64,000 bases of DNA, taken from the NCBI RefSeq assembly GCF_013166655.1, contig NZ_JABKCA010000012.1:1-64000 (forward strand), in the 5' to 3' direction. Numbering within the stretch: position 1 is the stretch's first letter; the number at the start of each line of letters is the position of its first letter. Positions 1 to 64,000 of the stretch are shown piece after piece. Below the pieces are notes generated by a model. The model was given only the letters and a program-made list of their open reading frames with translations, made no database searches and was not told the origin of the DNA. A program made the position numbers and the translations under genes. Source of the DNA: Lentimicrobium sp. L6 (GTDB taxonomy: Bacteria; Bacteroidota; Bacteroidia; Bacteroidales; UBA12170).

Positions 1-104
1 ACCCAGTACCCAGTACCCAGTACCCAGTACCCAGTACCCAGTACCCAGTACCCAGCACCCAGCACCCAGCACCCAGTACCCAGTACCCAGTACCCAGCAC
101 CCAG
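1..104. repeat. heptanucleotide tandem repeat (ACCCAGT/ACCCAGC)
   Basis: Fourteen head-to-tail copies of a 7-base unit, alternating in blocks between ACCCAGT and ACCCAGC, plus a partial fifteenth. The array is cut by the left window edge, so its true length is unknown. It lies just upstream of the rlmD promoter and has no spacers, so it is not a CRISPR array. It resembles the short tandemly repeated repetitive heptamers known from cyanobacteria. Confidence 0.95.
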
Positions 105-136
105 AAACCAAGTATTTAAGCAATAATAAATTTCTA

Positions 137-166
137 TTGTAATCAGTTCATTTCTTACTATTTTTG
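137..166 (+). promoter_or_regulatory. Bacteroidota-type promoter for rlmD
   Basis: A TTG at 137-139 and TATTTTTG at 159-166 are separated by 19 bases. This matches the Bacteroidota primary sigma pattern (TTTG, 19-21 bases, TAnnTTTG). The start codon follows about 20 bases downstream. Inferred from sequence only. Confidence 0.5.
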
Positions 167-185
167 CGGCTTATTAAAATATACT

Positions 186-1604
186 ATGGGAAGAAGAGGA
201 AGAAGACGTCCGAATCCACAATTCGAGAATGTGGAGATATTGAAATTAGCAGCTGAAGGAAAATCATTGGCGAAAGTTGATGATAAAGCGCTTTTTGTAC
301 CATTTACAGTGCCCGGCGATGTGGTTGATGTACAAGTCACCAAGAACCGTAAAGCTTATATGGAAGGCAAAGCCATTCGATTCGAAAAGAAATCGGATAT
401 GCGAGTAGAGCCCAAGTGTGAGCATTTTGGAACCTGTGGAGGTTGTAAATGGCAAATGATTTCCTATGAGGAACAATTGAAATTAAAGCAACAGCAAGTA
501 CAAGATAATTTAGAGCGTTTAGGCGATTTCGATATGCCAGAAATGGAAGCCATTTTACCTAGTGAAAAGCAATACTTCTATCGCAATAAGATGGAATTTA
601 CTTTTTCCAATCGTATATGGCTCACCGAAGATTATTCCAAGGAAATGGATTTTTCTGAAATGAATATGAATGGAATCGGTTTTCACATGCCAGGTATGTT
701 TGATAGAATCTTAGATTTAAAAAACTGTTACCTACAAGAGGAGCCTAGTAATGAAATCCGTCTGAGCGTCAGGAAATATGCGCTGGAAAATAAAATTGGC
801 CACTACCATCAAAGAGATCAAAAAGGATATTTAAGGAATTTATATGTGCGTACTTCGAGTACTGGTGACCTGATGGTGATTTTAGTGGTAGGAGAGGACG
901 AGCCAGAGATTCTAAAGGGAATTTTAACTCATATTGCAGATAGCTTTCCACAGATTACTTCGTTGATGTATGTGATCAATCAAAAGATGAATACCATCAT
1001 TACCGATTTAACTATCCAGCTTTTCAAAGGCAATCCTTACTATATGGAAGAGATGGAGGGTGTGAAGTTTAAGGTAGGCCCCGTTTCATTTTATCAAACC
1101 AATAGCGAACAAGCCTATGAGATGTATAAAGTAGCACGAGATTATGCTGGTTTAACTGGAGAAGAACTGGTTTATGACCTTTATACCGGAACCGGAACCA
1201 TTGCTAATTTTGTGGCTAAAAATGCTAAGAAAGTAGTGGGAGTGGAGTATGTTCCAGAAGCCATTGCTGATGCCAAAGTCAATTCAGAAATCAACGGAAT
1301 TGAGAATACGGTATTCTATGCAGGTGATATGGCTGAGGTTTTAGATAGAGACTTTATTGAAGCTAATGGAAAGCCAGATGTGGTTATTACTGACCCACCA
1401 AGAGCTGGAATGCACGAAAAAGTGGTGATGCAATTGCTAAAAACAGCACCTCAGAAAATCGTGTATATCAGCTGTAATCCAGCTACTCAAGCACGCGATA
1501 TTACTTTAATGAAAAACAAATATAAAGTCGTGAAAGTTCAACCCATCGATATGTTCCCACAAACTCATCATGTGGAGAATATTGTATTGCTAGAGCTGAT
1601 TTAG
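186..1604 (+). CDS. rlmD: 23S rRNA (uracil-C5)-methyltransferase RlmD/RumA type
   Basis: SAM-dependent enzyme of the TrmA/RlmC/RlmD family that methylates C5 of a uridine in 23S rRNA (U1939 in the E. coli RlmD numbering). A TRAM-like RNA-binding region covers about residues 15-68. Cys78, Cys84, Cys87 (CGGC motif) and Cys181 are candidate ligands for the family's [4Fe-4S] cluster. The SAM-binding motif DLYTGTGTIA lies near residue 330, and the SCNP motif supplies the nucleophile Cys430. Length 472 aa is normal. The start is the only ATG just after a good promoter, with no Shine-Dalgarno, as usual in this phylum. It is monocistronic and ends in a strong terminator. Assignment to RlmD rather than RlmC/RlmCD cannot be settled from motifs alone. 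Confidence 0.9.
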   Translation: MGRRGRRRPNPQFENVEILKLAAEGKSLAKVDDKALFVPFTVPGDVVDVQVTKNRKAYMEGKAIRFEKKSDMRVEPKCEHFGTCGGCKWQMISYEEQLKLKQQQVQDNLERLGDFDMPEMEAILPSEKQYFYRNKMEFTFSNRIWLTEDYSKEMDFSEMNMNGIGFHMPGMFDRILDLKNCYLQEEPSNEIRLSVRKYALENKIGHYHQRDQKGYLRNLYVRTSSTGDLMVILVVGEDEPEILKGILTHIADSFPQITSLMYVINQKMNTIITDLTIQLFKGNPYYMEEMEGVKFKVGPVSFYQTNSEQAYEMYKVARDYAGLTGEELVYDLYTGTGTIANFVAKNAKKVVGVEYVPEAIADAKVNSEINGIENTVFYAGDMAEVLDRDFIEANGKPDVVITDPPRAGMHEKVVMQLLKTAPQKIVYISCNPATQARDITLMKNKYKVVKVQPIDMFPQTHHVENIVLLELI

Positions 1605-1621
1605 GACTCAATTAAATAAAG

Positions 1622-1662
1622 AAAAAGCTTGTGAAACTATTTGTTTTCCAAGCTTTTTTTTG
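1622..1662 (+). terminator. rho-independent terminator after rlmD
   Basis: Perfect 10-bp arms AAAAAGCTTG (1622-1631) and CAAGCTTTTT (1649-1658), with further partial pairing inside and a T-run directly after, 18 bases past the rlmD stop codon. Confidence 0.85.
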
Positions 1663-1796
1663 TTTCTGTTTTTTTACTAATAGTTAAAATACCAGTATAA
1701 CTGAGAATTAATTTCGAGATAATTAGAATTTCAGCCTCCTCAAGCCGGCTAGAAGTTTTGGTTTCTCACCCTTTTCAAACTACCTAGAAAATCTAA

Positions 1797-2252
1797 CTAT
1801 GATGAGGTTTGTAAATCCTTTTTAAGATAAATCATATCAACAAGTTGAATGCCATCCTCAAAAATGGGAAGTTCGTAATTATCCGTAAAGAAATTCTTTA
1901 TTCTATGTGAGATTTTAAAACCAGAGCCTTGGTAAAACGACATGATGGCAGGAGTTTCTCCAGTTCCAACAAGCATTGTTTTATAGTCTTTCTTGTAGTA
2001 ATCACAAATGAAGTTTATCATTGCTTTACCGTATCCATTGCCTTGATATTTCTCGTAAGTAGCTATGTTTTTTAGTTCACAGTTTTTCTTATCAATTGGG
2101 ACCACCACGCAAACACTTTTCAAATCATCCTCATATAAAGCAAATAAGTCACCATTAGGTAAATACTTGTCTATCATATTTTCCTGCTCGTCTGCCAATA
2201 GTAATAGGTCAAGGAACTGTTTCTTATTATCTTTGATTCTTTCTATTTTCAT
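1797..2252 (-). CDS. GNAT family N-acetyltransferase
   Basis: Small (151 aa) acetyltransferase of the GNAT fold. The acetyl-CoA pyrophosphate-binding motif A appears as [13 protein letters not shown] around residue 70, preceded by a beta-strand with [10 protein letters not shown], and a C-terminal GSGF segment is typical of the fold. The substrate cannot be deduced. It is cytoplasmic, with no signal peptide. It starts at an ATG and is convergent with rlmD. The next gene (2288-2626) lies 36 bases upstream on the same strand, so the two may be cotranscribed, but they have no obvious functional link. Confidence 0.85.
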
Positions 2253-2287
2253 TGGATTTGTGGTTTTTAATTATGTATCCGAATGGA

Positions 2288-2626
2288 CTAATCCCAAGCA
2301 GGGTTTGTAAATTCTGGGTCACTGTACCAATCATACTTAATCTCATTTTTCTTAAAAAGCAGACTTATCTTTTCGACAATTGCAAATATTTCTATTGGTG
2401 TAGGGAATACAGTTGCAAATTTAGCCTTTTTAATTTCAGAGTCAGCTAAAAATGACTCAAGTTTTTTTAGGTTCGTCTTCTCCTTATTAAGAAATACTTT
2501 GCCTTCCTTATTAACATACACTTCAATAGAAGTTGAATCAGACTTATCTAATGGTATTTGATTTTGCCCAAAACATATGCAGGCAAATATAGGTAAGATT
2601 ATAAATGTTATAAGTAGTGTTTTCAT
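2288..2626 (-). CDS. small secreted protein, possibly ExbD/TolR-like periplasmic domain
   Basis: A 112-aa protein with an N-terminal hydrophobic signal-like segment (about residues 1-20). The remainder reads like the soluble part of ExbD/TolR proteins: a strand IEVYVNKEGKVFLN, a helix of about 15 residues, a strand, then PIEIFAIVEKISLLFKKNEI. In ExbD the first helix is a membrane anchor carrying an essential Asp, and that Asp is not seen here, so this would be a domain homologue rather than a functional motor subunit. The family assignment is my inference from the strand/helix pattern. No exbB or tonB is nearby. Confidence 0.5.
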   Translation of the reverse strand: MKTLLITFIILPIFACICFGQNQIPLDKSDSTSIEVYVNKEGKVFLNKEKTNLKKLESFLADSEIKKAKFATVFPTPIEIFAIVEKISLLFKKNEIKYDWYSDPEFTNPAWD

Positions 2627-2682
2627 GTTTCTCAGTTTAGCTTAGTATTTCTAGTATTCAATAGTTTTTACAAAAAACAGAG

Positions 2683-3462
2683 CTATTCTTTATTGATTTT
2701 TTCACTAGCGAATTTATTATCGTATTTATCATATATATTCAAGATGTAAATACCTTTATTAAATGCAGAGATATCAATATGATGACAGTCTGAGTTTATT
2801 CTACCGCTAACTTCCAATTGCCCTTTTAAATTGTATATTCTATATTTGGCATTTTCAATTCGATTAATGGCAAGTTGGATAGTTAAGATTTTACCTGTAG
2901 GATTTGGAAATACCATTAATTGAGGGCTAGATTCCTGTTGTTGAATCTTTACACTAGGTCCTTCTTCTGGACAGTCAATAATAGTAAAGTTTAATTGACC
3001 TGAATTATCAAGTACACCTCTCCAGCAATTACCATCTGGTGATTTCATTATAATTCCTTTCTCAATCTCACTAATAAATATATCACCTTTTGCAATTTCT
3101 AATCTTGTTCTTGGATGTCTTGTTGCAATACCAATATTACCATCACCTTGAATAAGTAATCCATTGTCTGTTACTTGGCCTGTATTGAAATTCTCACGAC
3201 CTTCAATCCATAAAGATTTATCATCATTAAAAGTGATACTACTTCCACTTGTACCTGCTCCAAATCGCAAGAAATTCCCATCATTGGTTTCCGTTACGAT
3301 TCGTGGTAGGGGCTTTTTTATATGAATATCAGCTTCAGGAGTATTGGTGCCAATTCCAAGATTCCCCTGATATATATAAACACCATCACTTAAAGTATCT
3401 ATTTGACTATAAGAAAGAATGTTTGTTAAAATAAATAAAATAGAGAATAATTGCTTTTTCAT
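2683..3462 (-). CDS. T9SS type A sorting domain protein with tail-fibre-like repeats
   Basis: A 259-aa exported protein. Residues 1-19 form a signal peptide ending in SYS. Two copies of a GIG-x-NTP/RHP-x-x-x-L-x-I pattern (near NLGIGTNTPEADIHI and NIGIATRHPRTRLEI) are the motif common in phage tail-fibre and Bacteroidota surface proteins. The last ~80 residues are a type A T9SS sorting domain (VFPNPTGKILTIQL, then YNLKGQLEVSG, then GIYILNI), which directs export through the outer membrane and surface attachment. The function is unknown, probably a surface structural protein. The region upstream (3463-4543) is non-coding and repeat-rich. Confidence 0.8.
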   Translation of the reverse strand: MKKQLFSILFILTNILSYSQIDTLSDGVYIYQGNLGIGTNTPEADIHIKKPLPRIVTETNDGNFLRFGAGTSGSSITFNDDKSLWIEGRENFNTGQVTDNGLLIQGDGNIGIATRHPRTRLEIAKGDIFISEIEKGIIMKSPDGNCWRGVLDNSGQLNFTIIDCPEEGPSVKIQQQESSPQLMVFPNPTGKILTIQLAINRIENAKYRIYNLKGQLEVSGRINSDCHHIDISAFNKGIYILNIYDKYDNKFASEKINKE

Positions 3463-4543
3463 GATTTAATTATTTAGGGTTTTAATAATCTGCTTGTTTT
3501 GGTCTTGTTTATGAACAATTGAAGATTAATAATTGTTTGTGTTTCTGTTTTATTTGAGAAGTGCTAATATAATTAAAAAAACATATGTCATTATTAGGTT
3601 TAGTGAACAATAATTGTTTTAATGAGAAATTAATATGCAATAGTCTTTCAAAAGAGAAAATAGTTAAGGCTGCCTTTATAAGATAAGAGGTAATGGTTGG
3701 CAGTGAATATTGTTTTCATGCAAGCTACTCTGGACAACCTAAACTATAGTTTGTTTCATGAGGCTGTTCAAAAAGCAAGGCTTTCGTAATTGCCACAAAG
3801 GGTTTTAAAGATGTCAATTAATCATCCGTGTAATCAGCGTTATCCGCGGATTTCTTTTTTTAAGTCTAATTCTCGGTGATTCTCATCCAAGTAATTCGCG
3901 AAAATTCGCGGACCAATTGTTTTTTTGCCTCTTATCTATTTACTTTTTTGAGAACCTCTGAGTCTTCTCTGTGGAACTCTGTGTAATAACTTAACCACAA
4001 AGGAAATCAAAGGTTTTTACAAAGTGCCACTAAGGGTTTTGAGCATGATTTAATCATCCGTGTCATCAGCGTAAATCCGTGGACTAAATATTTCTTAATT
4101 GGTAATTATTCTAATTTTGATGAACCCGCTTGTAAAAGCTATACCACGAAGAATCACAAAGGTTTTCACGAATTGCCACCAAGGGTTTTTAGCATGATTA
4201 ATCATCCGTGTAATCAGCGAAAATTAGCGGACCTCTTGTTCTAATTAATTAGCGTAATTCGCGGACCTCTTTTTTTAAATCATTAATCAGCGTTAATTAG
4301 CGTTCCTCTTGTCTAATCTAATTAGCGAAAATTAGCGGACCTCTTTGTGAACCTCTGTGTAATAGCTTTACCACAAAGGAACCCAAAGGTATTCACAAAG
4401 TGCCACTAAGGGTTTTGAGCATGATTTAATCATCCGTGTCATCAGCGAAAATTAGCGTTCCTCTTGTCCTAATCTAATCAGCGAAAATTCGCGGACCTCT
4501 CTTTTCAAGCCTAATTAGCATAAGATTCGCGGACCTCTTAAGA
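3463..4543. repeat. gene-free region with interspersed degenerate repeats
   Basis: From about 3770 to 4540 two repeat modules alternate. Module A (three clearest copies near 3994-4072, 4140-4220 and 4369-4446) has the order ACCACAAAGG, CACAAAGTGCCACTAAGGG, GCATGATTTAATCATCCGTG, TCATCAGCG. Module B (about eight copies) is a 20-25 base unit around AATTAGCGGACCTCTT with variants AATTCGCGGACC and AATTAGCGTTCC. No open frame is credible here. Positions 3463-3770 are A+T-rich with no recognisable feature. A related module lies at 58178-58290. Confidence 0.85.
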
Positions 4544-7492
4544 TTACTTCAATACAATCTCATCAGCAAACATCCAAGTATCCCCACCAGCACCCAAATG
4601 CCATGCTGGACAAGGACCTGCATTCTCTGCCACAATCTTTACATATTTCACGCGCTTCGACTTCATCTTAACCCTAAAATCATGAGTGATAGGAGACTTT
4701 TTCATATCGATATCATTATCTAAACTACCCACCAATTTCCAGTTCTCTTTATCATTAGAAATATAAAAACTCACCTTCTTTGGGAGGAAAATCCAAGAAC
4801 CTTGATCCTGAATAAAGGTCATGGTGAGCTCACTGAGTCTTTTCTTTTTGGCAAAGGTCACGATGGCTTCTACAGGAGTATTATAGAATCCTTGCCAGGT
4901 TCCGGTTTTAAAATTATGATTTCCTCTGATATTGTCTATTAGGGCCAAATCGCCTCCTGCTGCATATAATGGACTATAGGCATAGGTGAGTTCTAAACTC
5001 TTACTGGCATCTATTTTATAGAATTTACTTTCTATACTGGCGCTTTCTCCCCATTTGGGATGAATAGACTTTATTTTAAAGGAAGTTGACCTATTAATAA
5101 GGAGTAGCTTGGTATAGAGCTTAGATTGCGCTGTTGGCTCACTGCCATCTGTGGTATAATAGGTTTTGGCATCCGCAACAGGATTCACCATTTCTATTTT
5201 CAAGTCGTCTTTAAAAGTCTGAGTCTCGCTGATGATGGTCGGAGGAGGGCATATCAATAAATCTGTGATTTCCATTTGAGGTCTGCTGCTCTCGTCTTGC
5301 CCGTAGGTCTCATTGGCTGCTGCGCCCATATTGAAGTTTAAGATTCCTCCATTGGCTATTTCTTCATGAGTGATATAGCTGCGTAGGAGAGGAGACGAGT
5401 TCATATTGGTAGATTGCACATAAATATTTTGCTTACTATAATTCTCCACCTTTATTTCAAACATAGTCCCATTGTCGAGTCTTAATTTCACCGATTCAAA
5501 AATAGGTGTACCTATTATATAGTCATTGCTTCCTGGTGTAACAGGATAGAAGCCCATAGAGCTTAAAACATACCATGCCGACATCTGACCACAATCTTCA
5601 TTACCACTCAAACCATCGGGTTGATCGTGATATAATTCGTTCATGATTTGTGATAATACCTTTTGGGCTTTCCAAGGCTCTCCCGCAAAATTATATAAGT
5701 ATGCCATGTGATGGCTGGGTTCGTTTCCGTGTGCATATTGTCCAATTAAACCTGTAATATCCGATTGGTGACGACCACTTAATTTCATTTCGGTGTTGAA
5801 TAACTCGTCCAGTTTCTTACTGAAGTTTTTATCGCCACCATGAAGATCTATCAATCCATTCACATCCTGTGGAACAAACATACTATACTGCCAGCTATTG
5901 GCTTCGGTGAAATGGAAGTTTACTTCTGTTGGACTAAAAGGCTTTTGCCATTGCCCGTTTATTTTGGCGCGCATAAAACCAGTAGAAGCATCATACAAGT
6001 TCTTATAATATTGAGCTCTAACTATAAACTCCTCATAAATATCGTTTCTTCCTAAATCCTTTGCCATCATGGCGATACACCAATCATCGTAAGCGTATTC
6101 TAGGGTTTTAGAAACCGATTCACCTTCTTCGTCCGCTTTGATGTATCCATATTCTTGATAAGAATCCAATCCAAATATATTTTCCCTAGCCCCTTTTATC
6201 ATGGCATCAAGAGCCTGATTGGCATCAAAATCACCAATTCCTTTGGCATAAGCATCATAGATCACCGGAACAGCATGATAGCCAATCATACAATTGGTTT
6301 CGCAAGCAGCTAATTCCCAGACAGGAAGCAAGCCATCCGCTTCATACATCAAGAGCATGCTCTTAATCATGTCGTTAACTCTTTCAGGATGCAAAAGCGT
6401 TAATAGGGGATGTTCGCCACGGAAAGTATCCCAAAGAGAAAATACAGTGTAAACAGTGTGATCTGCTGTGTGTACCTTTAAATCGTGACCTCTATATTGG
6501 CCATCCACATCCGACCAAGTATTGGGAGCTATTAAGGCATGATAAAGTGCCGTATAAAAGATAGTTTCGTCTTTTTCTTCCCCTTTTACTTCAATTCTGG
6601 CCAGTTCTTTTTCCCATTCTTTTTGAGATTCCTTCAAGGTTTTATTGAAGTCCCAATGAGGAATTTCGGCTGCTAGATTCTTTTTGGCTCCTTCTACACT
6701 AACAGCAGATAAGGCTACTTTAGCCAAGATTATTTCGCCATCCTCCGTATCAAAGTCGAACCACGCTTGAATGTCTTTTCCTTGGGCTTTTTTTAATCCT
6801 TTATTGATTTCTCCTTCTAGCTGAATGCCAAAATCTTTAAAGTCTTTATCGAATTCAATCACAAAATAACAATACTGATCATTGGCCCATGAAGCCGATC
6901 TTCTTAATCCAGAAATGGTATGATTGTCTTCTATATTAATAATGAGTTCGTGAATCTTTTCCGTTCTAACAGCTTCTTTTAAATCTAAAATAACATGAGA
7001 GGATTCTGATTTTGGAAAGGTGTATTGGTGGAAACCAGCACGACGAGTGGCGGTGAGTTGCACGTCTATCTGATAATCATCGAGCAAGACCTGATAAAAT
7101 GCGGGCGCTGCTTTTTCATTATCATGAGAGAATTTAGAAATATAACCCTCCTCCGTATTTTCTTTAGTTCCAGGGCGTAGTTTTAAATCACCAACTGTAG
7201 GCATCAATCTGATATCGCCATAATCACCAACACCAGTTCCGCTCAAGTGGGTATGAGAGAATCCTAGTATTTGAGAATCAGAATAGTGATAGCCAGAGCA
7301 GCCATCCCAATCATCAATTCGGGTATCGGGGCTCAATTGCACCATACCAAAAGGAGTAGTAGCACCTGGGTAGGTGTGGCCATGGCCTCCAGTTCCAATA
7401 AATGGATCTACCTTATTTATCAGCGGATTATTGTTGGAACAGCCCAGCAAGAATAAACCAAGAATACCGAATAAGAAAATTTTAGTTCTCAT
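4544..7492 (-). CDS. GH92 alpha-1,2-mannosidase lipoprotein with CHB_HEX-like and discoidin-like C-terminus
   Basis: Calcium-dependent exo-alpha-mannosidase of glycoside hydrolase family 92, removing terminal mannose from N-glycans or mannan. The lipobox LLGC places the lipidated Cys at residue 18, so it is anchored to a membrane or the surface. The GH92 N-domain signature VDPFIGTGGHGHTYPGAT follows directly. The catalytic domain runs to about residue 720, with Glu530 in FTEANSWQY as the likely acid and Asp633 in GNEDCGQMSAWY in the base region. After it come a chitobiase/hexosaminidase C-terminal type segment (YYTTDGSEPT, near 775) and a final ~120-residue discoidin-like sugar-binding domain ending HLGAGGDTWMFADEIVLK. 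At 982 aa it is longer than the ~750-aa core family because of these additions. It is monocistronic, with no SusCD pair beside it. Confidence 0.93.
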   Translation of the reverse strand: MRTKIFLFGILGLFLLGCSNNNPLINKVDPFIGTGGHGHTYPGATTPFGMVQLSPDTRIDDWDGCSGYHYSDSQILGFSHTHLSGTGVGDYGDIRLMPTVGDLKLRPGTKENTEEGYISKFSHDNEKAAPAFYQVLLDDYQIDVQLTATRRAGFHQYTFPKSESSHVILDLKEAVRTEKIHELIINIEDNHTISGLRRSASWANDQYCYFVIEFDKDFKDFGIQLEGEINKGLKKAQGKDIQAWFDFDTEDGEIILAKVALSAVSVEGAKKNLAAEIPHWDFNKTLKESQKEWEKELARIEVKGEEKDETIFYTALYHALIAPNTWSDVDGQYRGHDLKVHTADHTVYTVFSLWDTFRGEHPLLTLLHPERVNDMIKSMLLMYEADGLLPVWELAACETNCMIGYHAVPVIYDAYAKGIGDFDANQALDAMIKGARENIFGLDSYQEYGYIKADEEGESVSKTLEYAYDDWCIAMMAKDLGRNDIYEEFIVRAQYYKNLYDASTGFMRAKINGQWQKPFSPTEVNFHFTEANSWQYSMFVPQDVNGLIDLHGGDKNFSKKLDELFNTEMKLSGRHQSDITGLIGQYAHGNEPSHHMAYLYNFAGEPWKAQKVLSQIMNELYHDQPDGLSGNEDCGQMSAWYVLSSMGFYPVTPGSNDYIIGTPIFESVKLRLDNGTMFEIKVENYSKQNIYVQSTNMNSSPLLRSYITHEEIANGGILNFNMGAAANETYGQDESSRPQMEITDLLICPPPTIISETQTFKDDLKIEMVNPVADAKTYYTTDGSEPTAQSKLYTKLLLINRSTSFKIKSIHPKWGESASIESKFYKIDASKSLELTYAYSPLYAAGGDLALIDNIRGNHNFKTGTWQGFYNTPVEAIVTFAKKKRLSELTMTFIQDQGSWIFLPKKVSFYISNDKENWKLVGSLDNDIDMKKSPITHDFRVKMKSKRVKYVKIVAENAGPCPAWHLGAGGDTWMFADEIVLK

Positions 7493-7892
7493 AATATGTC
7501 TACTGTGTTTTAATGATAATGGTCCAATTCTATGTTCTATCCTAGTCCTAATGTATGTGTTCAGAATGATAATTTAATTTATCCAGTTGATGAATACACT
7601 GTTCAAGTTCCCTTCTAATTGGCTTATTTAAATTTAGGCTCAAATATATGTTTTTTTCGTTTTCATTTGTATAATATTGCCCTATCAAAAAATAAATATA
7701 AGTGGGTTTAATATCGATTGTTGCTGATGTGTTTTAGGGACTGTTAATTCTTTATATAGAAAGGGAAATTTAGGTTCTAAACAAAATATAGGGTAAGGTT
7801 GAAAAAAAGCTTCTAAGAAACAGAAACTAAAGATAAATCAAAGAGCCAGCTTATATAGGCATTCACAATTCACAAACCCGTAAGAACCTTTC
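7493..7892. other. intergenic gap, nothing clear
   Basis: About 400 bases of A+T-rich sequence upstream of the mannosidase and downstream of the TerB-like gene. I see no gene, strong hairpin or repeat family member. It must contain the promoter for the minus-strand mannosidase, but no box stands out. Confidence 0.5.
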
Positions 7893-8282
7893 TCACTCAA
7901 AGGCCTCTTTTAATTTGATAATCACCTGTTTCTCCTCAGTCACAATACCACCATAGGCTTGGGCTACTTTTAAAACGGAGTTTAAGCAGAAATCCTTTAT
8001 CCAATCAGGGAATAATTTCTTGTTTTCTAGGTAATAAGCAAGGAATTTATCCAGTGCGATATCTGCAGGTATTTCAGCATGATAGCTATTTAGAAAACCG
8101 CTATCAGCGAGTAATTCATTAAAATGTAGAACTTCGTCATTTGGCACATCAGCTATGTTTTTAAGTTCATTTCTGGTAATTTTATGAAACTCTTCTATTT
8201 CTTCCATTTGAACGGTAGAATCGGAGATGGCGATTGCGTAAAGCAGGTTGCCAAAGGCAAGGTAAAAACTATTGGGTAGCAT
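7893..8282 (-). CDS. hypothetical helical protein, TerB-like
   Basis: A 129-aa all-helical cytoplasmic protein without signal peptide or membrane segment. The N-terminal pattern FGNLLYAIAISDSTVQMEEIEEFHKI resembles the acidic helices of TerB/DjlA-type domains, which in other proteins bind metal or act as scaffolds. The similarity is weak and the assignment is inference. It is transcribed divergently from the histidine kinase at 8368 with an 85-base gap, so the two may share a control region. No other ter genes are present. Confidence 0.6.
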   Translation of the reverse strand: MLPNSFYLAFGNLLYAIAISDSTVQMEEIEEFHKITRNELKNIADVPNDEVLHFNELLADSGFLNSYHAEIPADIALDKFLAYYLENKKLFPDWIKDFCLNSVLKVAQAYGGIVTEEKQVIIKLKEAFE

Positions 8283-8367
8283 AGGTAAATTGTTTATAAG
8301 TTGGTTAGTGCTAATATACTAAATTCTTTTTTAGTATTCAATAATTTCGTTATTTTGAAGAATCGAA

Positions 8368-9894
8368 ATGCAATTTACTATGAGATTATTTGGAAAAAAG
8401 AAAAAAACGGAGATTAATCAAGCAAACGGATACCTAAAACTCGATGATTTAAATGGAATATTTGGAATCATCGTTTTGGATACAGCATATGAAGTGGTGT
8501 CTGTAAATGATAAAATGTTAATTAGATTGAGTTTATCTTCCGATGAATTGATTGGTAAATCAATTAATACGCTATCTACTTCAATTATTGGGACTGAGTT
8601 TCACGATGGATTCTGGATTGAAACATTGGCTGCAAACTTTTTCAGCAATCAAGTTCAGGTTCTGAATAAAGAAAGTGGGTTAGTATCTTTCCAATTAAAA
8701 GTAGTGAAAAGCTCTGAAGGTTTTTTTACTCTTTTATTCGATGAAATACTAATCACTGAAAAGCATGAAGAAATTCCTGTTGCTCCAAATTTGAATAATG
8801 AATTATTTTTAGAACTCATTAAACAAACTCCAGATATTATATGTTTCAAAGATGGAGAGGGGAAGTGGTTATTGGCTAATGAGGCAGACTTGAAATTATT
8901 CCATCTTGAAAAGGTTAAATACTTTGGGAAAACTGATGCTGATTTAGCAAACGAAACCCATCCAATGTATAAAAGTGCATTTAGTACTTGTATGCAAACA
9001 GATAAGGAGTGTTGGGAGCAAAAGAAAATTTCCAGACGTGATGAAATCATCCCATTAACAAGTGGTGATGAAGCTATCTATGATGTCTTTAAGATACCTG
9101 TTTTTAATGAGGATGGAAGCCGAAAAAATCTGATAGTTTTAGGTCGAGATGTAACTGCTCGTAGACTCGCAGAAAAAGAACTCGTTAGCGCAAAATTACG
9201 AGCGGAAGAATCTGATAGATTGAAGTCTGCTTTCTTGGCTACTATGTCTCATGAGTTAAGGACTCCTCTAAATGCCGTTATTGGTTTTGCTAATCTCATC
9301 TTCGATGAGGAAGACCTTGTCGAAATTAGAGATTATTCAAGAATCATCAATAATAACTCTAATGTACTTCTTAATTTAATAGAAGATATTTTTGATATCT
9401 CATTAATTGAATCAGGACAAATGCAAGTCTTAAATGGGGAGTTTGATGTAGTGAAAGCTATTAATGAAGTATACGAAATATTCCCTGTGGAAATCAGCAT
9501 GTTAGATAAGATGGATATTGACTTTAAATTAAATATACAAGCCGAAGGGATTCTGATAGATAGTGATGTTTTTAGGTTCAAACAAATACTTATGAATCTG
9601 GTTAGGAATGCACTTAAATTTACTGAAAAAGGCTTTATACATATTTCCTTCAAAGCGCTTGAAGATACCATTGAAATTGAAGTGAAGGATTCTGGAATAG
9701 GTATTTCTAAGGATAAATTAGAACAGATATTCGAAATATTTGAACAAGGAGAAACAGGCTATAATAGAAAATTTGGAGGTGCAGGTTTAGGACTTTCTAT
9801 ATCAAAAAAGCTCGCCATAATATTGGGAGGCGATATTCGTGTTACCTCAAATTCTGGGCTGGGTTCCACTTTCATTTTATCGCTTCCTAGATAA
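8368..9894 (+). CDS. PAS domain sensor histidine kinase
   Basis: A 508-aa cytoplasmic histidine kinase. Two PAS-type domains come first (about residues 25-135 and 145-265). The second carries a typical PAS core beginning ELIKQTPDIICFKDGEGKW and ending with a VLGRDVTARR PAC motif. A short coiled linker leads to the HisKA dimerisation domain with phospho-acceptor His295 in MSHELRTPLNAVIGF. The HATPase_c domain follows, with N box NLVRNALKFT, G1 box DSGIGIS, F box FEIFEQGE and G2 box GGAGLGLSISKKL. There is no membrane segment, so it senses a cytoplasmic cue such as redox or a small ligand. No response regulator is adjacent, so it is an orphan kinase. Confidence 0.93.
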   Translation: MQFTMRLFGKKKKTEINQANGYLKLDDLNGIFGIIVLDTAYEVVSVNDKMLIRLSLSSDELIGKSINTLSTSIIGTEFHDGFWIETLAANFFSNQVQVLNKESGLVSFQLKVVKSSEGFFTLLFDEILITEKHEEIPVAPNLNNELFLELIKQTPDIICFKDGEGKWLLANEADLKLFHLEKVKYFGKTDADLANETHPMYKSAFSTCMQTDKECWEQKKISRRDEIIPLTSGDEAIYDVFKIPVFNEDGSRKNLIVLGRDVTARRLAEKELVSAKLRAEESDRLKSAFLATMSHELRTPLNAVIGFANLIFDEEDLVEIRDYSRIINNNSNVLLNLIEDIFDISLIESGQMQVLNGEFDVVKAINEVYEIFPVEISMLDKMDIDFKLNIQAEGILIDSDVFRFKQILMNLVRNALKFTEKGFIHISFKALEDTIEIEVKDSGIGISKDKLEQIFEIFEQGETGYNRKFGGAGLGLSISKKLAIILGGDIRVTSNSGLGSTFILSLPR

Positions 9895-10152
9895 AAATAG
9901 AGCTCAATAAAATTATAATTTTAGATTTCAGTATTTTACCGATCTACTTGATAGTCTTTCCTCTATTTTTTTAGTAAAACCACAACTGTTTGTCTAACAG
10001 TACTTTATTTTGTTCGTAAACGCACATCTTGTGAAAATCAATTTATAATATTTCTAAATTAAGTCTAAGCATTTGTGAGGGCTTCTGCCGACTAATATTT
10101 CTCCTCTAAATTGATTAATTTCGCAGGAATTGAAATATTAAAATCTATAAAA

Positions 10153-10383
10153 ATGGCGAAAGTAAAAGGTGCAATTGATGTGGATGTAGAAAGATGCAAA
10201 GGCTGCGGTGTTTGTGTTCCTGCTTGTCCAACAGATGTCATACTGTTAGCAAAAGAAGTAAATGGTAAGGGTTACAACTATGCATACATGGAAAATCCAG
10301 AAGCATGTATTGGTTGTGCGAATTGTGCTATTGTTTGTCCTGATGGAGTTATCTCTGTTTATAAGGTTAAAATAGCAAGTTAA
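10153..10383 (+). CDS. korD: 2-oxoacid:ferredoxin oxidoreductase, ferredoxin-like delta subunit
   Basis: A 76-aa protein with two [4Fe-4S] motifs, CKGCGVCVPACP and CIGCANCAIVCP. It carries electrons from the TPP-bearing subunit to soluble ferredoxin. The open frame extends to 10111, but the ATG at 10153 (MAKVKGAIDVD) fits family starts better, so I place the start there. It is the first gene of a four-gene operon with korA 24 bases downstream. The order delta-alpha-beta-gamma is the one used by Bacteroidales for enzymes annotated as 2-oxoglutarate (Kor) or branched-chain 2-oxoacid (Vor) oxidoreductases, and the substrate is not certain from sequence. Confidence 0.92.
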   Translation: MAKVKGAIDVDVERCKGCGVCVPACPTDVILLAKEVNGKGYNYAYMENPEACIGCANCAIVCPDGVISVYKVKIAS

Positions 10384-10407
10384 TAATAATATTAAAGACA
10401 TATATAT

Positions 10408-11493
10408 ATGGCTGAAGTAAAATTAATGAAAGGTAATGAGGCTGTAGCTGAAGCCGCTATTCGTGCTGGTTGCGATGCCTATTTTGGATATCCCATCACT
10501 CCTCAGTCAGAAGTGATAGAATATTTAATGATGGAACGTCCTGAAGAGAGAACTGGAATGGTTTGTCTTCAGGCAGAAAGCGAAATTGCTGCCATCCATA
10601 TGGTTTATGGTGCTGCAGGTGCTGGTAAAAAGGTGATGACATCATCTTCAAGCCCTGGGATTAGCCTTAAACTCGAAGGAATTTCATATATCGCTGGTGC
10701 CGAATTGCCAGCCGTTATTGTAAATGTAGTTAGAGGAGGACCAGGTTTAGGTACTATCCAGCCTTCTCAAGCTGATTATTTCCAAGCTACTAAAGGTGGT
10801 GGACATGGAGATTATAGAATGTTAGTTTTAGCTCCTGCTTCGGTTCAGGAAATGGCTGACTTTGTTGCTGATGCTTTTGAATTAGCTTTTAAATATCGTA
10901 ATCCAATTTTGATTCTTTCTGATGGTGTAATTGGCCAGATGATGGAAAAAGTAATCATGCCAGAACAAACTCCTAGAATGACAGATGAGGAAATCAAGGA
11001 TAAGTATGGTGACTGGGCTACTATTGGAAAGCCAGAGACTAGAGAAAGAAATATAATTACTTCTTTGGAATTAGATCCTTTCAAACAAGAAGCACATAAC
11101 ATTAAGCTTCAAGCAAAATATCAACAAATGTGCGAAAATGAAGTTCGCTATGAGATGATCAATTGTGAAGATGCTGAATATGTATTTGTTGCTTATGGTT
11201 CTAGCGCTCGTATTGCTCAAAAAGCAATGGAACAAGCAAGAGCTAAAGGTATTAAAGCTGGTATTTTTAGATTGATCACCCTTTATCCTTTCCCTATGAA
11301 GGAATTGAATAAATTAGCTGATCAAGTTAAAGGGTTCTTAGCTGTTGAAATGAGTGCTGGCCAAATGATAGAGGATGTTAAATTAGCTATTGAAGGCAAG
11401 GCTAAAGCTGAGCATTTTGGACGCTATGGTGGAATTATTCATTCTCCTGAAGAGATTTTAGAAGCTCTGGAGACACAAATTATTGGAGGATAA
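10408..11493 (+). CDS. korA: 2-oxoacid:ferredoxin oxidoreductase, alpha subunit (KorA/VorB type)
   Basis: A 361-aa subunit holding the pyrimidine-binding half of the thiamine diphosphate site. The family signature is visible: GNEAVAEAAIRAGCDAYFGYPITPQSE at the N-terminus, AESEIAAIHMVYGAAGAGKKVMTSSSSPG, then a transketolase-C-like domain with AYGSSARIAQKAM and RLITLYPFP. The complex oxidatively decarboxylates a 2-oxoacid to its acyl-CoA with reduction of ferredoxin, or the reverse. The stop codon is 3 bases from the start of korB, implying translational coupling. The length matches enzymes named VorB in Bacteroidales, so valine-derived 2-oxoisovalerate is a real alternative substrate to 2-oxoglutarate. 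Confidence 0.93.
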   Translation: MAEVKLMKGNEAVAEAAIRAGCDAYFGYPITPQSEVIEYLMMERPEERTGMVCLQAESEIAAIHMVYGAAGAGKKVMTSSSSPGISLKLEGISYIAGAELPAVIVNVVRGGPGLGTIQPSQADYFQATKGGGHGDYRMLVLAPASVQEMADFVADAFELAFKYRNPILILSDGVIGQMMEKVIMPEQTPRMTDEEIKDKYGDWATIGKPETRERNIITSLELDPFKQEAHNIKLQAKYQQMCENEVRYEMINCEDAEYVFVAYGSSARIAQKAMEQARAKGIKAGIFRLITLYPFPMKELNKLADQVKGFLAVEMSAGQMIEDVKLAIEGKAKAEHFGRYGGIIHSPEEILEALETQIIGG

Positions 11494-11496
11494 ATC

Positions 11497-12273
11497 ATGG
11501 ATATTAAAGAAATAATGAAACCCGAAAACTTAGTTCATACAAAAACTAAGAACATGACTGACAAAGAGCTGAGCTATTGCCCAGGTTGTGGTCATGGTAC
11601 TGCTCATATGATTACTATGGAAGTAGTTGAGGAAATGGGTATTACTGAAGAAACTATTGGTGTTGCTCCTGTTGGATGTTCTGTTTTGGCATACGAATTC
11701 ATGAATATCGATATGACTCAAGCTGCTCATGGTAGAGCTCCAGCTGTTGCAACTGGTATCAAAAGAATATATCCTGAAAAATATGTATTCACCTATCAAG
11801 GTGATGGTGATTTAGCTGCTATTGGTGGTAATGAAACACTTCATGCTTGCAATAGAGGAGAGAATATTGTTATCATCTTTGTGAATAACGGTATTTACGG
11901 TATGACAGGTGGTCAGATGGCTCCCACTACTTTAAAAGGTATGAAGACTTCAACATCTCCTTATGGTCGTGAAATCGAAACTATGGGAAGTCCATTAAAA
12001 ATGACTGAGCTTATCGCTCAACTTCCTGGAGTTAACTTTGTAACTCGTCAGGCTGTTCATACTCCTGCTGCTGTGCGTAAAGCTAAAAAAGCCATTAAAA
12101 AGGCTTTCGAGGTTCAGAAAGGTAAAAAGGGATTAGCATTTGTTGAAATCGTATCTAACTGTAATAGTGGATGGAAGATGACTCCAATCGATTCTAATAA
12201 ATGGATGGTTGATAATATGTTCCCTTATTTCCCATTGGGAGATATTAAGGTGGACGGAAATTTTGTTAAATAA
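11497..12273 (+). CDS. korB: 2-oxoacid:ferredoxin oxidoreductase, beta subunit (TPP-binding)
   Basis: A 258-aa subunit carrying the diphosphate-binding half of the TPP site: GDGDLAAIGGNETLHACNRG, then NNGIYGMTGGQMAPTT, the usual Mg-TPP motif. The CPGCGHG motif near residue 28 is the conserved Cys region that holds an additional Fe-S centre in this family. It acts with korA, korD and korC in the cytoplasm. It is separated from korC by 23 bases. Confidence 0.93.
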   Translation: MDIKEIMKPENLVHTKTKNMTDKELSYCPGCGHGTAHMITMEVVEEMGITEETIGVAPVGCSVLAYEFMNIDMTQAAHGRAPAVATGIKRIYPEKYVFTYQGDGDLAAIGGNETLHACNRGENIVIIFVNNGIYGMTGGQMAPTTLKGMKTSTSPYGREIETMGSPLKMTELIAQLPGVNFVTRQAVHTPAAVRKAKKAIKKAFEVQKGKKGLAFVEIVSNCNSGWKMTPIDSNKWMVDNMFPYFPLGDIKVDGNFVK

Positions 12274-12296
12274 TAATCAGCTAAAAACTAGAAATT

Positions 12297-12842
12297 ATGA
12301 CAGAAGAATTAATTATAGCTGGATTTGGTGGACAAGGTGTTCTTTCCATGGGTAAAATTTTAGCCTACAGTGGAATCATGCAAGATCAGGAAGTAAGTTG
12401 GATGCCAAGTTATGGTCCTGAAATGCGAGGAGGTACTGCTAATGTTACTGTAATCATCAGCGATGATAGAGTAAGTAGCCCTATCTTAACTCAATATGAT
12501 ACTGCTATTATTCTTAACCAGCAATCAATGGATAAATTTGAGGAGACTGTTAAACCAGGTGGTGTATTAATTTATGACCCTAATGGTATCCTTAAACACC
12601 CAACTAGAAAAGATATCACGATTTACAAGATTGAAGGAGCTAAAATAGCTGCTGAGATGGGTAATTCTAAGATTTTCAATATGGTAATATTAGGTGGTTA
12701 CCTAACTGCTCGACCTATTGTTAAATTAGAAAATGTAATCCTTGGTCTTAAGAAATCTCTTCCAGAACGTTATCACAAATTGATTCCTCTGAATCAAGAT
12801 GCGATTACACAAGGTATGAAAAGCATAGTCGAAGTGCAATAA
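12297..12842 (+). CDS. korC: 2-oxoacid:ferredoxin oxidoreductase, gamma subunit
   Basis: A 181-aa gamma subunit that binds CoA and closes the complex. The N-terminal signature GFGGQGVLSMGKILAYSG and the SYGPEMRGGTANVTVIIS motif are diagnostic. It is the last gene of the korDABC operon and is followed within 30 bases by an intrinsic terminator, so the operon ends here. The operon fits an anaerobic or microaerobic metabolism using ferredoxin. Confidence 0.93.
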   Translation: MTEELIIAGFGGQGVLSMGKILAYSGIMQDQEVSWMPSYGPEMRGGTANVTVIISDDRVSSPILTQYDTAIILNQQSMDKFEETVKPGGVLIYDPNGILKHPTRKDITIYKIEGAKIAAEMGNSKIFNMVILGGYLTARPIVKLENVILGLKKSLPERYHKLIPLNQDAITQGMKSIVEVQ

Positions 12843-12867
12843 GCGACTATAACCAAATGAAAAGTGA

Positions 12868-12900
12868 GCCGTTACATTTTATGTAGCGGCTTTTTTTTTG
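12868..12900 (+). terminator. rho-independent terminator of korDABC
   Basis: Arms AGCCGTTACAT (12868-12878) and ATGTAGCGGCT (12882-12892) pair over 11 bp with one G-U pair and a 3-base loop, followed by nine T residues. Confidence 0.92.
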
Positions 12901-12925
12901 TCCATATAGTTTTGAAATAAAAGTA

Positions 12926-12957
12926 TTTGATATTTATACAATTAGGTGCTACCTTTG
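12926..12957 (+). promoter_or_regulatory. consensus Bacteroidota promoter upstream of the 12983 gene
   Basis: TTTG at 12926-12929 and TACCTTTG at 12950-12957 with a 20-base spacer match the phylum's primary promoter consensus. The start codon is 25 bases further on. Confidence 0.65.
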
Positions 12958-12982
12958 GTATCCAACTATAAATGCATTGATT

Positions 12983-13663
12983 ATGAAAAATTGTTATAAT
13001 ATTATCATCTCAATTATATTATTCTATTTTATTTCAATCTCCACATTTGCACAGATAAATGATACAGTTTCTCATATAGGAGATGATTGCTTAGGAAAAG
13101 ATTATGTCAATAATTTTCAGTTTTATTTCGAAAATGATTCCTTATTTATTGGTGGTGAAGTATTAATGAATTGCTGGGATCATAATTATTTATTCAGAGA
13201 AGTTAGGCAGGACAGTGTTTTCTTAATCGCTGCTGATACTTGCATGGATAATTGTACATGTCATTTTAATTTTTCGACAGGTCTAGTAGCTCCAGATTAT
13301 AATGAAATTTATGTCTCAATTGGTTATTTGTGCTTAATTGGAGATTATCAATATGAGCATTATTTAGATACCATCATAAATAATCCATTAGTAAATATTC
13401 AATCAATGGGAAGGAATAATGATTTTATTAAAATTTCTCCAAATCCAATTATAAATCAACTTAATATAAGCTTGGAAGATTCTGGTGATTATATTAAGAA
13501 CATAAAGATCTTTCAGATAAATGGGAGAGAGGTTTATAATCGACATTGCTCGAATAAATCCCATTTGCGAATTATAGATTTTTCTCATTTCGATAAAGGA
13601 GTATATTTTATTAGTATTGAGTCTAATAAAGAAATCTTCATTAAAAAGATAGCTAGAATCTAA
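12983..13663 (+). CDS. T9SS type A sorting domain-containing protein
   Basis: About 226 aa. A signal peptide ends in TFAQ near residue 24. The middle (about 25-145) is rich in Cys, Asp and aromatic residues with a CxxNCxC cluster and matches no family I recognise. Residues from about 150 form a type A T9SS sorting domain (ISPNPIINQLNISL, KIFQINGREVY, FDKGVYFISI), so the protein is exported across the outer membrane. The frame can be opened two codons earlier at a TTG, but the ATG at 12983 gives a normal signal peptide and a good promoter distance. Confidence 0.8.
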   Translation: MKNCYNIIISIILFYFISISTFAQINDTVSHIGDDCLGKDYVNNFQFYFENDSLFIGGEVLMNCWDHNYLFREVRQDSVFLIAADTCMDNCTCHFNFSTGLVAPDYNEIYVSIGYLCLIGDYQYEHYLDTIINNPLVNIQSMGRNNDFIKISPNPIINQLNISLEDSGDYIKNIKIFQINGREVYNRHCSNKSHLRIIDFSHFDKGVYFISIESNKEIFIKKIARI

Positions 13664-13668
13664 TTAGA

Positions 13669-13703
13669 ATCCTCAAATTATTATTGGTTTGGGGATTTTT
13701 TGT
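13669..13703 (+). terminator. rho-independent terminator
   Basis: Arms AATCCTCAAA (13669-13678) and TTTGGGGATT (13689-13698), 10 bp with one G-U pair, followed by a T-run, right after the T9SS gene. Confidence 0.8.
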
Positions 13704-13775
13704 TTTAATAAGTTTTTTATATTTGCTCATATAACTATTTCGATACATATTATAACTGATTAAATATCATCTATT

Positions 13776-15137
13776 ATGAAGAATACGCTTTTTTACCTAT
13801 TTATCTTATTTGCTATTTCCATTTCTTGCAAAAAGAAGTCTGATGTTGATAGTACACAACCCATTATTGAAGAGACTAAATACTTTAACTTTACCGTTGG
13901 ACCCAATTATAATATTGATAATGATTATCAAAGAATAAGAAATTGGGTATTGGTCTATTCTGAAGAAAATGAATTGCTCATTAATTTGAAATTGGAGAAT
14001 GAAAATGAGTATAGTTACAATGATTTAGAATTACCTCAAAGTGGTTTGACTTTGCAAATCATAACTTATGAAGAACAAAGGGGAATAAATGATACAGTTT
14101 TCAATAGGCAAGATAAGGTTTCATTCATCACTTATAAAAACCTTATGCCTAGTCATTGGAAGTTTGCAAAAAATGAAAGTAAAGAATATGAGCCTATTGG
14201 TACTTTTAATGTTGAGCTTCAGGGTTTTGAACTTGGAGATTTCCATTTGTCAGAAATGAAATCATCTTATGAATATTCGAATTCAATTTATAATTCGAAT
14301 GAATATCAATTGAAAAGATATATTGACAAGGAATATTTATGGTTATTTGCCATGAATGAAAATGAAGCGCCTAATTTTAAAAAAATATCAAATATAGTTT
14401 CAGATACTCAGTTTATCATAAACAATAATGATTTAATTGTAATGAATGATTATGTTGATGTTACATTGCCACAAAATGAAAGCATGTTTGTATACCTTGA
14501 GTCAGAGGATGACTATAGTAGTGAATTTTGGGATTATAATGCAGTATTTTACAATTATTTTGATGGTGGAGAAACATCCATTAGAGCTTACAATCCAGGT
14601 GAGGTATTCCCAGGTTATTATAGTTACTATCGTGCTAGGAAGGGAAATGTTAATAACTATCAACTCACTTCTCGAGGAAACATTCCAAATCAATTAAAAA
14701 CACTAGACTTTGATTTAAACCTGGATAATTCAAATATTTATGATTTTAAAGCTACGGTAACTGGCAACGCGGATTTGGGAACTCTTCGTTGGAAGTATGA
14801 TAGTGTTGACGAAGAAGTATTTTTTGAGTATAGGGTGAATTTTCCTTTGGGTTCTGAAATAAATTTTTCAGCACCTAGTATTCCAGAAAATGTGATTGAT
14901 CAGTTACCTCTTGTATTCGATATCAATAGTTTTGAATATGACTATTTCTTGGCAAATGAATATGATGTTTTCAATGGTTATCAAGACTATATTCAGTCTT
15001 ATTATATTGATAATTTTGATTTGTATTCTCAGAGAATAGAAAGGCAATGGCAATATATTTATCAAAATAGTAAATCTATGGAAGAGAATAATGATAAGGA
15101 AATCATTGAGAGTTTAAAAAGAAACCCTTATGAGTAG
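13776..15137 (+). CDS. hypothetical lipoprotein
   Basis: A 453-aa lipoprotein: the hydrophobic signal ends in ISIS and the lipidated Cys is residue 18, followed by KKK. The rest is Asn/Tyr/Glu-rich, predicted mostly beta, with no motif I recognise. Base composition is somewhat more A+T-rich than neighbouring core genes, which hints at an accessory gene. It stands between two T9SS-related loci on the same strand, each with its own promoter or terminator, so no operon partner is evident. Confidence 0.75.
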   Translation: MKNTLFYLFILFAISISCKKKSDVDSTQPIIEETKYFNFTVGPNYNIDNDYQRIRNWVLVYSEENELLINLKLENENEYSYNDLELPQSGLTLQIITYEEQRGINDTVFNRQDKVSFITYKNLMPSHWKFAKNESKEYEPIGTFNVELQGFELGDFHLSEMKSSYEYSNSIYNSNEYQLKRYIDKEYLWLFAMNENEAPNFKKISNIVSDTQFIINNNDLIVMNDYVDVTLPQNESMFVYLESEDDYSSEFWDYNAVFYNYFDGGETSIRAYNPGEVFPGYYSYYRARKGNVNNYQLTSRGNIPNQLKTLDFDLNLDNSNIYDFKATVTGNADLGTLRWKYDSVDEEVFFEYRVNFPLGSEINFSAPSIPENVIDQLPLVFDINSFEYDYFLANEYDVFNGYQDYIQSYYIDNFDLYSQRIERQWQYIYQNSKSMEENNDKEIIESLKRNPYE

Positions 15138-15214
15138 CATTTGAATTTTGTTATAATTTTCCCAATGAGTCAACCCTTTTTAAATAAAGGCTGTCTATAC
15201 TTCGTTAATATGTT

Positions 15215-15222
15215 TATTTTTG
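15215..15222 (+). promoter_or_regulatory. -7 box upstream of subtilase pair
   Basis: TATTTTTG, a match to TAnnTTTG, 16 bases before the ATG of the first subtilase. A clear -33 TTTG is not seen at the expected distance. Confidence 0.4.
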
Positions 15223-15237
15223 GGAAAAATTAGATAG

Positions 15238-16896
15238 ATGAAGAAATTATTAAGCCTTGCATTACTTTTATTTGTTTTCTTAGTTGCAGAAGCTCAGGAA
15301 TATAAATATGCGGTTCATTTTACACATAAGAATTTTACACCATATAGTGTGGACCAACCAGAGGAGTTTCTCTCACAAAGAGCTATTGATCGTCGTGCCA
15401 AATATAATATTCCAATTATTGAGGAGGATTTACCTATAGATCCAGAGTTAATTGAAAATATCCTGGGTTTAAATGATAATTTTGAATTAATTATTCATGT
15501 AAAATGGTTAAATGCCATTATTATTTCAACACCAGATTCTACAGATGTGGAAATTTTGGATTTGTTAGATGATGTGGAAAAAGTAGTACAAGTTTATAAT
15601 TCTAATTTTAAATCTTCGAAAAGTGATAAACTATCCTTTGATCTAAAAGAAGAACAAATATATGCTCCTCACAAATCTACTCAAGCCTACGATTCCGCTT
15701 TCTATGGAGGAGGCTGGGTACAAATCAACCAACTTAAAGGTGAAAAACTTCATGAGCTCGGATATAAAGGTCAGGGTATGGTAATAGCAGTTTTAGATGC
15801 AGGATTTGTGGGAGTTGACGAGCGACAAATATTTCAGTCACTTTGGGATAATGACCAAATTCTGGGAACGAAAAATATGGTAGCTCCAGGAGAAACTGTG
15901 TTTGCCACTCATACTCATGGAACAGCTGTGCTTAGTACCATGGGAGGTTATTGGGAAGGGAATTTAGTAGGAACTGCACCCGATGCCGATTATTGGTTAA
16001 TTAGGACCGAAGATGGCGCTTCTGAAGCATTAATAGAAGAATATAATTGGGTGGCAGGTGCTGCTTTTGCTGATAGTGTTGGTGCCGATGTTTTAAATAC
16101 ATCCTTAGGGTATACCACTTTTGATGATCTACGAACTGACCACACATGGGAAGAATTAAATGGTGATTTAACCATTATTACTAGAGGTTCGAATATGGCA
16201 TTCCGTAAGGGAATGTTGGTGGTGAATAGTGCAGGGAACTCAGGAAATAGCTCTTGGAGATATGTTGGTGCACCAGCAGATGGATACCAAGTTTTTAGTA
16301 TTGGAGCAGTTGATGGTAGTGGGAATATTGCAAGTTTTAGTAGCCATGGCTTTCCTTGGAGTGATGATATAAAGCCGAATGTGGTGGCAAGAGGAGCTGG
16401 GGCATATGTGGCATCTGCGTTTAGCGATGTGGTTGCACCTTCTAATGGAACATCATTTTCAGGTCCAATTATTGCAGGAATGACCGCTAGCCTTTGGTCT
16501 GCCGATCCTACAGTAAGTCCAAAGATGGTAAAACAAGCCATACAATATAGTGCCAATAGATTTAATGAACCGGATACCCTTTATGGTTATGGTTTGCCTG
16601 ATTATGAAAATGCTTTGGGGATTTTAGGAATGGAAAATCTTCAATCAGAAAACCAAAATATTACTGTGGCTCCTAATCCTGTTTCTGAATCATTTTCTTT
16701 GGATCTTCAAACCAAAGAATATTTTAGTTTCACCATGAGGATATTCAATATTCAAGGAGCATTAATAGAAGAAAGAAAAATGAACTGGAATGGAAGTCCG
16801 TTAAACATAGACATCAAATCATACACAAGAGGAATCTATTTTGTAGAGGTACATGCTGCAAATAGAAACTCACAAATAAAAATCACCAAATTGTAA
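15238..16896 (+). CDS. T9SS-secreted S8 (subtilisin-family) serine protease 1
   Basis: A 552-aa secreted subtilase. Signal peptide about 1-19 (ending AEAQ), then a ~130-residue propeptide-like region containing SQRAIDRRAKYNIPI, a pattern common in Bacteroidota subtilases. The peptidase domain shows the complete triad: Asp187 in AVLDAGF, His227 in THTHGTAV, Ser406 in NGTSFSGPI. The C-terminal ~80 residues are a T9SS type A sorting domain (VAPNPVSESFSLDL, RIFNIQGALIEER, RGIYFVEVHA). It degrades extracellular protein. The next gene is a paralogue beginning 6 bases after the stop codon, so they form an operon. Confidence 0.92.
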   Translation: MKKLLSLALLLFVFLVAEAQEYKYAVHFTHKNFTPYSVDQPEEFLSQRAIDRRAKYNIPIIEEDLPIDPELIENILGLNDNFELIIHVKWLNAIIISTPDSTDVEILDLLDDVEKVVQVYNSNFKSSKSDKLSFDLKEEQIYAPHKSTQAYDSAFYGGGWVQINQLKGEKLHELGYKGQGMVIAVLDAGFVGVDERQIFQSLWDNDQILGTKNMVAPGETVFATHTHGTAVLSTMGGYWEGNLVGTAPDADYWLIRTEDGASEALIEEYNWVAGAAFADSVGADVLNTSLGYTTFDDLRTDHTWEELNGDLTIITRGSNMAFRKGMLVVNSAGNSGNSSWRYVGAPADGYQVFSIGAVDGSGNIASFSSHGFPWSDDIKPNVVARGAGAYVASAFSDVVAPSNGTSFSGPIIAGMTASLWSADPTVSPKMVKQAIQYSANRFNEPDTLYGYGLPDYENALGILGMENLQSENQNITVAPNPVSESFSLDLQTKEYFSFTMRIFNIQGALIEERKMNWNGSPLNIDIKSYTRGIYFVEVHAANRNSQIKITKL

Positions 16897-16902
16897 TCAA
16901 TC

Positions 16903-18546
16903 ATGAGGAATATTTTTACTGTTTTACTCTTGAGCTTTAGTTTTGCATTAATGGCTCAGGTAGCACCAAATTATTATGCAATTAAATTTACTGATAAAGA
17001 TAATAATACCTATACACTTGATAATCCTGAAGCGTTTTTATCTGCAAGAAGTATGGAAAGAAGAGTAAATCAGGGGATTAGTTATGATCTAACAGATTTA
17101 CCTATCACTTCTTCGTATGTCAATCAGGTTGCAGAAATAGGAGTTGAAGTGAAACGTCAAGTAAAATGGATCAATACCATATTAGTTAAGACTACAAATC
17201 CGACATTAATTGAAGAAATTCTTGCTTTGTCTTTTGTGGAGAGTGCTACAAAAATTGCCGACGTGAATGCTAACCCTCCTATTAAACCTAAAAACTTCTT
17301 TGAAGTAGAGGAGGAGCTAGAACAAAATAATATTCAAGCATCAAGACTAAAATCCACTTCTACATTAAACTATGGTCAGGCCACTGAACAAATTGAGTTG
17401 ATTAATGGTATACCATTGCATGATATGGGATATCAAGGACAAGGAATGGTGATTGCCGTTTTAGATGGTGGTTTTATTGGCGTTCCTGATAGAATTGTTT
17501 TTGATTCTCTATATGCCAATGGACAGATTTTAGGAGCACGAGATTTTTGCTCTGAAGAAAATGACCCATTTGCAGGAAGTACTCATGGTACTAAGGTTTT
17601 ATCTACCATGGGAGCCAATTGGCCTGGTCAAATGATAGGTACCGCTCCAAAGGCAGATTATTGGTTATTAAGAACGGAATATACCGATTACGAAAATATT
17701 ATAGAAGAATACAACTGGTTGGTTGGAGCTGCATTCGCTGATAGTGTTGGAGCAGATATTATCAATTCTTCTTTGGGTTATACTACATTCGATGATTCAA
17801 ATTTCGATCATACTTGGAATGAAATAAATGGAAATACAGCCATTGTTACAATCGGAGCTGATTTAGCTGCTAAAAAAGGTATTCTACCTGTAAATAGTGC
17901 AGGAAATGATGGAAGTAGTTCATGGCAATATGTTGGATTTCCAGCTGATGGTGATAGTGTTTTTGCAATTGGAGCAACTGATTATTCTGGGAATATTGCT
18001 TCTTTCAGCTCTAGAGGCTATCCTATGGATTCTCGAATTAAACCAAATATCTGTGCAGTAGGTTCTGGAACAACAGTGGCAGATGCTTACAGTGATTTTA
18101 TTAGCTCGGCTAATGGTACTTCTTTTTCTTCTCCTACTATTGCAGGTATGACTGCATGTTTATGGCAAGCAAATCCTGAATTTAATAATAAACAAATAAT
18201 GGATTTATTAGAAATGTCAGCTTCTCAGGCTTCTAATCCAGATAAAACTTATGGTTATGGAATTCCTGATTATGAAGCAGCCAATGCTTTTGTGGGAATT
18301 GAAACTTCCCCTCAAAAAGAAACTGCTTCTTTTGAAGTTTATCCAAATCCAAGTAGAGATTATATCCATTTATCATTGCAAAGTGATATTTCCGAATTAA
18401 GGATATACTCCAGTAATGGACAACTTATCTATCAAACCTACGGAAACCAAACAGATATTAATGTTTCTAAATTGAATACTGGGATTTACATGATTCAGGT
18501 TGTGATTGGAAATGGGGTTTCTCAATCGAAATTCTATAAAGAGTAA
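16903..18546 (+). CDS. T9SS-secreted S8 (subtilisin-family) serine protease 2
   Basis: A 547-aa paralogue of the preceding gene with the same layout: signal peptide (ending LMAQ), propeptide with SARSMERRVNQGI, catalytic domain with Asp188, His228 and Ser407 all present, and a T9SS sorting domain (VYPNPSRDYIHLSL, IYSSNGQLIYQ, NTGIYMIQVV). Many blocks are near-identical to the first copy (EYNW..GAAFADSVGAD, LGYTTFDD), whereas the propeptide and substrate-loop regions differ. This points to tandem duplication followed by divergence of specificity. The two are cotranscribed. Confidence 0.92.
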   Translation: MRNIFTVLLLSFSFALMAQVAPNYYAIKFTDKDNNTYTLDNPEAFLSARSMERRVNQGISYDLTDLPITSSYVNQVAEIGVEVKRQVKWINTILVKTTNPTLIEEILALSFVESATKIADVNANPPIKPKNFFEVEEELEQNNIQASRLKSTSTLNYGQATEQIELINGIPLHDMGYQGQGMVIAVLDGGFIGVPDRIVFDSLYANGQILGARDFCSEENDPFAGSTHGTKVLSTMGANWPGQMIGTAPKADYWLLRTEYTDYENIIEEYNWLVGAAFADSVGADIINSSLGYTTFDDSNFDHTWNEINGNTAIVTIGADLAAKKGILPVNSAGNDGSSSWQYVGFPADGDSVFAIGATDYSGNIASFSSRGYPMDSRIKPNICAVGSGTTVADAYSDFISSANGTSFSSPTIAGMTACLWQANPEFNNKQIMDLLEMSASQASNPDKTYGYGIPDYEAANAFVGIETSPQKETASFEVYPNPSRDYIHLSLQSDISELRIYSSNGQLIYQTYGNQTDINVSKLNTGIYMIQVVIGNGVSQSKFYKE

Positions 18547-18562
18547 GAAAGGTTTTGAATGG

Positions 18563-18604
18563 ATGACAGATGACAGATGACAGATGACAGATGACAGATG
18601 ACAG
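18563..18604. repeat. heptanucleotide tandem repeat (ATGACAG)
   Basis: Six perfect head-to-tail copies of ATGACAG, 17 bases after the stop codon of the second subtilase. Confidence 0.95.
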
Positions 18605-18684
18605 AAGTTGGAAGACTGATCCATCAACTTGTCGAAGGATAAAAATAATAGATGATTCTTAAGTGAAAGAAACTCAACGAAGCT

Positions 18685-18723
18685 AAAAACTGCCTAGTAA
18701 TAATTTGCTAGGCAGTTTTTTTT
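18685..18723 (+). terminator. rho-independent terminator after subtilase pair
   Basis: Perfect arms AAAAACTGCCTAG (18685-18697) and CTAGGCAGTTTTT (18708-18720) with a 10-base loop and T-run. Confidence 0.92.
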
Positions 18724-18822
18724 AACCAGTTAGCTTTCTATTTGTGATTCTTATTCACTTTACCAGGGCCTCACTTAGTTGGGTTTAATGGATGATAGCC
18801 TCCTTGGATTAGTTTTTCTTGG

Positions 18823-18878
18823 CCAACAGCCAACAGCTAATAGCCAGTAACCAACAGCCGACAATCAATAATCAGAAT
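18823..18878. repeat. degenerate heptanucleotide array (CCAACAG family)
   Basis: Eight consecutive 7-base units: CCAACAG, CCAACAG, CTAATAG, CCAGTAA, CCAACAG, CCGACAA, TCAATAA, TCAGAAT. The register is kept while the units decay towards the right, next to the promoter of the fusion gene. Confidence 0.75.
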
Positions 18879-18886
18879 GCTTTACC

Positions 18887-18894
18887 TATATTTG
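18887..18894 (+). promoter_or_regulatory. -7 box of the desulfurase-SelD fusion gene
   Basis: TATATTTG matches TAnnTTTG and lies 18 bases before the ATG at 18913. The expected -33 position falls inside the degenerate heptamer array and has no TTTG. Confidence 0.45.
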
Positions 18895-18912
18895 CTCTTT
18901 AAATAAAAAAAC

Positions 18913-21114
18913 ATGATATACCTAGATTATAATGCCACAACACCTATCGACCCTATCGTAGCGGAGGCTATGAGACCTTATTTAGAGGTGTATTTTGGCA
19001 ACCCGTCCAGCTCACATCAACTGGGTGCCGAAACTAAAAAGGCCATAGAGAAGGCTCGTAAACAAGTGGCTGATTTGATAGGAGCAGAATCCTCCGAAAT
19101 TATTTTCACAAGTGGAGGAACGGAATCGAATAATTATGCTTTAAAAGGAGCGGCCTTTGCCAATAAGCATAAAGGGAATCATATTATCACTTCAAGTATT
19201 GAGCATCCCGCTATTTTCGAAGTATGTAAGTATTTAGAAAGAAATGGTTTTGAAGTGACATACTTACCTGTTGACGAATTTGGAATTATCCATCTTAAAG
19301 ATTTAGAGGAGGCCATTAAAAAAGAAACCATCCTAATTTCTGTGATGCATGCCAATAATGAAGTAGGTAGTATCCAGCCCATTTCTAAAATTGGTAAAAT
19401 AGCCCAAGAAAGAGGTATATTGCTTCATAGTGATGCAGCGCAGTCCATTGGAAAGGTTGCTGTGGATGTGAAGGAAATGGGATTGGATTTGATGAGTATT
19501 GCTGGCCATAAGCTTTATGCGCCCAAAGGAATTGGTGCGATTTATATAAAAGAGGGAGTTGTATTAGAAAAGCTGATGCATGGTGCAGATCATGAGCAAA
19601 ATATGAGAGCTGGAACAGAGAATGTTTTGGAGATAGTTGGCTTGGGAAAAGCGGCTGAAATGGTGACAGAGAAACTCAAGGATTATCAGCTTCATTATGC
19701 AAATATGCGTGATATGCTATGGGATTCATTAAAGAAAGAATTACCTCATATCAAGAGAAATGGTCATGCTGAAAAATGTTTGGCAAATACCTTAAGTGTT
19801 TCCTTTCCTAAAATTGAAGCCAATACTTTAATTGCAAGATTAGAAAATGTTGCTGCATCCGCTGGTGCGGCTTGTCATTCCGAAAGCATTGATGTATCTG
19901 TAGTTTTGGAAGCCATGAATATACCTTTAGAATTTGCTATGGGAACAATTCGGTTTTCAACTGGTCGTACAACATCCAAAGAAAACATAGATGCCGCAGT
20001 TAAAGAAGTGGTATCAAATGTGAAAATATTAATGCCAAAAGCGGATGGTTCTACAATTCATTTGCCTGAAAATCGAGATATTTCTAAAATTAAACTTACT
20101 CAGTATACCCATGGCTTAGGCTGTGCTTGCAAAATAGAACCTCAGAAATTACAGCAGGTTTTGAAATCTTTGCCTCAAGTTCATGATGTAAATGTATTGG
20201 TGGGGACAGATACTTCAGACGATGCAGCTGTGTATCGATTGACTGATGAATTGGCTTTGGTTCAAACTCTGGATTTCTTTACACCAATAGTGGATGACCC
20301 GTTTCAGTTTGGAGCTATTGCTGCGGCCAATGCATTGAGCGATGTTTATGCCATGGGTGCTAGGCCTATCTTTGCTTTAAACATAGTTGGATTCCCTGAG
20401 GAGGCACTTCCTATGGAAGTATTGGAATTGATTCTTAAAGGTGCCCAAAGCAAGGCTGAGGAAGCTGGTATCCCTATTTTGGGAGGACATACCATTGAAG
20501 ATCCCGAACCTAAATACGGAATGGTGGTTAGTGGTTTGGTTCATCCTGACCAAATGATTAAAAATAAAGGCGCAAAAATAGGGGAGGTCTTGGTTTTAAC
20601 TAAGCCCATAGGAACAGGAATTATCTCTACCGGAATAAAACGTGGTTTAGTAAATGAGAAAATAGCAAAACAAGCCATTGAGTTGATGAGTTCCTTAAAT
20701 AAAATACCAGCTGAAATCATGTCTAAATATGACGTTTCTTCATGTACAGATGTAACAGGGTTTGGATTAATGGGGCATTTGAAAGAAATGGTAGAATCTT
20801 CTGATGTAACTGCTGAAATTAGTTTTGATGCCATTCCTTTTATTGATACAGTAAAGGATTTAGCTGCTGCCAATATTATTCCTGGCGGAACTTATAATAA
20901 CCGTGATTATGTAGAGCATGTAGTTGACTTTGGAAAACTTTCTCGTACTTCTCAATTATTGATTTGTGATGCCCAAACTTCGGGTGGTTTGTTGGTTTGT
21001 CTACCTCCAGCTCATGCAGAATTATATGTAAATGAATTAAAGAATTTGGGTATGAAAGATGTGACTATTATTGGTGAGATTATTCAGGAAGGTAGTGGAA
21101 TAGTCATCAAATAA
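18913..21114 (+). CDS. selD: fused selenocysteine lyase/cysteine desulfurase-like - selenide, water dikinase
   Basis: A 733-aa two-enzyme protein. Residues 1 to about 372 are a PLP-dependent NifS/IscS-class aminotransferase fold: YLDYNATTPIDP at the N-terminus, PLP lysine Lys200 in AGHKLYAPKG, and catalytic Cys321 in AGAACHSES. The ACHS context and the following segment resemble animal selenocysteine lyase more than IscS. After a ~20-residue linker, residues about 390-733 are complete selenophosphate synthetase: GLGCACK with Cys404, Cys406 and Lys407 (the E. coli Cys17/Cys19/Lys20 positions), ALSDVYAMGARP, GGHTIEDPEPKYG and DVTGFGLMGHL. The nucleophile is Cys, not selenocysteine. The likely role is to liberate selenium from selenocysteine and pass it directly to the kinase half to make selenophosphate. 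It is monocistronic. The partner selU begins at 63769. Confidence 0.93.
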   Translation: MIYLDYNATTPIDPIVAEAMRPYLEVYFGNPSSSHQLGAETKKAIEKARKQVADLIGAESSEIIFTSGGTESNNYALKGAAFANKHKGNHIITSSIEHPAIFEVCKYLERNGFEVTYLPVDEFGIIHLKDLEEAIKKETILISVMHANNEVGSIQPISKIGKIAQERGILLHSDAAQSIGKVAVDVKEMGLDLMSIAGHKLYAPKGIGAIYIKEGVVLEKLMHGADHEQNMRAGTENVLEIVGLGKAAEMVTEKLKDYQLHYANMRDMLWDSLKKELPHIKRNGHAEKCLANTLSVSFPKIEANTLIARLENVAASAGAACHSESIDVSVVLEAMNIPLEFAMGTIRFSTGRTTSKENIDAAVKEVVSNVKILMPKADGSTIHLPENRDISKIKLTQYTHGLGCACKIEPQKLQQVLKSLPQVHDVNVLVGTDTSDDAAVYRLTDELALVQTLDFFTPIVDDPFQFGAIAAANALSDVYAMGARPIFALNIVGFPEEALPMEVLELILKGAQSKAEEAGIPILGGHTIEDPEPKYGMVVSGLVHPDQMIKNKGAKIGEVLVLTKPIGTGIISTGIKRGLVNEKIAKQAIELMSSLNKIPAEIMSKYDVSSCTDVTGFGLMGHLKEMVESSDVTAEISFDAIPFIDTVKDLAAANIIPGGTYNNRDYVEHVVDFGKLSRTSQLLICDAQTSGGLLVCLPPAHAELYVNELKNLGMKDVTIIGEIIQEGSGIVIK

Positions 21115-21136
21115 ATCAAGCCTTACCTATAAAAAC

Positions 21137-21188
21137 CTCAATAAAGTACGACACTCTTTATTTAGAGAGAAGAACTTTATCAAGGTTT
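21137..21188. other. weak inverted repeat after fusion gene
   Basis: AAACCTCAATAAAGT and ACTTTATCAAGGTTT can pair over 13 of 15 positions with an inner hairpin (AATAAAG/CTTTATT). There is no T-run, so it is only a possible 3' end structure for the selenium gene. Confidence 0.35.
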
Positions 21189-21212
21189 CTATTGTTATTC
21201 AAGAACCATCCT

Positions 21213-21583
21213 CTATGCTTGCATCTTTTTAATAATATCATCAAGACTATATTTTCCTGGGCCATAAACAAAAATCACTATTAACATTACTAAATAGTAG
21301 AAGGGTATTTCAAAACCACTGTTTCCAGCTTCCCAACCATTACCAAGGTGGACCGTAAGAATGGCAACCATCCTAACAAAAATTAAAGGAATAGAAATAA
21401 GTCGAGATCTAAAACCAAGGGCAAGTAATACGATACCAGTAGTTTAGTTCCGGAAGCCATGTGGGCATAGAGCTTCGGGAGTGGATAAGTCATACTGGCA
21501 AACCAGCTTGTTACGCTGTCTATATCGTTCCATTTATTCAGGGCTAGTTTGTAAAATCCATAAGCCAAAGTAATCCTGATGAT
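21213..21583 (-). pseudogene. DoxX family membrane protein, frameshifted and missing its start
   Basis: Two frames on the minus strand together spell one DoxX-like four-helix membrane protein. The N-terminal part (from IIRITLAYGFYKLALNKW to ASGTKLL) is read upstream, and a one-base deletion (or two-base insertion) near 21440-21448 is needed to continue into TGIVLLALGFRSRLISIP, LTVHLGNGWEAGNSG and VFVYGPGKYSLDD-like sequence ending at a TAG at 21213-21215. Two stop codons precede the first conserved residues and no ATG is found, so the start is lost too. DoxX proteins are membrane components of thiol and metal-stress systems and often accompany HvfA/bufferin precursors. It lies 225 bases downstream of such a precursor-like gene on the same strand. 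A sequencing error could explain the frameshift but not the missing start. Confidence 0.8.
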
Positions 21584-21741
21584 TTATTATAGATTATCTT
21601 TTAAAAATTCTAGTGCATTTGATAAAGAGCTGCAAACTCCAATTAATCTACATTTTATTTAGTATTTAATAAATGCTAACGCATGAAGTCATTTTCATTT
21701 TTTTAATTCAATTATATCTTTTAATGCCAGAGCATAAAAAT

Positions 21742-21789
21742 GGCCGTTCCCATTTGAAATCTGAATTATCAGAACGAATAAGAGCGGCC
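21742..21789 (-). terminator. possible terminator after the CGDGK-repeat gene
   Basis: On the minus strand GGCCGCTC and GAACGGCC-type arms (8 bp, one G-U) enclose an inner TCTGA/TCAGA hairpin, and ATTTTTA follows. It sits about 20 bases after the stop of the CGDGK-repeat gene. Confidence 0.45.
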
Positions 21790-21807
21790 TTAATTTATTG
21801 TTTTGTC

Positions 21808-22278
21808 TTATTTGCCGTCGCCACATTTGCCGCTACCGCATTTTTCTTTTTTGGTTTTTGATTTGTCTTCTAGGCTTGCTTTAGTATCTTTCTTTGCTTT
21901 ACCATCTCCACATTTTCCATCACCACACTTGCTTATATCTGATTCTAATGTGGCACTTTTTGTAGTTGTTTTATCTTTAGATGCAGTTTTATCAACTGTA
22001 GTTTTACCGTCTCCACATTTGCCATCACCACATTTGGCTTTCTTTTCCCCTTTTTTGGCTTTTGCATCTTTAGTTGCTTTTGTGTCTTTTGTTGATTTGC
22101 CGTCTCCACATTTACCATCACCGCATTTTCCATCAAATTCTGCATCAGGGTTTGCAAATGCCAATTGCTCTTGAGGATTAGTTAAGTCTGTTTTTGCTGT
22201 TCCATTCAACATAAATGCAGCGCTTGCTACAAGCATAAAAGCTATCGATAGGATTCCAATGTTTCTTTTGTTCATCAT
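21808..22278 (-). CDS. exported Cys-Gly-Asp-Gly-Lys repeat protein, HvfA/bufferin-like precursor candidate
   Basis: A 156-aa protein. Residues 1-28 form a signal peptide. The mature part is a Lys/Asp/Thr-rich linker carrying four copies of the block KCGDGKCGDGK (the last is KCGSGKCGDGK), giving eight Cys at 52, 57, 83, 88, 118, 123, 147 and 152, always spaced five apart within a block. This closely resembles the EGKCGEGKCG repeats of HvfA/bufferin precursors, in which a DUF692 (MNIO) enzyme converts Cys into thio-oxazole or oxazolone-thioamide groups that bind copper. No DUF692 or HvfC/BufC gene is in the window, but a DoxX remnant lies immediately downstream, as in those operons. The role (periplasmic metal buffering) is inference. 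An unmodified metal-binding protein is the alternative. Confidence 0.8.
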   Translation of the reverse strand: MMNKRNIGILSIAFMLVASAAFMLNGTAKTDLTNPQEQLAFANPDAEFDGKCGDGKCGDGKSTKDTKATKDAKAKKGEKKAKCGDGKCGDGKTTVDKTASKDKTTTKSATLESDISKCGDGKCGDGKAKKDTKASLEDKSKTKKEKCGSGKCGDGK

Positions 22279-22681
22279 TTTTGTTTTTGTGCCTTAAGGG
22301 CGTTCATGTTATTTATTTGAACTAATAGTCGACGAGTTATTTTAATCCTTACAAAAAGATTCAAAAAAACTTCATCAGTTAGGATATAAAAACGCATTAA
22401 ATTTTAAAAAAAACCACCCAAAAAGCAATGAAGTTCCCTAAGCTCCAGGGCAAACGCATACTTTGTTAAAAAGCTATATTTAGAAAAAAATAGTTTAATC
22501 TATAGGTATAATGCTAGCGCGGAAATGTTTTCCGTGCGAAAATATTAATATTAAGGAATGTATTTAAATCACACCAAATCCGCGTTAGCTTTGTTAAAAA
22601 CAATTAGAAAAATAAAAGTACGCGTTTGCCCTGTCCTAAGCTCGACATACGTAAAGTTCAAGAGCTTAAACATCAGTAAAC
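22279..22681. other. intergenic gap containing a MITE-like element
   Basis: 403 bases upstream of the CGDGK-repeat gene and downstream of the DUF2279 gene. The right half is the palindromic element listed at 22437-22643. The remaining A+T-rich part should contain the promoter of the repeat gene. No coding sequence is seen. Confidence 0.6.
22437..22643. mobile_element. MITE-like palindromic element with 9-bp target duplication
   Basis: Terminal inverted repeats CAGGGCAAACGCATACT (22446-22462) and AGTACGCGTTTGCCCTG (22617-22633) match at 16 of 17 positions. Immediately outside, the 9-mer CCTAAGCTC occurs as a direct repeat at 22437-22445 and 22635-22643, as expected for a target-site duplication. 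A second inner inverted repeat, GCTAGCGCGGA (22512-22522) and TCCGCGTTAGC (22578-22588), makes the ~188-bp element foldable. No transposase is encoded, so it would move with one supplied elsewhere. Confidence 0.8.
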
Positions 22682-23590
22682 CTAAAAATAAATAGCATGA
22701 AACTCTACACCATCCTCAGAATTATACTCCAAAGTTGGAAAAGGAATTTTCACCATATTGGCTACTTCTAATACCAACCTTAAGAACTCTGAACGTGTTT
22801 TTATCTTGGTTAAATCAAGGTCTAAGGAGAGATAGAACTGTCGGGTTCTATTAAAGCAAGGAATAGTCTCTCCATCTATTTCCTCCGGATTATAATAGGT
22901 CCCAGTCATTCCTTTAGCGCCATATCCCACTGCGAAATTTAACCATTTTGGAAAGATTTTTCTGGAGGAGGAGAATGATTGTGGATTTATGGATAACCAA
23001 TAAGTCTGAGCATTATAATCTTTGAGAAATCTTTCAGTGTGTTTACTTCCCAATAAGTCTGGGTTGTATTGAGCATATTTTGAGGGGGAGTAGGAGAATT
23101 TGACTTGAATTCTTTGTTCTTTCCAACCCAATTGCTGTCCGATGAATAATCCAGTTCCCGCGGCGTTTGCTATTACATCGCCCCAGCTAAAGCCCCAGTT
23201 GGTTGATAGTCCATCAAAAACTTCTACAGTGGTCAGAAATACAAAACCATAGGTTCCACCAATCCACACGGACTTCTTTTCGTCTAGACCAGCCCAACGA
23301 AAACCGGTAAATGCTACTCGTCCCATTTGATAAGCAGAAAAGCTGTGGCCTACTTTATCTACCTGAAGCCAAGCTTTATTATCGTTGATGAGATGAAATT
23401 TAGATTGATCATAATCTTTATACCACAAATAATATAGCCCAGTTATGCCTCCGATATAAGCAGTCCCAGCCAAAGCACTAACACCTATTAATCTACCTTT
23501 TCTAATCTGAGTAGTATCTTGTTGGTCTTGTCCAAAAGAAACGCCCAAAATAGAAAAGGCAAATAATAATATAAGGAGGTTTTTAAGCAA
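22682..23590 (-). CDS. DUF2279 (YfiM-like) periplasmic/outer-membrane protein
   Basis: A 302-aa protein with signal peptide (about 1-20, ending SFGQ). It has the DUF2279 pattern: WLQVDKVGHSFSAYQMGRV, GGTYGFVFLTTVEVFDG, and WGFSWGDVIANAAGTGLFIGQQ, a set of small helices with conserved His, Asp and Trp. The function of the family is unknown. The start appears to be TTG at 23590, because no in-frame ATG exists upstream of the signal peptide and the frame overlaps the end of the phosphohexomutase gene by 8 bases. The overlap implies translational coupling and an operon with that gene. Confidence 0.85.
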   Translation of the reverse strand: MLKNLLILLFAFSILGVSFGQDQQDTTQIRKGRLIGVSALAGTAYIGGITGLYYLWYKDYDQSKFHLINDNKAWLQVDKVGHSFSAYQMGRVAFTGFRWAGLDEKKSVWIGGTYGFVFLTTVEVFDGLSTNWGFSWGDVIANAAGTGLFIGQQLGWKEQRIQVKFSYSPSKYAQYNPDLLGSKHTERFLKDYNAQTYWLSINPQSFSSSRKIFPKWLNFAVGYGAKGMTGTYYNPEEIDGETIPCFNRTRQFYLSLDLDLTKIKTRSEFLRLVLEVANMVKIPFPTLEYNSEDGVEFHAIYF

Positions 23591-24926
23591 AGCTTTGAAT
23601 GATTTCTTTACATTTATTCACTACTTCATCTAGTTGTTCTTTGGTTTTGGCTTCTGCTAAAAACCTGAGGTAAGGCTCCGTATTCGAAGGTCTGATATTG
23701 AGCCACCAATCAGGATATTCTAATCTATATCCATCAAAATCGAAGAAAGCATCAGGTTCTGCTTGTTCAAAATAGTAATTCTTAACCGCTTCCATGGCTT
23801 CAGCTTTTCTTTCGATCTTGAAGTTGATTTCACCTGAGTTTTGGTAAGTCTCAATTCTAGAGATAAGCTGAGAAAGGCTTAGTCCTTTTTTCTTCATTTC
23901 CGATACAATGTTGAGTACTAGAATAGCAGCTAAAAGGCCAGAATCAGAATAATAGAAATCTTTGAAATAATAATGCCCAGCCAATTCACCACCGAATAAG
24001 CCATCAATTTCTTTCAGTTTGAGTGCCGCAAAAGCTCGTCCAACTCGCCACATGTGCATCTCCACTTTATACTGGCTCAAATACTCACCCACTGCTTTAC
24101 TTGTTCTAATATCTTGTAAAACGCGAGTACCAGGTTTAGCATCCTCCAAAAAGTGATGTCCTAGAAGTGCAATAATTAAATCGGGAGAGATGAATCTAGA
24201 ATTTTCATCCACAAACATCACTCTATCAGCATCACCATCAAAAATAACTCCAACATCGGCTTTGGTTTCTTTTACCAATTTCTGAAGGTCGACTATATTT
24301 TCGGGTTCTAGGGGATTGGCTTCGTGGTGGGGGAAGGTGCAGTCAATATCATCAAAGATATAATGAGGTTGATTTCCGAGAATGTCTTTGATAAACATAC
24401 CTGCCATACCATTGCTTACATCTAATGCTATATTTAGATTCGAAATATCTTTTAAATAACTGAGTTGAAACTTCAGGTATTCCTCTTTAAAATCGAATGC
24501 TTTAATAATTCCTTCAGGACCAATAGGATTGACTTCTAATGTATTCATCATTTTCTCTAAATCGGAAAGACCTGTACCATAGCCAATAGGCTTTACGTGT
24601 TTGCCAGAGATTTTAAGCCCATTATAACGAGCTGGATTATGAGAGGCTGTAATCATAACGGAGGCTTCGAACTCAAACTTTCCACTTCCCCAATAAATCA
24701 TAGGAGTAGTTGTGAGGCCTGCATCCCATACATCGGCTCCTGCATCGTTGATTCCTTTGCACAAGTATTCGTATATTTCAGGAGAAGATACTCGGGCATC
24801 TCGTCCAACTAATATTTTCTTGGTATTTAATAATTGTGGAAGGAAAAATCCCACTTTATAAACGTCTTCTTTATTAAAGTCGGAATTATATACTCCGCGG
24901 ATGTCATATGCTTTAAATGCTTTCAT
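23583..24926 (-). CDS. phosphomannomutase/phosphoglucomutase
   Basis: A 447-aa alpha-D-phosphohexomutase that interconverts hexose 1- and 6-phosphates for LPS, glycan and GDP-mannose supply. All four domains are recognisable: the N-terminal KAYDIRG, the active-site loop TASHNPARYNG with phosphoserine Ser95, the metal loop DGDADR starting at residue 230, the sugar-specificity loop GELAGHYYF near 327, and the phosphate-binding RPSNTEPYLR near the C-terminus. The full length is typical of the ManB/AlgC group. It is the first gene of a two-gene operon with the DUF2279 gene. Confidence 0.93.
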   Translation of the reverse strand: MKAFKAYDIRGVYNSDFNKEDVYKVGFFLPQLLNTKKILVGRDARVSSPEIYEYLCKGINDAGADVWDAGLTTTPMIYWGSGKFEFEASVMITASHNPARYNGLKISGKHVKPIGYGTGLSDLEKMMNTLEVNPIGPEGIIKAFDFKEEYLKFQLSYLKDISNLNIALDVSNGMAGMFIKDILGNQPHYIFDDIDCTFPHHEANPLEPENIVDLQKLVKETKADVGVIFDGDADRVMFVDENSRFISPDLIIALLGHHFLEDAKPGTRVLQDIRTSKAVGEYLSQYKVEMHMWRVGRAFAALKLKEIDGLFGGELAGHYYFKDFYYSDSGLLAAILVLNIVSEMKKKGLSLSQLISRIETYQNSGEINFKIERKAEAMEAVKNYYFEQAEPDAFFDFDGYRLEYPDWWLNIRPSNTEPYLRFLAEAKTKEQLDEVVNKCKEIIQSFA

Positions 24927-25003
24927 TTATTAAATATTTGAATGATGAAACCTGATTAATGAATTAAAAGATTTCAGAATTATGAATGATGATTTTAGCC
25001 AAG

Positions 25004-25381
25004 CTATAACCGTTTTTTTGCTGTTTTGATACTAGCTACAAAAATAGAAATTAGTTCGTTTACTTCTGTTTTTAGCCTATTTATTTCGTTTTTATCATTA
25101 GATAGTTTTTGGGAGCGGTCAAATATTTTCAATCCTGCAAAAGTCTCTCTTAATTCTTTGAGGCAGATTCCCATTTTGTGAATGAAGTCCTTTGTTGATT
25201 CGGCTGCCTGCGCTTCTCCATAATTTAGAGCTGGTGATATGCTAGAGCGTGATATTTGATTCGATATGTTTTTACCTAAATAGGTATTAGGAAAACTTTC
25301 AATTATTTCATTTGTACTAATTGCAAAATCAATTAACCTATCCTCCAGTAATTCTCGTTTACTTGTATTTGATGCATTCAT
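25004..25381 (-). CDS. four helix bundle protein (23S rRNA IVS protein family)
   Basis: A 125-aa helical protein of the family first seen in intervening sequences of 23S rRNA genes. Diagnostic residues include ISNQISRSSISPALNYGEAQAAES and DFIHKMGICLKELRET. Members form pentameric bundles and the function is not established. Here it is an ordinary chromosomal gene, not inside an rRNA, between a 20-bp tandem repeat and the phosphohexomutase. Confidence 0.9.
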   Translation of the reverse strand: MNASNTSKRELLEDRLIDFAISTNEIIESFPNTYLGKNISNQISRSSISPALNYGEAQAAESTKDFIHKMGICLKELRETFAGLKIFDRSQKLSNDKNEINRLKTEVNELISIFVASIKTAKKRL

Positions 25382-25429
25382 ATTGTAGATTTTTAAAAGT
25401 TTGATATCATATTTCTTCTTCTATCCTCC

Positions 25430-25500
25430 ACTCATAAATCATAATTACCACTCATAAATCATAATTACCACTCATAAATCATAATTACCACTCATAAATC
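25430..25500. repeat. 20-bp tandem repeat
   Basis: Three and a half exact copies of ACTCATAAATCATAATTACC at 25430, 25450, 25470 and 25490. There are no spacers, so it is not CRISPR. It lies between the 102-aa gene and the four-helix bundle gene. Confidence 0.95.
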
Positions 25501-25501
25501 T

Positions 25502-25810
25502 TTAAAGCTTACTACCAATCTGCATCAATATCTCACGAATAATAGTCTGCTCATAAATGCCACAACGGTCAATTTGGCTACTCATCAGGGTACGAAAAGC
25601 TGCTGCTTCTGCAATATTAAGGCTCATCTTGTTTTTCTTCTTCAGGTCTTGATAGCGATTGATCATCTTCTTTAGTACTTTCCCGAGGATATAACGAGCC
25701 ATTAGGATTTTGTCATAATCCTCTTCTTCGGTGGCTTCGTAGGAAAGCATACAATGGGTGAGGGCAGTAAATTGTTCATTGGACAATTCTATTTTAATCT
25801 TTTCATTCAT
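25502..25810 (-). CDS. hypothetical protein
   Basis: A 102-aa cytoplasmic protein, mostly helical, with charged and amphipathic segments (KIKIELSNEQFTALTHCML, then KVLKKMINRYQDLKKKNK). No family is recognised. It starts at an ATG and the stop is directly adjacent to the 20-bp repeat array. The composition is like that of its neighbours. Confidence 0.65.
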   Translation of the reverse strand: MNEKIKIELSNEQFTALTHCMLSYEATEEEDYDKILMARYILGKVLKKMINRYQDLKKKNKMSLNIAEAAAFRTLMSSQIDRCGIYEQTIIREILMQIGSKL

Positions 25811-25879
25811 GATTCAAAAATAGGAAATAATACGATCTGTTGTATAACTGGCAGTAAAATAGAATTTTTTAATAATAAA

Positions 25880-28561
25880 CTAAAAATAATCCACTACACA
25901 AGAAGGGTTGGCATATTTGAATTGGTCTACTTTTTTTGAGGAGACTTTAGTATTATAAATTTTCAGTTTTCTAAGACTCACCAACTCACTTAAAGGCTTT
26001 AAATTAGCAATACGAGTATTATAGGCTATTAGTGTTTCGAGCATATAAAGTGTGCTTAAAGATTTCAAGCTCTTCACTTGAGTTCCGCTGATATCCAGTA
26101 ATTGCAGCTTGGTCAGTTGTTCAACCCAATCCAAGTAGTTAATTTGTGTATTTGAGATATTTACAGATTCTAAAAGTGGAAGTTCGGCCAATACATCTAA
26201 GTTTAAAATAGGAGTCTGGGATAAATCGAGGGTTTGGATTCGACTTAGTTTGGATAAACTATTTACATCACTCACTTGAGTTCCAGAAATTCTAAGGTTT
26301 TTCAAGAAAACGAAATTTTCCAATTCTTTTATACTTGTGATGTTTCTATTATTTTCTATATTGAGCTCAGTTTGTTTAATCAATTGATGTAATTCCTTAG
26401 TATTTGGAGTGTTATCCCATTTTTGGGTTTTCATAAAAACCTCTTTCCAAATAGGGGAGAGTCCATCCCACCAGCTATTTAAGTTTTTACTTTGATAAAC
26501 ACATAAACAACGGGGATTACTTGTGATGAAGCTCTCAAAATCGGGCTTTGCGATACTGGTTTCATCCGCTTGCAGTTCTCTTAAGCCAGACAGTCCCATA
26601 ATAGGGTTGATATTAGCAATGGGAGTATTATTCATGTAGAGTTTATTCAAGCTACTGGTCTCCTTTAATGCTACAATATTTGTAATCTTGGTATTCGAAA
26701 TATTCAGATATTGCAAGGAATGGTTGTTTTCTAAAGGGGCTAAAGAGTTTACTTTACTGTAGCTGATGTCTAACCAATTCAAATCACGAAGTTCATATAA
26801 AGGTTCTAGAGATTCTATTGAAGTTTTAGAAAGGTTTAGTTTCTTTAAGTTCTGAATTTGCGATAAAGGCTCAATAGAGACCACATTTTCTTGCCCACTT
26901 AAATCTATTTCTAAAATTCCTGCAACTTGATGAAGTTCTTCTTTGCTTGGGTTTTTAATATTTATATCTACGTAGTAATCGAATATCTCTACCCAAAATT
27001 CAGGCAAGTTTTTAAACCATTTTTGAAGTTTTCTACTTTCATAAACCACTAAAACCTGAGGGTTCTCACTCATAAATAATAGTGCTTTTTGTTTACCGAG
27101 CAATGTATTGTCACAGTATATCTTAGTTAGCTTTTCTTTTCCATCAAGGGCTTTTATACTTGTAATTTCAGTATTGTCTACATATAAAATATTAAGCTGA
27201 TCCATATTCTTTAGAGGATCAATGCTTTGAATAAGTGTATTATTACATGATAAAATACGAAGTTCTAGTAATTCTTCAAGGCTAGATAAATTTGAAATAG
27301 GACTGCTATCGATGTTTAGATATATCAAGGATTTCAATTTGGAAATGGCGTCTAATTCACCTACCATGGTTTTTTCCATTTGCAAATCTTTAAGGTTTCT
27401 ATATTCACTAATGGGCTCTAAATCATCAATTCCAGTGCTGGAAATATCAAGGATATTCACATTGCCTAAATTAACCAGAGGTTTCAATGAATAAACTTTA
27501 GTGTTGGATATATTCAAATTGTGAATAGCCATACTATAAACCAGAGCATCTAAGTTATTTACCTGTGTATTTGAAATATTTAAATCCTCCAAATCAATCA
27601 AATTACGAATAGGGTAGAGATCGTTTACCAGAGTTCCACTTATGTTTAAACTTCTGATGTCTGATAGTTTGCTCACAGGCTCCAAATGAGTGATGTCTAA
27701 CCTGCCTGAAACATCTAGTTCTTTAATGGCTAAAATCTTGTTTAAAGAATGGGAGAGTCTTTTCTTGTAGATGGCTTTTGCACTATCTGTGGCGAAATAG
27801 AAGGTGTCTATAGTTGCCATGGGGAACTCCATTCTTAAGCTATCACTTGGTTCAAGTTCTATTTCGTCCCAAGTTAGGGTATCTTTTGGAGGATCGAGAA
27901 TTACAAAATCTTTTTGTATATTTAAAACTCTTGAAAACTCAATATCCTTAATAAACTTTTGTTGGTTGCCTAATATTTCTTTCCAGCTAATAGGCAGGTC
28001 GTTCCACCATTTAATATTTTCCTCTAGCTCATTAATTTTTGTAGTATAAATACTCACAATTTTAAGTTCACGTAAATCTGGATTTACAGCAACTTCAACA
28101 AATCGGGCTTGTTCATTATAGATGCTATCATGATTTAAATTTGTTCCGCTTATGGTTCTAAGTGCATGTATCTTGAAATATGCTTTGTCGTTTTCATCTT
28201 GCAATAGATTTACAGAAAGTACTTTATAGGAGAAGATGGCTTGCTCAAAAAAGAAATCTACATCTTTTAAATAAGCTTGTACTTCTTTGTTGGTTACAGC
28301 TTCTCTATCAGGAACCAAATCATCTTCAATCTGTACTTTCCCATCTCTAAAAAGCTTGGCAAAAGATTCGCTGATGATAATGTCTTTTTCTTTGGGGCTA
28401 AGCTCGTTATCACCAATTGCATTAAGCGTAAATTGAAGATAGTTTACTAAATCTTTACACTCCTCACTAAATTGTTTAACCTCCTCAGGATTTAATTTTT
28501 GGGCTGATAAAGTGCTTATGAAAAGGAAGCTCAATAACAGTATGTATATTTTTCTAATCAT
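25880..28561 (-). CDS. secreted leucine-rich repeat protein with three large modules
   Basis: An 893-aa exported protein with signal peptide about 1-20. Residues 21-180 are a non-LRR head. From about 184 the protein is built of three consecutive modules, each opening with a Trp-rich helix (WWNDLPISWKEIL at ~184, KWFKNLPEFWVEIF at ~514, WWDGLSPIWKEVF at ~696), followed by SDS22-type LRRs of about 22 residues (consensus L-x-x-L-x-x-L-N-I-S-N-T-x-V-x-x-L-x-P-L), and closing with an NPxxLVVY-type motif (NPQVLVVY, NPRCLCVY, NPSCVVDY). LRRs of this kind mediate protein binding. The ATG overlaps the previous gene (279 aa) by 8 bases, so the two are cotranscribed. The target is unknown. Confidence 0.88.
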   Translation of the reverse strand: MIRKIYILLLSFLFISTLSAQKLNPEEVKQFSEECKDLVNYLQFTLNAIGDNELSPKEKDIIISESFAKLFRDGKVQIEDDLVPDREAVTNKEVQAYLKDVDFFFEQAIFSYKVLSVNLLQDENDKAYFKIHALRTISGTNLNHDSIYNEQARFVEVAVNPDLRELKIVSIYTTKINELEENIKWWNDLPISWKEILGNQQKFIKDIEFSRVLNIQKDFVILDPPKDTLTWDEIELEPSDSLRMEFPMATIDTFYFATDSAKAIYKKRLSHSLNKILAIKELDVSGRLDITHLEPVSKLSDIRSLNISGTLVNDLYPIRNLIDLEDLNISNTQVNNLDALVYSMAIHNLNISNTKVYSLKPLVNLGNVNILDISSTGIDDLEPISEYRNLKDLQMEKTMVGELDAISKLKSLIYLNIDSSPISNLSSLEELLELRILSCNNTLIQSIDPLKNMDQLNILYVDNTEITSIKALDGKEKLTKIYCDNTLLGKQKALLFMSENPQVLVVYESRKLQKWFKNLPEFWVEIFDYYVDINIKNPSKEELHQVAGILEIDLSGQENVVSIEPLSQIQNLKKLNLSKTSIESLEPLYELRDLNWLDISYSKVNSLAPLENNHSLQYLNISNTKITNIVALKETSSLNKLYMNNTPIANINPIMGLSGLRELQADETSIAKPDFESFITSNPRCLCVYQSKNLNSWWDGLSPIWKEVFMKTQKWDNTPNTKELHQLIKQTELNIENNRNITSIKELENFVFLKNLRISGTQVSDVNSLSKLSRIQTLDLSQTPILNLDVLAELPLLESVNISNTQINYLDWVEQLTKLQLLDISGTQVKSLKSLSTLYMLETLIAYNTRIANLKPLSELVSLRKLKIYNTKVSSKKVDQFKYANPSCVVDYF

Positions 28562-29393
28562 GGTAAATGTATTTCATGAGTACTGCTTTTTCATCTTCGG
28601 TGATAGGTGTGAGCCGAGAAATTAACCATCCTGTATTATAACCGGATCGATTGAATTTTTCCAGTTCAAAATACCAACCTGGAATTTGGAAGAAATGAAA
28701 TTTTAAGTTCATGACTGTTTGATATTCGAACAGTCCTTGTTTAAATTCATAGATAAATACACTAAGATAATCGGCAGAAAATCCATGGCTGGTGTATTCT
28801 TCAATAGAAGACTTGTCATCGAATACTTTGATGAAGTTCATGAAATCGAGTTCATGACTCATAGGGTGAAGAAATTTATTTTGGTTTAAACCATCTTCTT
28901 CTAAAATTTGTGCGTATTCTTCAAAAAATACATTAGTTAAAACCCATTTATAACCCAAATTCTCTTGCTCTAGTTCTAAATAAAAAGTCACATAACTAGG
29001 TTTTCCTCTATAAAGAAATTTTGTTTTTACTTCAGCAAACCAACCATCGGCATGGAAATCTAAAAACTGAGGAGCACTATCGTTATTCACAATAGAGATA
29101 AATTGTTTTCTGAGTTGCTCATCGAGACTTGGGTTTTCCAGATCGAATAAAATGTTTAAATAAGTGTCACGAGTATCTGGATTACGATATTCTTTACTTC
29201 TCACACTATATCGGATACCATCGGGGCCTTCTTCATTATTAAAACGACGAAAAAACTGATTCACCTGTTTGGTCTCAGCATACAGTTTCGATTCATCATT
29301 CATGAATTTGCCCACGACTTGAGTCTTGATAGGAGAACTCAGGCAAAGCATTATAAATGCTAATAAAATGATTTGAAGATTTTTCAATGGCAA
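28554..29393 (-). CDS. secreted hypothetical protein, partner of LRR protein
   Basis: A 279-aa protein with a hydrophobic signal segment (about 1-25) and a mixed alpha/beta mature part rich in aromatic residues. I recognise no family. The start codon appears to be TTG (29393, or TTG at 29387), as there is no in-frame ATG before the signal peptide. It overlaps the LRR gene by 8 bases, so a shared function (for example a complex on the cell surface) is a reasonable inference. Confidence 0.7.
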   Translation of the reverse strand: MPLKNLQIILLAFIMLCLSSPIKTQVVGKFMNDESKLYAETKQVNQFFRRFNNEEGPDGIRYSVRSKEYRNPDTRDTYLNILFDLENPSLDEQLRKQFISIVNNDSAPQFLDFHADGWFAEVKTKFLYRGKPSYVTFYLELEQENLGYKWVLTNVFFEEYAQILEEDGLNQNKFLHPMSHELDFMNFIKVFDDKSSIEEYTSHGFSADYLSVFIYEFKQGLFEYQTVMNLKFHFFQIPGWYFELEKFNRSGYNTGWLISRLTPITEDEKAVLMKYIYHD

Positions 29394-29402
29394 TGGAGTT
29401 AA

Positions 29403-29440
29403 TAAAAAAAGAGCAGCCTGATCCTAAGAACCGACTGCTC
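29403..29440 (-). terminator. rho-independent terminator
   Basis: On the minus strand GAGCAG (29435-29440) pairs with CTGCTC (29411-29416) around an 18-base partly paired loop, followed by seven T residues. It lies 10 bases after the stop of the 191-aa gene and 18 bases before the start of the 279-aa gene, so the cluster is split into two transcription units or attenuated here. Confidence 0.8.
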
Positions 29441-29449
29441 AAATTTAAT

Positions 29450-30025
29450 CTATTTTGAAGTCTCAGCAACTCTAATGTCGCCTAATAAAACGTCCCAGAA
29501 ACCGATAGTTCTACCACCAATTTGAGTTTCTTTACGTTTTACATAAACGGTGATGTCTTTCTTAGTTGTATCCACATAAGTTAGGTCATCGCCTTTTTTA
29601 CCTTCAAACCTTTGGTAAATGGTAATTACTCCCACATAAGTGCCATCAGGTTGAGGCTCTAAATCGCTAATGTATTGTATGTTATACCAACTGATAGTTA
29701 CTTGGTCATAATTTAAGGCCATTAATCTATTTAAATATTTACGTACAGTGTAGTATTTAATGTCTTTTCTATATAACGAAGAAACACCAATTTGACTATT
29801 TGGTGCAAAAAGTTCTAATGTTCTGTCAATCACACGATTGGCTTCAGAAAAGCTAGTTTCTTTACTTCCAATGATGCTGATATACCTGCTTAAATCTTTT
29901 ACCTTTTCCATTGCTAGGCTATCGATGGCTTCTTTTCTTTCAGGAGAAATTTCATCTTGAGCCCATACCTGCGCTGTTCCTAAAAAGAGAAGAGCCAGGA
30001 TAAATATTTTCGTTACTTGCTTCAT
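29450..30025 (-). CDS. secreted hypothetical protein
   Basis: A 191-aa protein with signal peptide about 1-22 (ending VWAQ). The mature part contains helices then strands, with YYTVRKYLNRLMAL and VTISWYNIQYISDL, a pattern similar to the head regions of its neighbours, which suggests a family of related accessory proteins in this cluster. No known domain is recognised. It starts 8 bases after the stop of the 30034 gene, on the same strand. Confidence 0.7.
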   Translation of the reverse strand: MKQVTKIFILALLFLGTAQVWAQDEISPERKEAIDSLAMEKVKDLSRYISIIGSKETSFSEANRVIDRTLELFAPNSQIGVSSLYRKDIKYYTVRKYLNRLMALNYDQVTISWYNIQYISDLEPQPDGTYVGVITIYQRFEGKKGDDLTYVDTTKKDITVYVKRKETQIGGRTIGFWDVLLGDIRVAETSK

Positions 30026-30033
30026 CTTGCTAA

Positions 30034-30711
30034 TTATTTTTTAATGAGTTCAATTTCAATAATTTTTCCCATATCATCATATTTCAAATTGTCAATTTCT
30101 TTGTCATATTTTTTGACATCTTTCAAATAATTCAAATATTTCTCAATATAAGTTGGTCTATCGTAGTCTTTTTGATTATCACCATAAACACTTAAAATAA
30201 TCAGTACTGGTACATCTTTTGACGCATATAGTGATAAAGCTCTTTCAATGCGAGAGTTAGCTTCGTTAACTGATGGTGCAGAAGCGACGGCATAGAAATG
30301 GGAGTTGATATTATCTAATTGACCTTGCTTCTGATTTTTGGCTTCTTGTTCGGCCCGTAAACGAGCTTCTTCCTCTTGGCGTTTTAGCATTTCTTGGCGT
30401 TCTTTCTCCAGTTTAGCTTCCACCTGATTGATTAAATCCTCAACTTCAGGATCGCGTAATTGCATGGCTACTATTCGGTCGAACTCGTTTTTCTTTTCTT
30501 GCCATGTTTTAGGATTGTCATCGCGCAATAGATCCTTTAAGCTTGCTTTGGCTTGCGCTATCTGGTTGGCCAGTTCTATGGCTGCTTTTTCTTCGGCTAT
30601 CTTTTTCTTACTTTTACAAGAAGTTCCTCCTATGGCAATAAATAAAGCCAATAGAATGATCATCACTTGAGGAAAGCTGATGATTCTAGTCATTGATTTA
30701 CCCTCTTTCAT
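30034..30711 (-). CDS. hypothetical lipoprotein with coiled coil
   Basis: About 225 aa. The frame opens at a TTG (30732), but the ATG at 30711 is the first conventional start and another ATG lies 6 codons later. The hydrophobic segment ends in GGTSC, a lipobox, followed by KSKKK. Residues about 50-130 form a long charged helix (AKLEKERQEMLKRQEEEARLRAEQ) that should be a coiled coil, then a C-terminal domain of about 90 residues that resembles the mature part of the 191-aa neighbour (a ...NSRIERALSLYAS... segment, then a helix with YIEKYLNYLKDVKKY). It is the first gene of the secreted-protein cluster and has a -7 box 50 bases upstream. Confidence 0.7.
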   Translation of the reverse strand: MKEGKSMTRIISFPQVMIILLALFIAIGGTSCKSKKKIAEEKAAIELANQIAQAKASLKDLLRDDNPKTWQEKKNEFDRIVAMQLRDPEVEDLINQVEAKLEKERQEMLKRQEEEARLRAEQEAKNQKQGQLDNINSHFYAVASAPSVNEANSRIERALSLYASKDVPVLIILSVYGDNQKDYDRPTYIEKYLNYLKDVKKYDKEIDNLKYDDMGKIIEIELIKK

Positions 30712-30760
30712 TTGCTTAATATTATATTTCAATTTATTTGTTTAAATCCAAAATTAACTG

Positions 30761-30768
30761 CAAAAATA
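30761..30768 (-). promoter_or_regulatory. -7 box of the secreted-protein cluster
   Basis: TATTTTTG on the minus strand, matching TAnnTTTG, about 50 bases before the ATG at 30711. No clear -33 element. Confidence 0.4.
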
Positions 30769-31011
30769 GTGAAAATCGCTATGTGATTGACACTCTAAAA
30801 TTGCTTATTTGTCCTTCCTTTATTTGAGTGAATTCACTCACCTGCTAGAAAACCAGTAATGTCATAACGTTTACTATTTAAAAGCATTGCAAAAGCCCAT
30901 GAATATTAAGTTTCTTTAACAATTGAGAGATGATTGGTTTAGGGGTGATTTAGTGTGAAAGAATGGTTTTTTACGTGTAAATAATATCTACCCTTAACTC
31001 TTAACAACAAA

Positions 31012-31042
31012 AGAGGCCAAAATGAAAATCATAATGGCCTCT
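31012..31042 (-). terminator. rho-independent terminator of trxB
   Basis: Perfect 8-bp arms AGAGGCCA and TGGCCTCT (31012-31019 and 31035-31042 on the plus strand), followed on the minus strand by TTTGTTGTT, 25 bases after the trxB stop. Confidence 0.8.
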
Positions 31043-31066
31043 GCAGTAAATAGATATTGTTTGTAT

Positions 31067-31993
31067 TTAATTCTTATGAATGTATTCAAGAGCAGCCAAG
31101 GCAGCAATGGTTCCATCAGAAACAGCTGTGGTTACCTGACGGTATTTTTTTTGTAAGGCATCGCCTGCGGCATAAACGCCTTCTAGGTTGGTTTGCATGT
31201 CCTCGTTTACTAAGATTTCTTTTCTCTCGTTTAATTTTACAGGACCATTATGGAGAAAATCGGTATTGGCTTCATAACCAATAAAAACAAAGGCCCCATC
31301 TATCTTTTTGGTATGCGTGCTGCCATCTTTTACATTTTCGATAATGGCTTCTTGGAGGGCATCCTCTCCCTTGAATTCTAATACTTTAGAACTCAATATG
31401 TAATCTATTTTCTCATTGGCTTCCATTTCACTCACCGCATAATCAAAGGCTTGCCACTGATCTAGAATATGAACGATAGTTACTTTAGAAGCATATTTGG
31501 TTAGTGAAACTGCTTCTTCTAAAGCCGAGTTTCCACCTCCTACAACAATTATATTTTTGTCTTGAAAGAAATCACCATCGCAGGTTGCACAATAGCTGAT
31601 TCCACGACCTTTATATACATCTTCTCCTTTAGCGCCAATCATTCTGGAACGGCCTCCGGTAGCTAAAATAATAGCTTTTGCTGTGAACTTCTCTCCACTG
31701 CTCAAGCTTAAGCTTTTAATTTTAGTATCTAACTCTAATTCATTAACTTGTATATTGCTTTTGATGGTGCAGCCAAATTTTTCGGCTTGCATTTGCATGG
31801 TACTGGCTAACATATATCCACTTGTACTTTCAATTCCAGGATAGTTGGCTATTTCATGTGTTAAAATGGTTTGCCCACCGGGAATACTGCTATCAATAAT
31901 CAATACTTTGGCTTTGGAGCGTGCCATATATATACCTGCAGTTAATCCTGCAGGTCCTCCTCCTAAAATAATAGCATCAAAATCTGTTTGCAT
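31067..31993 (-). CDS. trxB: thioredoxin reductase
   Basis: About 308 aa, an FAD- and NADPH-dependent disulfide reductase. The N-terminal FAD motif is GGGPAGLTAGIY, the redox-active disulfide is Cys135-Cys138 in CATCDG, the NADPH motif is GGGNSALEEA, and the second FAD motif is GVYAAGDALQ. The frame can be extended to a TTG at 32020, but that would place the start inside a terminator-like hairpin. The ATG at 31993 gives the normal N-terminus. It lies downstream of a thioredoxin-like gene with a strong hairpin between them. Confidence 0.93.
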   Translation of the reverse strand: MQTDFDAIILGGGPAGLTAGIYMARSKAKVLIIDSSIPGGQTILTHEIANYPGIESTSGYMLASTMQMQAEKFGCTIKSNIQVNELELDTKIKSLSLSSGEKFTAKAIILATGGRSRMIGAKGEDVYKGRGISYCATCDGDFFQDKNIIVVGGGNSALEEAVSLTKYASKVTIVHILDQWQAFDYAVSEMEANEKIDYILSSKVLEFKGEDALQEAIIENVKDGSTHTKKIDGAFVFIGYEANTDFLHNGPVKLNERKEILVNEDMQTNLEGVYAAGDALQKKYRQVTTAVSDGTIAALAALEYIHKN

Positions 31994-32011
31994 TTCTTTA
32001 ATCTTAAAAAT

Positions 32012-32047
32012 GAAGCCCAAGGGTTATGATATAACCCAAAGGGCTTC
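32012..32047 (-). terminator. terminator/attenuator hairpin between thioredoxin and trxB
   Basis: On the minus strand GAAGCCC-TTT-GGGTTAT-ATC-ATAACCC-TT-GGGCTTC folds into two perfect 7-bp stems separated by a small internal loop, followed by ATTTTT. It ends about 20 bases before the trxB ATG. It would end or throttle transcription from the thioredoxin gene into trxB. Confidence 0.8.
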
Positions 32048-32113
32048 GAACATGAAAATTTCTTTATTCTATCAGTAAAGCGAAACATAAAAGTAACACT
32101 TTATAAACAAACT

Positions 32114-32467
32114 CTATTTAGCGAATTCTACATCAATCACAGACTTAATCATATCCATACTCTGAATACTACTCACTGCTTTAGCCACTTTTCCACCTTT
32201 ATAATAAACCACAAATGGTAATCCCATAAAGTTCCTACACTCAGGAAGGTTTCTAATGATTGCAGCTTCCGGGCTGTCGAACATCATATCGCGGAATGCA
32301 ACGTGATCATAATCTCCACTTTCTTCTAATGTTTTCATTGATCCGTATACTGGAATACACATTGGACCCATACGGCCACAGCATACCATTACATTTTCTT
32401 CTTGGTTAATTAATTCTGTTAATTCAGAACCTGTAGCTACGTGCTTTAAATTTGTTGGTAACGTCAT
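32114..32467 (-). CDS. atypical thioredoxin-like protein (GPMC instead of CGPC)
   Basis: A 117-aa thioredoxin-fold protein without signal peptide. The fold is recognisable by the central segment with VMVCCGRMGPMCIPVY, the later cis-Pro region GLPFVVYYKGG and the C-terminal helix. The usual WCGPC site is absent: Gly34-Pro35 are kept, but the flanking positions are Met33 and Met36, with Cys37 next and a Cys29-Cys30 pair just before. Any redox chemistry would therefore use a different pair, such as Cys30-Cys37. It lies upstream of trxB on the same strand, so it may be TrxB's substrate. The function is inferred from position. Confidence 0.8.
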   Translation of the reverse strand: MTLPTNLKHVATGSELTELINQEENVMVCCGRMGPMCIPVYGSMKTLEESGDYDHVAFRDMMFDSPEAAIIRNLPECRNFMGLPFVVYYKGGKVAKAVSSIQSMDMIKSVIDVEFAK

Positions 32468-32961
32468 TTTATTATATTTTTTATTGTTTAATTTCTAGAA
32501 TGCAAATATACATAAATAATGCCAATTGGTGATACTAAAGCGATTTAAAGTATTTTGTCAGTCTGTCAGTAGAAATGCTGTCAAATCGTTCAAAACAGGC
32601 AGTAGGTTGTCAGTTTTGCAATGCTTTGAGTGTTATTAATCGATTTTTTGTTTGCCCCAAACCCTGAGGGGAGCCAAAAATCGTAACTTTCCTCTCATAA
32701 TAGTATTTACGTTTTAAAAGCTCAATTTTCAATGTTACCAGAATCTTTCAAATCAGGCTCCCTTTAGGGCCAGGGCAGAACTGATTTGGAATGTCAATAG
32801 TGGCAAATCAATTTTACAACAGTTTGCTATATCCTAAGATAAATTAATATTCAAGCTAATTTTGCTAAAAATCAGAGAAAAGAACAATCCAAAGGCAAAT
32901 TAATAGAATTTAACTCTTATGCTCTTCAAATAATTATTATTTTCGCCACAAAATAAAGCAA
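32468..32961. other. intergenic gap with CTGTCA repeats and a palindromic element
   Basis: 494 bases between divergent genes. Near 32555-32620, upstream of the thioredoxin gene, several CTGTCA-like words recur (CTGTCAG, CTGTCAA, TTGTCAG), possibly an operator. A palindromic element lies at 32653-32778. No gene is seen. Confidence 0.5.
32653..32778. repeat. palindromic repeat element
   Basis: Imperfect inverted arms at 32653-32675 (TGCCCC, then CCCTGAGGGGAGCC) and 32756-32778 (GGCTCCCTTTAGGG, then CAGGGCAG), about 23 bases each with roughly 18 pairing, enclosing 80 A+T-rich bases. No target duplication is obvious. It may be a MITE remnant or REP-like element. Confidence 0.55.
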
Positions 32962-33690
32962 GTGTCAGATAGTATAGTGATCATACCTACATATAACGAG
33001 AAAGAGAATATCGAGAATATTATTCGTTATGTATTTAGTTTATCAAAGCCATTTCATGTTTTGGTTATTGAAGACAATTCCCCCGACGGAACTGCAGCCA
33101 TAGTGAAATCCTTAATGAAAGAATTTCCAGGTCAGTTATTTATTGAGGAAAGAAAAGGTAAATTAGGATTGGGTACCGCCTATATTCATGGATTTAAATG
33201 GGCATTAAACCGCTCCTATGAATATATATTTGAAATGGATGCCGATTTTAGTCATAATCCTGATGACTTATTAAAATTGTATCATGCTTGCCATGTGGAC
33301 AAAGCAGATATGTCCATTGGAAGCCGTTATATCACAGGAGTAAATGTGGTTAATTGGCCTATGGGAAGAGTTTTGATGTCTTATTATGCCTCTGCCTATG
33401 TGCGTTTGGCAACAGGTTTGAGCATTAGAGATACCACTGCAGGCTTTGTTTGTTATAGTAGAAAAGTATTAGAAACAATAGATTTGGATAAGGTGAGGTT
33501 TACTGGTTATGCTTTCCAGATTGAAATGAAATTTACTTCTGTAAAACTGGGATTTGATGTGAAAGAAGTTCCTATTATTTTTACTGATAGAACTCTAGGT
33601 ACATCAAAGATGAATAAGAGTATCTTTACAGAAGCTATATTTGGTGTGATGCAGTTGCGCTTTAAAAAAATCAAACCCAAGAGGGCCTAA
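32962..33690 (+). CDS. polyprenol-phosphate mannosyltransferase-like glycosyltransferase (GT2)
   Basis: A 242-aa GT2 enzyme resembling dolichyl/polyprenol-monophosphate mannose synthase. Motifs: SIVIIPTYNEKENI, VIEDNSPDGT, EMDADFSHNPDDL with the metal-binding DxD, and GSRYITGV, DTTAGFVCYSR. There are no C-terminal transmembrane helices, as in the soluble class of this family. It transfers a sugar (probably mannose) from GDP-sugar to a lipid carrier at the cytoplasmic face. The start codon is GTG at 32962, since no ATG lies before the conserved SIVIIP. Pyrimidine gene pyrC follows 45 bases later and may be cotranscribed. Confidence 0.9.
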   Translation: MSDSIVIIPTYNEKENIENIIRYVFSLSKPFHVLVIEDNSPDGTAAIVKSLMKEFPGQLFIEERKGKLGLGTAYIHGFKWALNRSYEYIFEMDADFSHNPDDLLKLYHACHVDKADMSIGSRYITGVNVVNWPMGRVLMSYYASAYVRLATGLSIRDTTAGFVCYSRKVLETIDLDKVRFTGYAFQIEMKFTSVKLGFDVKEVPIIFTDRTLGTSKMNKSIFTEAIFGVMQLRFKKIKPKRA

Positions 33691-33735
33691 AATTTGTCTG
33701 ATTCAGGCGAATAGGCAATGGGTCTAAAAATCTGA

Positions 33736-35085
33736 ATGATGAGCAATTTTTTCTTAAAGAATGCTTTGGTGATTAATGAGAACCAAAAGCAATATGTAAA
33801 TATCCTGATCCAGGATCAATATATTTCAAAAATTTATAATGCTGATGAGCAACCTGAGCTTCCAGAAAATTGTGAGGTGATGGATTTAACAGGAAAATGG
33901 ATACTTCCCGGGGTGATTGATGATCAGGTGCATTTTCGGGATCCTGGTTTAACCAAGAAAGCCAATATGATTTCTGAATCAAGAGCAGCGGTATCCGGAG
34001 GAGTAACCTCATTTATGGACATGCCCAATACTATTCCAAATGTGCTAACTCAAGAAATACTAGAAGAAAAGTATCAGTATGCCTCTACACGTTCCTTGGC
34101 TAACTATTCCTTTTATATGGGTGTGAGTAATGATAATGCTGAGGAGGTTTTAAAGACAGACCCAAAGTCTGTTTGTGGAATTAAGATATTTTTAGGAGCA
34201 AGTACGGGTAATATGTTGGTTGACAATCAAGCGACTTTAGAAAAGCTTTTTGCTGAAGCTCCCATGTTGATAGCAGTACATTGTGAGGACGAGCCAACAA
34301 TTCAGGCCAATCAGAATGCGGCTATTGGGAAATATGGTAACGATATTCCAATAAATGTCCACCCTGATATCCGTTCTCATGAGGCTTGTTATAAATCGAG
34401 CTCTTATGCTGTGGAAATGGCTAAGAAATACGGGACTCGTTTACACGTTCTTCACCTTTCAACCGCCAAAGAGACTGAATTATTCACTAATGAACTTCCT
34501 CTAGAAGAAAAGAAGATTACTGCCGAGGTCTGTGTTCATCATTTATGGTTCGATAGAAGAGACTATGATGAAAAAGGAACACTCATCAAATGGAATCCTG
34601 CAGTAAAAGATAGAGCAGATGCCGATGGTTTGCTGAAAGCCTTATTAGAAGGAAAGATAGATGTAATTGCTACAGATCATGCACCTCATCAGTTGGTTGA
34701 AAAAGATAATCCATATCTTAAAGCTCCTTCCGGTGCACCTATGGTTCAACATTCTTTGGTAGCGATGTTAGAAATGGCCCAACAAGGAAAGCTTAGTGTA
34801 GAGCAAGTGGTTGAGAAAATGTGTCATCATCCTGCAAAGCTTTATCAGATAGAGAAAAGAGGGTTTATACGTGAGGGATTCTTTGCAGATTTAGCCATTA
34901 TAGATCCTGTTAAACAATGGGAAGTCAATAAAGACAATATCCTATACTTATGTGGTTGGAGTCCTATGGAAGGACAGGTATTTAATTCACAAGTATGCAA
35001 AACCTTTGTAAGTGGACATTTGGTTTATAATGAAGGAGATTTTAACGATACAGTTAAAGGTAAACGCTTAAGTTTTGATAGGTAA
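33736..35085 (+). CDS. pyrC: dihydroorotase
   Basis: A 449-aa class I-type dihydroorotase that closes carbamoyl-aspartate to dihydroorotate in pyrimidine synthesis. The zinc-site signature DQVHFRDPG is present, followed by GGVTSFMDMPNT, and the ATDHAPH motif appears near residue 313. A carboxylated-Lys equivalent probably sits in the GIKIFLGAST region, and HVLHLSTA and HCEDE supply further ligands. The stop codon TAA overlaps the ATG of the next gene by one base (TAATG), so the MORN-type lipoprotein is translationally coupled. Confidence 0.93.
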   Translation: MMSNFFLKNALVINENQKQYVNILIQDQYISKIYNADEQPELPENCEVMDLTGKWILPGVIDDQVHFRDPGLTKKANMISESRAAVSGGVTSFMDMPNTIPNVLTQEILEEKYQYASTRSLANYSFYMGVSNDNAEEVLKTDPKSVCGIKIFLGASTGNMLVDNQATLEKLFAEAPMLIAVHCEDEPTIQANQNAAIGKYGNDIPINVHPDIRSHEACYKSSSYAVEMAKKYGTRLHVLHLSTAKETELFTNELPLEEKKITAEVCVHHLWFDRRDYDEKGTLIKWNPAVKDRADADGLLKALLEGKIDVIATDHAPHQLVEKDNPYLKAPSGAPMVQHSLVAMLEMAQQGKLSVEQVVEKMCHHPAKLYQIEKRGFIREGFFADLAIIDPVKQWEVNKDNILYLCGWSPMEGQVFNSQVCKTFVSGHLVYNEGDFNDTVKGKRLSFDR

Positions 35086-35507
35086 TGATAAGAAAAATTT
35101 TTTATTTATTCGGGATATTATTGGTGATGTCATCCTGTCAAACCAAAGAGATTCAGGTAGTAGAACAGATTCATGAGGATGGCAGCCCAAAAATAGTTTT
35201 CGACTATTTGGTAAAAGGTGCTGATAGTATTGCTTTGCATGAGGTTCAGTATCATGACGATGGTTCCGTTTTGTTAGAAGGAGTTTATGAGGATGGTTTG
35301 AGAGAAGGAGAGTGGTTGAGTTGGTATCCAGACGGAACCATATGGTCAAAAGGCTATTTCAGCAAAGGAAAACGCAGTGGAAAATCATGGGTTTATCATC
35401 CCAGTGGAAAACTCTATATGAAAGGCTCATATGAGGAGGGAAAAAAAATAGGAGTCTGGTTGGTGTATGATGAGGAAGGTGTTGTTATTGCTAAGAAGGA
35501 GTTTTAG
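35085..35507 (+). CDS. MORN-repeat lipoprotein (YwqK-like)
   Basis: A 140-aa lipoprotein with lipobox MSSC (lipidated Cys18). The mature part contains four or five MORN/YwqK-type units of about 23 residues: DGSVLLEGVYEDGLREGEW, DGTIWSKGYFSKGKRSGKSW, SGKLYMKGSYEEGKKIGVW. Such proteins are often annotated as YwqK antitoxins but are generally structural repeats, and no toxin is nearby. It is coupled to pyrC. Confidence 0.85.
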   Translation: MIRKIFYLFGILLVMSSCQTKEIQVVEQIHEDGSPKIVFDYLVKGADSIALHEVQYHDDGSVLLEGVYEDGLREGEWLSWYPDGTIWSKGYFSKGKRSGKSWVYHPSGKLYMKGSYEEGKKIGVWLVYDEEGVVIAKKEF

Positions 35508-35546
35508 GTTTGCAAAGCCCAGCAAGATGCACTTATATAATTATAG

Positions 35547-35580
35547 AAAAAACCAAACTTATCAAGTTTGGTTTTTTTTA
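35547..35580. terminator. bidirectional terminator between the MORN gene and clpB
   Basis: Perfect arms AAAAAACCAAACTT (35547-35560) and AAGTTTGGTTTTTT (35564-35577) with a 3-base loop and T-runs on both strands. It serves the convergent MORN gene (+) and clpB (-). Confidence 0.9.
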
Positions 35581-35606
35581 TGAATGTCAATCATTGAAAA
35601 CAATAA

Positions 35607-38198
35607 TTATTCATTTTTAAATTGCAGTAAATGACCATCATAGTCAATATTTATGGGTATTTCTTTTTGAATATTACCAGCAAGAATTAACTTGCTCAAT
35701 TCATTAAGAATGTTTCTTTGCATAAACCTTTTGATGGGTCTGGCACCAAATTGTGGATCGTAGCTCATCTTTCCAATATAGCTGATGGCATCCTCTGTGA
35801 TTTCTAGTTGAACTTGATTTTTGCTCAAGGTCTTTTTTAAATCCTCAAATTGAATTCTAATGATATCTAATATCTCATTTTCTTGAAGAGGGGTAAACAT
35901 TACTACTTCATCAATGCGATTTAGAAATTCGGGTCTGATGCTTTTCTTTAATGCCACCATGACCTCTTTACTGATTTGCTCCAATTTCTCAACCCTGTTT
36001 TCACTATTTAGTTCAGTCAATTGATCCTGAATAATAGAGGAGCCCATATTGGAAGTCATAATGATGATGGTGTTCTTAAAATCTACCACACGTCCTTTGT
36101 TGTCTGTTAGTCTTCCATCGTCAAGAACTTGGAGGAGGATATTGAACACATCGGGATGTGCTTTTTCAATCTCGTCTAACAAGACAACCGAATAGGGTTT
36201 GCGGCGTACAGCTTCTGTTAACTGACCACTTTCATCATAGCCTACATAGCCAGGAGGCGCTCCAATAAGCCTTGAAACGGCATGTCTTTCCTGATATTCT
36301 GACATATCTATTCTTACCATATTGTTTTCATCATCGAAGAGAAACTCAGCTAAAGCTTTTGCTAATTCGGTTTTCCCAACTCCAGTAGTTCCTAGGAATA
36401 TAAATGATCCTATGGGTCGCTTCTCGTCCTGTAACCCAGCTCTACTTCTTCTAATAGCATCCGCTACGGCAGTAATTCCTTCTTCTTGTCCAACTACTCT
36501 CTTATGCAATTCCTCTTCTAAATGAAGCAGCTTGGCTTTTTCGCTTTGAAGCATTTTTGAAACTGGAATACCTGTCCAACGAGAAACGATATCTGCAATT
36601 TCTTCGTGGCCAACCTCTTCATTAATCATTGGATTGTCGCTTTGCATTTCTTTTAAGGCTGTGCGATATTTTTCCAAATCTTGTTGGGCTTGTTCCATTT
36701 TTCCATATCTAATTTCTGCGACAATACCAAAGTTTCCAGCTCGTTCCGCTTGCAAAGCTTCTTGCTTTAAATCTTCAATATGAGCCTTTTCTTTTTGTAT
36801 GGATTCCACCTTTTCTTTTTCCGATTTCCAGCGGGCTCTTAATGCAGTAGCTTTTTCATTTAAATCGGCCATTTCGCTATCTATCTCGTGAAGTTTGAAT
36901 TTATTCTTCTCTCGTTTAATGGCGACTTTTTCAATCTCCAATTGCATGATTCTTCTTTCCAACTGCTCCAGTTCTTCCGGAACAGAATTGATTTCTAATC
37001 GAAGTTTTGCTGCTGCTTCATCAATTAAATCAATCGCTTTATCTGGTAAGAACCTGTCAGAGATATATCTTTGAGAAAGCTCAACAGCAGAAACAATCGC
37101 GTCATCGAGTATCCTTACATGGTGATGGGTTTCGTACTTTTCTTTTAAGCCTCTTAGAATGGAAATAGCATCAGCCGTATTGGGTTCTTGAACCATTACT
37201 TTTTGAAACCTTCTTTCCAGGGCTTTGTCCTTTTCAAAATATTTCTGATACTCACTTAATGTGGTGGCTCCAACAGCTCTTAAATCGCCTCGGGCTAATG
37301 CTGGTTTTAAAATATTGGCGGCATCCATAGCGCCTTCACCTTTTCCAGCACCAACCAGGGTATGTATCTCATCAATAAAGAGTACGATATCTCCATCTGA
37401 TTCCACCACTTCTTTAACCACGCTTTTTAATCTTTCCTCAAATTCTCCTTTGTATTTTGCACCAGCAACCAAAGCGCCCATATCTAGGCTGAAAATTTGT
37501 TTATTCTTTAGGTTTTCGGGAACGTCTCCATCTACAATCCTGTGTGCAATACCTTCAGCAATAGCCGTTTTACCAACACCTGGCTCTCCAATAAGAATAG
37601 GATTGTTCTTGGTTCTTCTGCTTAAAATTTGTAATACTCTTCTAATTTCATCGTTTCTACCTATTACGGGGTCTAATTTCCCTTTGGCAGCCAAAGCGTT
37701 TAAATGAAGGGCATAACGATTTAAGGCATTGAAGTTGGATTCTTGGGAAGAAGACTCAACCTTATTGCCTTTCCTTAATTCCAATATGGTTTTCTTTAAT
37801 TCTTTTAATTTAATGCCGCTATCCTTTAATAAATCAGCAGTTTGATCTTTTTGCTGAATAAGACTAAGTAAAAGGTGTTCAACAGAAACAAAACTATCTC
37901 CAAATTCTTTTAGTATTTCTTGTGCTTGTAATAAGGTTTTGCTACCTGCTTGTGAAAGATATACTTGTCCACCATTGGTTTTAGGTAGTCTGGTATTGAT
38001 AGCATCTAAGGCACTAGATAGTATGTTTTTATTGACGTTTAATTTCTCCAGTACTACAGGAATTAAGTTCTCCTCGGTTTCAAGTATTCCTTTTAATAAA
38101 TGACTGTTTTCGATTTGAGTATTATTATTTTGAATAGCTAATTCCTGAGCTTTTTGTATGGCTTCTTGTGATTTTATGGTGAATTGATCTAAGTTCAT
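35607..38198 (-). CDS. clpB: ATP-dependent chaperone ClpB
   Basis: 863-aa Hsp100 disaggregase that works with DnaK to recover aggregated protein. Layout: Clp N-domain (1-145), first AAA+ domain with Walker A GEPGVGKTAIAEG and Walker B LFIDEIHTL, a long coiled-coil middle domain (about 400-520, LEQLERRIMQLEIEK), second AAA+ domain with GTTGVGKTELAKAL and VVLLDEIEKAHPD, and the C-terminal domain with FGARPIKRF. Full length. The start has an exceptional AGGAGG four bases before the ATG. It is presumably heat-shock regulated, and an inverted repeat lies about 110 bases upstream. Confidence 0.96.
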   Translation of the reverse strand: MNLDQFTIKSQEAIQKAQELAIQNNNTQIENSHLLKGILETEENLIPVVLEKLNVNKNILSSALDAINTRLPKTNGGQVYLSQAGSKTLLQAQEILKEFGDSFVSVEHLLLSLIQQKDQTADLLKDSGIKLKELKKTILELRKGNKVESSSQESNFNALNRYALHLNALAAKGKLDPVIGRNDEIRRVLQILSRRTKNNPILIGEPGVGKTAIAEGIAHRIVDGDVPENLKNKQIFSLDMGALVAGAKYKGEFEERLKSVVKEVVESDGDIVLFIDEIHTLVGAGKGEGAMDAANILKPALARGDLRAVGATTLSEYQKYFEKDKALERRFQKVMVQEPNTADAISILRGLKEKYETHHHVRILDDAIVSAVELSQRYISDRFLPDKAIDLIDEAAAKLRLEINSVPEELEQLERRIMQLEIEKVAIKREKNKFKLHEIDSEMADLNEKATALRARWKSEKEKVESIQKEKAHIEDLKQEALQAERAGNFGIVAEIRYGKMEQAQQDLEKYRTALKEMQSDNPMINEEVGHEEIADIVSRWTGIPVSKMLQSEKAKLLHLEEELHKRVVGQEEGITAVADAIRRSRAGLQDEKRPIGSFIFLGTTGVGKTELAKALAEFLFDDENNMVRIDMSEYQERHAVSRLIGAPPGYVGYDESGQLTEAVRRKPYSVVLLDEIEKAHPDVFNILLQVLDDGRLTDNKGRVVDFKNTIIIMTSNMGSSIIQDQLTELNSENRVEKLEQISKEVMVALKKSIRPEFLNRIDEVVMFTPLQENEILDIIRIQFEDLKKTLSKNQVQLEITEDAISYIGKMSYDPQFGARPIKRFMQRNILNELSKLILAGNIQKEIPINIDYDGHLLQFKNE

Positions 38199-38202
38199 TT
38201 TT

Positions 38203-38208
38203 CCTCCT
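38203..38208 (-). promoter_or_regulatory. strong Shine-Dalgarno of clpB
   Basis: AGGAGG on the minus strand, 4 bases before the ATG at 38198. Most genes in the window lack a Shine-Dalgarno, as usual for Bacteroidota, so this supports the clpB start and is itself unusual. Confidence 0.7.
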
Positions 38209-38301
38209 ATTTTGTTATTATTTGTTTTTATTCCCTAGTCAATTATTGAGCCAAGCTAAAAGCAACTATATGAACGGTAATAATGGCAGGTAAAAACATT
38301 T

Positions 38302-38320
38302 CTGTCTGCCAAAAAGACAG
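38302..38320. promoter_or_regulatory. inverted repeat upstream of clpB
   Basis: CTGTCT and AGACAG arms around GCCAAAA (CTGTCTGCCAAAAAGACAG), 104-122 bases before the clpB start. It could be a heat-shock operator or a small hairpin (a T-run follows after CGGTTGG). Function inferred only from position. Confidence 0.4.
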
Positions 38321-38558
38321 CGGTTGGTTTTTTTAAGTATTTGATAGATGAGTTTTATACCGATGATAAAATGGCTTTGGTCTTAAATCAATAAAAATGC
38401 ATCATTTCCTATCGGCATTAACTATTGTAATGTGAAATGTTCTTAAAGCTAATTTCGTTAGTCAATTATTATTACAACTGTAATTAGTGGAAAGCTCGTT
38501 AAAAAAAACATAAAAAGAATATCCAGAGTGTTTTTTCGTTTTATATGAAAGCAATAAA

Positions 38559-39068
38559 ATGAAAAGCATTCAAATCATACTCACCATACTATTTTCTTCA
38601 TCCATCATTTTTTCACAAAACTGCCCAACAGGAGAGGAGCGCATCGAAAGCGTTAACTCTTCATTTGAAAAAGAGGTCCTCAGATTGACTAATAAAGAAA
38701 GGAAGAAGAGAAGCTTGAGTCCTGTGAAGTATGACGAGAAATTAGCTCTTGCGGCAAGGTATCATGCTAAAGATATGGCTATGGAAAACTATTTTGAACA
38801 TGATTCTTATGATAGAGAGAAAAATAGGCTTAGGAAATCCTGTGATATATTTGAAAGGATAGGAGCCTTTGCCAATTATAATTATTTGGCTGAGAATATA
38901 TCTGCTGGACAATTAACTCCCGAGGAGGTTTTAAAAGCATGGATGAAAAGCCCTGGTCATAAAAAGAATATCTTAAACAAGGATATGACTTTGCTAGGAG
39001 TAGGTTTCTATGAAAATGAAGATTCTGAATATGGAGTTTATTGGGTACAGAATTTTGGTGGAAATTAA
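38559..39068 (+). CDS. secreted CAP (SCP/PR-1) domain protein
   Basis: A 169-aa exported protein. Signal peptide about 1-19. The CAP fold follows: EVLRLTNKERKKRSLSPV, AARYHAKDMAMENYFEH, LAENISAG, SPGHKKNIL and a C-terminal YWVQNFG. The conserved His and Glu residues of the central cavity are in place. Bacterial CAP proteins bind lipids or cell-wall components, but the exact role is unknown. It is monocistronic and convergent with the rubrerythrin-like gene. Confidence 0.88.
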   Translation: MKSIQIILTILFSSSIIFSQNCPTGEERIESVNSSFEKEVLRLTNKERKKRSLSPVKYDEKLALAARYHAKDMAMENYFEHDSYDREKNRLRKSCDIFERIGAFANYNYLAENISAGQLTPEEVLKAWMKSPGHKKNILNKDMTLLGVGFYENEDSEYGVYWVQNFGGN

Positions 39069-39083
39069 TCCCATAAAAATGAA

Positions 39084-39114
39084 AAACCCTTTCCATAGGA
39101 TATAGAAAGGGTTT
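39084..39114. terminator. bidirectional terminator
   Basis: Perfect 10-bp arms AAACCCTTTC (39084-39093) and GAAAGGGTTT (39105-39114), with T-rich sequence on either side, between convergent genes ending at 39068 and 39135. Confidence 0.8.
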
Positions 39115-39134
39115 CTAATATTTTTTCATCAGGT

Positions 39135-39638
39135 TTAGAAAGGCCAGAAATTATTGTCATTCCAAACATCAGCTTTTAATTCTTCATTGAGTTCATGAAG
39201 CATCTTTTGATGACCCATTTCCCATTTTGCCAACATCGTATAAAGCGCTTTTTCATTAACATCAACTGCTTCTTCAGCTCTGCTTGAGTAAATTTTCACT
39301 GCACGATCTTCAAAATCGATAGCAGCAGAAATAGCAGCAGCTTCAAAACTTGCAGCGTCGATTTCTTTTTTCATTTGGTCTGTTAAAACCTTAAGAGCTA
39401 CTTCATCTTCAGCTGGTTCTTCAAAACCTTCAACAGAAATAAATGCTTTCGTTTTCTCGTAACTTTTAAATTGCTCAGATAAAAACTTGATATGCTCGTC
39501 TTCTTCTTCAGCCATCATCTGGAAAATCTTCTTTGCAGACTCTGAATCAGACTTCTCTGCTACATTGCTGTAAAAAGCTTTTCCTCTTCTTTCTAATAAG
39601 ATAGCTTCTTTTAAAATATCGGTTGCTGTGCGTGCCAT
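39135..39638 (-). CDS. rubrerythrin-like ferritin-superfamily protein
   Basis: A 167-aa four-helix bundle with two ExxH-type di-iron motifs (MAEEEDEHIKFL and AKWEMGHQKML) and Glu residues in the first and third helices (KEAILLERRGKAFY; DFEDRAVKIY). There is no C-terminal rubredoxin domain, so it belongs to the erythrin/rubrerythrin-related group. It probably removes peroxide or handles iron in the cytoplasm of an oxygen-sensitive cell. It is monocistronic. Confidence 0.88.
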   Translation of the reverse strand: MARTATDILKEAILLERRGKAFYSNVAEKSDSESAKKIFQMMAEEEDEHIKFLSEQFKSYEKTKAFISVEGFEEPAEDEVALKVLTDQMKKEIDAASFEAAAISAAIDFEDRAVKIYSSRAEEAVDVNEKALYTMLAKWEMGHQKMLHELNEELKADVWNDNNFWPF

Positions 39639-39819
39639 AGTATTTGCTTTTTAATAAGAAACAAAGATAAAAAAACTATCCATCGACTTCTTGATTTTGT
39701 AATTAATTGGGAAAAATACCTAAGGAATATGGCTTGTTTTATCCTTTATATCCCTCATCATACACATTTGCTAATAAAAACCCAGAATGGAAGTTTTATG
39801 GAAACAGAATTATACGAGT

Positions 39820-40824
39820 TTAATCTAGCATTTTAATAATAGTTCGGCCTTTTAATTTACCTTGAAGCATTAATTTAATTTTTTCCTGTACTTCATCTAT
39901 TGTTATTTCCGTACAAGTATCTGCTATTTGAGCTGGTTTCCATGCCTGGGCTAATTGCTTCCAAACTTTAGTTCTATATTTCATAGGATAGTTCTGAGAG
40001 TCAATTCCGATTAGAGAAATGCCACGTAGGATAAAAGGAAATACTGTTAAATCAAGCTTTGGAGAAGCTACATTACCACAACAGGTCACGGTTCCCATGG
40101 GTTTGGTGGCTTTAATGATATTTTCTAAGATTACACCACCAACAGTATCGATTCCTCCAGCAAATAGTGGTTTTAATAGTGGTTTCTTATCGAAGTTCTC
40201 AATTTCGCTGCGCAATAATACTTCTTTTGCTCCTAGATTTATTAAGTAATCTCTTTCTGCTTCCTTACCTGTAATAGCAACTACCGAATATCCTAGTTTA
40301 CTTAAGATAGAGATACTTAAAGCACCAACGCCTCCTGTAGCACCTGAGACTACAATATTTCCATCCTCTGGTTTTGTTAATTCCGTTAGACGTAAAACAG
40401 ACATTCCTGCAGTTAAGCCTGCAGTACCATATATCATGGCTTCTTTCATGGTCATGTTTTCGGGCAGTTTAATCGCCCAATCGCTAGGGACTTTTATATA
40501 TTCGGCAAATCCACCATCGGTATTCATACCTAAATCATAACTGGTCACTATCACTTTGTCTCCAATTTTAAAAGAATCAGTGCCTGATTTTTCGATGATA
40601 CCAACGGCATCAATCCCAGGAGTGTGAGGATAGTTTTTGGTCACACCTTTGTTTCCAGATGCAGACAAAGCATCTTTATAATTCAGAGAGCTATAATGAA
40701 CTCTAACTAAAATTTCGTTATTCTCAATAAGGCTAAATTGCGTGTCCTTTATGGAGCCTTTGTAGATTCCATTTTCATCACTTTCTACTCGAAAGGCTTT
40801 AAATTTTATAGGGTCATTATTCAT
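39820..40824 (-). CDS. YhdH/YhfP family quinone oxidoreductase (MDR superfamily)
   Basis: About 334 aa, zinc-free medium-chain reductase. The N-terminal GroES-like domain shows HYSSLNYKDALSASG and TPGIDAVGII, and the NADPH Rossmann motif is VSGATGGVGALSI. In other bacteria the family includes acrylyl-CoA reductase AcuI. The ATG at 40824 (MNNDPIKFKAF) fits family starts, although the frame extends to 40857. It is divergently arranged with an HxlR regulator, a common pairing in which the regulator senses reactive electrophiles. Confidence 0.9.
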   Translation of the reverse strand: MNNDPIKFKAFRVESDENGIYKGSIKDTQFSLIENNEILVRVHYSSLNYKDALSASGNKGVTKNYPHTPGIDAVGIIEKSGTDSFKIGDKVIVTSYDLGMNTDGGFAEYIKVPSDWAIKLPENMTMKEAMIYGTAGLTAGMSVLRLTELTKPEDGNIVVSGATGGVGALSISILSKLGYSVVAITGKEAERDYLINLGAKEVLLRSEIENFDKKPLLKPLFAGGIDTVGGVILENIIKATKPMGTVTCCGNVASPKLDLTVFPFILRGISLIGIDSQNYPMKYRTKVWKQLAQAWKPAQIADTCTEITIDEVQEKIKLMLQGKLKGRTIIKMLD

Positions 40825-40958
40825 CTTTAGTCGATTTATTTTGTGTAATTTTAGCAAATATCTAGATGAAAAAGTGACTTAGCAATAACAAACAAAAGGT
40901 AGGCTAACGAACATTTATTTCTGAATTGTTCATTTTCAAAGTTTTAGGAAATAAAAAA

Positions 40959-41285
40959 ATGAAAAAAAGTTACTGTCCGATTGATACATTTATAAATGTA
41001 GTGAAGGGAAAGCGAAAAGCTACTATTGTTTTACACCTTTATCAAGGAAATAAAAGGTATGGAGAATTGGTAAAACTTTTAACCGATATTAGTGAAAGAA
41101 TGCTGACAAAGCAGCTAAAAGAATTAGAGGAGGATGGATTGATTACAAGAACGGTTTTCCCCGAAGTTCCTCCTAAGGTAGAATATAGTTTGACTGAACT
41201 AGGGTTTGAAATTCATCCTGTCCTCAAAGCCATGTATAAAGGAGGTATTGTTTTTGAAGAAATACTTGAGCAATCAAAATCCTAA
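40959..41285 (+). CDS. HxlR family transcriptional regulator
   Basis: About 108 aa winged-helix regulator. Family signature: YCPIDTFINVVKGKRKATIVLHL, then RYGELVKLLTDISERMLTKQLKELEEDGLITR, then VEYSLTELG. The Cys at residue 5 (MKKSYCP) is the conserved position that in related regulators senses oxidants or quinones. The frame can be opened at 40926, but the ATG at 40959 matches family starts. It probably controls the divergent YhdH-type gene, with the operator in the shared intergenic region. Confidence 0.9.
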   Translation: MKKSYCPIDTFINVVKGKRKATIVLHLYQGNKRYGELVKLLTDISERMLTKQLKELEEDGLITRTVFPEVPPKVEYSLTELGFEIHPVLKAMYKGGIVFEEILEQSKS

Positions 41286-41669
41286 ATTCCTGTTCTGTTT
41301 CCAGAATACTGGTCATCCCTATGTGTAGTGAGGGAGCTTTAATAATTCTTAGAACGCTATTGGCGATAGATTGATTAACAGGGGGCTTGGTTTTCAATAA
41401 TTCTTTCTCTTACTTTTTTCCAGGCATGAGAGTCCATCAAACATGATTTTTCAAAGCTGTAATACATCTTTTTAAAGCGTGACAAAGGTATGGCTAGGCT
41501 TAAGATATGGGCTTCCACACATGGTCTAACTGAAGGATCGAATAAACCCAGAAAAACGCGTTGTCCAATTTTTCTGTTTTCAACAAGAGTTTAGGAAATT
41601 AAGGAAGAGCAACCTGAACCAAAAAAATAGAGTTTGTTTTTTTATATGGCTAACTCAGTTTCTCTTTCA
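41286..41669. other. intergenic gap with an unrecognised open frame
   Basis: 384 bases between the HxlR gene and the DUF1343 gene. A 71-codon stop-free stretch on the minus strand (41375-41590) has no ATG at its left end and matches nothing I know. It may be a gene remnant or chance. Confidence 0.4.
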
Positions 41670-42818
41670 CTAATACAACAAATAATTCTCCCGTTTTAAT
41701 TTGAATTCATCCAAATCTGCTTGCCAGCTCTCTCTAATAGACTCCTCCGATTCGCCTGCTATTATTTGTTGGCGTAGTTTTGATGTCCCGGATAGTTTTT
41801 CAAAGAATGGGATGAAAAACGCATCTTTATCGGTATAGCTGTTGTAGAAATCAATCAACCATTTTAAATTCAATTGATTGGGTTTTTCTTCAATATTGGG
41901 ATAGAGCTTTCTTAAATCTAAACCATAGCAAACTTGATCTTTAAACTTTGGATTTGCGCTGACGCCGGCTATGCTTTTGGGGGTGAATTGAAAACTTTTC
42001 TCAGGATAATCAGGAAAGCCAATGACTTGAAAAGGAAAATCAGTTCCACGACCGATGCTCATCTTTGTTCCTTCGAATAAGCAAAGCGAAGGATACAAAT
42101 AAATAGAAGCAAAATTAGGAAGATTAGGGGAGGGCTTCACTTGAAGATTATAGCTTTTTTGGTGATCATAGTTTTTTAATTCAATAATGGTCAAGTCGCA
42201 TTTTTTGCTATTCCAATTTTCACCATTAATCATGAGAGCCAATTCTCCATCGGTCATACCGTAAACTATAGGAATCGGCATTAAACCCACAAAGCTCTCA
42301 TTCTCTTTTTCCATAATAGGCCCATCCACATAATGGGAGTTGGGATTGGGTCGGTCGAGTACAATGAGCGGAATATCATTCTCTGCACAGGCTTCCATCA
42401 TATATTTTAAGGTAGAAATATAGGTATAAAATCGAGCGCCCACGCCTTGTAAATCAAATATCATGATGTCGATACCAGCCAATTGCTGGCTATTCGGTTT
42501 CTTGTTCTTTCCATATAGGCTCAAAACTGAGAGACCGGTTAAGGGATCCTTTCCATCTTTTACATGGGCACCAGCTTCTGCTTTTCCTCTAAAACCATGT
42601 TCCGGGGCGAATACTTTTCTGATATTAATGTTGTGTTTTAAAAGACTGTCAACCAGGTGTGTATTGTTAATGAGACTACTCGGATTAGCCACTATGCCTG
42701 CTCTTTTTCCATCTAAAAGACTTAGATATTCTTGAGTTTGATAAGCTCCAGGTAGGACCTGCCCACAAGCCGTTTGGAAGAGGGCAATAAAAATGATTAT
42801 GACGATATGATTTTTCAC
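41670..42818 (-). CDS. DUF1343 lipoprotein, NamZ-like exo-beta-N-acetylmuramidase (GH171)
   Basis: A 382-aa lipoprotein: lipobox FQTAC (Cys18). It matches the DUF1343 family, now classed as GH171, whose characterised member NamZ removes terminal N-acetylmuramic acid from peptidoglycan fragments. Conserved blocks: GIVANPSSL, FAPEHGFRGKAEAGAHV, LSLYGKNKKP, DIMIFDLQGVGARFYTYI, LDRPNPN and IPIVYGMTDGELAL. It has probable roles in cell-wall turnover and recovery. The start codon is GTG. It is divergent from the LolC/E-type permease gene. Confidence 0.9.
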   Translation of the reverse strand: MKNHIVIIIFIALFQTACGQVLPGAYQTQEYLSLLDGKRAGIVANPSSLINNTHLVDSLLKHNINIRKVFAPEHGFRGKAEAGAHVKDGKDPLTGLSVLSLYGKNKKPNSQQLAGIDIMIFDLQGVGARFYTYISTLKYMMEACAENDIPLIVLDRPNPNSHYVDGPIMEKENESFVGLMPIPIVYGMTDGELALMINGENWNSKKCDLTIIELKNYDHQKSYNLQVKPSPNLPNFASIYLYPSLCLFEGTKMSIGRGTDFPFQVIGFPDYPEKSFQFTPKSIAGVSANPKFKDQVCYGLDLRKLYPNIEEKPNQLNLKWLIDFYNSYTDKDAFFIPFFEKLSGTSKLRQQIIAGESEESIRESWQADLDEFKLKRENYLLY

Positions 42819-42900
42819 AACTTGTTTTTTCTATTTTTACACAAAAATAGGAATCTTTCATTAAGAGTCCATTTTATCATTAGAAACCTCAACAAGAAGT

Positions 42901-44148
42901 ATGCAAATCTGGAAAAATCCGAAAATATTAGAATTTTTTTTAGCAGCAAGAGTCATTAAACCTGCTAAAGGAAGTTTTTCTGGGCCTATCATATTGATTT
43001 CTATCATTAGCTTGGTTTTAGGCTTGTCGGTCATGTTGATTTCTTTAATGGTGTTAACAGGATTTAAAAAGGAAATAGGCGAAAAGCTCAGTGGTTTCAC
43101 CGGTCATATTCATATTGTAAAATATAATTCTAATAATTCTTTAGAACTTCCTCCTTTAGATATTGACAGCCTCAATTTTTCCAATCTAGAAAATATAGAA
43201 GGTGTTAAGCATGCTCAAGTATTTATTTCTAAAGCTGCTATTATTCGTACCGATGCGGAAATGCAAGGGATTATGGTCAAAGGGGTGGGTAATGATTTTG
43301 ATACCACATTCTTCTCCAATAATCTCACCCTAGGAAAAGTACCTGATTTTTTCGGTGAACAGAAAACGAATGAGATACTGATTTCCCAAAAATTATCCCA
43401 ACTGCTAAATATTCAACTTCATGATAAACTCCGCGTCTATTTTGTAAATAATGAGACCGGACAACTTAGAGGAAGAAGATTAGATGTGATTGGGATTTAT
43501 CATACCGGAGTGGAAGAGTTTGATGAGCGATTTGTGCTGGCGGATATTCGACACCTTCAGAAGCTTAATAATTGGGGCGATGATATGGTAAGTGGGATAG
43601 AGCTATATGTGGATAATTTTGATGAACTACAAAAAGTGGAGGAACAGGTATATGAAGAAATCCCCTACGATTTAACCACAGAAAATGTAAAAAATAGATA
43701 TCCTCAAATTTTCGATTGGCTGGAACTACAAGATATTAATGTGATTGTGATTTTGGTATTAATCATATTAGTGGCCACGGTGAGTATGATCTCTACGCTA
43801 TTGGTCCTGATTTTAGAACGAACTCAAATGATAGGTGTATTAAAATCCATGGGAGCACGTAATTCTTTAATTAGGCGGGTGTTTCTAAGTCAAGCAGCCT
43901 ATATCATCATCATAGGCTTATTCTTTGGTAATCTATTCGGAATTGGCTTAGGCTGGCTACAAAAGACTTATGGTTTAGTAAAACTCGATGCAGAAACCTA
44001 TTATATGTCTGTTGTTCCTATTAATATCGATGGGCTGTCTATCCTTATCCTCAATGCAGCTACTTTGCTATTGGTTCTGCTTTTTATGGTGCTCCCTGCA
44101 ATGGTCACTTCCCGAATTGAGCCTGCTAAGTCTATTCGCTTTGATTAG
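42901..44148 (+). CDS. ABC transporter permease, LolC/LolE (FtsX) family
   Basis: A 415-aa permease. It has one N-terminal transmembrane helix after LAARVIKPAKGSFSG, a large periplasmic MacB-like domain (about 50-260), and three C-terminal helices (VIVILVLIILVATVSMIST, AAYIIIIGLFFGN and a third near 370-395). The family extracts lipoproteins from the inner membrane for transfer to LolA. No LolD ATPase gene is adjacent, so its partner must be elsewhere. Confidence 0.9.
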   Translation: MQIWKNPKILEFFLAARVIKPAKGSFSGPIILISIISLVLGLSVMLISLMVLTGFKKEIGEKLSGFTGHIHIVKYNSNNSLELPPLDIDSLNFSNLENIEGVKHAQVFISKAAIIRTDAEMQGIMVKGVGNDFDTTFFSNNLTLGKVPDFFGEQKTNEILISQKLSQLLNIQLHDKLRVYFVNNETGQLRGRRLDVIGIYHTGVEEFDERFVLADIRHLQKLNNWGDDMVSGIELYVDNFDELQKVEEQVYEEIPYDLTTENVKNRYPQIFDWLELQDINVIVILVLIILVATVSMISTLLVLILERTQMIGVLKSMGARNSLIRRVFLSQAAYIIIIGLFFGNLFGIGLGWLQKTYGLVKLDAETYYMSVVPINIDGLSILILNAATLLLVLLFMVLPAMVTSRIEPAKSIRFD

Positions 44149-44280
44149 GTTTAAGTGCTTTAAAGCTGGGAGATGCATTTAATTCCCCATGAATAGCCTC
44201 AAATGAAACTCCTTTTTCCTTCATTTATTTATAGCTAATAAATCTATTCTCAATATTTTAAATAAATCAATCAATTCAAT

Positions 44281-44288
44281 TATCTTTG
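44281..44288 (+). promoter_or_regulatory. -7 box of the acyltransferase-ychF unit
   Basis: TATCTTTG followed by CGCCC, matching TAnnTTTG, 14 bases before the ATG at 44302. The -33 TTTG is not clear. Confidence 0.45.
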
Positions 44289-44301
44289 CGCCCGTTAATA
44301 A

Positions 44302-44859
44302 ATGAAAATGGTAAGATTTCTAAGTAAAGCAGCATTAAAACTTTTTGGCTGGAAAGTCGAAGGCGATTTCCCTGAAGGTAAAAAGTTTGTGATTATTGCA
44401 GCTCCTCATACCAGTGGCTGGGATTTTGTTTTAGGAAGACTTTATTATAATACTATCAGCAAGTCGGTGAAGTTTATAATAAACGAAAAGTTCTTCTTTT
44501 TTCCTTTAGGAATATGGTTGAAATCCTTAGGAGCTATTCCGGTGAAAGCTGGACGTAGAGTGGGTTTAGTAAAGATGATGGTGGATGAGTTTCACAAACG
44601 TGATGAGTTTTTATTGACCATTACGCCCGAAGGAACACGTAAGAGAGTACGAAAGTGGATGCGAGGATTTTACTTTATCGCTAAAGATGCTCAGGTTCCT
44701 GTTGTCTTAGGTTTTATCGATTATGAAAAGAAAACCCTAGGAACCAAGACTACCATTCATTTAACAGGAGATGAAAAAGCAGATTTTGAAACCATCAGGC
44801 AAGTATACCTTGAGGTTTCTGCCGCTCATCCAGAAAAGTTTAATAAAGAATCATTTTAG
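44302..44859 (+). CDS. 1-acyl-glycerol-3-phosphate acyltransferase-like (PlsC family)
   Basis: A 185-aa lysophospholipid acyltransferase. The HX4D motif is HTSGWD near residue 37 (APHTSGWDFVLG), and the substrate motif TPEGTRKRV follows near 110. It is shorter than classical PlsC and lacks N-terminal membrane helices, which fits the small Bacteroidota subgroup. The substrate is uncertain (phospholipid, ornithine lipid or haemolysin-type lipid). The ATG at 44308 is an alternative start. ychF begins 21 bases after the stop, so the pair may be cotranscribed. Confidence 0.88.
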   Translation: MKMVRFLSKAALKLFGWKVEGDFPEGKKFVIIAAPHTSGWDFVLGRLYYNTISKSVKFIINEKFFFFPLGIWLKSLGAIPVKAGRRVGLVKMMVDEFHKRDEFLLTITPEGTRKRVRKWMRGFYFIAKDAQVPVVLGFIDYEKKTLGTKTTIHLTGDEKADFETIRQVYLEVSAAHPEKFNKESF

Positions 44860-44880
44860 AAAATTCAAAGAAATAGCATT

Positions 44881-45975
44881 ATGGCATTAAAATGCGGTAT
44901 TATTGGTTTGTCAAACATTGGTAAGACAACTATTTTTAATTGTGTATCGAATACAAAAGCGGAGACTAGCAATTTTGCTTTCTCCACAAATAAGTCAAAT
45001 ATTGGAATGGTAAACGTGATAGACCCTCGTTTAAAGGTTCTTTATGATATTATGAACTCTGGCAAAATTATTCCTGCTACTGTGGAGTTGGTTGATATTC
45101 CTGGTTTAACAAAAGGTTCTAGCGAAGGGGAAGGTGTTGGTAATAAATTTCTTGCCGATATTCAGCAAACCAATGCTTTGATTCACGTTTTAAGATGTTT
45201 CGACGATGAAAACCTTCCTCATATTGAAGGTGGAATAGACCCTGTTCGAGATAAAGAAATTGTGGATTTTGAGCTTCAAGTTCGCGATTTAGATTTAGTG
45301 GAGCGTAAAATAGAGCGTTTAGGTAAATTGGTAAAAGTAGGTGACAAGGTCGCCAAACGCGGAGTTGAAATTTTGACCAACCTCAAAGCCTTTTTAGAGG
45401 ATTTTGGTAATGTGAGAGATTTTGATGTTAATGAACAAGATCATAAAGATTTTATCTTAGATATGTATCTATTGACCGACAAGCCTACTCTTTATGTTTG
45501 TAATGTGGATGATGCTTCCGCTGTTGATGGTAATGACTATGTAAATAGTGTAAAAGAAGCAGTTGGTAATGATGGTGAGGTTTTGATTATCGCGGGATCC
45601 TTAGAAGCAGAGATTGCGGAGTTAGACGAAGAAGATCAAAAAGAATTTTTAAGTGATGCTGGTTTAACTGAGCCTGGAGTTGGTAAATTTGTAAGGGGAG
45701 CCTATCATTTATTAAACCTTCAATCTTTCTTTACTGCCGGACCTAAAGAAATTCATGCTTGGACCATCAGAAAAGGTACTAAAGCACCGCAAGCAGCAGG
45801 TGTTATTCATAGTGATTTAGAACGTGGTTTTATCCGCGCTGAAGTGATGCACTATGAAGATTTCGCTGAATTGGGTTCTGAAGCAGCATGCCGTGATAAA
45901 GGAAAACTTCTCATTGAAGGAAAGAATTATATAGTAGAGGATGGTGATATTATTAATATTAGATTTAATGTGTAA
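44881..45975 (+). CDS. ychF: redox-regulated ATPase YchF (Obg family), divergent
   Basis: A 364-aa P-loop NTPase of the Obg/YchF group that binds ATP and ribosomes. The P-loop reads GLSNIGKTT instead of the usual GLPNVGKST, and the switch-I region is FAFSTNKSNIG instead of FPFCTIEPNVG. The DIPGLTKGSSEGEGVGNKF switch-II, NVDD specificity region, coiled-coil insertion (about 130-200) and C-terminal TGS domain (AWTIRKGTKAPQAAGVIH, DGDIINIRFNV) are all present. The length is normal. The motif changes suggest a subfamily within this lineage rather than loss of function. Confidence 0.92.
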   Translation: MALKCGIIGLSNIGKTTIFNCVSNTKAETSNFAFSTNKSNIGMVNVIDPRLKVLYDIMNSGKIIPATVELVDIPGLTKGSSEGEGVGNKFLADIQQTNALIHVLRCFDDENLPHIEGGIDPVRDKEIVDFELQVRDLDLVERKIERLGKLVKVGDKVAKRGVEILTNLKAFLEDFGNVRDFDVNEQDHKDFILDMYLLTDKPTLYVCNVDDASAVDGNDYVNSVKEAVGNDGEVLIIAGSLEAEIAELDEEDQKEFLSDAGLTEPGVGKFVRGAYHLLNLQSFFTAGPKEIHAWTIRKGTKAPQAAGVIHSDLERGFIRAEVMHYEDFAELGSEAACRDKGKLLIEGKNYIVEDGDIINIRFNV

Positions 45976-45997
45976 ATAATCTTCTAAACCATATTTG

Positions 45998-46034
45998 AAA
46001 CCACAAATGCATTCAGTGTATTTGTGGTTTTTTT
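45998..46034 (+). terminator. rho-independent terminator of ychF
   Basis: Arms AAACCACAAATGCA (45998-46011) and TGTATTTGTGGTTT (46017-46030), 14 bp with one G-U, and a T-run, 23 bases after the ychF stop. Confidence 0.9.
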
Positions 46035-47008
46035 GTTTATAGGAGTGAGATGATTCTCTTTAGCAGTGGTTGAAAATTCAATGGAATGAAAAAAACTTGG
46101 GGGCAAGTTTTATTTCTGGGGGGGTAAAGCAAAAATAGGTTCTATTCTGAATTCTTGGTGAATTGATTTTACATTCATCAATAATTATCACCGTTCAGAC
46201 TGTTTGTGCAGTAAGTATCATGATGTTTTGAAAGACACTATTTAATATGTCTTTATACTTTTTTGTGGAAAAAAGTAAGCAAAAAGCCATCCCAAACAAT
46301 AGCCAGCCCTCCTCTTCCAGATTATTGATTTAACTAGCAAAGTAGAAAATAATAACCTATGAATTACGGATGTTTACCAGGTTTAAAAGCCTTGTTTTTT
46401 ATTCCTTGCTTTTATTATGTCATTATTTAAAAGCTAAAGCCCTTTGCTGTTAAATCTAATATTCTGAAATTCACCTCTAAAGCCGCTTTCTGTTTGGGAG
46501 AGGCCTTCCCGCTGTCTCCGAAATAAGATAAATAGTATATATAATAATTTGTGTATCAGATAATAACCAAACTCATACAAGCACACCTGATGCTATGCAA
46601 AGTTTATAAAGACTTCCGCAGGAATGTCTAAGCCGCCTTATATCAAAGTCGTTAAACGGAGCAAATGGCTTGAAGGAATAAAAAACAATACTGTTTGACG
46701 CTCGTTAGTGACAATCCCTAGGATGTCACTAAAAGGAGGAGTTTATTGTTTTTCCGGAAAGGCATTTGTGGAGTAGACTTTGATATATAGCGGAGGTTTT
46801 TGTAATACTTTTTTGAAAAAGTGTTGAAGTAAATACATTTTACGATGTTTCAGTTTAGCTGAACAATTTGAGCAATATTGTTAATCGCTCCATAAACTAT
46901 CAAGAATACAGTATGACTAGATTGTACATCCCAAGAAAAACACATTTATCCAAAACTTGCAGCTCGGGAGAACTGTGCTACTGCTAAATCAACCAACAAC
47001 CATCAATA
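46035..47008. other. gene-free kilobase
   Basis: No convincing open frame in either strand. It contains a perfect ACTTTTTT/AAAAAAGT hairpin near 46258-46277, a similar ACTTTTTT/AAAAAGT near 46807-46822 and the long palindromic element at 46633-46793. The rest is A+T-rich with no recognisable feature. The content resembles the decayed residue of a mobile element. Confidence 0.6.
46633..46793. repeat. long palindromic element with central hairpin
   Basis: Outer arms at 46633-46650 (CCGCCTTATATCAAAGTC) and 46776-46793 (GACTTTGATATATAGCGG) pair. Further in, GGAGCAAATGG and the ACAATA word at 46684-46690 pair with rightward complements near 46741-46773. The centre is a strong hairpin, TTAGTGACA (46705-46713) with TGTCACTAA (46724-46732), extended by ATCC/GGAT. 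About 160 bp, non-coding. MITE- or REP-like. Confidence 0.7.
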
Positions 47009-47929
47009 TTACAAACTAAAGGCCATACGAAGATTAAGCAAAAAAGATCGAGTAGTTCCATCTGCACGTACTTCTCTTGTGATTGGAGGTGCAGCTAGTT
47101 GTAATTCAGTATAGAACTGCTCCGAAAACTGATATCGCCATGCGGTATAGAGATTCAAAGTAAGTCCAGTGCTATTGGCTATTTCCTGGTATTCGTCATT
47201 TACTTTAATTTCATCTGCTTGAATTCTGAAAATAGGTAATACTCCAGCTTTAAAGCTTGACTTTTTCTTCCCCTGAAATCTTTTTTCAAATCGAACCATC
47301 ACGTCATCGCCTCTTTTTAAATAGGCTGAAGAATGATATTTGGCTGCATCACTATCTAAAAGGAAGTCACTGGATAAAAAGGTATTCTCGGTTGTGTTAA
47401 AAGCATGTTGATAACCTGCTGCAAAAAGCCAAGTTTTAAAATTCCATTGTAGCGAAGTAATAAGGTCATTGGTTCCGGAGCTTTGTTGGTAAATCATGGG
47501 TAAAGCCATGCCTTGGTCTAATTTATTGGCATCCCCTGTGGCAATTTTACCTGCTATAAGCCAAGAAACTTGATGATCTGCATTCTTAAATAAGGGCGCA
47601 TTTAAGCTTAATATAATATCCCCAATTCCAGAAGTGGTTGCAATATTACCAAAAGTAGTGGAGTAGGGAAGCGCAAGTCCAAAAGACCAACCTTTTTGGT
47701 TTTGAATTTGATAGCTTATTACAGAACCCAATATCCAAGATTGTTGATCACCTAGGCCTATTGAAGGGGTTAAGCTAAAGTGATGAGCTAATTTCTTAGA
47801 GCTTGGGGCGTCAAACTGTTGAGTTACGGAGCAAACTCCAGCATCCGAGCAACCTTGAGAAAATATAGGATTAGTGGCTAGGAGTAAAAATAGTAACAGA
47901 GTAATTTGAGTTATTTTTTGTGTTTTCAT
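47009..47929 (-). CDS. outer-membrane beta-barrel protein
   Basis: A 306-aa exported protein. Signal peptide about 1-24 (ending IFSQ), then GCSDAGVCS, a short Cys-containing segment, then alternating amphipathic beta strands to a C-terminal Phe-rich strand (FLLNLRMAFSL), a typical outer-membrane barrel end. It resembles the phenol-degradation-type transporter barrels (about 12 strands). The substrate is unknown. The TPR-cyclase gene lies 60 bases upstream on the same strand. Confidence 0.8.
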   Translation of the reverse strand: MKTQKITQITLLLFLLLATNPIFSQGCSDAGVCSVTQQFDAPSSKKLAHHFSLTPSIGLGDQQSWILGSVISYQIQNQKGWSFGLALPYSTTFGNIATTSGIGDIILSLNAPLFKNADHQVSWLIAGKIATGDANKLDQGMALPMIYQQSSGTNDLITSLQWNFKTWLFAAGYQHAFNTTENTFLSSDFLLDSDAAKYHSSAYLKRGDDVMVRFEKRFQGKKKSSFKAGVLPIFRIQADEIKVNDEYQEIANSTGLTLNLYTAWRYQFSEQFYTELQLAAPPITREVRADGTTRSFLLNLRMAFSL

Positions 47930-47989
47930 AAGGTGTTTTCTCTTTTGGTCGATAAGCTTCAGAAAATCTTACACTAAAATGATGAGGAT

Positions 47990-49939
47990 TTAAGCTTTTT
48001 TCACAAACCACATTTCCATTTCACCTTTTCCTTTGGCTTGTATTTTGCCTCGTGAAGTAAATTGGAATTGGGATTCATCTTTGATGAGTTCATAGGTATA
48101 TTGTGAGATGTTTACCATTCCAATTTCACCGCTGCTTTCCATTCGGGCTGCTGTGTTTACAGTATCTCCCCAAATATCGTATTGGAATTTTTTCACTCCC
48201 ACAATTCCTGCTACCACTGGACCGGTATGGATTCCCAAACGCATTTCGAAGGCCAACTTATTTTGAGCTTGTTTTACTTTTATTCTCTCACTTACAAAAT
48301 CCTGCATTTCAATTGCAGCGAGGATAGTATTTTTAGTAGACGATTTTGAATAAACGGGGACTCCTCCGGCTGCCATATAGGCATCACCTATGGTTTTAAT
48401 CTTTTCTATGCCATATTTTCCACAGATATGGTCAAAGGCTATAAAGCATTCGTTTATTTCTTCTATCAGCTCTTTGGCCGTTAAATGCTCCGATTTCTGG
48501 GTAAATCCTTTAAAATCGGTAAAGAGAATAGAAACCAACTCAAAATCTCGAGCTTCTGCTTCTCCTTTTTCTTTAAGTTCTTCTGCAATTTCTTCGGGTA
48601 GGATATTCAATAATAAGTTTTCCGATCGGTCTTTTTCTTTTTGTAAAATGGCTTTTGACTTTTTAATATAAGACCATCGGCTATAAAGTCCCCCAGAAAC
48701 AAACAAAAAGAAGATACCAAAGCCTATAGCCAAATTCCTATTTCGGTCTTTTGTCCTCATCACAGCTTGATGATACATTTCTACCTTTAGGTCTTTTTCT
48801 ATCTGTATTAAACTATCCGCCTGAACTTGTCGCTTAAACTCTAGTTGTTGCAATCGAATGGCTGTTTCTTCTGATTTTAGACTGTCATTAAAATATATTT
48901 TATTCTCTAAATAGTTTAATGCTTCTTTCTGGTTTCCAATGGCTCTGTAAGCTTTAAATAAACCATCACTTGAGGATTCTTGATTGCCGATATCACCCAA
49001 ATCTTTTGCCAATCTAAATCCTTCTTCATAACTGGAAATTGCTTTCGTAAATCTTTTTTGTTCCATATAAATATCTCCCATATCGATAAGGATATTTGAG
49101 ATGCCAAGAGTATATCCTATTTGCTCATTAATCAATTGACATTTCTTCAATTGTTCTAAAGCATAATCATATTCACCTCTCTGTGCATAAACATTAGCAA
49201 TGCCAGTTAGTGCAGCAGAAACCCCCATTAAATCATTTGCTTGCTCGGATAAAGCCAGTGCCTTTTGAAAGTAGGTTATGGATTGGGTATGTTTTTCCTG
49301 AATGAAATAAAGGTCGCCAATATTATTATACATGGAGGCATTACCTGATTCGTCATTGTATTCATTATTGACAGCAATGCTTTTAAAATAGTATTCCAAA
49401 GACTTTTGATATTCACCTTTAGCTTTATAAATACTTCCGTATTCATTATAAACAGCACTGATTCCGAAGTTGTCATCTAGTTCTTGGTAAATCTTTAAGC
49501 ACTTTTCATAAAAGTATAATGCTTTAATAATGTCTTCATTTTCATGATAAAGATAACCTGTTTTTAATAGGATATCAGCAGATCTGAGTTGGTAATCGAT
49601 GCTATCTGATAGCCTTAATGCATGATTATAAGATTCTAAGGCTTGAGGATATTTCCCCAATCTGAAATACATATAGCCATTTTGTTCCATAGCATCTACT
49701 TTGCCTCTTAGAAAGCCAATTTGATGACTAAATTCATATAATTCCTGGTTTAAGAGAATTGCAGAGTCAGGTTGATTATTTAAAGGTCCTTTCCATATAT
49801 AATCCATTAAAGCCAGGGCTCGCATTGTATCTTCAATACTTGGGTTTTTCCAAACCGCCCATAATGAATCTAAATGATGTTGGCCTTTTATATTAAAAGC
49901 TATTAGCAGTAATAATAGGAATAATGTTTTTCTTTTCAT
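47990..49939 (-). CDS. TPR-repeat adenylate/guanylate cyclase
   Basis: A 649-aa class III nucleotide cyclase. Signal or anchor segment about 1-19. Tetratricopeptide repeats from about 70 to 330 (YFRLGKYPQALESYNHALRL, YNEYGSIYKAKGEYQKSLEYYFKS) form the sensor, predicted outside the cytoplasmic membrane. One transmembrane helix near 400-420 leads to a coiled coil and the catalytic domain (about 468-645). The metal-binding Asp475 in LFTDFKGF and Asp519 in IGDAYMAAGG are both present, and DIWGDTVNTAARME gives the transition-state Asn and Arg. It should make cAMP or cGMP in response to a periplasmic signal. Confidence 0.92.
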   Translation of the reverse strand: MKRKTLFLLLLLIAFNIKGQHHLDSLWAVWKNPSIEDTMRALALMDYIWKGPLNNQPDSAILLNQELYEFSHQIGFLRGKVDAMEQNGYMYFRLGKYPQALESYNHALRLSDSIDYQLRSADILLKTGYLYHENEDIIKALYFYEKCLKIYQELDDNFGISAVYNEYGSIYKAKGEYQKSLEYYFKSIAVNNEYNDESGNASMYNNIGDLYFIQEKHTQSITYFQKALALSEQANDLMGVSAALTGIANVYAQRGEYDYALEQLKKCQLINEQIGYTLGISNILIDMGDIYMEQKRFTKAISSYEEGFRLAKDLGDIGNQESSSDGLFKAYRAIGNQKEALNYLENKIYFNDSLKSEETAIRLQQLEFKRQVQADSLIQIEKDLKVEMYHQAVMRTKDRNRNLAIGFGIFFLFVSGGLYSRWSYIKKSKAILQKEKDRSENLLLNILPEEIAEELKEKGEAEARDFELVSILFTDFKGFTQKSEHLTAKELIEEINECFIAFDHICGKYGIEKIKTIGDAYMAAGGVPVYSKSSTKNTILAAIEMQDFVSERIKVKQAQNKLAFEMRLGIHTGPVVAGIVGVKKFQYDIWGDTVNTAARMESSGEIGMVNISQYTYELIKDESQFQFTSRGKIQAKGKGEMEMWFVKKA

Positions 49940-50071
49940 TAGCTTTTAATTGTTAATTTCAAATCATAAGATGTGATCCGATGATTTTGAAAGGTAAAGC
50001 TAAAGAAATTACTTAATTAATTGGAAGTGAAAGTGCTAATTAATAAAATGATAACATTTTAGAATATGACT

Positions 50072-50110
50072 AAAAAAAAACAAAACCCCAATCCAAAAAG
50101 GAAAGGGGCT
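50072..50110 (-). terminator. terminator of the CoA-transferase gene
   Basis: On the minus strand AGCCCCTTTCC and GGATTGGGGTT form nested GC pairs followed by TTTGTTTTTTTT, 24 bases after the gene stop. The stem is modest, the T-run strong. Confidence 0.65.
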
Positions 50111-50133
50111 TCAATATATAAAATGCTTGTATC

Positions 50134-51450
50134 CTATTTTTGTGAATCAGGAACAAAATGGAAGTGAGGACCAAAGCGTTCAAAAGCAGCTCTGTCTAGT
50201 TCTTCTCTATGCTCTGGGTGTGCAATACTAATCAATAGTTTTGCTCTATCTTGTAAAGTTCTACCATAAAGATTAACAGCACCATATTCAGTCACCATCC
50301 AATGCATATTCGAACGTGTTGTTACTACGCCAGCACCAAGATTTAAAACGGGAGCAATTTTACTCACCCCTCTTCCAGTTACTGACGGCATAGCGATGAT
50401 TGGCTTTCCACCTGGGCTCATACTAGCTCCACGAATAAAGTCTATTTGTCCACCTACACCAGAGTAGAATTTAGTTCCAATACTATCAGAACAAACCTGA
50501 CCAGTAATGTCAACCTGAATAGCAGAATTGATGGCAGTAACTTTAGGGTTACGGCAAATCATGTTGATATCATTAGTATAGCTTACATCTTTCATGACTA
50601 CACCTGGGTTATCATCTACGAAATCGTATAGTGTTTTACTACCCATTAGGAAAGTAGAAACCATTTTCCCAACATCAATTCCTTTTTTAGCACCATTTAC
50701 TACTCCGCTTTCTACCAAAGGAAGAATACCATCGGCAAACATTTCAGTATGAACCCCTAAGTTTTTGTGATTTCCCAATTGAGCTAAAACCGCATTAGGA
50801 ATGGCCCCAATACCCATTTGTAATGTTGCACCATCCTCAATTAATTCAGCTACATTTTTACCAATAGCAATTTCTACATCATTTGGAGCACCAAAAGCAG
50901 CTTCGATAAGCGGAGTATCATCTTCGCAGAAGATATCAATCATATTGGCACTTATCATGGCATCGCCAAAGGCTCTAGGCATATTCTTATTGATAACAGC
51001 AATTACGGTTTTTGCAGTCTGAACAGCTGCAAGAGTAGCATCCACAGAAGTTCCTAATGATACATATCCATGCTTGTCGATAGGAGAAACTTGAATCATA
51101 ACCACGTCAACAGGTGTGTATCCTTCACGAATTAAACGCTGAGTTTCTTGTAAGAAAACAGGAATATAATCGGCATAACCAGCTTGTGTATCCTTACGAA
51201 CATTATGTCCTACAAAAAATGATTCCAATTGAAAAATACCTTCAAATTCTGGATTTGAATAGGGAGCAGGACCTTCAATGTGAAGATGCTGAATTCTGAC
51301 ATTATAAAACTCTTTTCTTCTTCCTCTTTCGCACATGGCTTGAATGAGCTTTTGAGGAGCACAAGAAACACTGTGCATATGGATTCTGTCGTTTGACTTA
51401 ATTACTTTCACTGCTTCTTCGGCAGAAACAATATTGATATTCTTCAACAT
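50134..51450 (-). CDS. acetyl-CoA hydrolase/transferase family (4-hydroxybutyrate CoA-transferase-like)
   Basis: About 438 aa CoA-transferase of the acetyl-CoA hydrolase/4-hydroxybutyrate family. Residues HSVSCAPQKLIQAM at the start, GATLQMGIGAIPNAVLAQLGNHKNLGVHTEMFADG with the conserved catalytic-type Glu in HTEMF, and GGQIDFIRGASMSPGGK near the end. It moves CoA between acetate and another acyl group in fermentation, which fits Kor-type acyl-CoA production. The ATG at 51450 is preferred over a longer frame beginning at 51483, and a -7 box TACTTTTG (51481-51488, minus strand) precedes it. Confidence 0.88.
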   Translation of the reverse strand: MLKNINIVSAEEAVKVIKSNDRIHMHSVSCAPQKLIQAMCERGRRKEFYNVRIQHLHIEGPAPYSNPEFEGIFQLESFFVGHNVRKDTQAGYADYIPVFLQETQRLIREGYTPVDVVMIQVSPIDKHGYVSLGTSVDATLAAVQTAKTVIAVINKNMPRAFGDAMISANMIDIFCEDDTPLIEAAFGAPNDVEIAIGKNVAELIEDGATLQMGIGAIPNAVLAQLGNHKNLGVHTEMFADGILPLVESGVVNGAKKGIDVGKMVSTFLMGSKTLYDFVDDNPGVVMKDVSYTNDINMICRNPKVTAINSAIQVDITGQVCSDSIGTKFYSGVGGQIDFIRGASMSPGGKPIIAMPSVTGRGVSKIAPVLNLGAGVVTTRSNMHWMVTEYGAVNLYGRTLQDRAKLLISIAHPEHREELDRAAFERFGPHFHFVPDSQK

Positions 51451-51784
51451 ATTAAATGGTTTTTGTATTAAAAATGGCTGCAAAAGTATTATTTATTATG
51501 GAGAAAAAGCGCTGATTCCTTCCCGAAAAATAAGCTATTGTGAAATTTATAACAGTTCTAATTTGTGGCTTCACTCTCCATTAATAATACTAATGAGGTT
51601 GTTTAATTGAAATGGCTTATTAATCAGTGTTATACGTAGTTTGTATAGTGATGTTTATCTAAGCCCAGATTATAAATGGGGTTATTTTTACAGGCTATAA
51701 ATTATGAATATCCTGAAGTATATCCATTTACAATTTCTAATTTCGCGGAAACACGATTTAGGGCATTGAAAAAACACCGATAGT
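51451..51784. other. divergent promoter region
   Basis: 334 bases between the CoA-transferase and SulP genes. The -7 box TACTTTTG (minus strand, 51481-51488) belongs to the former. No gene is visible. Confidence 0.45.
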
Positions 51785-53434
51785 ATGAAAGTGAAAAATT
51801 TAAAAGGAGATATTTTCGGAGGATTAACTGCTGGAATTGTTGCACTTCCTTTAGCTTTGGCGTTTGGAGTACAATCGGGAATGGGAGCTAGTGCTGGATT
51901 ATATGGGGCCATGGTTTTAGGTTTTTTAGCCGCTATATTTGGCGGAACTCCCACTCAGATTTCTGGCCCAACTGGTCCTATGACTGTTGTTTCTGCAACC
52001 ATTATAGCCATGGGAATAGCATCCTATGGAAATTTAGATAATGCTTTAGGAGTCATTATCCTTACTTTTTTAATGGCGGGCTTGTTTCAAATTGTTTTTG
52101 GGCTTTTAAAAATAGGTAAATATGTGAAGTTTATTCCTTATCCTGTTTTATCAGGTTTTATGAGTGGAATTGGTGTTATCATTATTTTTTATCAATTTTT
52201 TCCAGTTCTGGGTTTAAATTCTCCCAATAAAATGATACAAGTAATATTGCAAATTCCTAGTGCCATTCCCCTAAGCAATTTCATCTCTGTATCAATAGCT
52301 ATTTCAACAATTTTAATTATTTATTTATTTCCTAAAGTAACCAAAGCTATTCCTAGCACATTGGTAGCTCTATTAGCCAGTTCGTTTGCGGCCTATTTTT
52401 TCAAGCTCGACTTGCCATTAATAGGTGAAATGCCTCAGGGGTTGCCAGAGCTACAGATTTCATCTTTACTTGATATACACATTAGTGACATTAATATGGC
52501 TTTAATACCTGCTATTACATTGGCGGGATTGGGCACTATAGATTCCTTATTAACTTCCGTGGTTGCGGATAATGTAACTCGAACCAAACATAATAGCAAT
52601 AAAGAGCTTATCGGACAAGGAATTGGTAATATGGCTGCTTCACTAATTGGAGGAATCCCAGGAGCAGGTGCGACCATGCGAACTGTTGTGAATATCAAAT
52701 CGGGAGGCCATAGCCGTATTTCGGGTGTGGTTCATGCTTTATTATTGTTATTTATCATATTAGGATTAGGTAAGTATGTGGCCTTTATTCCACTAGCATC
52801 TTTGGCTGGGGTGTTAATCACTGTGGGAATTAGCATTATCGATATTAGAGGATTAAAGAATTTATTGAATATCCCAAAAGCCGATGCTTTTGTGTTGATC
52901 GTAGTTTTAATTTTGACTGTTTTTGTGGATTTATTGCAAGCTGTAGGAATCGGAATGGTGATTTCATCCATTATATTTATGCGAAAAGCCAGCGAAATGG
53001 TGGAAGATAATACTTCTTTAACTCAAGTGGACCAGTATGATAGAGAAATGGCTTGGAGCGATGAAGTAAATCTCTCATTAAGTCGAGATACTGTTTATAT
53101 CAAGCGCTTTGATGGGCCTATGTTTTTTGGTGTGGCAGCAAAAATGATGGAACGCATCAATAAAATTCCCACTAATGCCAAAGTGGTGATATTCAGGATG
53201 AAGAAAGTACCTTTTATCGATCAGTCAGGTTTATATGCTTTGGAGGAGGTGATTAAGGAGATGCAGAAGATGGGTATTGTAGTGGTTTTGACCATGATAC
53301 AAGCTCAGCCTCTTTATTTGTTGAAGAAAAACAGATTGATTCCCAATATACTTCCTGAGAAATACCTTTTTGACACTATAGAAGATTGTTCAGAATGGCT
53401 GAAAGGCTATTGTCAAGAAATAAAAGAGGAATAA
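51785..53434 (+). CDS. SulP family inorganic anion transporter with STAS domain
   Basis: A 549-aa secondary transporter. The SLC26/SulP core has about 12-14 membrane helices (starting GDIFGGLTAGIVALPLALAFGV and TQISGPTGPMTVV). A cytoplasmic STAS domain (about 430-540) carries the conserved IDQSGLYAL segment. Family members carry sulfate, bicarbonate or other anions. No carbonic anhydrase or sulfate gene is adjacent, so the ion is unknown. Confidence 0.92.
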   Translation: MKVKNLKGDIFGGLTAGIVALPLALAFGVQSGMGASAGLYGAMVLGFLAAIFGGTPTQISGPTGPMTVVSATIIAMGIASYGNLDNALGVIILTFLMAGLFQIVFGLLKIGKYVKFIPYPVLSGFMSGIGVIIIFYQFFPVLGLNSPNKMIQVILQIPSAIPLSNFISVSIAISTILIIYLFPKVTKAIPSTLVALLASSFAAYFFKLDLPLIGEMPQGLPELQISSLLDIHISDINMALIPAITLAGLGTIDSLLTSVVADNVTRTKHNSNKELIGQGIGNMAASLIGGIPGAGATMRTVVNIKSGGHSRISGVVHALLLLFIILGLGKYVAFIPLASLAGVLITVGISIIDIRGLKNLLNIPKADAFVLIVVLILTVFVDLLQAVGIGMVISSIIFMRKASEMVEDNTSLTQVDQYDREMAWSDEVNLSLSRDTVYIKRFDGPMFFGVAAKMMERINKIPTNAKVVIFRMKKVPFIDQSGLYALEEVIKEMQKMGIVVVLTMIQAQPLYLLKKNRLIPNILPEKYLFDTIEDCSEWLKGYCQEIKEE

Positions 53435-53508
53435 GCCATCATCGTAAAAACTACAATCGAAACTTCAGATTAGCTTCATTTTTTTATAGCTTAGCAGCAA
53501 AAAAATAA

Positions 53509-53760
53509 ATGTTCGTTATATTCGGTCTAGATGATGCCAAGCCAGAAATTACGGTGAGTACTTTTACCAATCATTGCCATCATTGTAATAATACTACTAA
53601 ATGGCATTATGCCAAACATCAAACTTCTTTCTCTTTGTTTTTTCTGCCCCTCTTTCCGGTGAAAACAAAATACTACTATTTATGTCCCATCTGTAATCAT
53701 GGCGACGAAATCTCGTCCAACGAATATCAAAGAATGACAAACCAAACCTATAATCAATAG
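53509..53760 (+). CDS. small zinc-ribbon protein
   Basis: An 83-aa protein with two Cys pairs, CHHC near residue 23 and CPIC near 61, flanking a short basic hydrophobic stretch. This is a zinc-ribbon-like fold common in membrane-associated Bacteroidota proteins. It ends 2 bases before the aspartylglucosaminidase start, so it belongs to the same transcript. Function unknown. Confidence 0.8.
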   Translation: MFVIFGLDDAKPEITVSTFTNHCHHCNNTTKWHYAKHQTSFSLFFLPLFPVKTKYYYLCPICNHGDEISSNEYQRMTNQTYNQ

Positions 53761-53762
53761 CC

Positions 53763-54752
53763 ATGAGTAATAGAAGAAATTTTCTGAAGAAATCAGCTCT
53801 TTTTGGAGGAGGTTTATTAATCAGTCCATTAGTAAAATCGGAAATGATAATCCCTAATTTACCTTCAAAAAGCAAAGAGACTATTTTCTTGAGTACTTGG
53901 AATCATGGTGTTCCTGCCAATAAGAAGGCTACGGAAGTCATTGAGGCTGGAGGTTCATTAATCGATGCTTTGGAAAAAGGGGCCAATATCAGTGAATCAA
54001 ATCCAAAGAATACCTCAGTTGGTTTAGGTGGAATGCCTGATAGAGATGGTCATGTAACTTTGGATGCAGCTATGATGGATGGAAAAGGGAATGCTGGGTG
54101 TGTCTGCTTCCTCGAAGGATTTGAAAATCCGATTAATATTGCACGAAAAGTGATGGAGGAGACTCCTCATGTGCTTCTTGCGGGTGAAGGTGCAGCACAG
54201 TTCGCCCGTTCTCAGGGGTTTAAAGAAATAGAATTATTGACTCCCGAAACTAAGAAAGCTTGGGAGGAATGGAGAAAAGAAGCGAAATATAGTCCTGAGG
54301 TGAATGTGGAGAATCATGATACCATTGGGCTCGTGGGCTTGCACAAAGGAGAAGTCGCTGCAGCTTGTACAACGAGTGGATTGGCTTTTAAAATGCGAGG
54401 AAGAGTGGGAGATAGTCCTATTTTGGGAGCTGGATTATTTGCTGATGAAGAAGTGGGCGCCTGCTCAGCAACTGGATTAGGTGAATATGTATTGAAGTCT
54501 CAAACCAGTTTTTTGGTTTTAGAATTAATGCGACAGGGTAAAACAGCAGAACAAGCCTGTAAAATAGCCTTGGAAAGAATCAAGACGAAGTTCTTGGATC
54601 CAAACCCAGAATTGAAATTTCAAGTTGGTTTAGTGGTCATTGGAATTAATGGTGATTATGCTGGATATTCAATCCTTCCTGGTTATCAATATGCATTAAC
54701 AACAAATGGGAAAACAGATTTATTAGATGCCCCTTATTTAATGGAGAATTGA
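53763..54752 (+). CDS. N4-(beta-N-acetylglucosaminyl)-L-asparaginase (glycosylasparaginase), Tat-exported
   Basis: A 329-aa Ntn-hydrolase that splits the GlcNAc-asparagine bond of N-glycoproteins. The N-terminus NRRNFLKKSALFGG is a twin-arginine signal, so it is exported folded. The precursor is cleaved before Thr187 (HDTIGLVG), which becomes the N-terminal nucleophile. The substrate motifs MRGRVGDSPILGAG and SATGLGEY follow. It begins 2 bases after the zinc-ribbon gene stop codon. The GH20 hexosaminidase next door, plus the GH92 enzyme at 4544, would supply its substrate by trimming N-glycans. Confidence 0.93.
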   Translation: MSNRRNFLKKSALFGGGLLISPLVKSEMIIPNLPSKSKETIFLSTWNHGVPANKKATEVIEAGGSLIDALEKGANISESNPKNTSVGLGGMPDRDGHVTLDAAMMDGKGNAGCVCFLEGFENPINIARKVMEETPHVLLAGEGAAQFARSQGFKEIELLTPETKKAWEEWRKEAKYSPEVNVENHDTIGLVGLHKGEVAAACTTSGLAFKMRGRVGDSPILGAGLFADEEVGACSATGLGEYVLKSQTSFLVLELMRQGKTAEQACKIALERIKTKFLDPNPELKFQVGLVVIGINGDYAGYSILPGYQYALTTNGKTDLLDAPYLMEN

Positions 54753-54781
54753 TTATGCAAAGGATAAATACTGGACATAGG

Positions 54782-54830
54782 TCATCCGTCATCCGTCATC
54801 GGTCATCGGTCATCCGGCATCAGTCAACAA
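54782..54830. repeat. heptanucleotide tandem repeat (TCATCCG/TCATCGG)
   Basis: Seven 7-base units in register: TCATCCG, TCATCCG, TCATCGG, TCATCGG, TCATCCG, GCATCAG, TCAACAA, ending 20 bases before the GH20 ATG. Confidence 0.85.
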
Positions 54831-54849
54831 ATAATAAAACATCAACATT

Positions 54850-57150
54850 ATGAAAAATTGGAGTCTATTTATCATTCTAGCATTATTATTCTCTGCATGT
54901 AAATTTGAGAATAATAGTCATTTAGAAAGTCCAGTAATACCTAGGGCTAATGGAATGTATCCTATGCCTTCCTCCTTTAATATTACCGAAAAAACCATTA
55001 TTTTACTAGGCTCTAATGATGCTCAGATGACTCGTTTGGCCCAAAAACTTAAAAGCCAAATAGACTCTACTTGTGGATTTGACATCAATGTTCAAGATGT
55101 TGCTGAAGCAGAAGGCCTGAGAAATGTCATCCTCCTCTCTTTTAAAAATGACATGACTAGAACTGGAAATAGTGGCTATCATTTAGAAGTGGATAAAGAT
55201 AAAGTTGTTATTCAAGGCAAAGACTTTAATGGCGTTTTTAATGGGGTGATGACACTTTCTCAAATCATTTTATTGGATCAAATAAATGAAGAAGATGGGC
55301 TTGTGGAGGTGCCAAATATCCAAGTATGGGATGAGCCTCGTTTCGAATATCGTGGAATGCATTTAGATGTGGGGCGTCATCACTTCTCAGTATCTTTTAT
55401 TAAGAAGTATTTAGATGTGATGGCGCTTTATAAAATGAATTATTTCCATTGGCATTTAACTGAAGACCAAGGATGGAGAATAGAAATAAAAGCCTATCCA
55501 GCATTAACAGAAATTGGAGCTTGGAGAACCGAAGCCAATGGAGAAAGATATGGAGGGTTTTATACTCAAGAACAAGCTAAAGAAATTGTGGAATATGCTA
55601 AAAACCTCAATATTACAGTGATTCCAGAAATAGAAATGCCAGGACACAGTAGGGCTGCTTTAGCAGCGTATCCAGAGCTTTCTTGTACTGGTGAGAAACT
55701 CGAAGTGCCAATAACTTGGGGTGTTTTTGAGGATGTCTTCTGTGCTGGTAATGAAGAAACTTTCGTTTTCTATGAAAAAGTATTGGATGAAGTGATGGAA
55801 ATATTTCCTGCCGAATATATTCACGTGGGAGCCGACGAATGCCCGAAAACACGTTGGGAGGAATGTCCAAAATGTCAAAAGAGAATAAAAGAGGAGGGTT
55901 TAAATAATGAGCATGAGTTGCAAAGTTATTTCATCCGCCGAATGGAAAAATATCTGAATAAAAATGGCAAAAAGTTAATTGGCTGGGACGAGATTTTAGA
56001 AGGTGGTTTAGCACCAGATGCCACCGTGATGTCATGGCGTGGAATGCAAGGTGGAATAGATGCGGCTAAGCAAGAACACGATGTAATCATGACCCCAACG
56101 GATTATTGCTATTTTGATTATTATCAGGCAGATCGTGATTTTGAACCCAAAGCTATTGGAGGTTATCTTCCATTATCTAAAGTATATGCCTTTAATCCAC
56201 TTCCAAAAGAATTAAACGAGGAGCAGCAAGCTTTTATCTTAGGTGGACAAGGCAATGTTTGGACGGAGTATATGGAAACAGAAGAATATGTGGAATATAT
56301 GTTATTGCCAAGAATGCTGGCTTTATCAGAAGCATTATGGTCTAGAGAAAGAAATAAAGACTTTGACGATTTTAAGGAGCGCTTACAAACTCATAAGAAG
56401 CTGCTCACCAAACTTGGATACAATTTCTCAAATGGTTCTTATAAAATCTCAGTAGAAACAAAGTTTGATACATCTACTAATGAGAATATGCTGAGCTTCA
56501 TCTCAGAGCAATACGAGCCCGAAATCAGATATACACAGGATGTAAATATGATTCTAGATTCTGGAGAAGTGTTTAAGAAAGCCTTTTCTCCTAAAGGATC
56601 AGGAGTGATTATAGCAGGAATTTTTGAGGATGGTAAATTAGTAAGAACAACTACAGAAATTCATTATGCAAAACATTTAGGTTTAGGATGTGATATTAAA
56701 CTTTTAAGAAAGCCCAATTGGCGATATGGTGGAGAAACCAATGCAAGCCTAGTAGATGGTATATTAGGGAGCGATAATCATGGTGATGGAAAATGGTGCG
56801 GATTTCAAGGCAAAGATTTAGTGGCTGAATTGGAATTCAAGACACCGACTGATTTGAAAAAACTCTCCTTTGGCTATATCCAGAGCCAAAGAGCATGGAT
56901 TATGCCTCCAAAGGCTGTACAAGTTTATGGTAGACAAGAAGGGGAGAGCTATAAGCTCCTTTATGATGGCGATTTGAAGAATTTATTAAACATTTCTGAC
57001 CATAACAGTTCGAATGTGATAGTTGATTTCGAAGGAATACAATTAGTGGCTTTGAAAGTCCATATAGAGAATTATAAAAAATTACCCTCCTCTCATCCTA
57101 ATGCAGGCAATGATTGTTGGTTATTTGTGGATGAGTTGATTTTGGAGTAA
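54850..57150 (+). CDS. GH20 beta-N-acetylhexosaminidase lipoprotein
   Basis: A 766-aa lipoprotein (lipobox LFSAC, Cys17) that removes terminal beta-GlcNAc or GalNAc. A GH20b alpha/beta domain (about 30-150) precedes the TIM barrel (about 155-500), where Asp329-Glu330 in HVGADECPKTRW are the polarising residue and the acid. WHLTEDQGWRIEIK and the late GQGNVWTEYM motif complete the site. The C-terminal ~150 residues form a discoidin-like sugar-binding domain ending NAGNDCWLFVDELILE, strikingly like the end of the GH92 protein. It lies downstream of the glycosylasparaginase on the same strand. Confidence 0.93.
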   Translation: MKNWSLFIILALLFSACKFENNSHLESPVIPRANGMYPMPSSFNITEKTIILLGSNDAQMTRLAQKLKSQIDSTCGFDINVQDVAEAEGLRNVILLSFKNDMTRTGNSGYHLEVDKDKVVIQGKDFNGVFNGVMTLSQIILLDQINEEDGLVEVPNIQVWDEPRFEYRGMHLDVGRHHFSVSFIKKYLDVMALYKMNYFHWHLTEDQGWRIEIKAYPALTEIGAWRTEANGERYGGFYTQEQAKEIVEYAKNLNITVIPEIEMPGHSRAALAAYPELSCTGEKLEVPITWGVFEDVFCAGNEETFVFYEKVLDEVMEIFPAEYIHVGADECPKTRWEECPKCQKRIKEEGLNNEHELQSYFIRRMEKYLNKNGKKLIGWDEILEGGLAPDATVMSWRGMQGGIDAAKQEHDVIMTPTDYCYFDYYQADRDFEPKAIGGYLPLSKVYAFNPLPKELNEEQQAFILGGQGNVWTEYMETEEYVEYMLLPRMLALSEALWSRERNKDFDDFKERLQTHKKLLTKLGYNFSNGSYKISVETKFDTSTNENMLSFISEQYEPEIRYTQDVNMILDSGEVFKKAFSPKGSGVIIAGIFEDGKLVRTTTEIHYAKHLGLGCDIKLLRKPNWRYGGETNASLVDGILGSDNHGDGKWCGFQGKDLVAELEFKTPTDLKKLSFGYIQSQRAWIMPPKAVQVYGRQEGESYKLLYDGDLKNLLNISDHNSSNVIVDFEGIQLVALKVHIENYKKLPSSHPNAGNDCWLFVDELILE

Positions 57151-57200
57151 TTTAATTATACTTGATTGTAAAATAATTAACTGACAAAATCCCAAACTCG

Positions 57201-58136
57201 ATGAAGAAATTCAACTTTATAATTCTAAATATATTATTCGTTTTAAGTCTATTTGGCCAAGAACATAATTCAGATTGCAAATATGATGGGGTATCATTTA
57301 AGATTGGCAGTAATTCGAATATTCTACAATCTTTAGATAGTATATATGAACTTGATATTGATCGTGATGCATTATTTAAATATACAGAATGTTTGTTGGG
57401 AAAGTTTCCTTCAAACCCTGAAATAAATTGGTTCTATGCTTTAAATTGTTTGAGATGGAATGGTGCTGATACAAGTCAAAGTTACTATCTTAGAAAATGT
57501 ATTAAGGCACAATATGAGCTTGGGCAATCATATGCGGGTATTGGTATAAATTATCTAGATTATATTGATGATAATGATTCTATTGGGTTAAGTTCTTTAA
57601 CTGCTTCTGACAAGGAAAGAATAATAAAATACGGAGAATATAACTTATGGAAAGCCATTGATTTAGGTTTTAGATATTCATATTTTGAATTAGCAAGAGC
57701 GCAAGATTTAAGAGAAGAGTTAGAGCTGCCATTTTTGAAATCGTTTAATAAAGATTCAGATACCATAATATTTGTAGCTTTTATAAGAGATTGTGGTGAA
57801 TTTGGTGGCCATAAAGAAGAAATAAGAATAATGAAAGGCGATAGCGGATACATGGCTACCTATTCTGCAGGGGAAGTTAAATGCTGGGTAAATATAAAGA
57901 TATCTTCGGAATTGCCAGATTATCAAAAGTATGAAGGAAAATCACAAAGAGTTTCAAAGGAAGATTATAATATATTAATTTCTGAAGTTATAAATTATAA
58001 GGCTCGTTGTCACTGGATGACAAATGCTCCTTTTAAAATAGCCATATTTGATGGGCAAAGAGTAATAAAAAAAGAGATTCATTGCCATCCTTGGAATTAT
58101 TATTTAGATCTTAGAATGGAAACTTTTGGTTTTTAG
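57201..58136 (+). CDS. secreted hypothetical protein
   Basis: A 311-aa protein with signal peptide about 1-20 (ending LFGQ). Residues about 60-180 contain helical TPR-like or Sel1-like segments (FPSNPEINWFYALNCLRWNGAD), and the C-terminal half is mixed strand and helix. No family is recognised. It starts 50 bases after the GH20 stop and could be cotranscribed, although the more A+T-rich composition suggests a separate origin. Confidence 0.7.
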   Translation: MKKFNFIILNILFVLSLFGQEHNSDCKYDGVSFKIGSNSNILQSLDSIYELDIDRDALFKYTECLLGKFPSNPEINWFYALNCLRWNGADTSQSYYLRKCIKAQYELGQSYAGIGINYLDYIDDNDSIGLSSLTASDKERIIKYGEYNLWKAIDLGFRYSYFELARAQDLREELELPFLKSFNKDSDTIIFVAFIRDCGEFGGHKEEIRIMKGDSGYMATYSAGEVKCWVNIKISSELPDYQKYEGKSQRVSKEDYNILISEVINYKARCHWMTNAPFKIAIFDGQRVIKKEIHCHPWNYYLDLRMETFGF

Positions 58137-58177
58137 TATTTAAAAAGAACTTCTAAATATGGATATGTAATTAAACA

Positions 58178-58290
58178 ATGAAACATTTCTTTGTGAATCT
58201 TTGAGTTTTCTTTGAGGAACTTTGTGTAATAGCTGTAACACTGAGAGGTACAAAGGAATTCACAAAGAACTACCAAGTAATTATGATGTA
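58178..58290. repeat. second locus of the module-A type degenerate repeat
   Basis: The order TTTGTGAATCTTTGAG, TTGTGTAATAGCTGTAACAC, AAAGGAATTCACAAAGAACTACCAAG parallels the module at 4336-4405 (CTCTGTGTAATAGCTTTACCACAAAGG, then ATTCACAAAGTGCCACTAAGG). It lies in the gap between two convergent genes. Confidence 0.65.
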
Positions 58291-58384
58291 TTTGCTCTGC
58301 TTTTTCTTATTTTCTAAATTCCGTTTTATAGGAAAGAGTTATTAGGCTTATTCCAGCTAAACTCAATAAACATCAAAGCGGAAG

Positions 58385-60856
58385 CTAACTAGCTCCAAAA
58401 TACTTTTTAATAAGAGAATACAGCTCAATATTATCAATAGGTTTGGCAAGATATTCGTTGCAACCCGCCTCCAATGCTTTTTCCTTATCACCAGCCAAAC
58501 CATAAGCCGTTTGAGCAATAATGATGACCTCTTTATTGAATTTTCTGATTTCCTGTGTGGCTTCGTGGCCATTCATTTCAGGCATTTGAATATCCATCAA
58601 AATCAAATCTATATCAGAATGCTTGCAACATTGCTCCACAGCTTCAATTCCAGAAGTTACTTCAATAATTTCTTTGCTTAACTTTCTTACCAGCTTAACA
58701 ATCAAAGTTTTTGAAGTTTCATCATCTTCAGCAATCATTATTTTTAAGCTTTTGAGATAATCTATTTCCTCTACCTTGGTTTGCTCTGTGGTTTTTATGG
58801 TTTCACTTTCTTCAGGAATTTGGTAGGGCAGGGTGAAAAAGAAGGTAGAGCCTTTTCCTTCTTGGCTTTCTAACCAAATTTTTCCTCCTAGTAATTCCAC
58901 ATAAGCCTTGGTGATAGATAAACCTAATCCAGCACCACTTAAAGCCATTTTATTGCTGATATCAGCTTGGATAAAACGTTCGAAGACGGCTTCTTGTCTG
59001 CCTTGGGCAATTCCAATGCCATCGTCTTTTACATAGAATTCAAGGAAATTTCCTTTTATTTCAAAACCATATTCAATGATTCCTTTCGCGGAATATTTAA
59101 TGGCATTTTTAACCAGATTAGTTAAAATAGCGAAAACCTTTTCACTGTCCGTTTTAATGATGGTGGGAACTCTCGAATACTGATTCTTTAGAATGAGTTT
59201 CATTCCTTTGGCTTCTACTTCTGGTTTGAAAAAGGTATAAATATATTGTACTTGGTCATTAATATCAGATTCCTTGATATAGACTTCCATTAAACCAGAT
59301 TCAATTTTCGAAATATCGATAATGTCATTAATGATATTGAGCATACGTTGCCCGCTTTTCTCAATGATCTCAATGCTTTCTTTTCGCTCTTCAGGTGATA
59401 GCTCGGGCATCTTTAATAAACTTGCAAAACCCATGATACCATTCATTGGAGTTCTAATCTCATGGCTCATATTGGCTAAGAAAGAGGATTTCAGGCGGTC
59501 ACTTTCCTCAGCTCTATCCTTAGATAATAATAGTCTTTCATTTTGCTCTTTATAGCGGATGTTCAAGTCGCAATACTCCTCATTTTGAATCTGTAAATCA
59601 TGTGAGAGAACCTTATTATGTTCTAAAGCTTTACGTATTCTAATGGAAAGAAAATAAGCCTGCATTAAAATGAAAATGGTGATTCCATACGAGGATAAAG
59701 GAGTAGAATAGATGATTTCATTTACTTCAAGGGTATCATGAATCAAGCAAAGAAAAACGATGACAAAACCAATAAGTAAAAACTTAGCACCTTCTCTTTT
59801 TTCTTTAATGGCTAAAAATAGAACTGGGAATAGGTAGAAACAGGAAATGATGGTAAACAATTGAAAATAAATCATTCCATAGGAAAACTGCTCTGTAGGA
59901 AGTAAGATTACAGATGCTGAGAATACTAATGAAGTGCTTACGATTATTCGAGTAGCTATAGTATTCACCAACTTAGGGAACAGACTTTTAAAATATAAGA
60001 AAAAGAAAAGCACAGCCAAATAGAAGCTCAAATAGGAAATATGTAATATGCTTGACCAGCTGAAATCTCCCATCATAAAAATGGAAAACTCACCATCTAC
60101 AATAAATCTTATGGAAATAAAAAAGGAGAATATGGCAAAATAGAGTAGAGGTTTGTCATCAGGGAATCTCGAGTAAAGTGTTAAGTGAAATAATACCATG
60201 ATGAAGATAAATCCTGCGGATAGAATTTCCAAAAAAATCCTCAGGTTGAAAAACTCTTGAATCTGCTTTTTCTGTCCTAGAATTAAGGGTTCCCACTGTC
60301 CTCCTTTTTTGTGATGATAGTTTGAGATATGGATGATAATTTCAAATTCATTAGCCTTTGGAATAAATGAAATCACTTCAGGCCGATATCCAGCTATTGC
60401 TGTTTCTTTTGAAGTATTGGGTTTGCCGGATTCATATAGTAAGGCTCCATCAACATAAATTGCTGCTGAGGAGCTGGCATTTATATATTTTATGGCTAAT
60501 TCTTCTATTTCTTTTATACTCACCTTTAGTCTATAGGAACCATATCCTATATTCTCTATCTTTTTTCCATTGGAAATATGTTCGTTCCAAAGGCCTGGAA
60601 CAGAAATATGCTCAGCTTCTATTTTATCAATAACAGAATCCTCAGAAAGGATAAAATGATTCCAATAAAACTCCCATTCTCCATTTAATTTGACTATACC
60701 ATCATTATTAAAATCCCATTCTTTTAAATTCAGTTGTCCTTTCTCAATGGAATAGGAATTCTTTTCTTTAGGGCTACAATTTGTCAGCCCAAAGCTGAAA
60801 AATAATAGAAGAACAGTAAAGACCTGATATTTTGAACTCGTATGGTTGATGCTCAT
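58385..60856 (-). CDS. hybrid histidine kinase with 7TMR-DISM sensor and receiver domain
   Basis: An 823-aa hybrid kinase. A lipobox-like signal (Cys27 in FGLTNC) precedes an extracellular 7TMR-DISM jelly-roll domain (about 35-180, GEWEFYWNHF and VPGLWNEHISNG), then seven membrane helices (about 190-400). A coiled coil leads to HisKA with His465 in ANMSHEIRTPMNGIMGF and HATPase_c (NLVKNAIKYS, DDGIGIA, GAGLGLSI). A C-terminal receiver domain carries phospho-acceptor Asp755 in ILMDIQMPEMNG and the conserved Lys in YLAKPID. The extracellular domain suggests sensing of a carbohydrate. No separate response regulator is adjacent. Confidence 0.93.
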   Translation of the reverse strand: MSINHTSSKYQVFTVLLLFFSFGLTNCSPKEKNSYSIEKGQLNLKEWDFNNDGIVKLNGEWEFYWNHFILSEDSVIDKIEAEHISVPGLWNEHISNGKKIENIGYGSYRLKVSIKEIEELAIKYINASSSAAIYVDGALLYESGKPNTSKETAIAGYRPEVISFIPKANEFEIIIHISNYHHKKGGQWEPLILGQKKQIQEFFNLRIFLEILSAGFIFIMVLFHLTLYSRFPDDKPLLYFAIFSFFISIRFIVDGEFSIFMMGDFSWSSILHISYLSFYLAVLFFFLYFKSLFPKLVNTIATRIIVSTSLVFSASVILLPTEQFSYGMIYFQLFTIISCFYLFPVLFLAIKEKREGAKFLLIGFVIVFLCLIHDTLEVNEIIYSTPLSSYGITIFILMQAYFLSIRIRKALEHNKVLSHDLQIQNEEYCDLNIRYKEQNERLLLSKDRAEESDRLKSSFLANMSHEIRTPMNGIMGFASLLKMPELSPEERKESIEIIEKSGQRMLNIINDIIDISKIESGLMEVYIKESDINDQVQYIYTFFKPEVEAKGMKLILKNQYSRVPTIIKTDSEKVFAILTNLVKNAIKYSAKGIIEYGFEIKGNFLEFYVKDDGIGIAQGRQEAVFERFIQADISNKMALSGAGLGLSITKAYVELLGGKIWLESQEGKGSTFFFTLPYQIPEESETIKTTEQTKVEEIDYLKSLKIMIAEDDETSKTLIVKLVRKLSKEIIEVTSGIEAVEQCCKHSDIDLILMDIQMPEMNGHEATQEIRKFNKEVIIIAQTAYGLAGDKEKALEAGCNEYLAKPIDNIELYSLIKKYFGAS

Positions 60857-61081
60857 GCGTTTTATTTGGTTTATTTACAAGAGGAGATAATATAGAATGC
60901 GGTTTATTAGCTGTGTTTAAGGGTATTTTGTGAAATTTAAATTGTTAATTTTATAACAATAATATTATGGAAAAATTAATTATTTTATTCAAATGAACAA
61001 ACTGCTAAATATTAGTATTATGAGCTTCAAAATGGAGGGGATTTCTATATGAAATCATAGGTTTCTAAATGTTTTAAAGGT

Positions 61082-62416
61082 TTATTTTCCATGTTCAAGT
61101 TTAGATTTTGCTAAGGTTCGCTTTAAAAGTGTGGTGTAAATGGGCTGATTCCCCATGAGTGTGGTAAATACAGAAGCTGTCAGGGTAGTGATAATCAGAG
61201 GAAGGATTAGTTCATAATTCGAAGTCATTTCTATGGCAAGAACGAGACCTGTTAAAGGAGCCCTAACAGTTGACGAGAAAATGGCGGCCATTCCTGCAAT
61301 AGCAAATACTCCAGGATGAGAGATTAAGTTGGGGAAATAGCCCTGCATGATCATTCCAAAGAGCATCCCGAAAATAACACCAAGGGTGAGTAGAGGGGCA
61401 AAAATACCACCTGGTACTCCCGAGCTATAACTGAAAATAGTTAATATCATCCTGATTAAGAAGAGGAAAAGTAAAAATGAAAGGGTAAAGGAGTGTTCTA
61501 ATACCTTAGATATGGATTCATATCCTCCTCCAATCATTTCGGGAGATAATATACCAATAATAGCTATTATTAGTCCCACTATGATGGCGATAAAAATGTT
61601 GGGGACTTTTTTCAATGTTTTTTGAAAGAAGTCTAAACCCAGTATTAGAAATTTATTGAATAAGAATCCTATCAAACTAAAAAGTAATCCGAGTAGAACA
61701 AAAAGCCATAAACCATAAATATTGGGGCTGGTGAACACCATCATTTCTATACTAGGTTTAGAAGCTACTAATGCTCTCACCACAAAATCTGCTGCTCCAG
61801 CACCTATCATGATAGCAGCAACCGAATAAAAGTTGAATCTAAAGTGGCCATGCATTTCTTCAATAATAAAGATGATTCCAGAAAGAGGAGCATTAAAAGC
61901 ACTGGCTAATCCAGCAGCAGCACCAGCTGATACTAAAGGATTATTATCTATCTCACTTGTCCCAACAGTATCCTTTACCATTTGCCCCATATTGGCTCCA
62001 ATTTGAATGGTTGGGCCTTCACGCCCTAGCAATAATCCACTTCCTAAAGAGAAAAGCGAAGCAATGAACTTAATGGGCAAAACGCGCTTCCATCGCATGG
62101 GACGTATTTCATCTAAGGCACCTTCTATCTCGTGAACTCCACTTCCTGAAGCTTCTGGCGCATACTTTTTAACTAATAATAGAGCAATGCTAATACCGGT
62201 GATAGTAAATAAAATAGGCCACAACCAAGTCATCAACACACCATCCTCTACATTTTCAAATAGAGAGTCTCTAAACTGCTCTATATAACTCAAAAATATT
62301 CTGAAAGAAGCACCTACAAGTCCCACTAAAAGTCCAATGATTAAGGCATAAACCAAAAGCATGATGTTCTTAGATTTCTCGTGTTTAAAATGATGGTTTT
62401 TATATTTGATTTTCAT
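61082..62416 (-). CDS. ClC family chloride channel/transporter
   Basis: A 444-aa ClC protein with about 18 membrane-embedded helices. Selectivity motifs: GSGVHEIEGAL (GSGIP region variant), GREGPTIQIGA with the gating Glu present, and GVPGGIFAPLLTLG. The gating Glu points to a Cl-/H+ exchanger or gated channel. There is no CBS domain, so this is the short bacterial form. It is convergent with no gene and has no obvious operon partner. Confidence 0.9.
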   Translation of the reverse strand: MKIKYKNHHFKHEKSKNIMLLVYALIIGLLVGLVGASFRIFLSYIEQFRDSLFENVEDGVLMTWLWPILFTITGISIALLLVKKYAPEASGSGVHEIEGALDEIRPMRWKRVLPIKFIASLFSLGSGLLLGREGPTIQIGANMGQMVKDTVGTSEIDNNPLVSAGAAAGLASAFNAPLSGIIFIIEEMHGHFRFNFYSVAAIMIGAGAADFVVRALVASKPSIEMMVFTSPNIYGLWLFVLLGLLFSLIGFLFNKFLILGLDFFQKTLKKVPNIFIAIIVGLIIAIIGILSPEMIGGGYESISKVLEHSFTLSFLLFLFLIRMILTIFSYSSGVPGGIFAPLLTLGVIFGMLFGMIMQGYFPNLISHPGVFAIAGMAAIFSSTVRAPLTGLVLAIEMTSNYELILPLIITTLTASVFTTLMGNQPIYTTLLKRTLAKSKLEHGK

Positions 62417-62512
62417 CTTTCTTCTTATCTAATCGTGTATACTTTGGAGTAAAAATAGTTTTTTTTAAATGAAATGGGTCTGTTTTTTTTACTCAATAAA
62501 ATATCATAAAAC

Positions 62513-62560
62513 TAAAAAAGCGTAAACCAAGTGTTTTGTACATACCACCTAATTTACGCT
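62513..62560 (-). terminator. rho-independent terminator of hldD
   Basis: Perfect 8-bp arms AGCGTAAA and TTTACGCT (62519-62526 and 62553-62560 on the plus strand), followed on the minus strand by TTTTTT, 27 bases past the stop. Confidence 0.8.
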
Positions 62561-62586
62561 AATATATTGATATATCTTCTACTGAT

Positions 62587-63552
62587 TTAAAGATACTCTT
62601 CTTTCGATAAATAATTCACCACATAATCTTTAACGCCATCCTCTAATGAATAAAACTCTTCTGCATATCCAGCAGCTTTTAGTTTATCCATATTGGCTTC
62701 AGTAAAATATTGGTATTTATCTCTTATGTCTTTAGGGGTATCGATGAACTCAATATTGCTTTCTAATTCTAGCGCTGCAAAAGTAGCTTCAGCTAAATGA
62801 TAAAAAGCTCTAGCTGTACCAGTTCCAAGATTATATAATCCGCTTTCTGGTTTGTTTTCCATTAAAAAGATAATCACCTTAATTAAATCTTTAACATAAA
62901 CGAAATCGCGTAATTGCATTCCATCCTCATAACCTTCTTTATGGCTTTTGAATAGTTTTACTAAACCATTATCATTTATTTGATGGAAAGCATGGAAAAT
63001 AACGGATGCCATTCTTGCTTTATGATATTCATTGGGACCATATACATTGAAAAATTTCAATCCTGCCCAAAATGGAGGTTGTTGTTCTTGTTGTAAAGCC
63101 CATTTGTCGAAGTCATTCTTAGAATCACCATAGGCATTTAAAGGTTTTAGCTTGTCAACGATATCGTGCCGATCTTCATAGCCATATTCTCCCAAACCAT
63201 AAGTGGCAGCTGAGGAAGCGTATATTAAAGGAATGTCATTCTTAGCACAAAATTCCCAAACCATTTTGGTATAGTTTAGGTTGAGTTCATCAAAAATATC
63301 TTTATTAAACTCAGCAGTGTCGGTACGGGCACCAATATGAATAATGAAATCAATTTCATCGGAATAATTTCTCAGAAAATCGCTGAGGTACTCTCTTTCA
63401 ACCTTGTCAATGTACTTTTTACCTATTAGATTATTCTTTTTTTCTTCCCGTGAAAAATCATCTACTAATATAAGCTCCTCAAACCCAGCTTTATTTAAAC
63501 CTCCTGTAAGAGCACTACCAATAAAGCCTGCGGCACCTGTTACAACTATCAT
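62587..63552 (-). CDS. hldD: ADP-L-glycero-D-manno-heptose-6-epimerase
   Basis: About 321 aa SDR-type epimerase that makes the L-heptose precursor for LPS inner core. NADP motif GAAGFIGS at the start; the YASSAATYG and YGDSKNDFDKW (YxxxK) motifs hold the catalytic Tyr-Lys; LKFFNVYGPNEYH and GMQLRDFVYVKD follow. The open frame extends upstream to 63651, but the ATG at 63552 (MIVVTGAAGFIG) is the true start, because the extra 33 residues have no counterpart in the family. It is divergent from selU. Confidence 0.93.
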   Translation of the reverse strand: MIVVTGAAGFIGSALTGGLNKAGFEELILVDDFSREEKKNNLIGKKYIDKVEREYLSDFLRNYSDEIDFIIHIGARTDTAEFNKDIFDELNLNYTKMVWEFCAKNDIPLIYASSAATYGLGEYGYEDRHDIVDKLKPLNAYGDSKNDFDKWALQQEQQPPFWAGLKFFNVYGPNEYHKARMASVIFHAFHQINDNGLVKLFKSHKEGYEDGMQLRDFVYVKDLIKVIIFLMENKPESGLYNLGTGTARAFYHLAEATFAALELESNIEFIDTPKDIRDKYQYFTEANMDKLKAAGYAEEFYSLEDGVKDYVVNYLSKEEYL

Positions 63553-63768
63553 ACTTTGAAAAATTTTGGCAAAGATAGACCAATTAGCCACAATGCAAAT
63601 TATATATGGGTAGTAATCTTGAATATCGTGGTGTTTTTTTTGTGGATTCATAGAAATATTATCTTCAGTAATGGCTCAAGAATTAATAATGAGTAGTTTT
63701 GCAAATGAATAGCTTGAATAAATAATTTCTATTTGTTTGATGCGATAAACAGGAAGTAAAATCAATAT

Positions 63769-64000
63769 ATGCTCAATATCATTAGCCCAAAAGAATTTCT
63801 AGAGCTTTCAGAAACTATTCCCATTATAGATGTGAGATCTCCTGGAGAGTATGATATAGGTAGGATTCCAGGAGCTTTGAATATTCCTATTTTTAATAAT
63901 GAAGAAAGAGCTAAAGTAGGTACTAGGTATAAGCAAGCCGGTAAAGATTTCGCTATTCAGTTAGGATTGGAATATGTGGGTCCAAAACTCGCTGACTTCT
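63769..64000 (+). CDS. selU: tRNA 2-selenouridine synthase, N-terminal part (cut by window end)
   Basis: The first 77 codons of a gene running off the right edge. The translation begins MLNIISPKEFLELSETIPIID and shows the rhodanese domain signature of SelU/MnmH: PIIDVRSPGEYDIGRIPGALNIP, FNNEERAKVGTRYKQAGKDFAI. In E. coli this protein uses selenophosphate to convert 2-thiouridine at the wobble position of certain tRNAs to 2-selenouridine. The C-terminal P-loop half is outside the window. It fits with the desulfurase-SelD fusion at 18913, so the selenium pathway seen is at least the tRNA branch. A thiosulfate sulfurtransferase is the less likely alternative. Confidence 0.88.
   Translation, partial: MLNIISPKEFLELSETIPIIDVRSPGEYDIGRIPGALNIPIFNNEERAKVGTRYKQAGKDFAIQLGLEYVGPKLADF

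Follow-up and report, generated by a model that had tools for sequence, protein, structure and literature searches.

An HvfA-like cysteine-rich protein of Lentimicrobium sp. L6, best read as one of a recurrent hvfA-hvfX variant in genomes with no detectable MNIO

The closest described relatives of the protein analyzed here are the HvfA/Buf_EGKCG precursors (oxazolin; the 'captophorin' Lys-Cys precursors HvfA and FonA), which have an N-terminal hydrophobic segment and repeated, paired K-C-G-x-G-K-C-G units. HvfBC prefers full-length HvfA, including its signal peptide, and HvfX is the uncharacterized product of the hvf operons (PMC13419390); one proposal is that DoxX proteins supply factors still missing from the account of copper binding (PMC13097082). 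Genes for the precursor, MNIO, DUF2063 and DoxX proteins occur 'in various combinations', and 67 of 2,583 complete genomes have a Buf_EGKCG precursor without an MNIO; these precursors were supposed either to act unmodified or to have lost their function (PMC12452194). The bufferins Buf1 (DUF2282) and Buf2 are likewise exported Cys peptides with a DoxX partner, and Buf1 clusters contain ECF sigma and anti-sigma genes. Metallothioneins and copper-storage proteins offer a further comparison, as small, Cys-rich proteins.

We analyzed 64,000 nucleotides of the Lentimicrobium sp. L6 genome (contig NZ_JABKCA010000012.1, positions 1 to 64,000; hereafter the window), which encode a protein with both hallmarks of the HvfA/Buf_EGKCG precursors, the hydrophobic N terminus and the paired units (Table 1). 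Its open reading frame runs on the minus strand from an ATG at 22278 to a stop codon at 21808-21810 and specifies 156 residues, with the eight Cys grouped in four C-x4-C blocks (residues 51-61, 82-92, 117-127 and 146-156) separated by Lys/Thr/Ser-rich linkers. Seven of the repeat units are CGDGK and one is CGSGK: the four equal two-unit blocks described in the earlier note are indeed four, with eight Cys, but they are not quite equal, since the last reads KCGSGKCGDGK. A single-sequence AlphaFold model of low confidence (pLDDT 45) contains a helix at residues 7-21 and is otherwise uninformative about the structure of the protein.

Table 1. Features of the locus, with positions in the window
Feature	Position	Strand	Basis
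HvfA-like Cys-rich protein P0001, putatively exported, 156 aa, 8 Cys	21808..22278	-	ORF, NF050137 match, G003 homologue
Putative Sec signal peptide or N-terminal anchor, ~residues 1-24	22207..22278	-	hydrophobic 7-24
Block 1, KCGDGKCGDGK	22096..22128	-	sequence
Block 2, KCGDGKCGDGK	22003..22035	-	sequence
Block 3, KCGDGKCGDGK	21898..21930	-	sequence
Block 4, KCGSGKCGDGK	21811..21843	-	sequence
Putative ECF-type promoter, TGTAAGG-N15-CGACTA	22326..22353	-	-35-like element starts 75 bp before ATG
hvfX (DoxX family) pseudogene	21213..21658	-	alignment to intact G003 gene

The NCBIfam domain model NF050137 (KCGExKCG_twice, HvfA family) matches the protein at 21.9 bits, above its curated cut-off of 19.5, and the full-length HvfA equivalog NF050188 gives 25.9 bits, below its cut-off of 95. 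NF050188 is poorly suited to these relatives, because a bona fide MNIO-linked HvfA of the same genus scores only 23.1 bits. No Pfam family, DUF2282 included, was found in the protein at E≤1. Judged by its repeats, the protein belongs to the HvfA sequence family, which does not imply that it is a RiPP. The kinship with HvfA/Buf_EGKCG precursors proposed in the earlier note is therefore borne out by the NF050137 match, by an hvfX partner at the locus of the nearest relative (G003, a genome of the same genus) and by a promoter common to the MNIO-bearing hvf operons. Two traits that the note took as distinctive are not: a DGKCG variant is modified fully by FonBC (PMC13097082), making DGKCG an accepted MNIO substrate and ruling out Asp for Glu as a sign of new chemistry, and paired motifs are the norm in this family. 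The differences lie elsewhere: the window system has no MNIO, no HvfC and no LGxGxxxR region (see below), its hvfX is dead, and its protein carries mostly DGKCG instead of EGKCG, on long linkers. Compared with Buf1 and Buf2, which it resembles in its putative export, in a DoxX partner and, for Buf1, in a probable link to an ECF sigma factor, the protein lacks a DUF2282 match, MNIO and HvfC, and has another Cys pattern. It is probably metal-binding, as are metallothioneins and copper-storage proteins, but it has no Pfam match, is putatively exported and bears C-x4-C pairs on long charged linkers.

The absence of a maturation enzyme from the window, already remarked upon in the earlier note, extends to the whole genome (G000; 5.14 Mb, 195 contigs, 96.5% complete, not closed). 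MNIO (DUF692, PF05114) was not found there at default thresholds or at E≤10, nor was HvfC (DUF2063, PF09836) even at E≤10; all five positive controls for HvfC (G001, G023, G050, G181, G248) match PF09836. An unnoticed MNIO or HvfC elsewhere in the assembled genome is rejected on the strength of these searches. Neither enzyme was found in G003 (86% complete). Three other genomes of the genus (G001, G005, G007) show MNIO matches at about 1e-100 and carry hvfA-hvfB-hvfC, with hvfX elsewhere.

These searches leave the proposed conversion of Cys by a DUF692 enzyme unsupported in Lentimicrobium sp. L6: neither MNIO nor HvfC was found in its genome or in G003, and no MNIO in 14 Bacteroidota-type genomes with the gene pair described below. 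The earlier note had itself counted a genome free of DUF692 as half of what would speak against it, and a search for DUF692 and HvfC/BufC genes returned neither DUF692 nor HvfC. Between its two alternatives, an orphan precursor and a stand-alone metal-binding protein, a stand-alone metal-binding (or thiol) protein fits better. We regard it as quite improbable that the protein is nevertheless a true RiPP precursor on which an unassembled MNIO or an unrelated enzyme acts in trans. Its DGKCG repeats would be good MNIO substrates, as with FonBC (PMC13097082), MNIO occurs in other species of the genus, and the genome is not closed; but the enzymes are missing from both genomes and MNIO from all 14 pair genomes, the LGxGxxxR region of MNIO-linked HvfAs is absent, and canonical clusters place B and C between A and X, whereas here A adjoins X. 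An MNIO missed through the incomplete assembly (96.5%, 195 contigs) is possible but unlikely; a contig break can hide an MNIO, as in G332, where an HvfC remnant lies at a contig edge. The thiols could also be modified by an enzyme unrelated to MNIO.

Comparison with G003 indicates that the protein is maintained. The G003 homologue is 86% identical and conserves all eight Cys, with dN of 0.076, dS of 0.97 and dN/dS of 0.079 over 150 codons; four neighboring housekeeping genes give dN/dS values of 0.013-0.061. The protein is under strongly purifying selection, although this dN/dS is an average for the entire period since the split from G003, including the time before hvfX died, and so does not bear on selection since that death. 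Together with the NF050137 score above cut-off, this homologue, its conserved Cys and the low dN/dS mean that the reading frame is not a chance one. The order of the flanking genes (NifS-SelD fusion, DUF2279 protein, phosphomannomutase) is identical in G003. The fusion, a 733-aa protein at 18913-21114 (+) that joins a cysteine desulfurase (NifS-like, aminotransferase class V) to a selenophosphate-synthase-like part (AIRS/AIRS_C), is conserved in G003. At 15238-18546 (+) two subtilase genes lie in tandem, both products bearing type IX secretion sorting tails.

In G003 the hvfX that lies about 55-105 bp downstream of the homologue is intact, and the space between leaves no room for hvfBC. Directly downstream of the window gene, on the same strand, lies an hvfX pseudogene that, relative to the intact G003 gene, has lost its start codon (ATG to ATA at 21656-21658), acquired an in-frame TAATAA at 21584-21589 and suffered a 1-bp deletion at 21445/21446. 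Both this pseudogene and the conserved promoter upstream had been overlooked in the earlier note.

Is the window gene, then, the decaying remnant of an hvf system that lost MNIO and HvfC first, has now lost hvfX, and will lose its precursor next? The lost start codon, two in-frame stops and frameshift of hvfX suggest as much, as do the full hvfABC kept by three species of the genus and the loss of function among the explanations given for MNIO-less precursors (PMC12452194); a recent decay of the whole system would also be compatible with a dN/dS that covers the period before hvfX died. Against it, the precursor carries no disabling mutation, 8/8 Cys are conserved, dN/dS is low, the promoter is intact and the same as that of G003, and MNIO-less pairs are frequent across unrelated families, so that absence of MNIO is not by itself decay. 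On balance we consider such a remnant improbable. A recent decay of the hvfABC native to the genus is likewise disfavored as the origin of the locus, since in the tree the G003 HvfX stands apart from the HvfX of MNIO-bearing congeners, on separating branches that are weak.

The promoter, TGTAAGG-N15-CGACTA, occurs once in the window, against 0.01 expected. It lies 57-79 bp before the gene in 13/16 MNIO-less loci and, with variants allowed, is found in 19/28 MNIO-linked loci, where shuffled sequences give an expectation of about 0.02 or less. The genome of Lentimicrobium sp. L6 contains three exact matches, versus none for the reversed control: one before the window gene, one in an ECF sigma gene, at its 3' end, and one ahead of a gene whose secreted product carries a type IX sorting tail. 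The ECF sigma gene is paired with that of a 96-aa HxxxCxxC anti-sigma factor (L203, 3651-4510 of G000:C37; L205, 156-1015, in G003), and the element inside its 3' end, upstream of the anti-sigma gene, reads TGTAAGG-N15-CGTCTA and is conserved in G003. Because the promoter is shared with this locus, and because an ECF sigma/anti-sigma pair adjoins hvfA-hvfX in several relatives, the window gene is probably part of an ECF regulon that is still live, and the ECF sigma factor of Lentimicrobium sp. L6 would be the one that uses the TGTAAGG-N15-CGACTA promoter.

In G063 (contig C21, L207), two further promoter matches precede, in one case, a run of FMN reductase, DUF427 and histidine-specific methyltransferase genes and, in the other, a gene for a type IX sorted protein of 725 aa, after which comes a rhodanese; these neighbors hint at a thiol or sulfur stress regulon. 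A three-domain rhodanese gene adjoins or lies near hvfX in G258 (L093) and G017 (L039), and G258 also has a secreted protein of the 725-aa type and an ECF sigma/anti-sigma pair.

The arrangement at the window locus is not confined to Lentimicrobium. Among the 393 genomes of the order sample, hvfX scores above cut-off in 19, of which 12 have an MNIO. In five of the 19 (G063, which is 99% complete, and G127, G260, G331 and G392) an HvfA-like gene adjoins hvfX with nothing between and no hvfBC; G258, where no HvfA was seen, and G332, with its HvfC remnant, are the other two of the seven in which no MNIO was found and were left out of these clean cases. When 84,980 named genomes were scanned with an HvfX alignment, 80 loci emerged, including hvfA-hvfX neighbors without hvfBC in 14 Bacteroidota-type genomes whose labels include Bacteroidales, Saprospiraceae, Flavobacteriales and Chlorobiota (the scan overlaps the order sample at L103 = G063, L116 = G260, L120 = G331 and L153 = G392). 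MNIO was found anywhere in 0/14 of these genomes and in 5/5 positive controls. MNIO-less pairs are spread over the HvfX tree, in which well-supported branches force at least four changes of state; MNIO and HvfC have therefore been gained or lost repeatedly. The window locus shows every feature of the variant, namely an HvfA-like gene followed by hvfX (here dead), no MNIO or HvfC found in the genome, and a TGTAAGG-N15-CG[AT]C promoter, and the best reading of the window protein is as one of this recurrent MNIO-less group.

Several looser relatives surround this variant. Three Saprospiraceae loci (L119, L124, L148) encode, after hvfX, an HvfA-like protein with internal EF-hand-like segments, with no MNIO; they form a separate sub-variant, since they are the three of the 16 MNIO-less loci in which the TGTAAGG-type promoter is absent, and their gene order is reversed. 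Short CGAGKCG proteins of Campylobacterota adjoin hvfX (L128, L166, L172, L175, L181), mostly in MNIO-less genomes, L128 having an MNIO elsewhere. Short lipoprotein-like frames ending in CGEGKCGK or similar (L060, L061, L062) have no adjoining hvfX and no MNIO in the genome.

The MNIO-less Buf_EGKCG precursors of PMC12452194 are comparable in that their genomes hold no MNIO, and some of those cases may be pairs of this kind. That study treats them as rare and possibly non-functional, whereas the hvfA-hvfX pair described here recurs, has a promoter of its own and shows purifying selection. In the literature covered, mostly outside subscription journals, we found no description of the MNIO-less pair as a recurrent module, of its promoter, or of the following difference in motif.

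The HvfA proteins of the two kinds of locus differ in the region between signal peptide and repeats. The motif [LM]G[STN][GA]xx[VLIA]R is present in 19/21 MNIO-linked rows, from Bacteroidota, and in 0/21 MNIO-less rows (Fisher p 9e-10, a value that ignores the kinship of the rows); of three well-supported independent contrasts, about two agree, none disagrees and one shows no difference. The motif is absent from the G003 homologue and, by inspection of its sequence, from the window protein. Given that the preferred substrate of HvfBC is full-length HvfA, signal peptide included (PMC13419390), a role for this LGxGxxxR region in enzyme recognition is plausible.

HvfX matches DoxX and, weakly, MauE and DoxD. 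The main rival to metal binding, and one that we think rather unlikely, is that the thiols serve redox or sulfur chemistry together with HvfX, leaving the window protein as a leftover thiol pool; it overlaps with the thiol-buffer branch of our preferred explanation below. These domain matches are consistent with it, as are the rhodanese and the FMN reductase/DUF427/histidine methyltransferase run linked to the promoter in G063 and the rhodanese near hvfX in G258. HvfX has no conserved Cys, however, regulon membership is a pattern match in single genomes, and the family members studied bind copper, in modified form. Some HvfX proteins (L095, L034, L064, L091) begin with MKCxxxxxC, both with and without MNIO, and this occurrence in both rules out an N-terminal C-x5-C as a mark of MNIO-less systems. 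A fold search with HvfX returned NACHO/TMEM35A as its sole match (TM 0.55, E 0.45) and gave no functional hint.

The explanation we favor, with some confidence, is that the window protein is an exported, largely unstructured Cys protein used without MNIO modification as an ECF-controlled metal or thiol buffer; its export, its control, its binding of metal or thiol and its unmodified state are all read from sequence and context. Metal or thiol stress in the envelope would free the ECF sigma factor from its small, zinc-finger-like anti-sigma partner, whose gene lies at another locus of the genome, and the sigma factor would then transcribe the window gene. The protein would pass through the Sec pathway to the periplasm, where its four thiol pairs would bind soft metals, with Cu(I) the likeliest ion and Zn(II) less likely, or would alternatively be spent as a sacrificial thiol buffer. 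The case for copper is one of analogy: the studied relatives bind it, though through thiooxazoles (PMC13097082, PMC13419390). The normal form of the MNIO-less variant would be the two genes hvfA-hvfX; in this lineage hvfX died and the protein would now work alone.

More tentatively, and short of an even chance in our judgment, the MNIO-less hvfA-hvfX pair may be an envelope module in its own right, under ECF control, with HvfX working alongside an unmodified CGxGK protein in metal loading, metal export or thiol redox, MNIO and HvfC having been gained or lost on top several times. If so, the thiooxazole would be an add-on and not the core of the hvf system. Under NCBI's current model such proteins receive the name 'oxazolone/thioamide-modified' even in genomes where no modifying enzyme is detectable, and the MNIO-less pairs are a caution against labeling all EGKCG/DGKCG proteins as RiPPs. 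The conserved TGTAAGG-N15-CGWC promoter defines a regulon that can be searched for, and genomes that keep hvfA and hvfX without modifying enzymes allow the roles of HvfX and of the unmodified peptide to be addressed directly.
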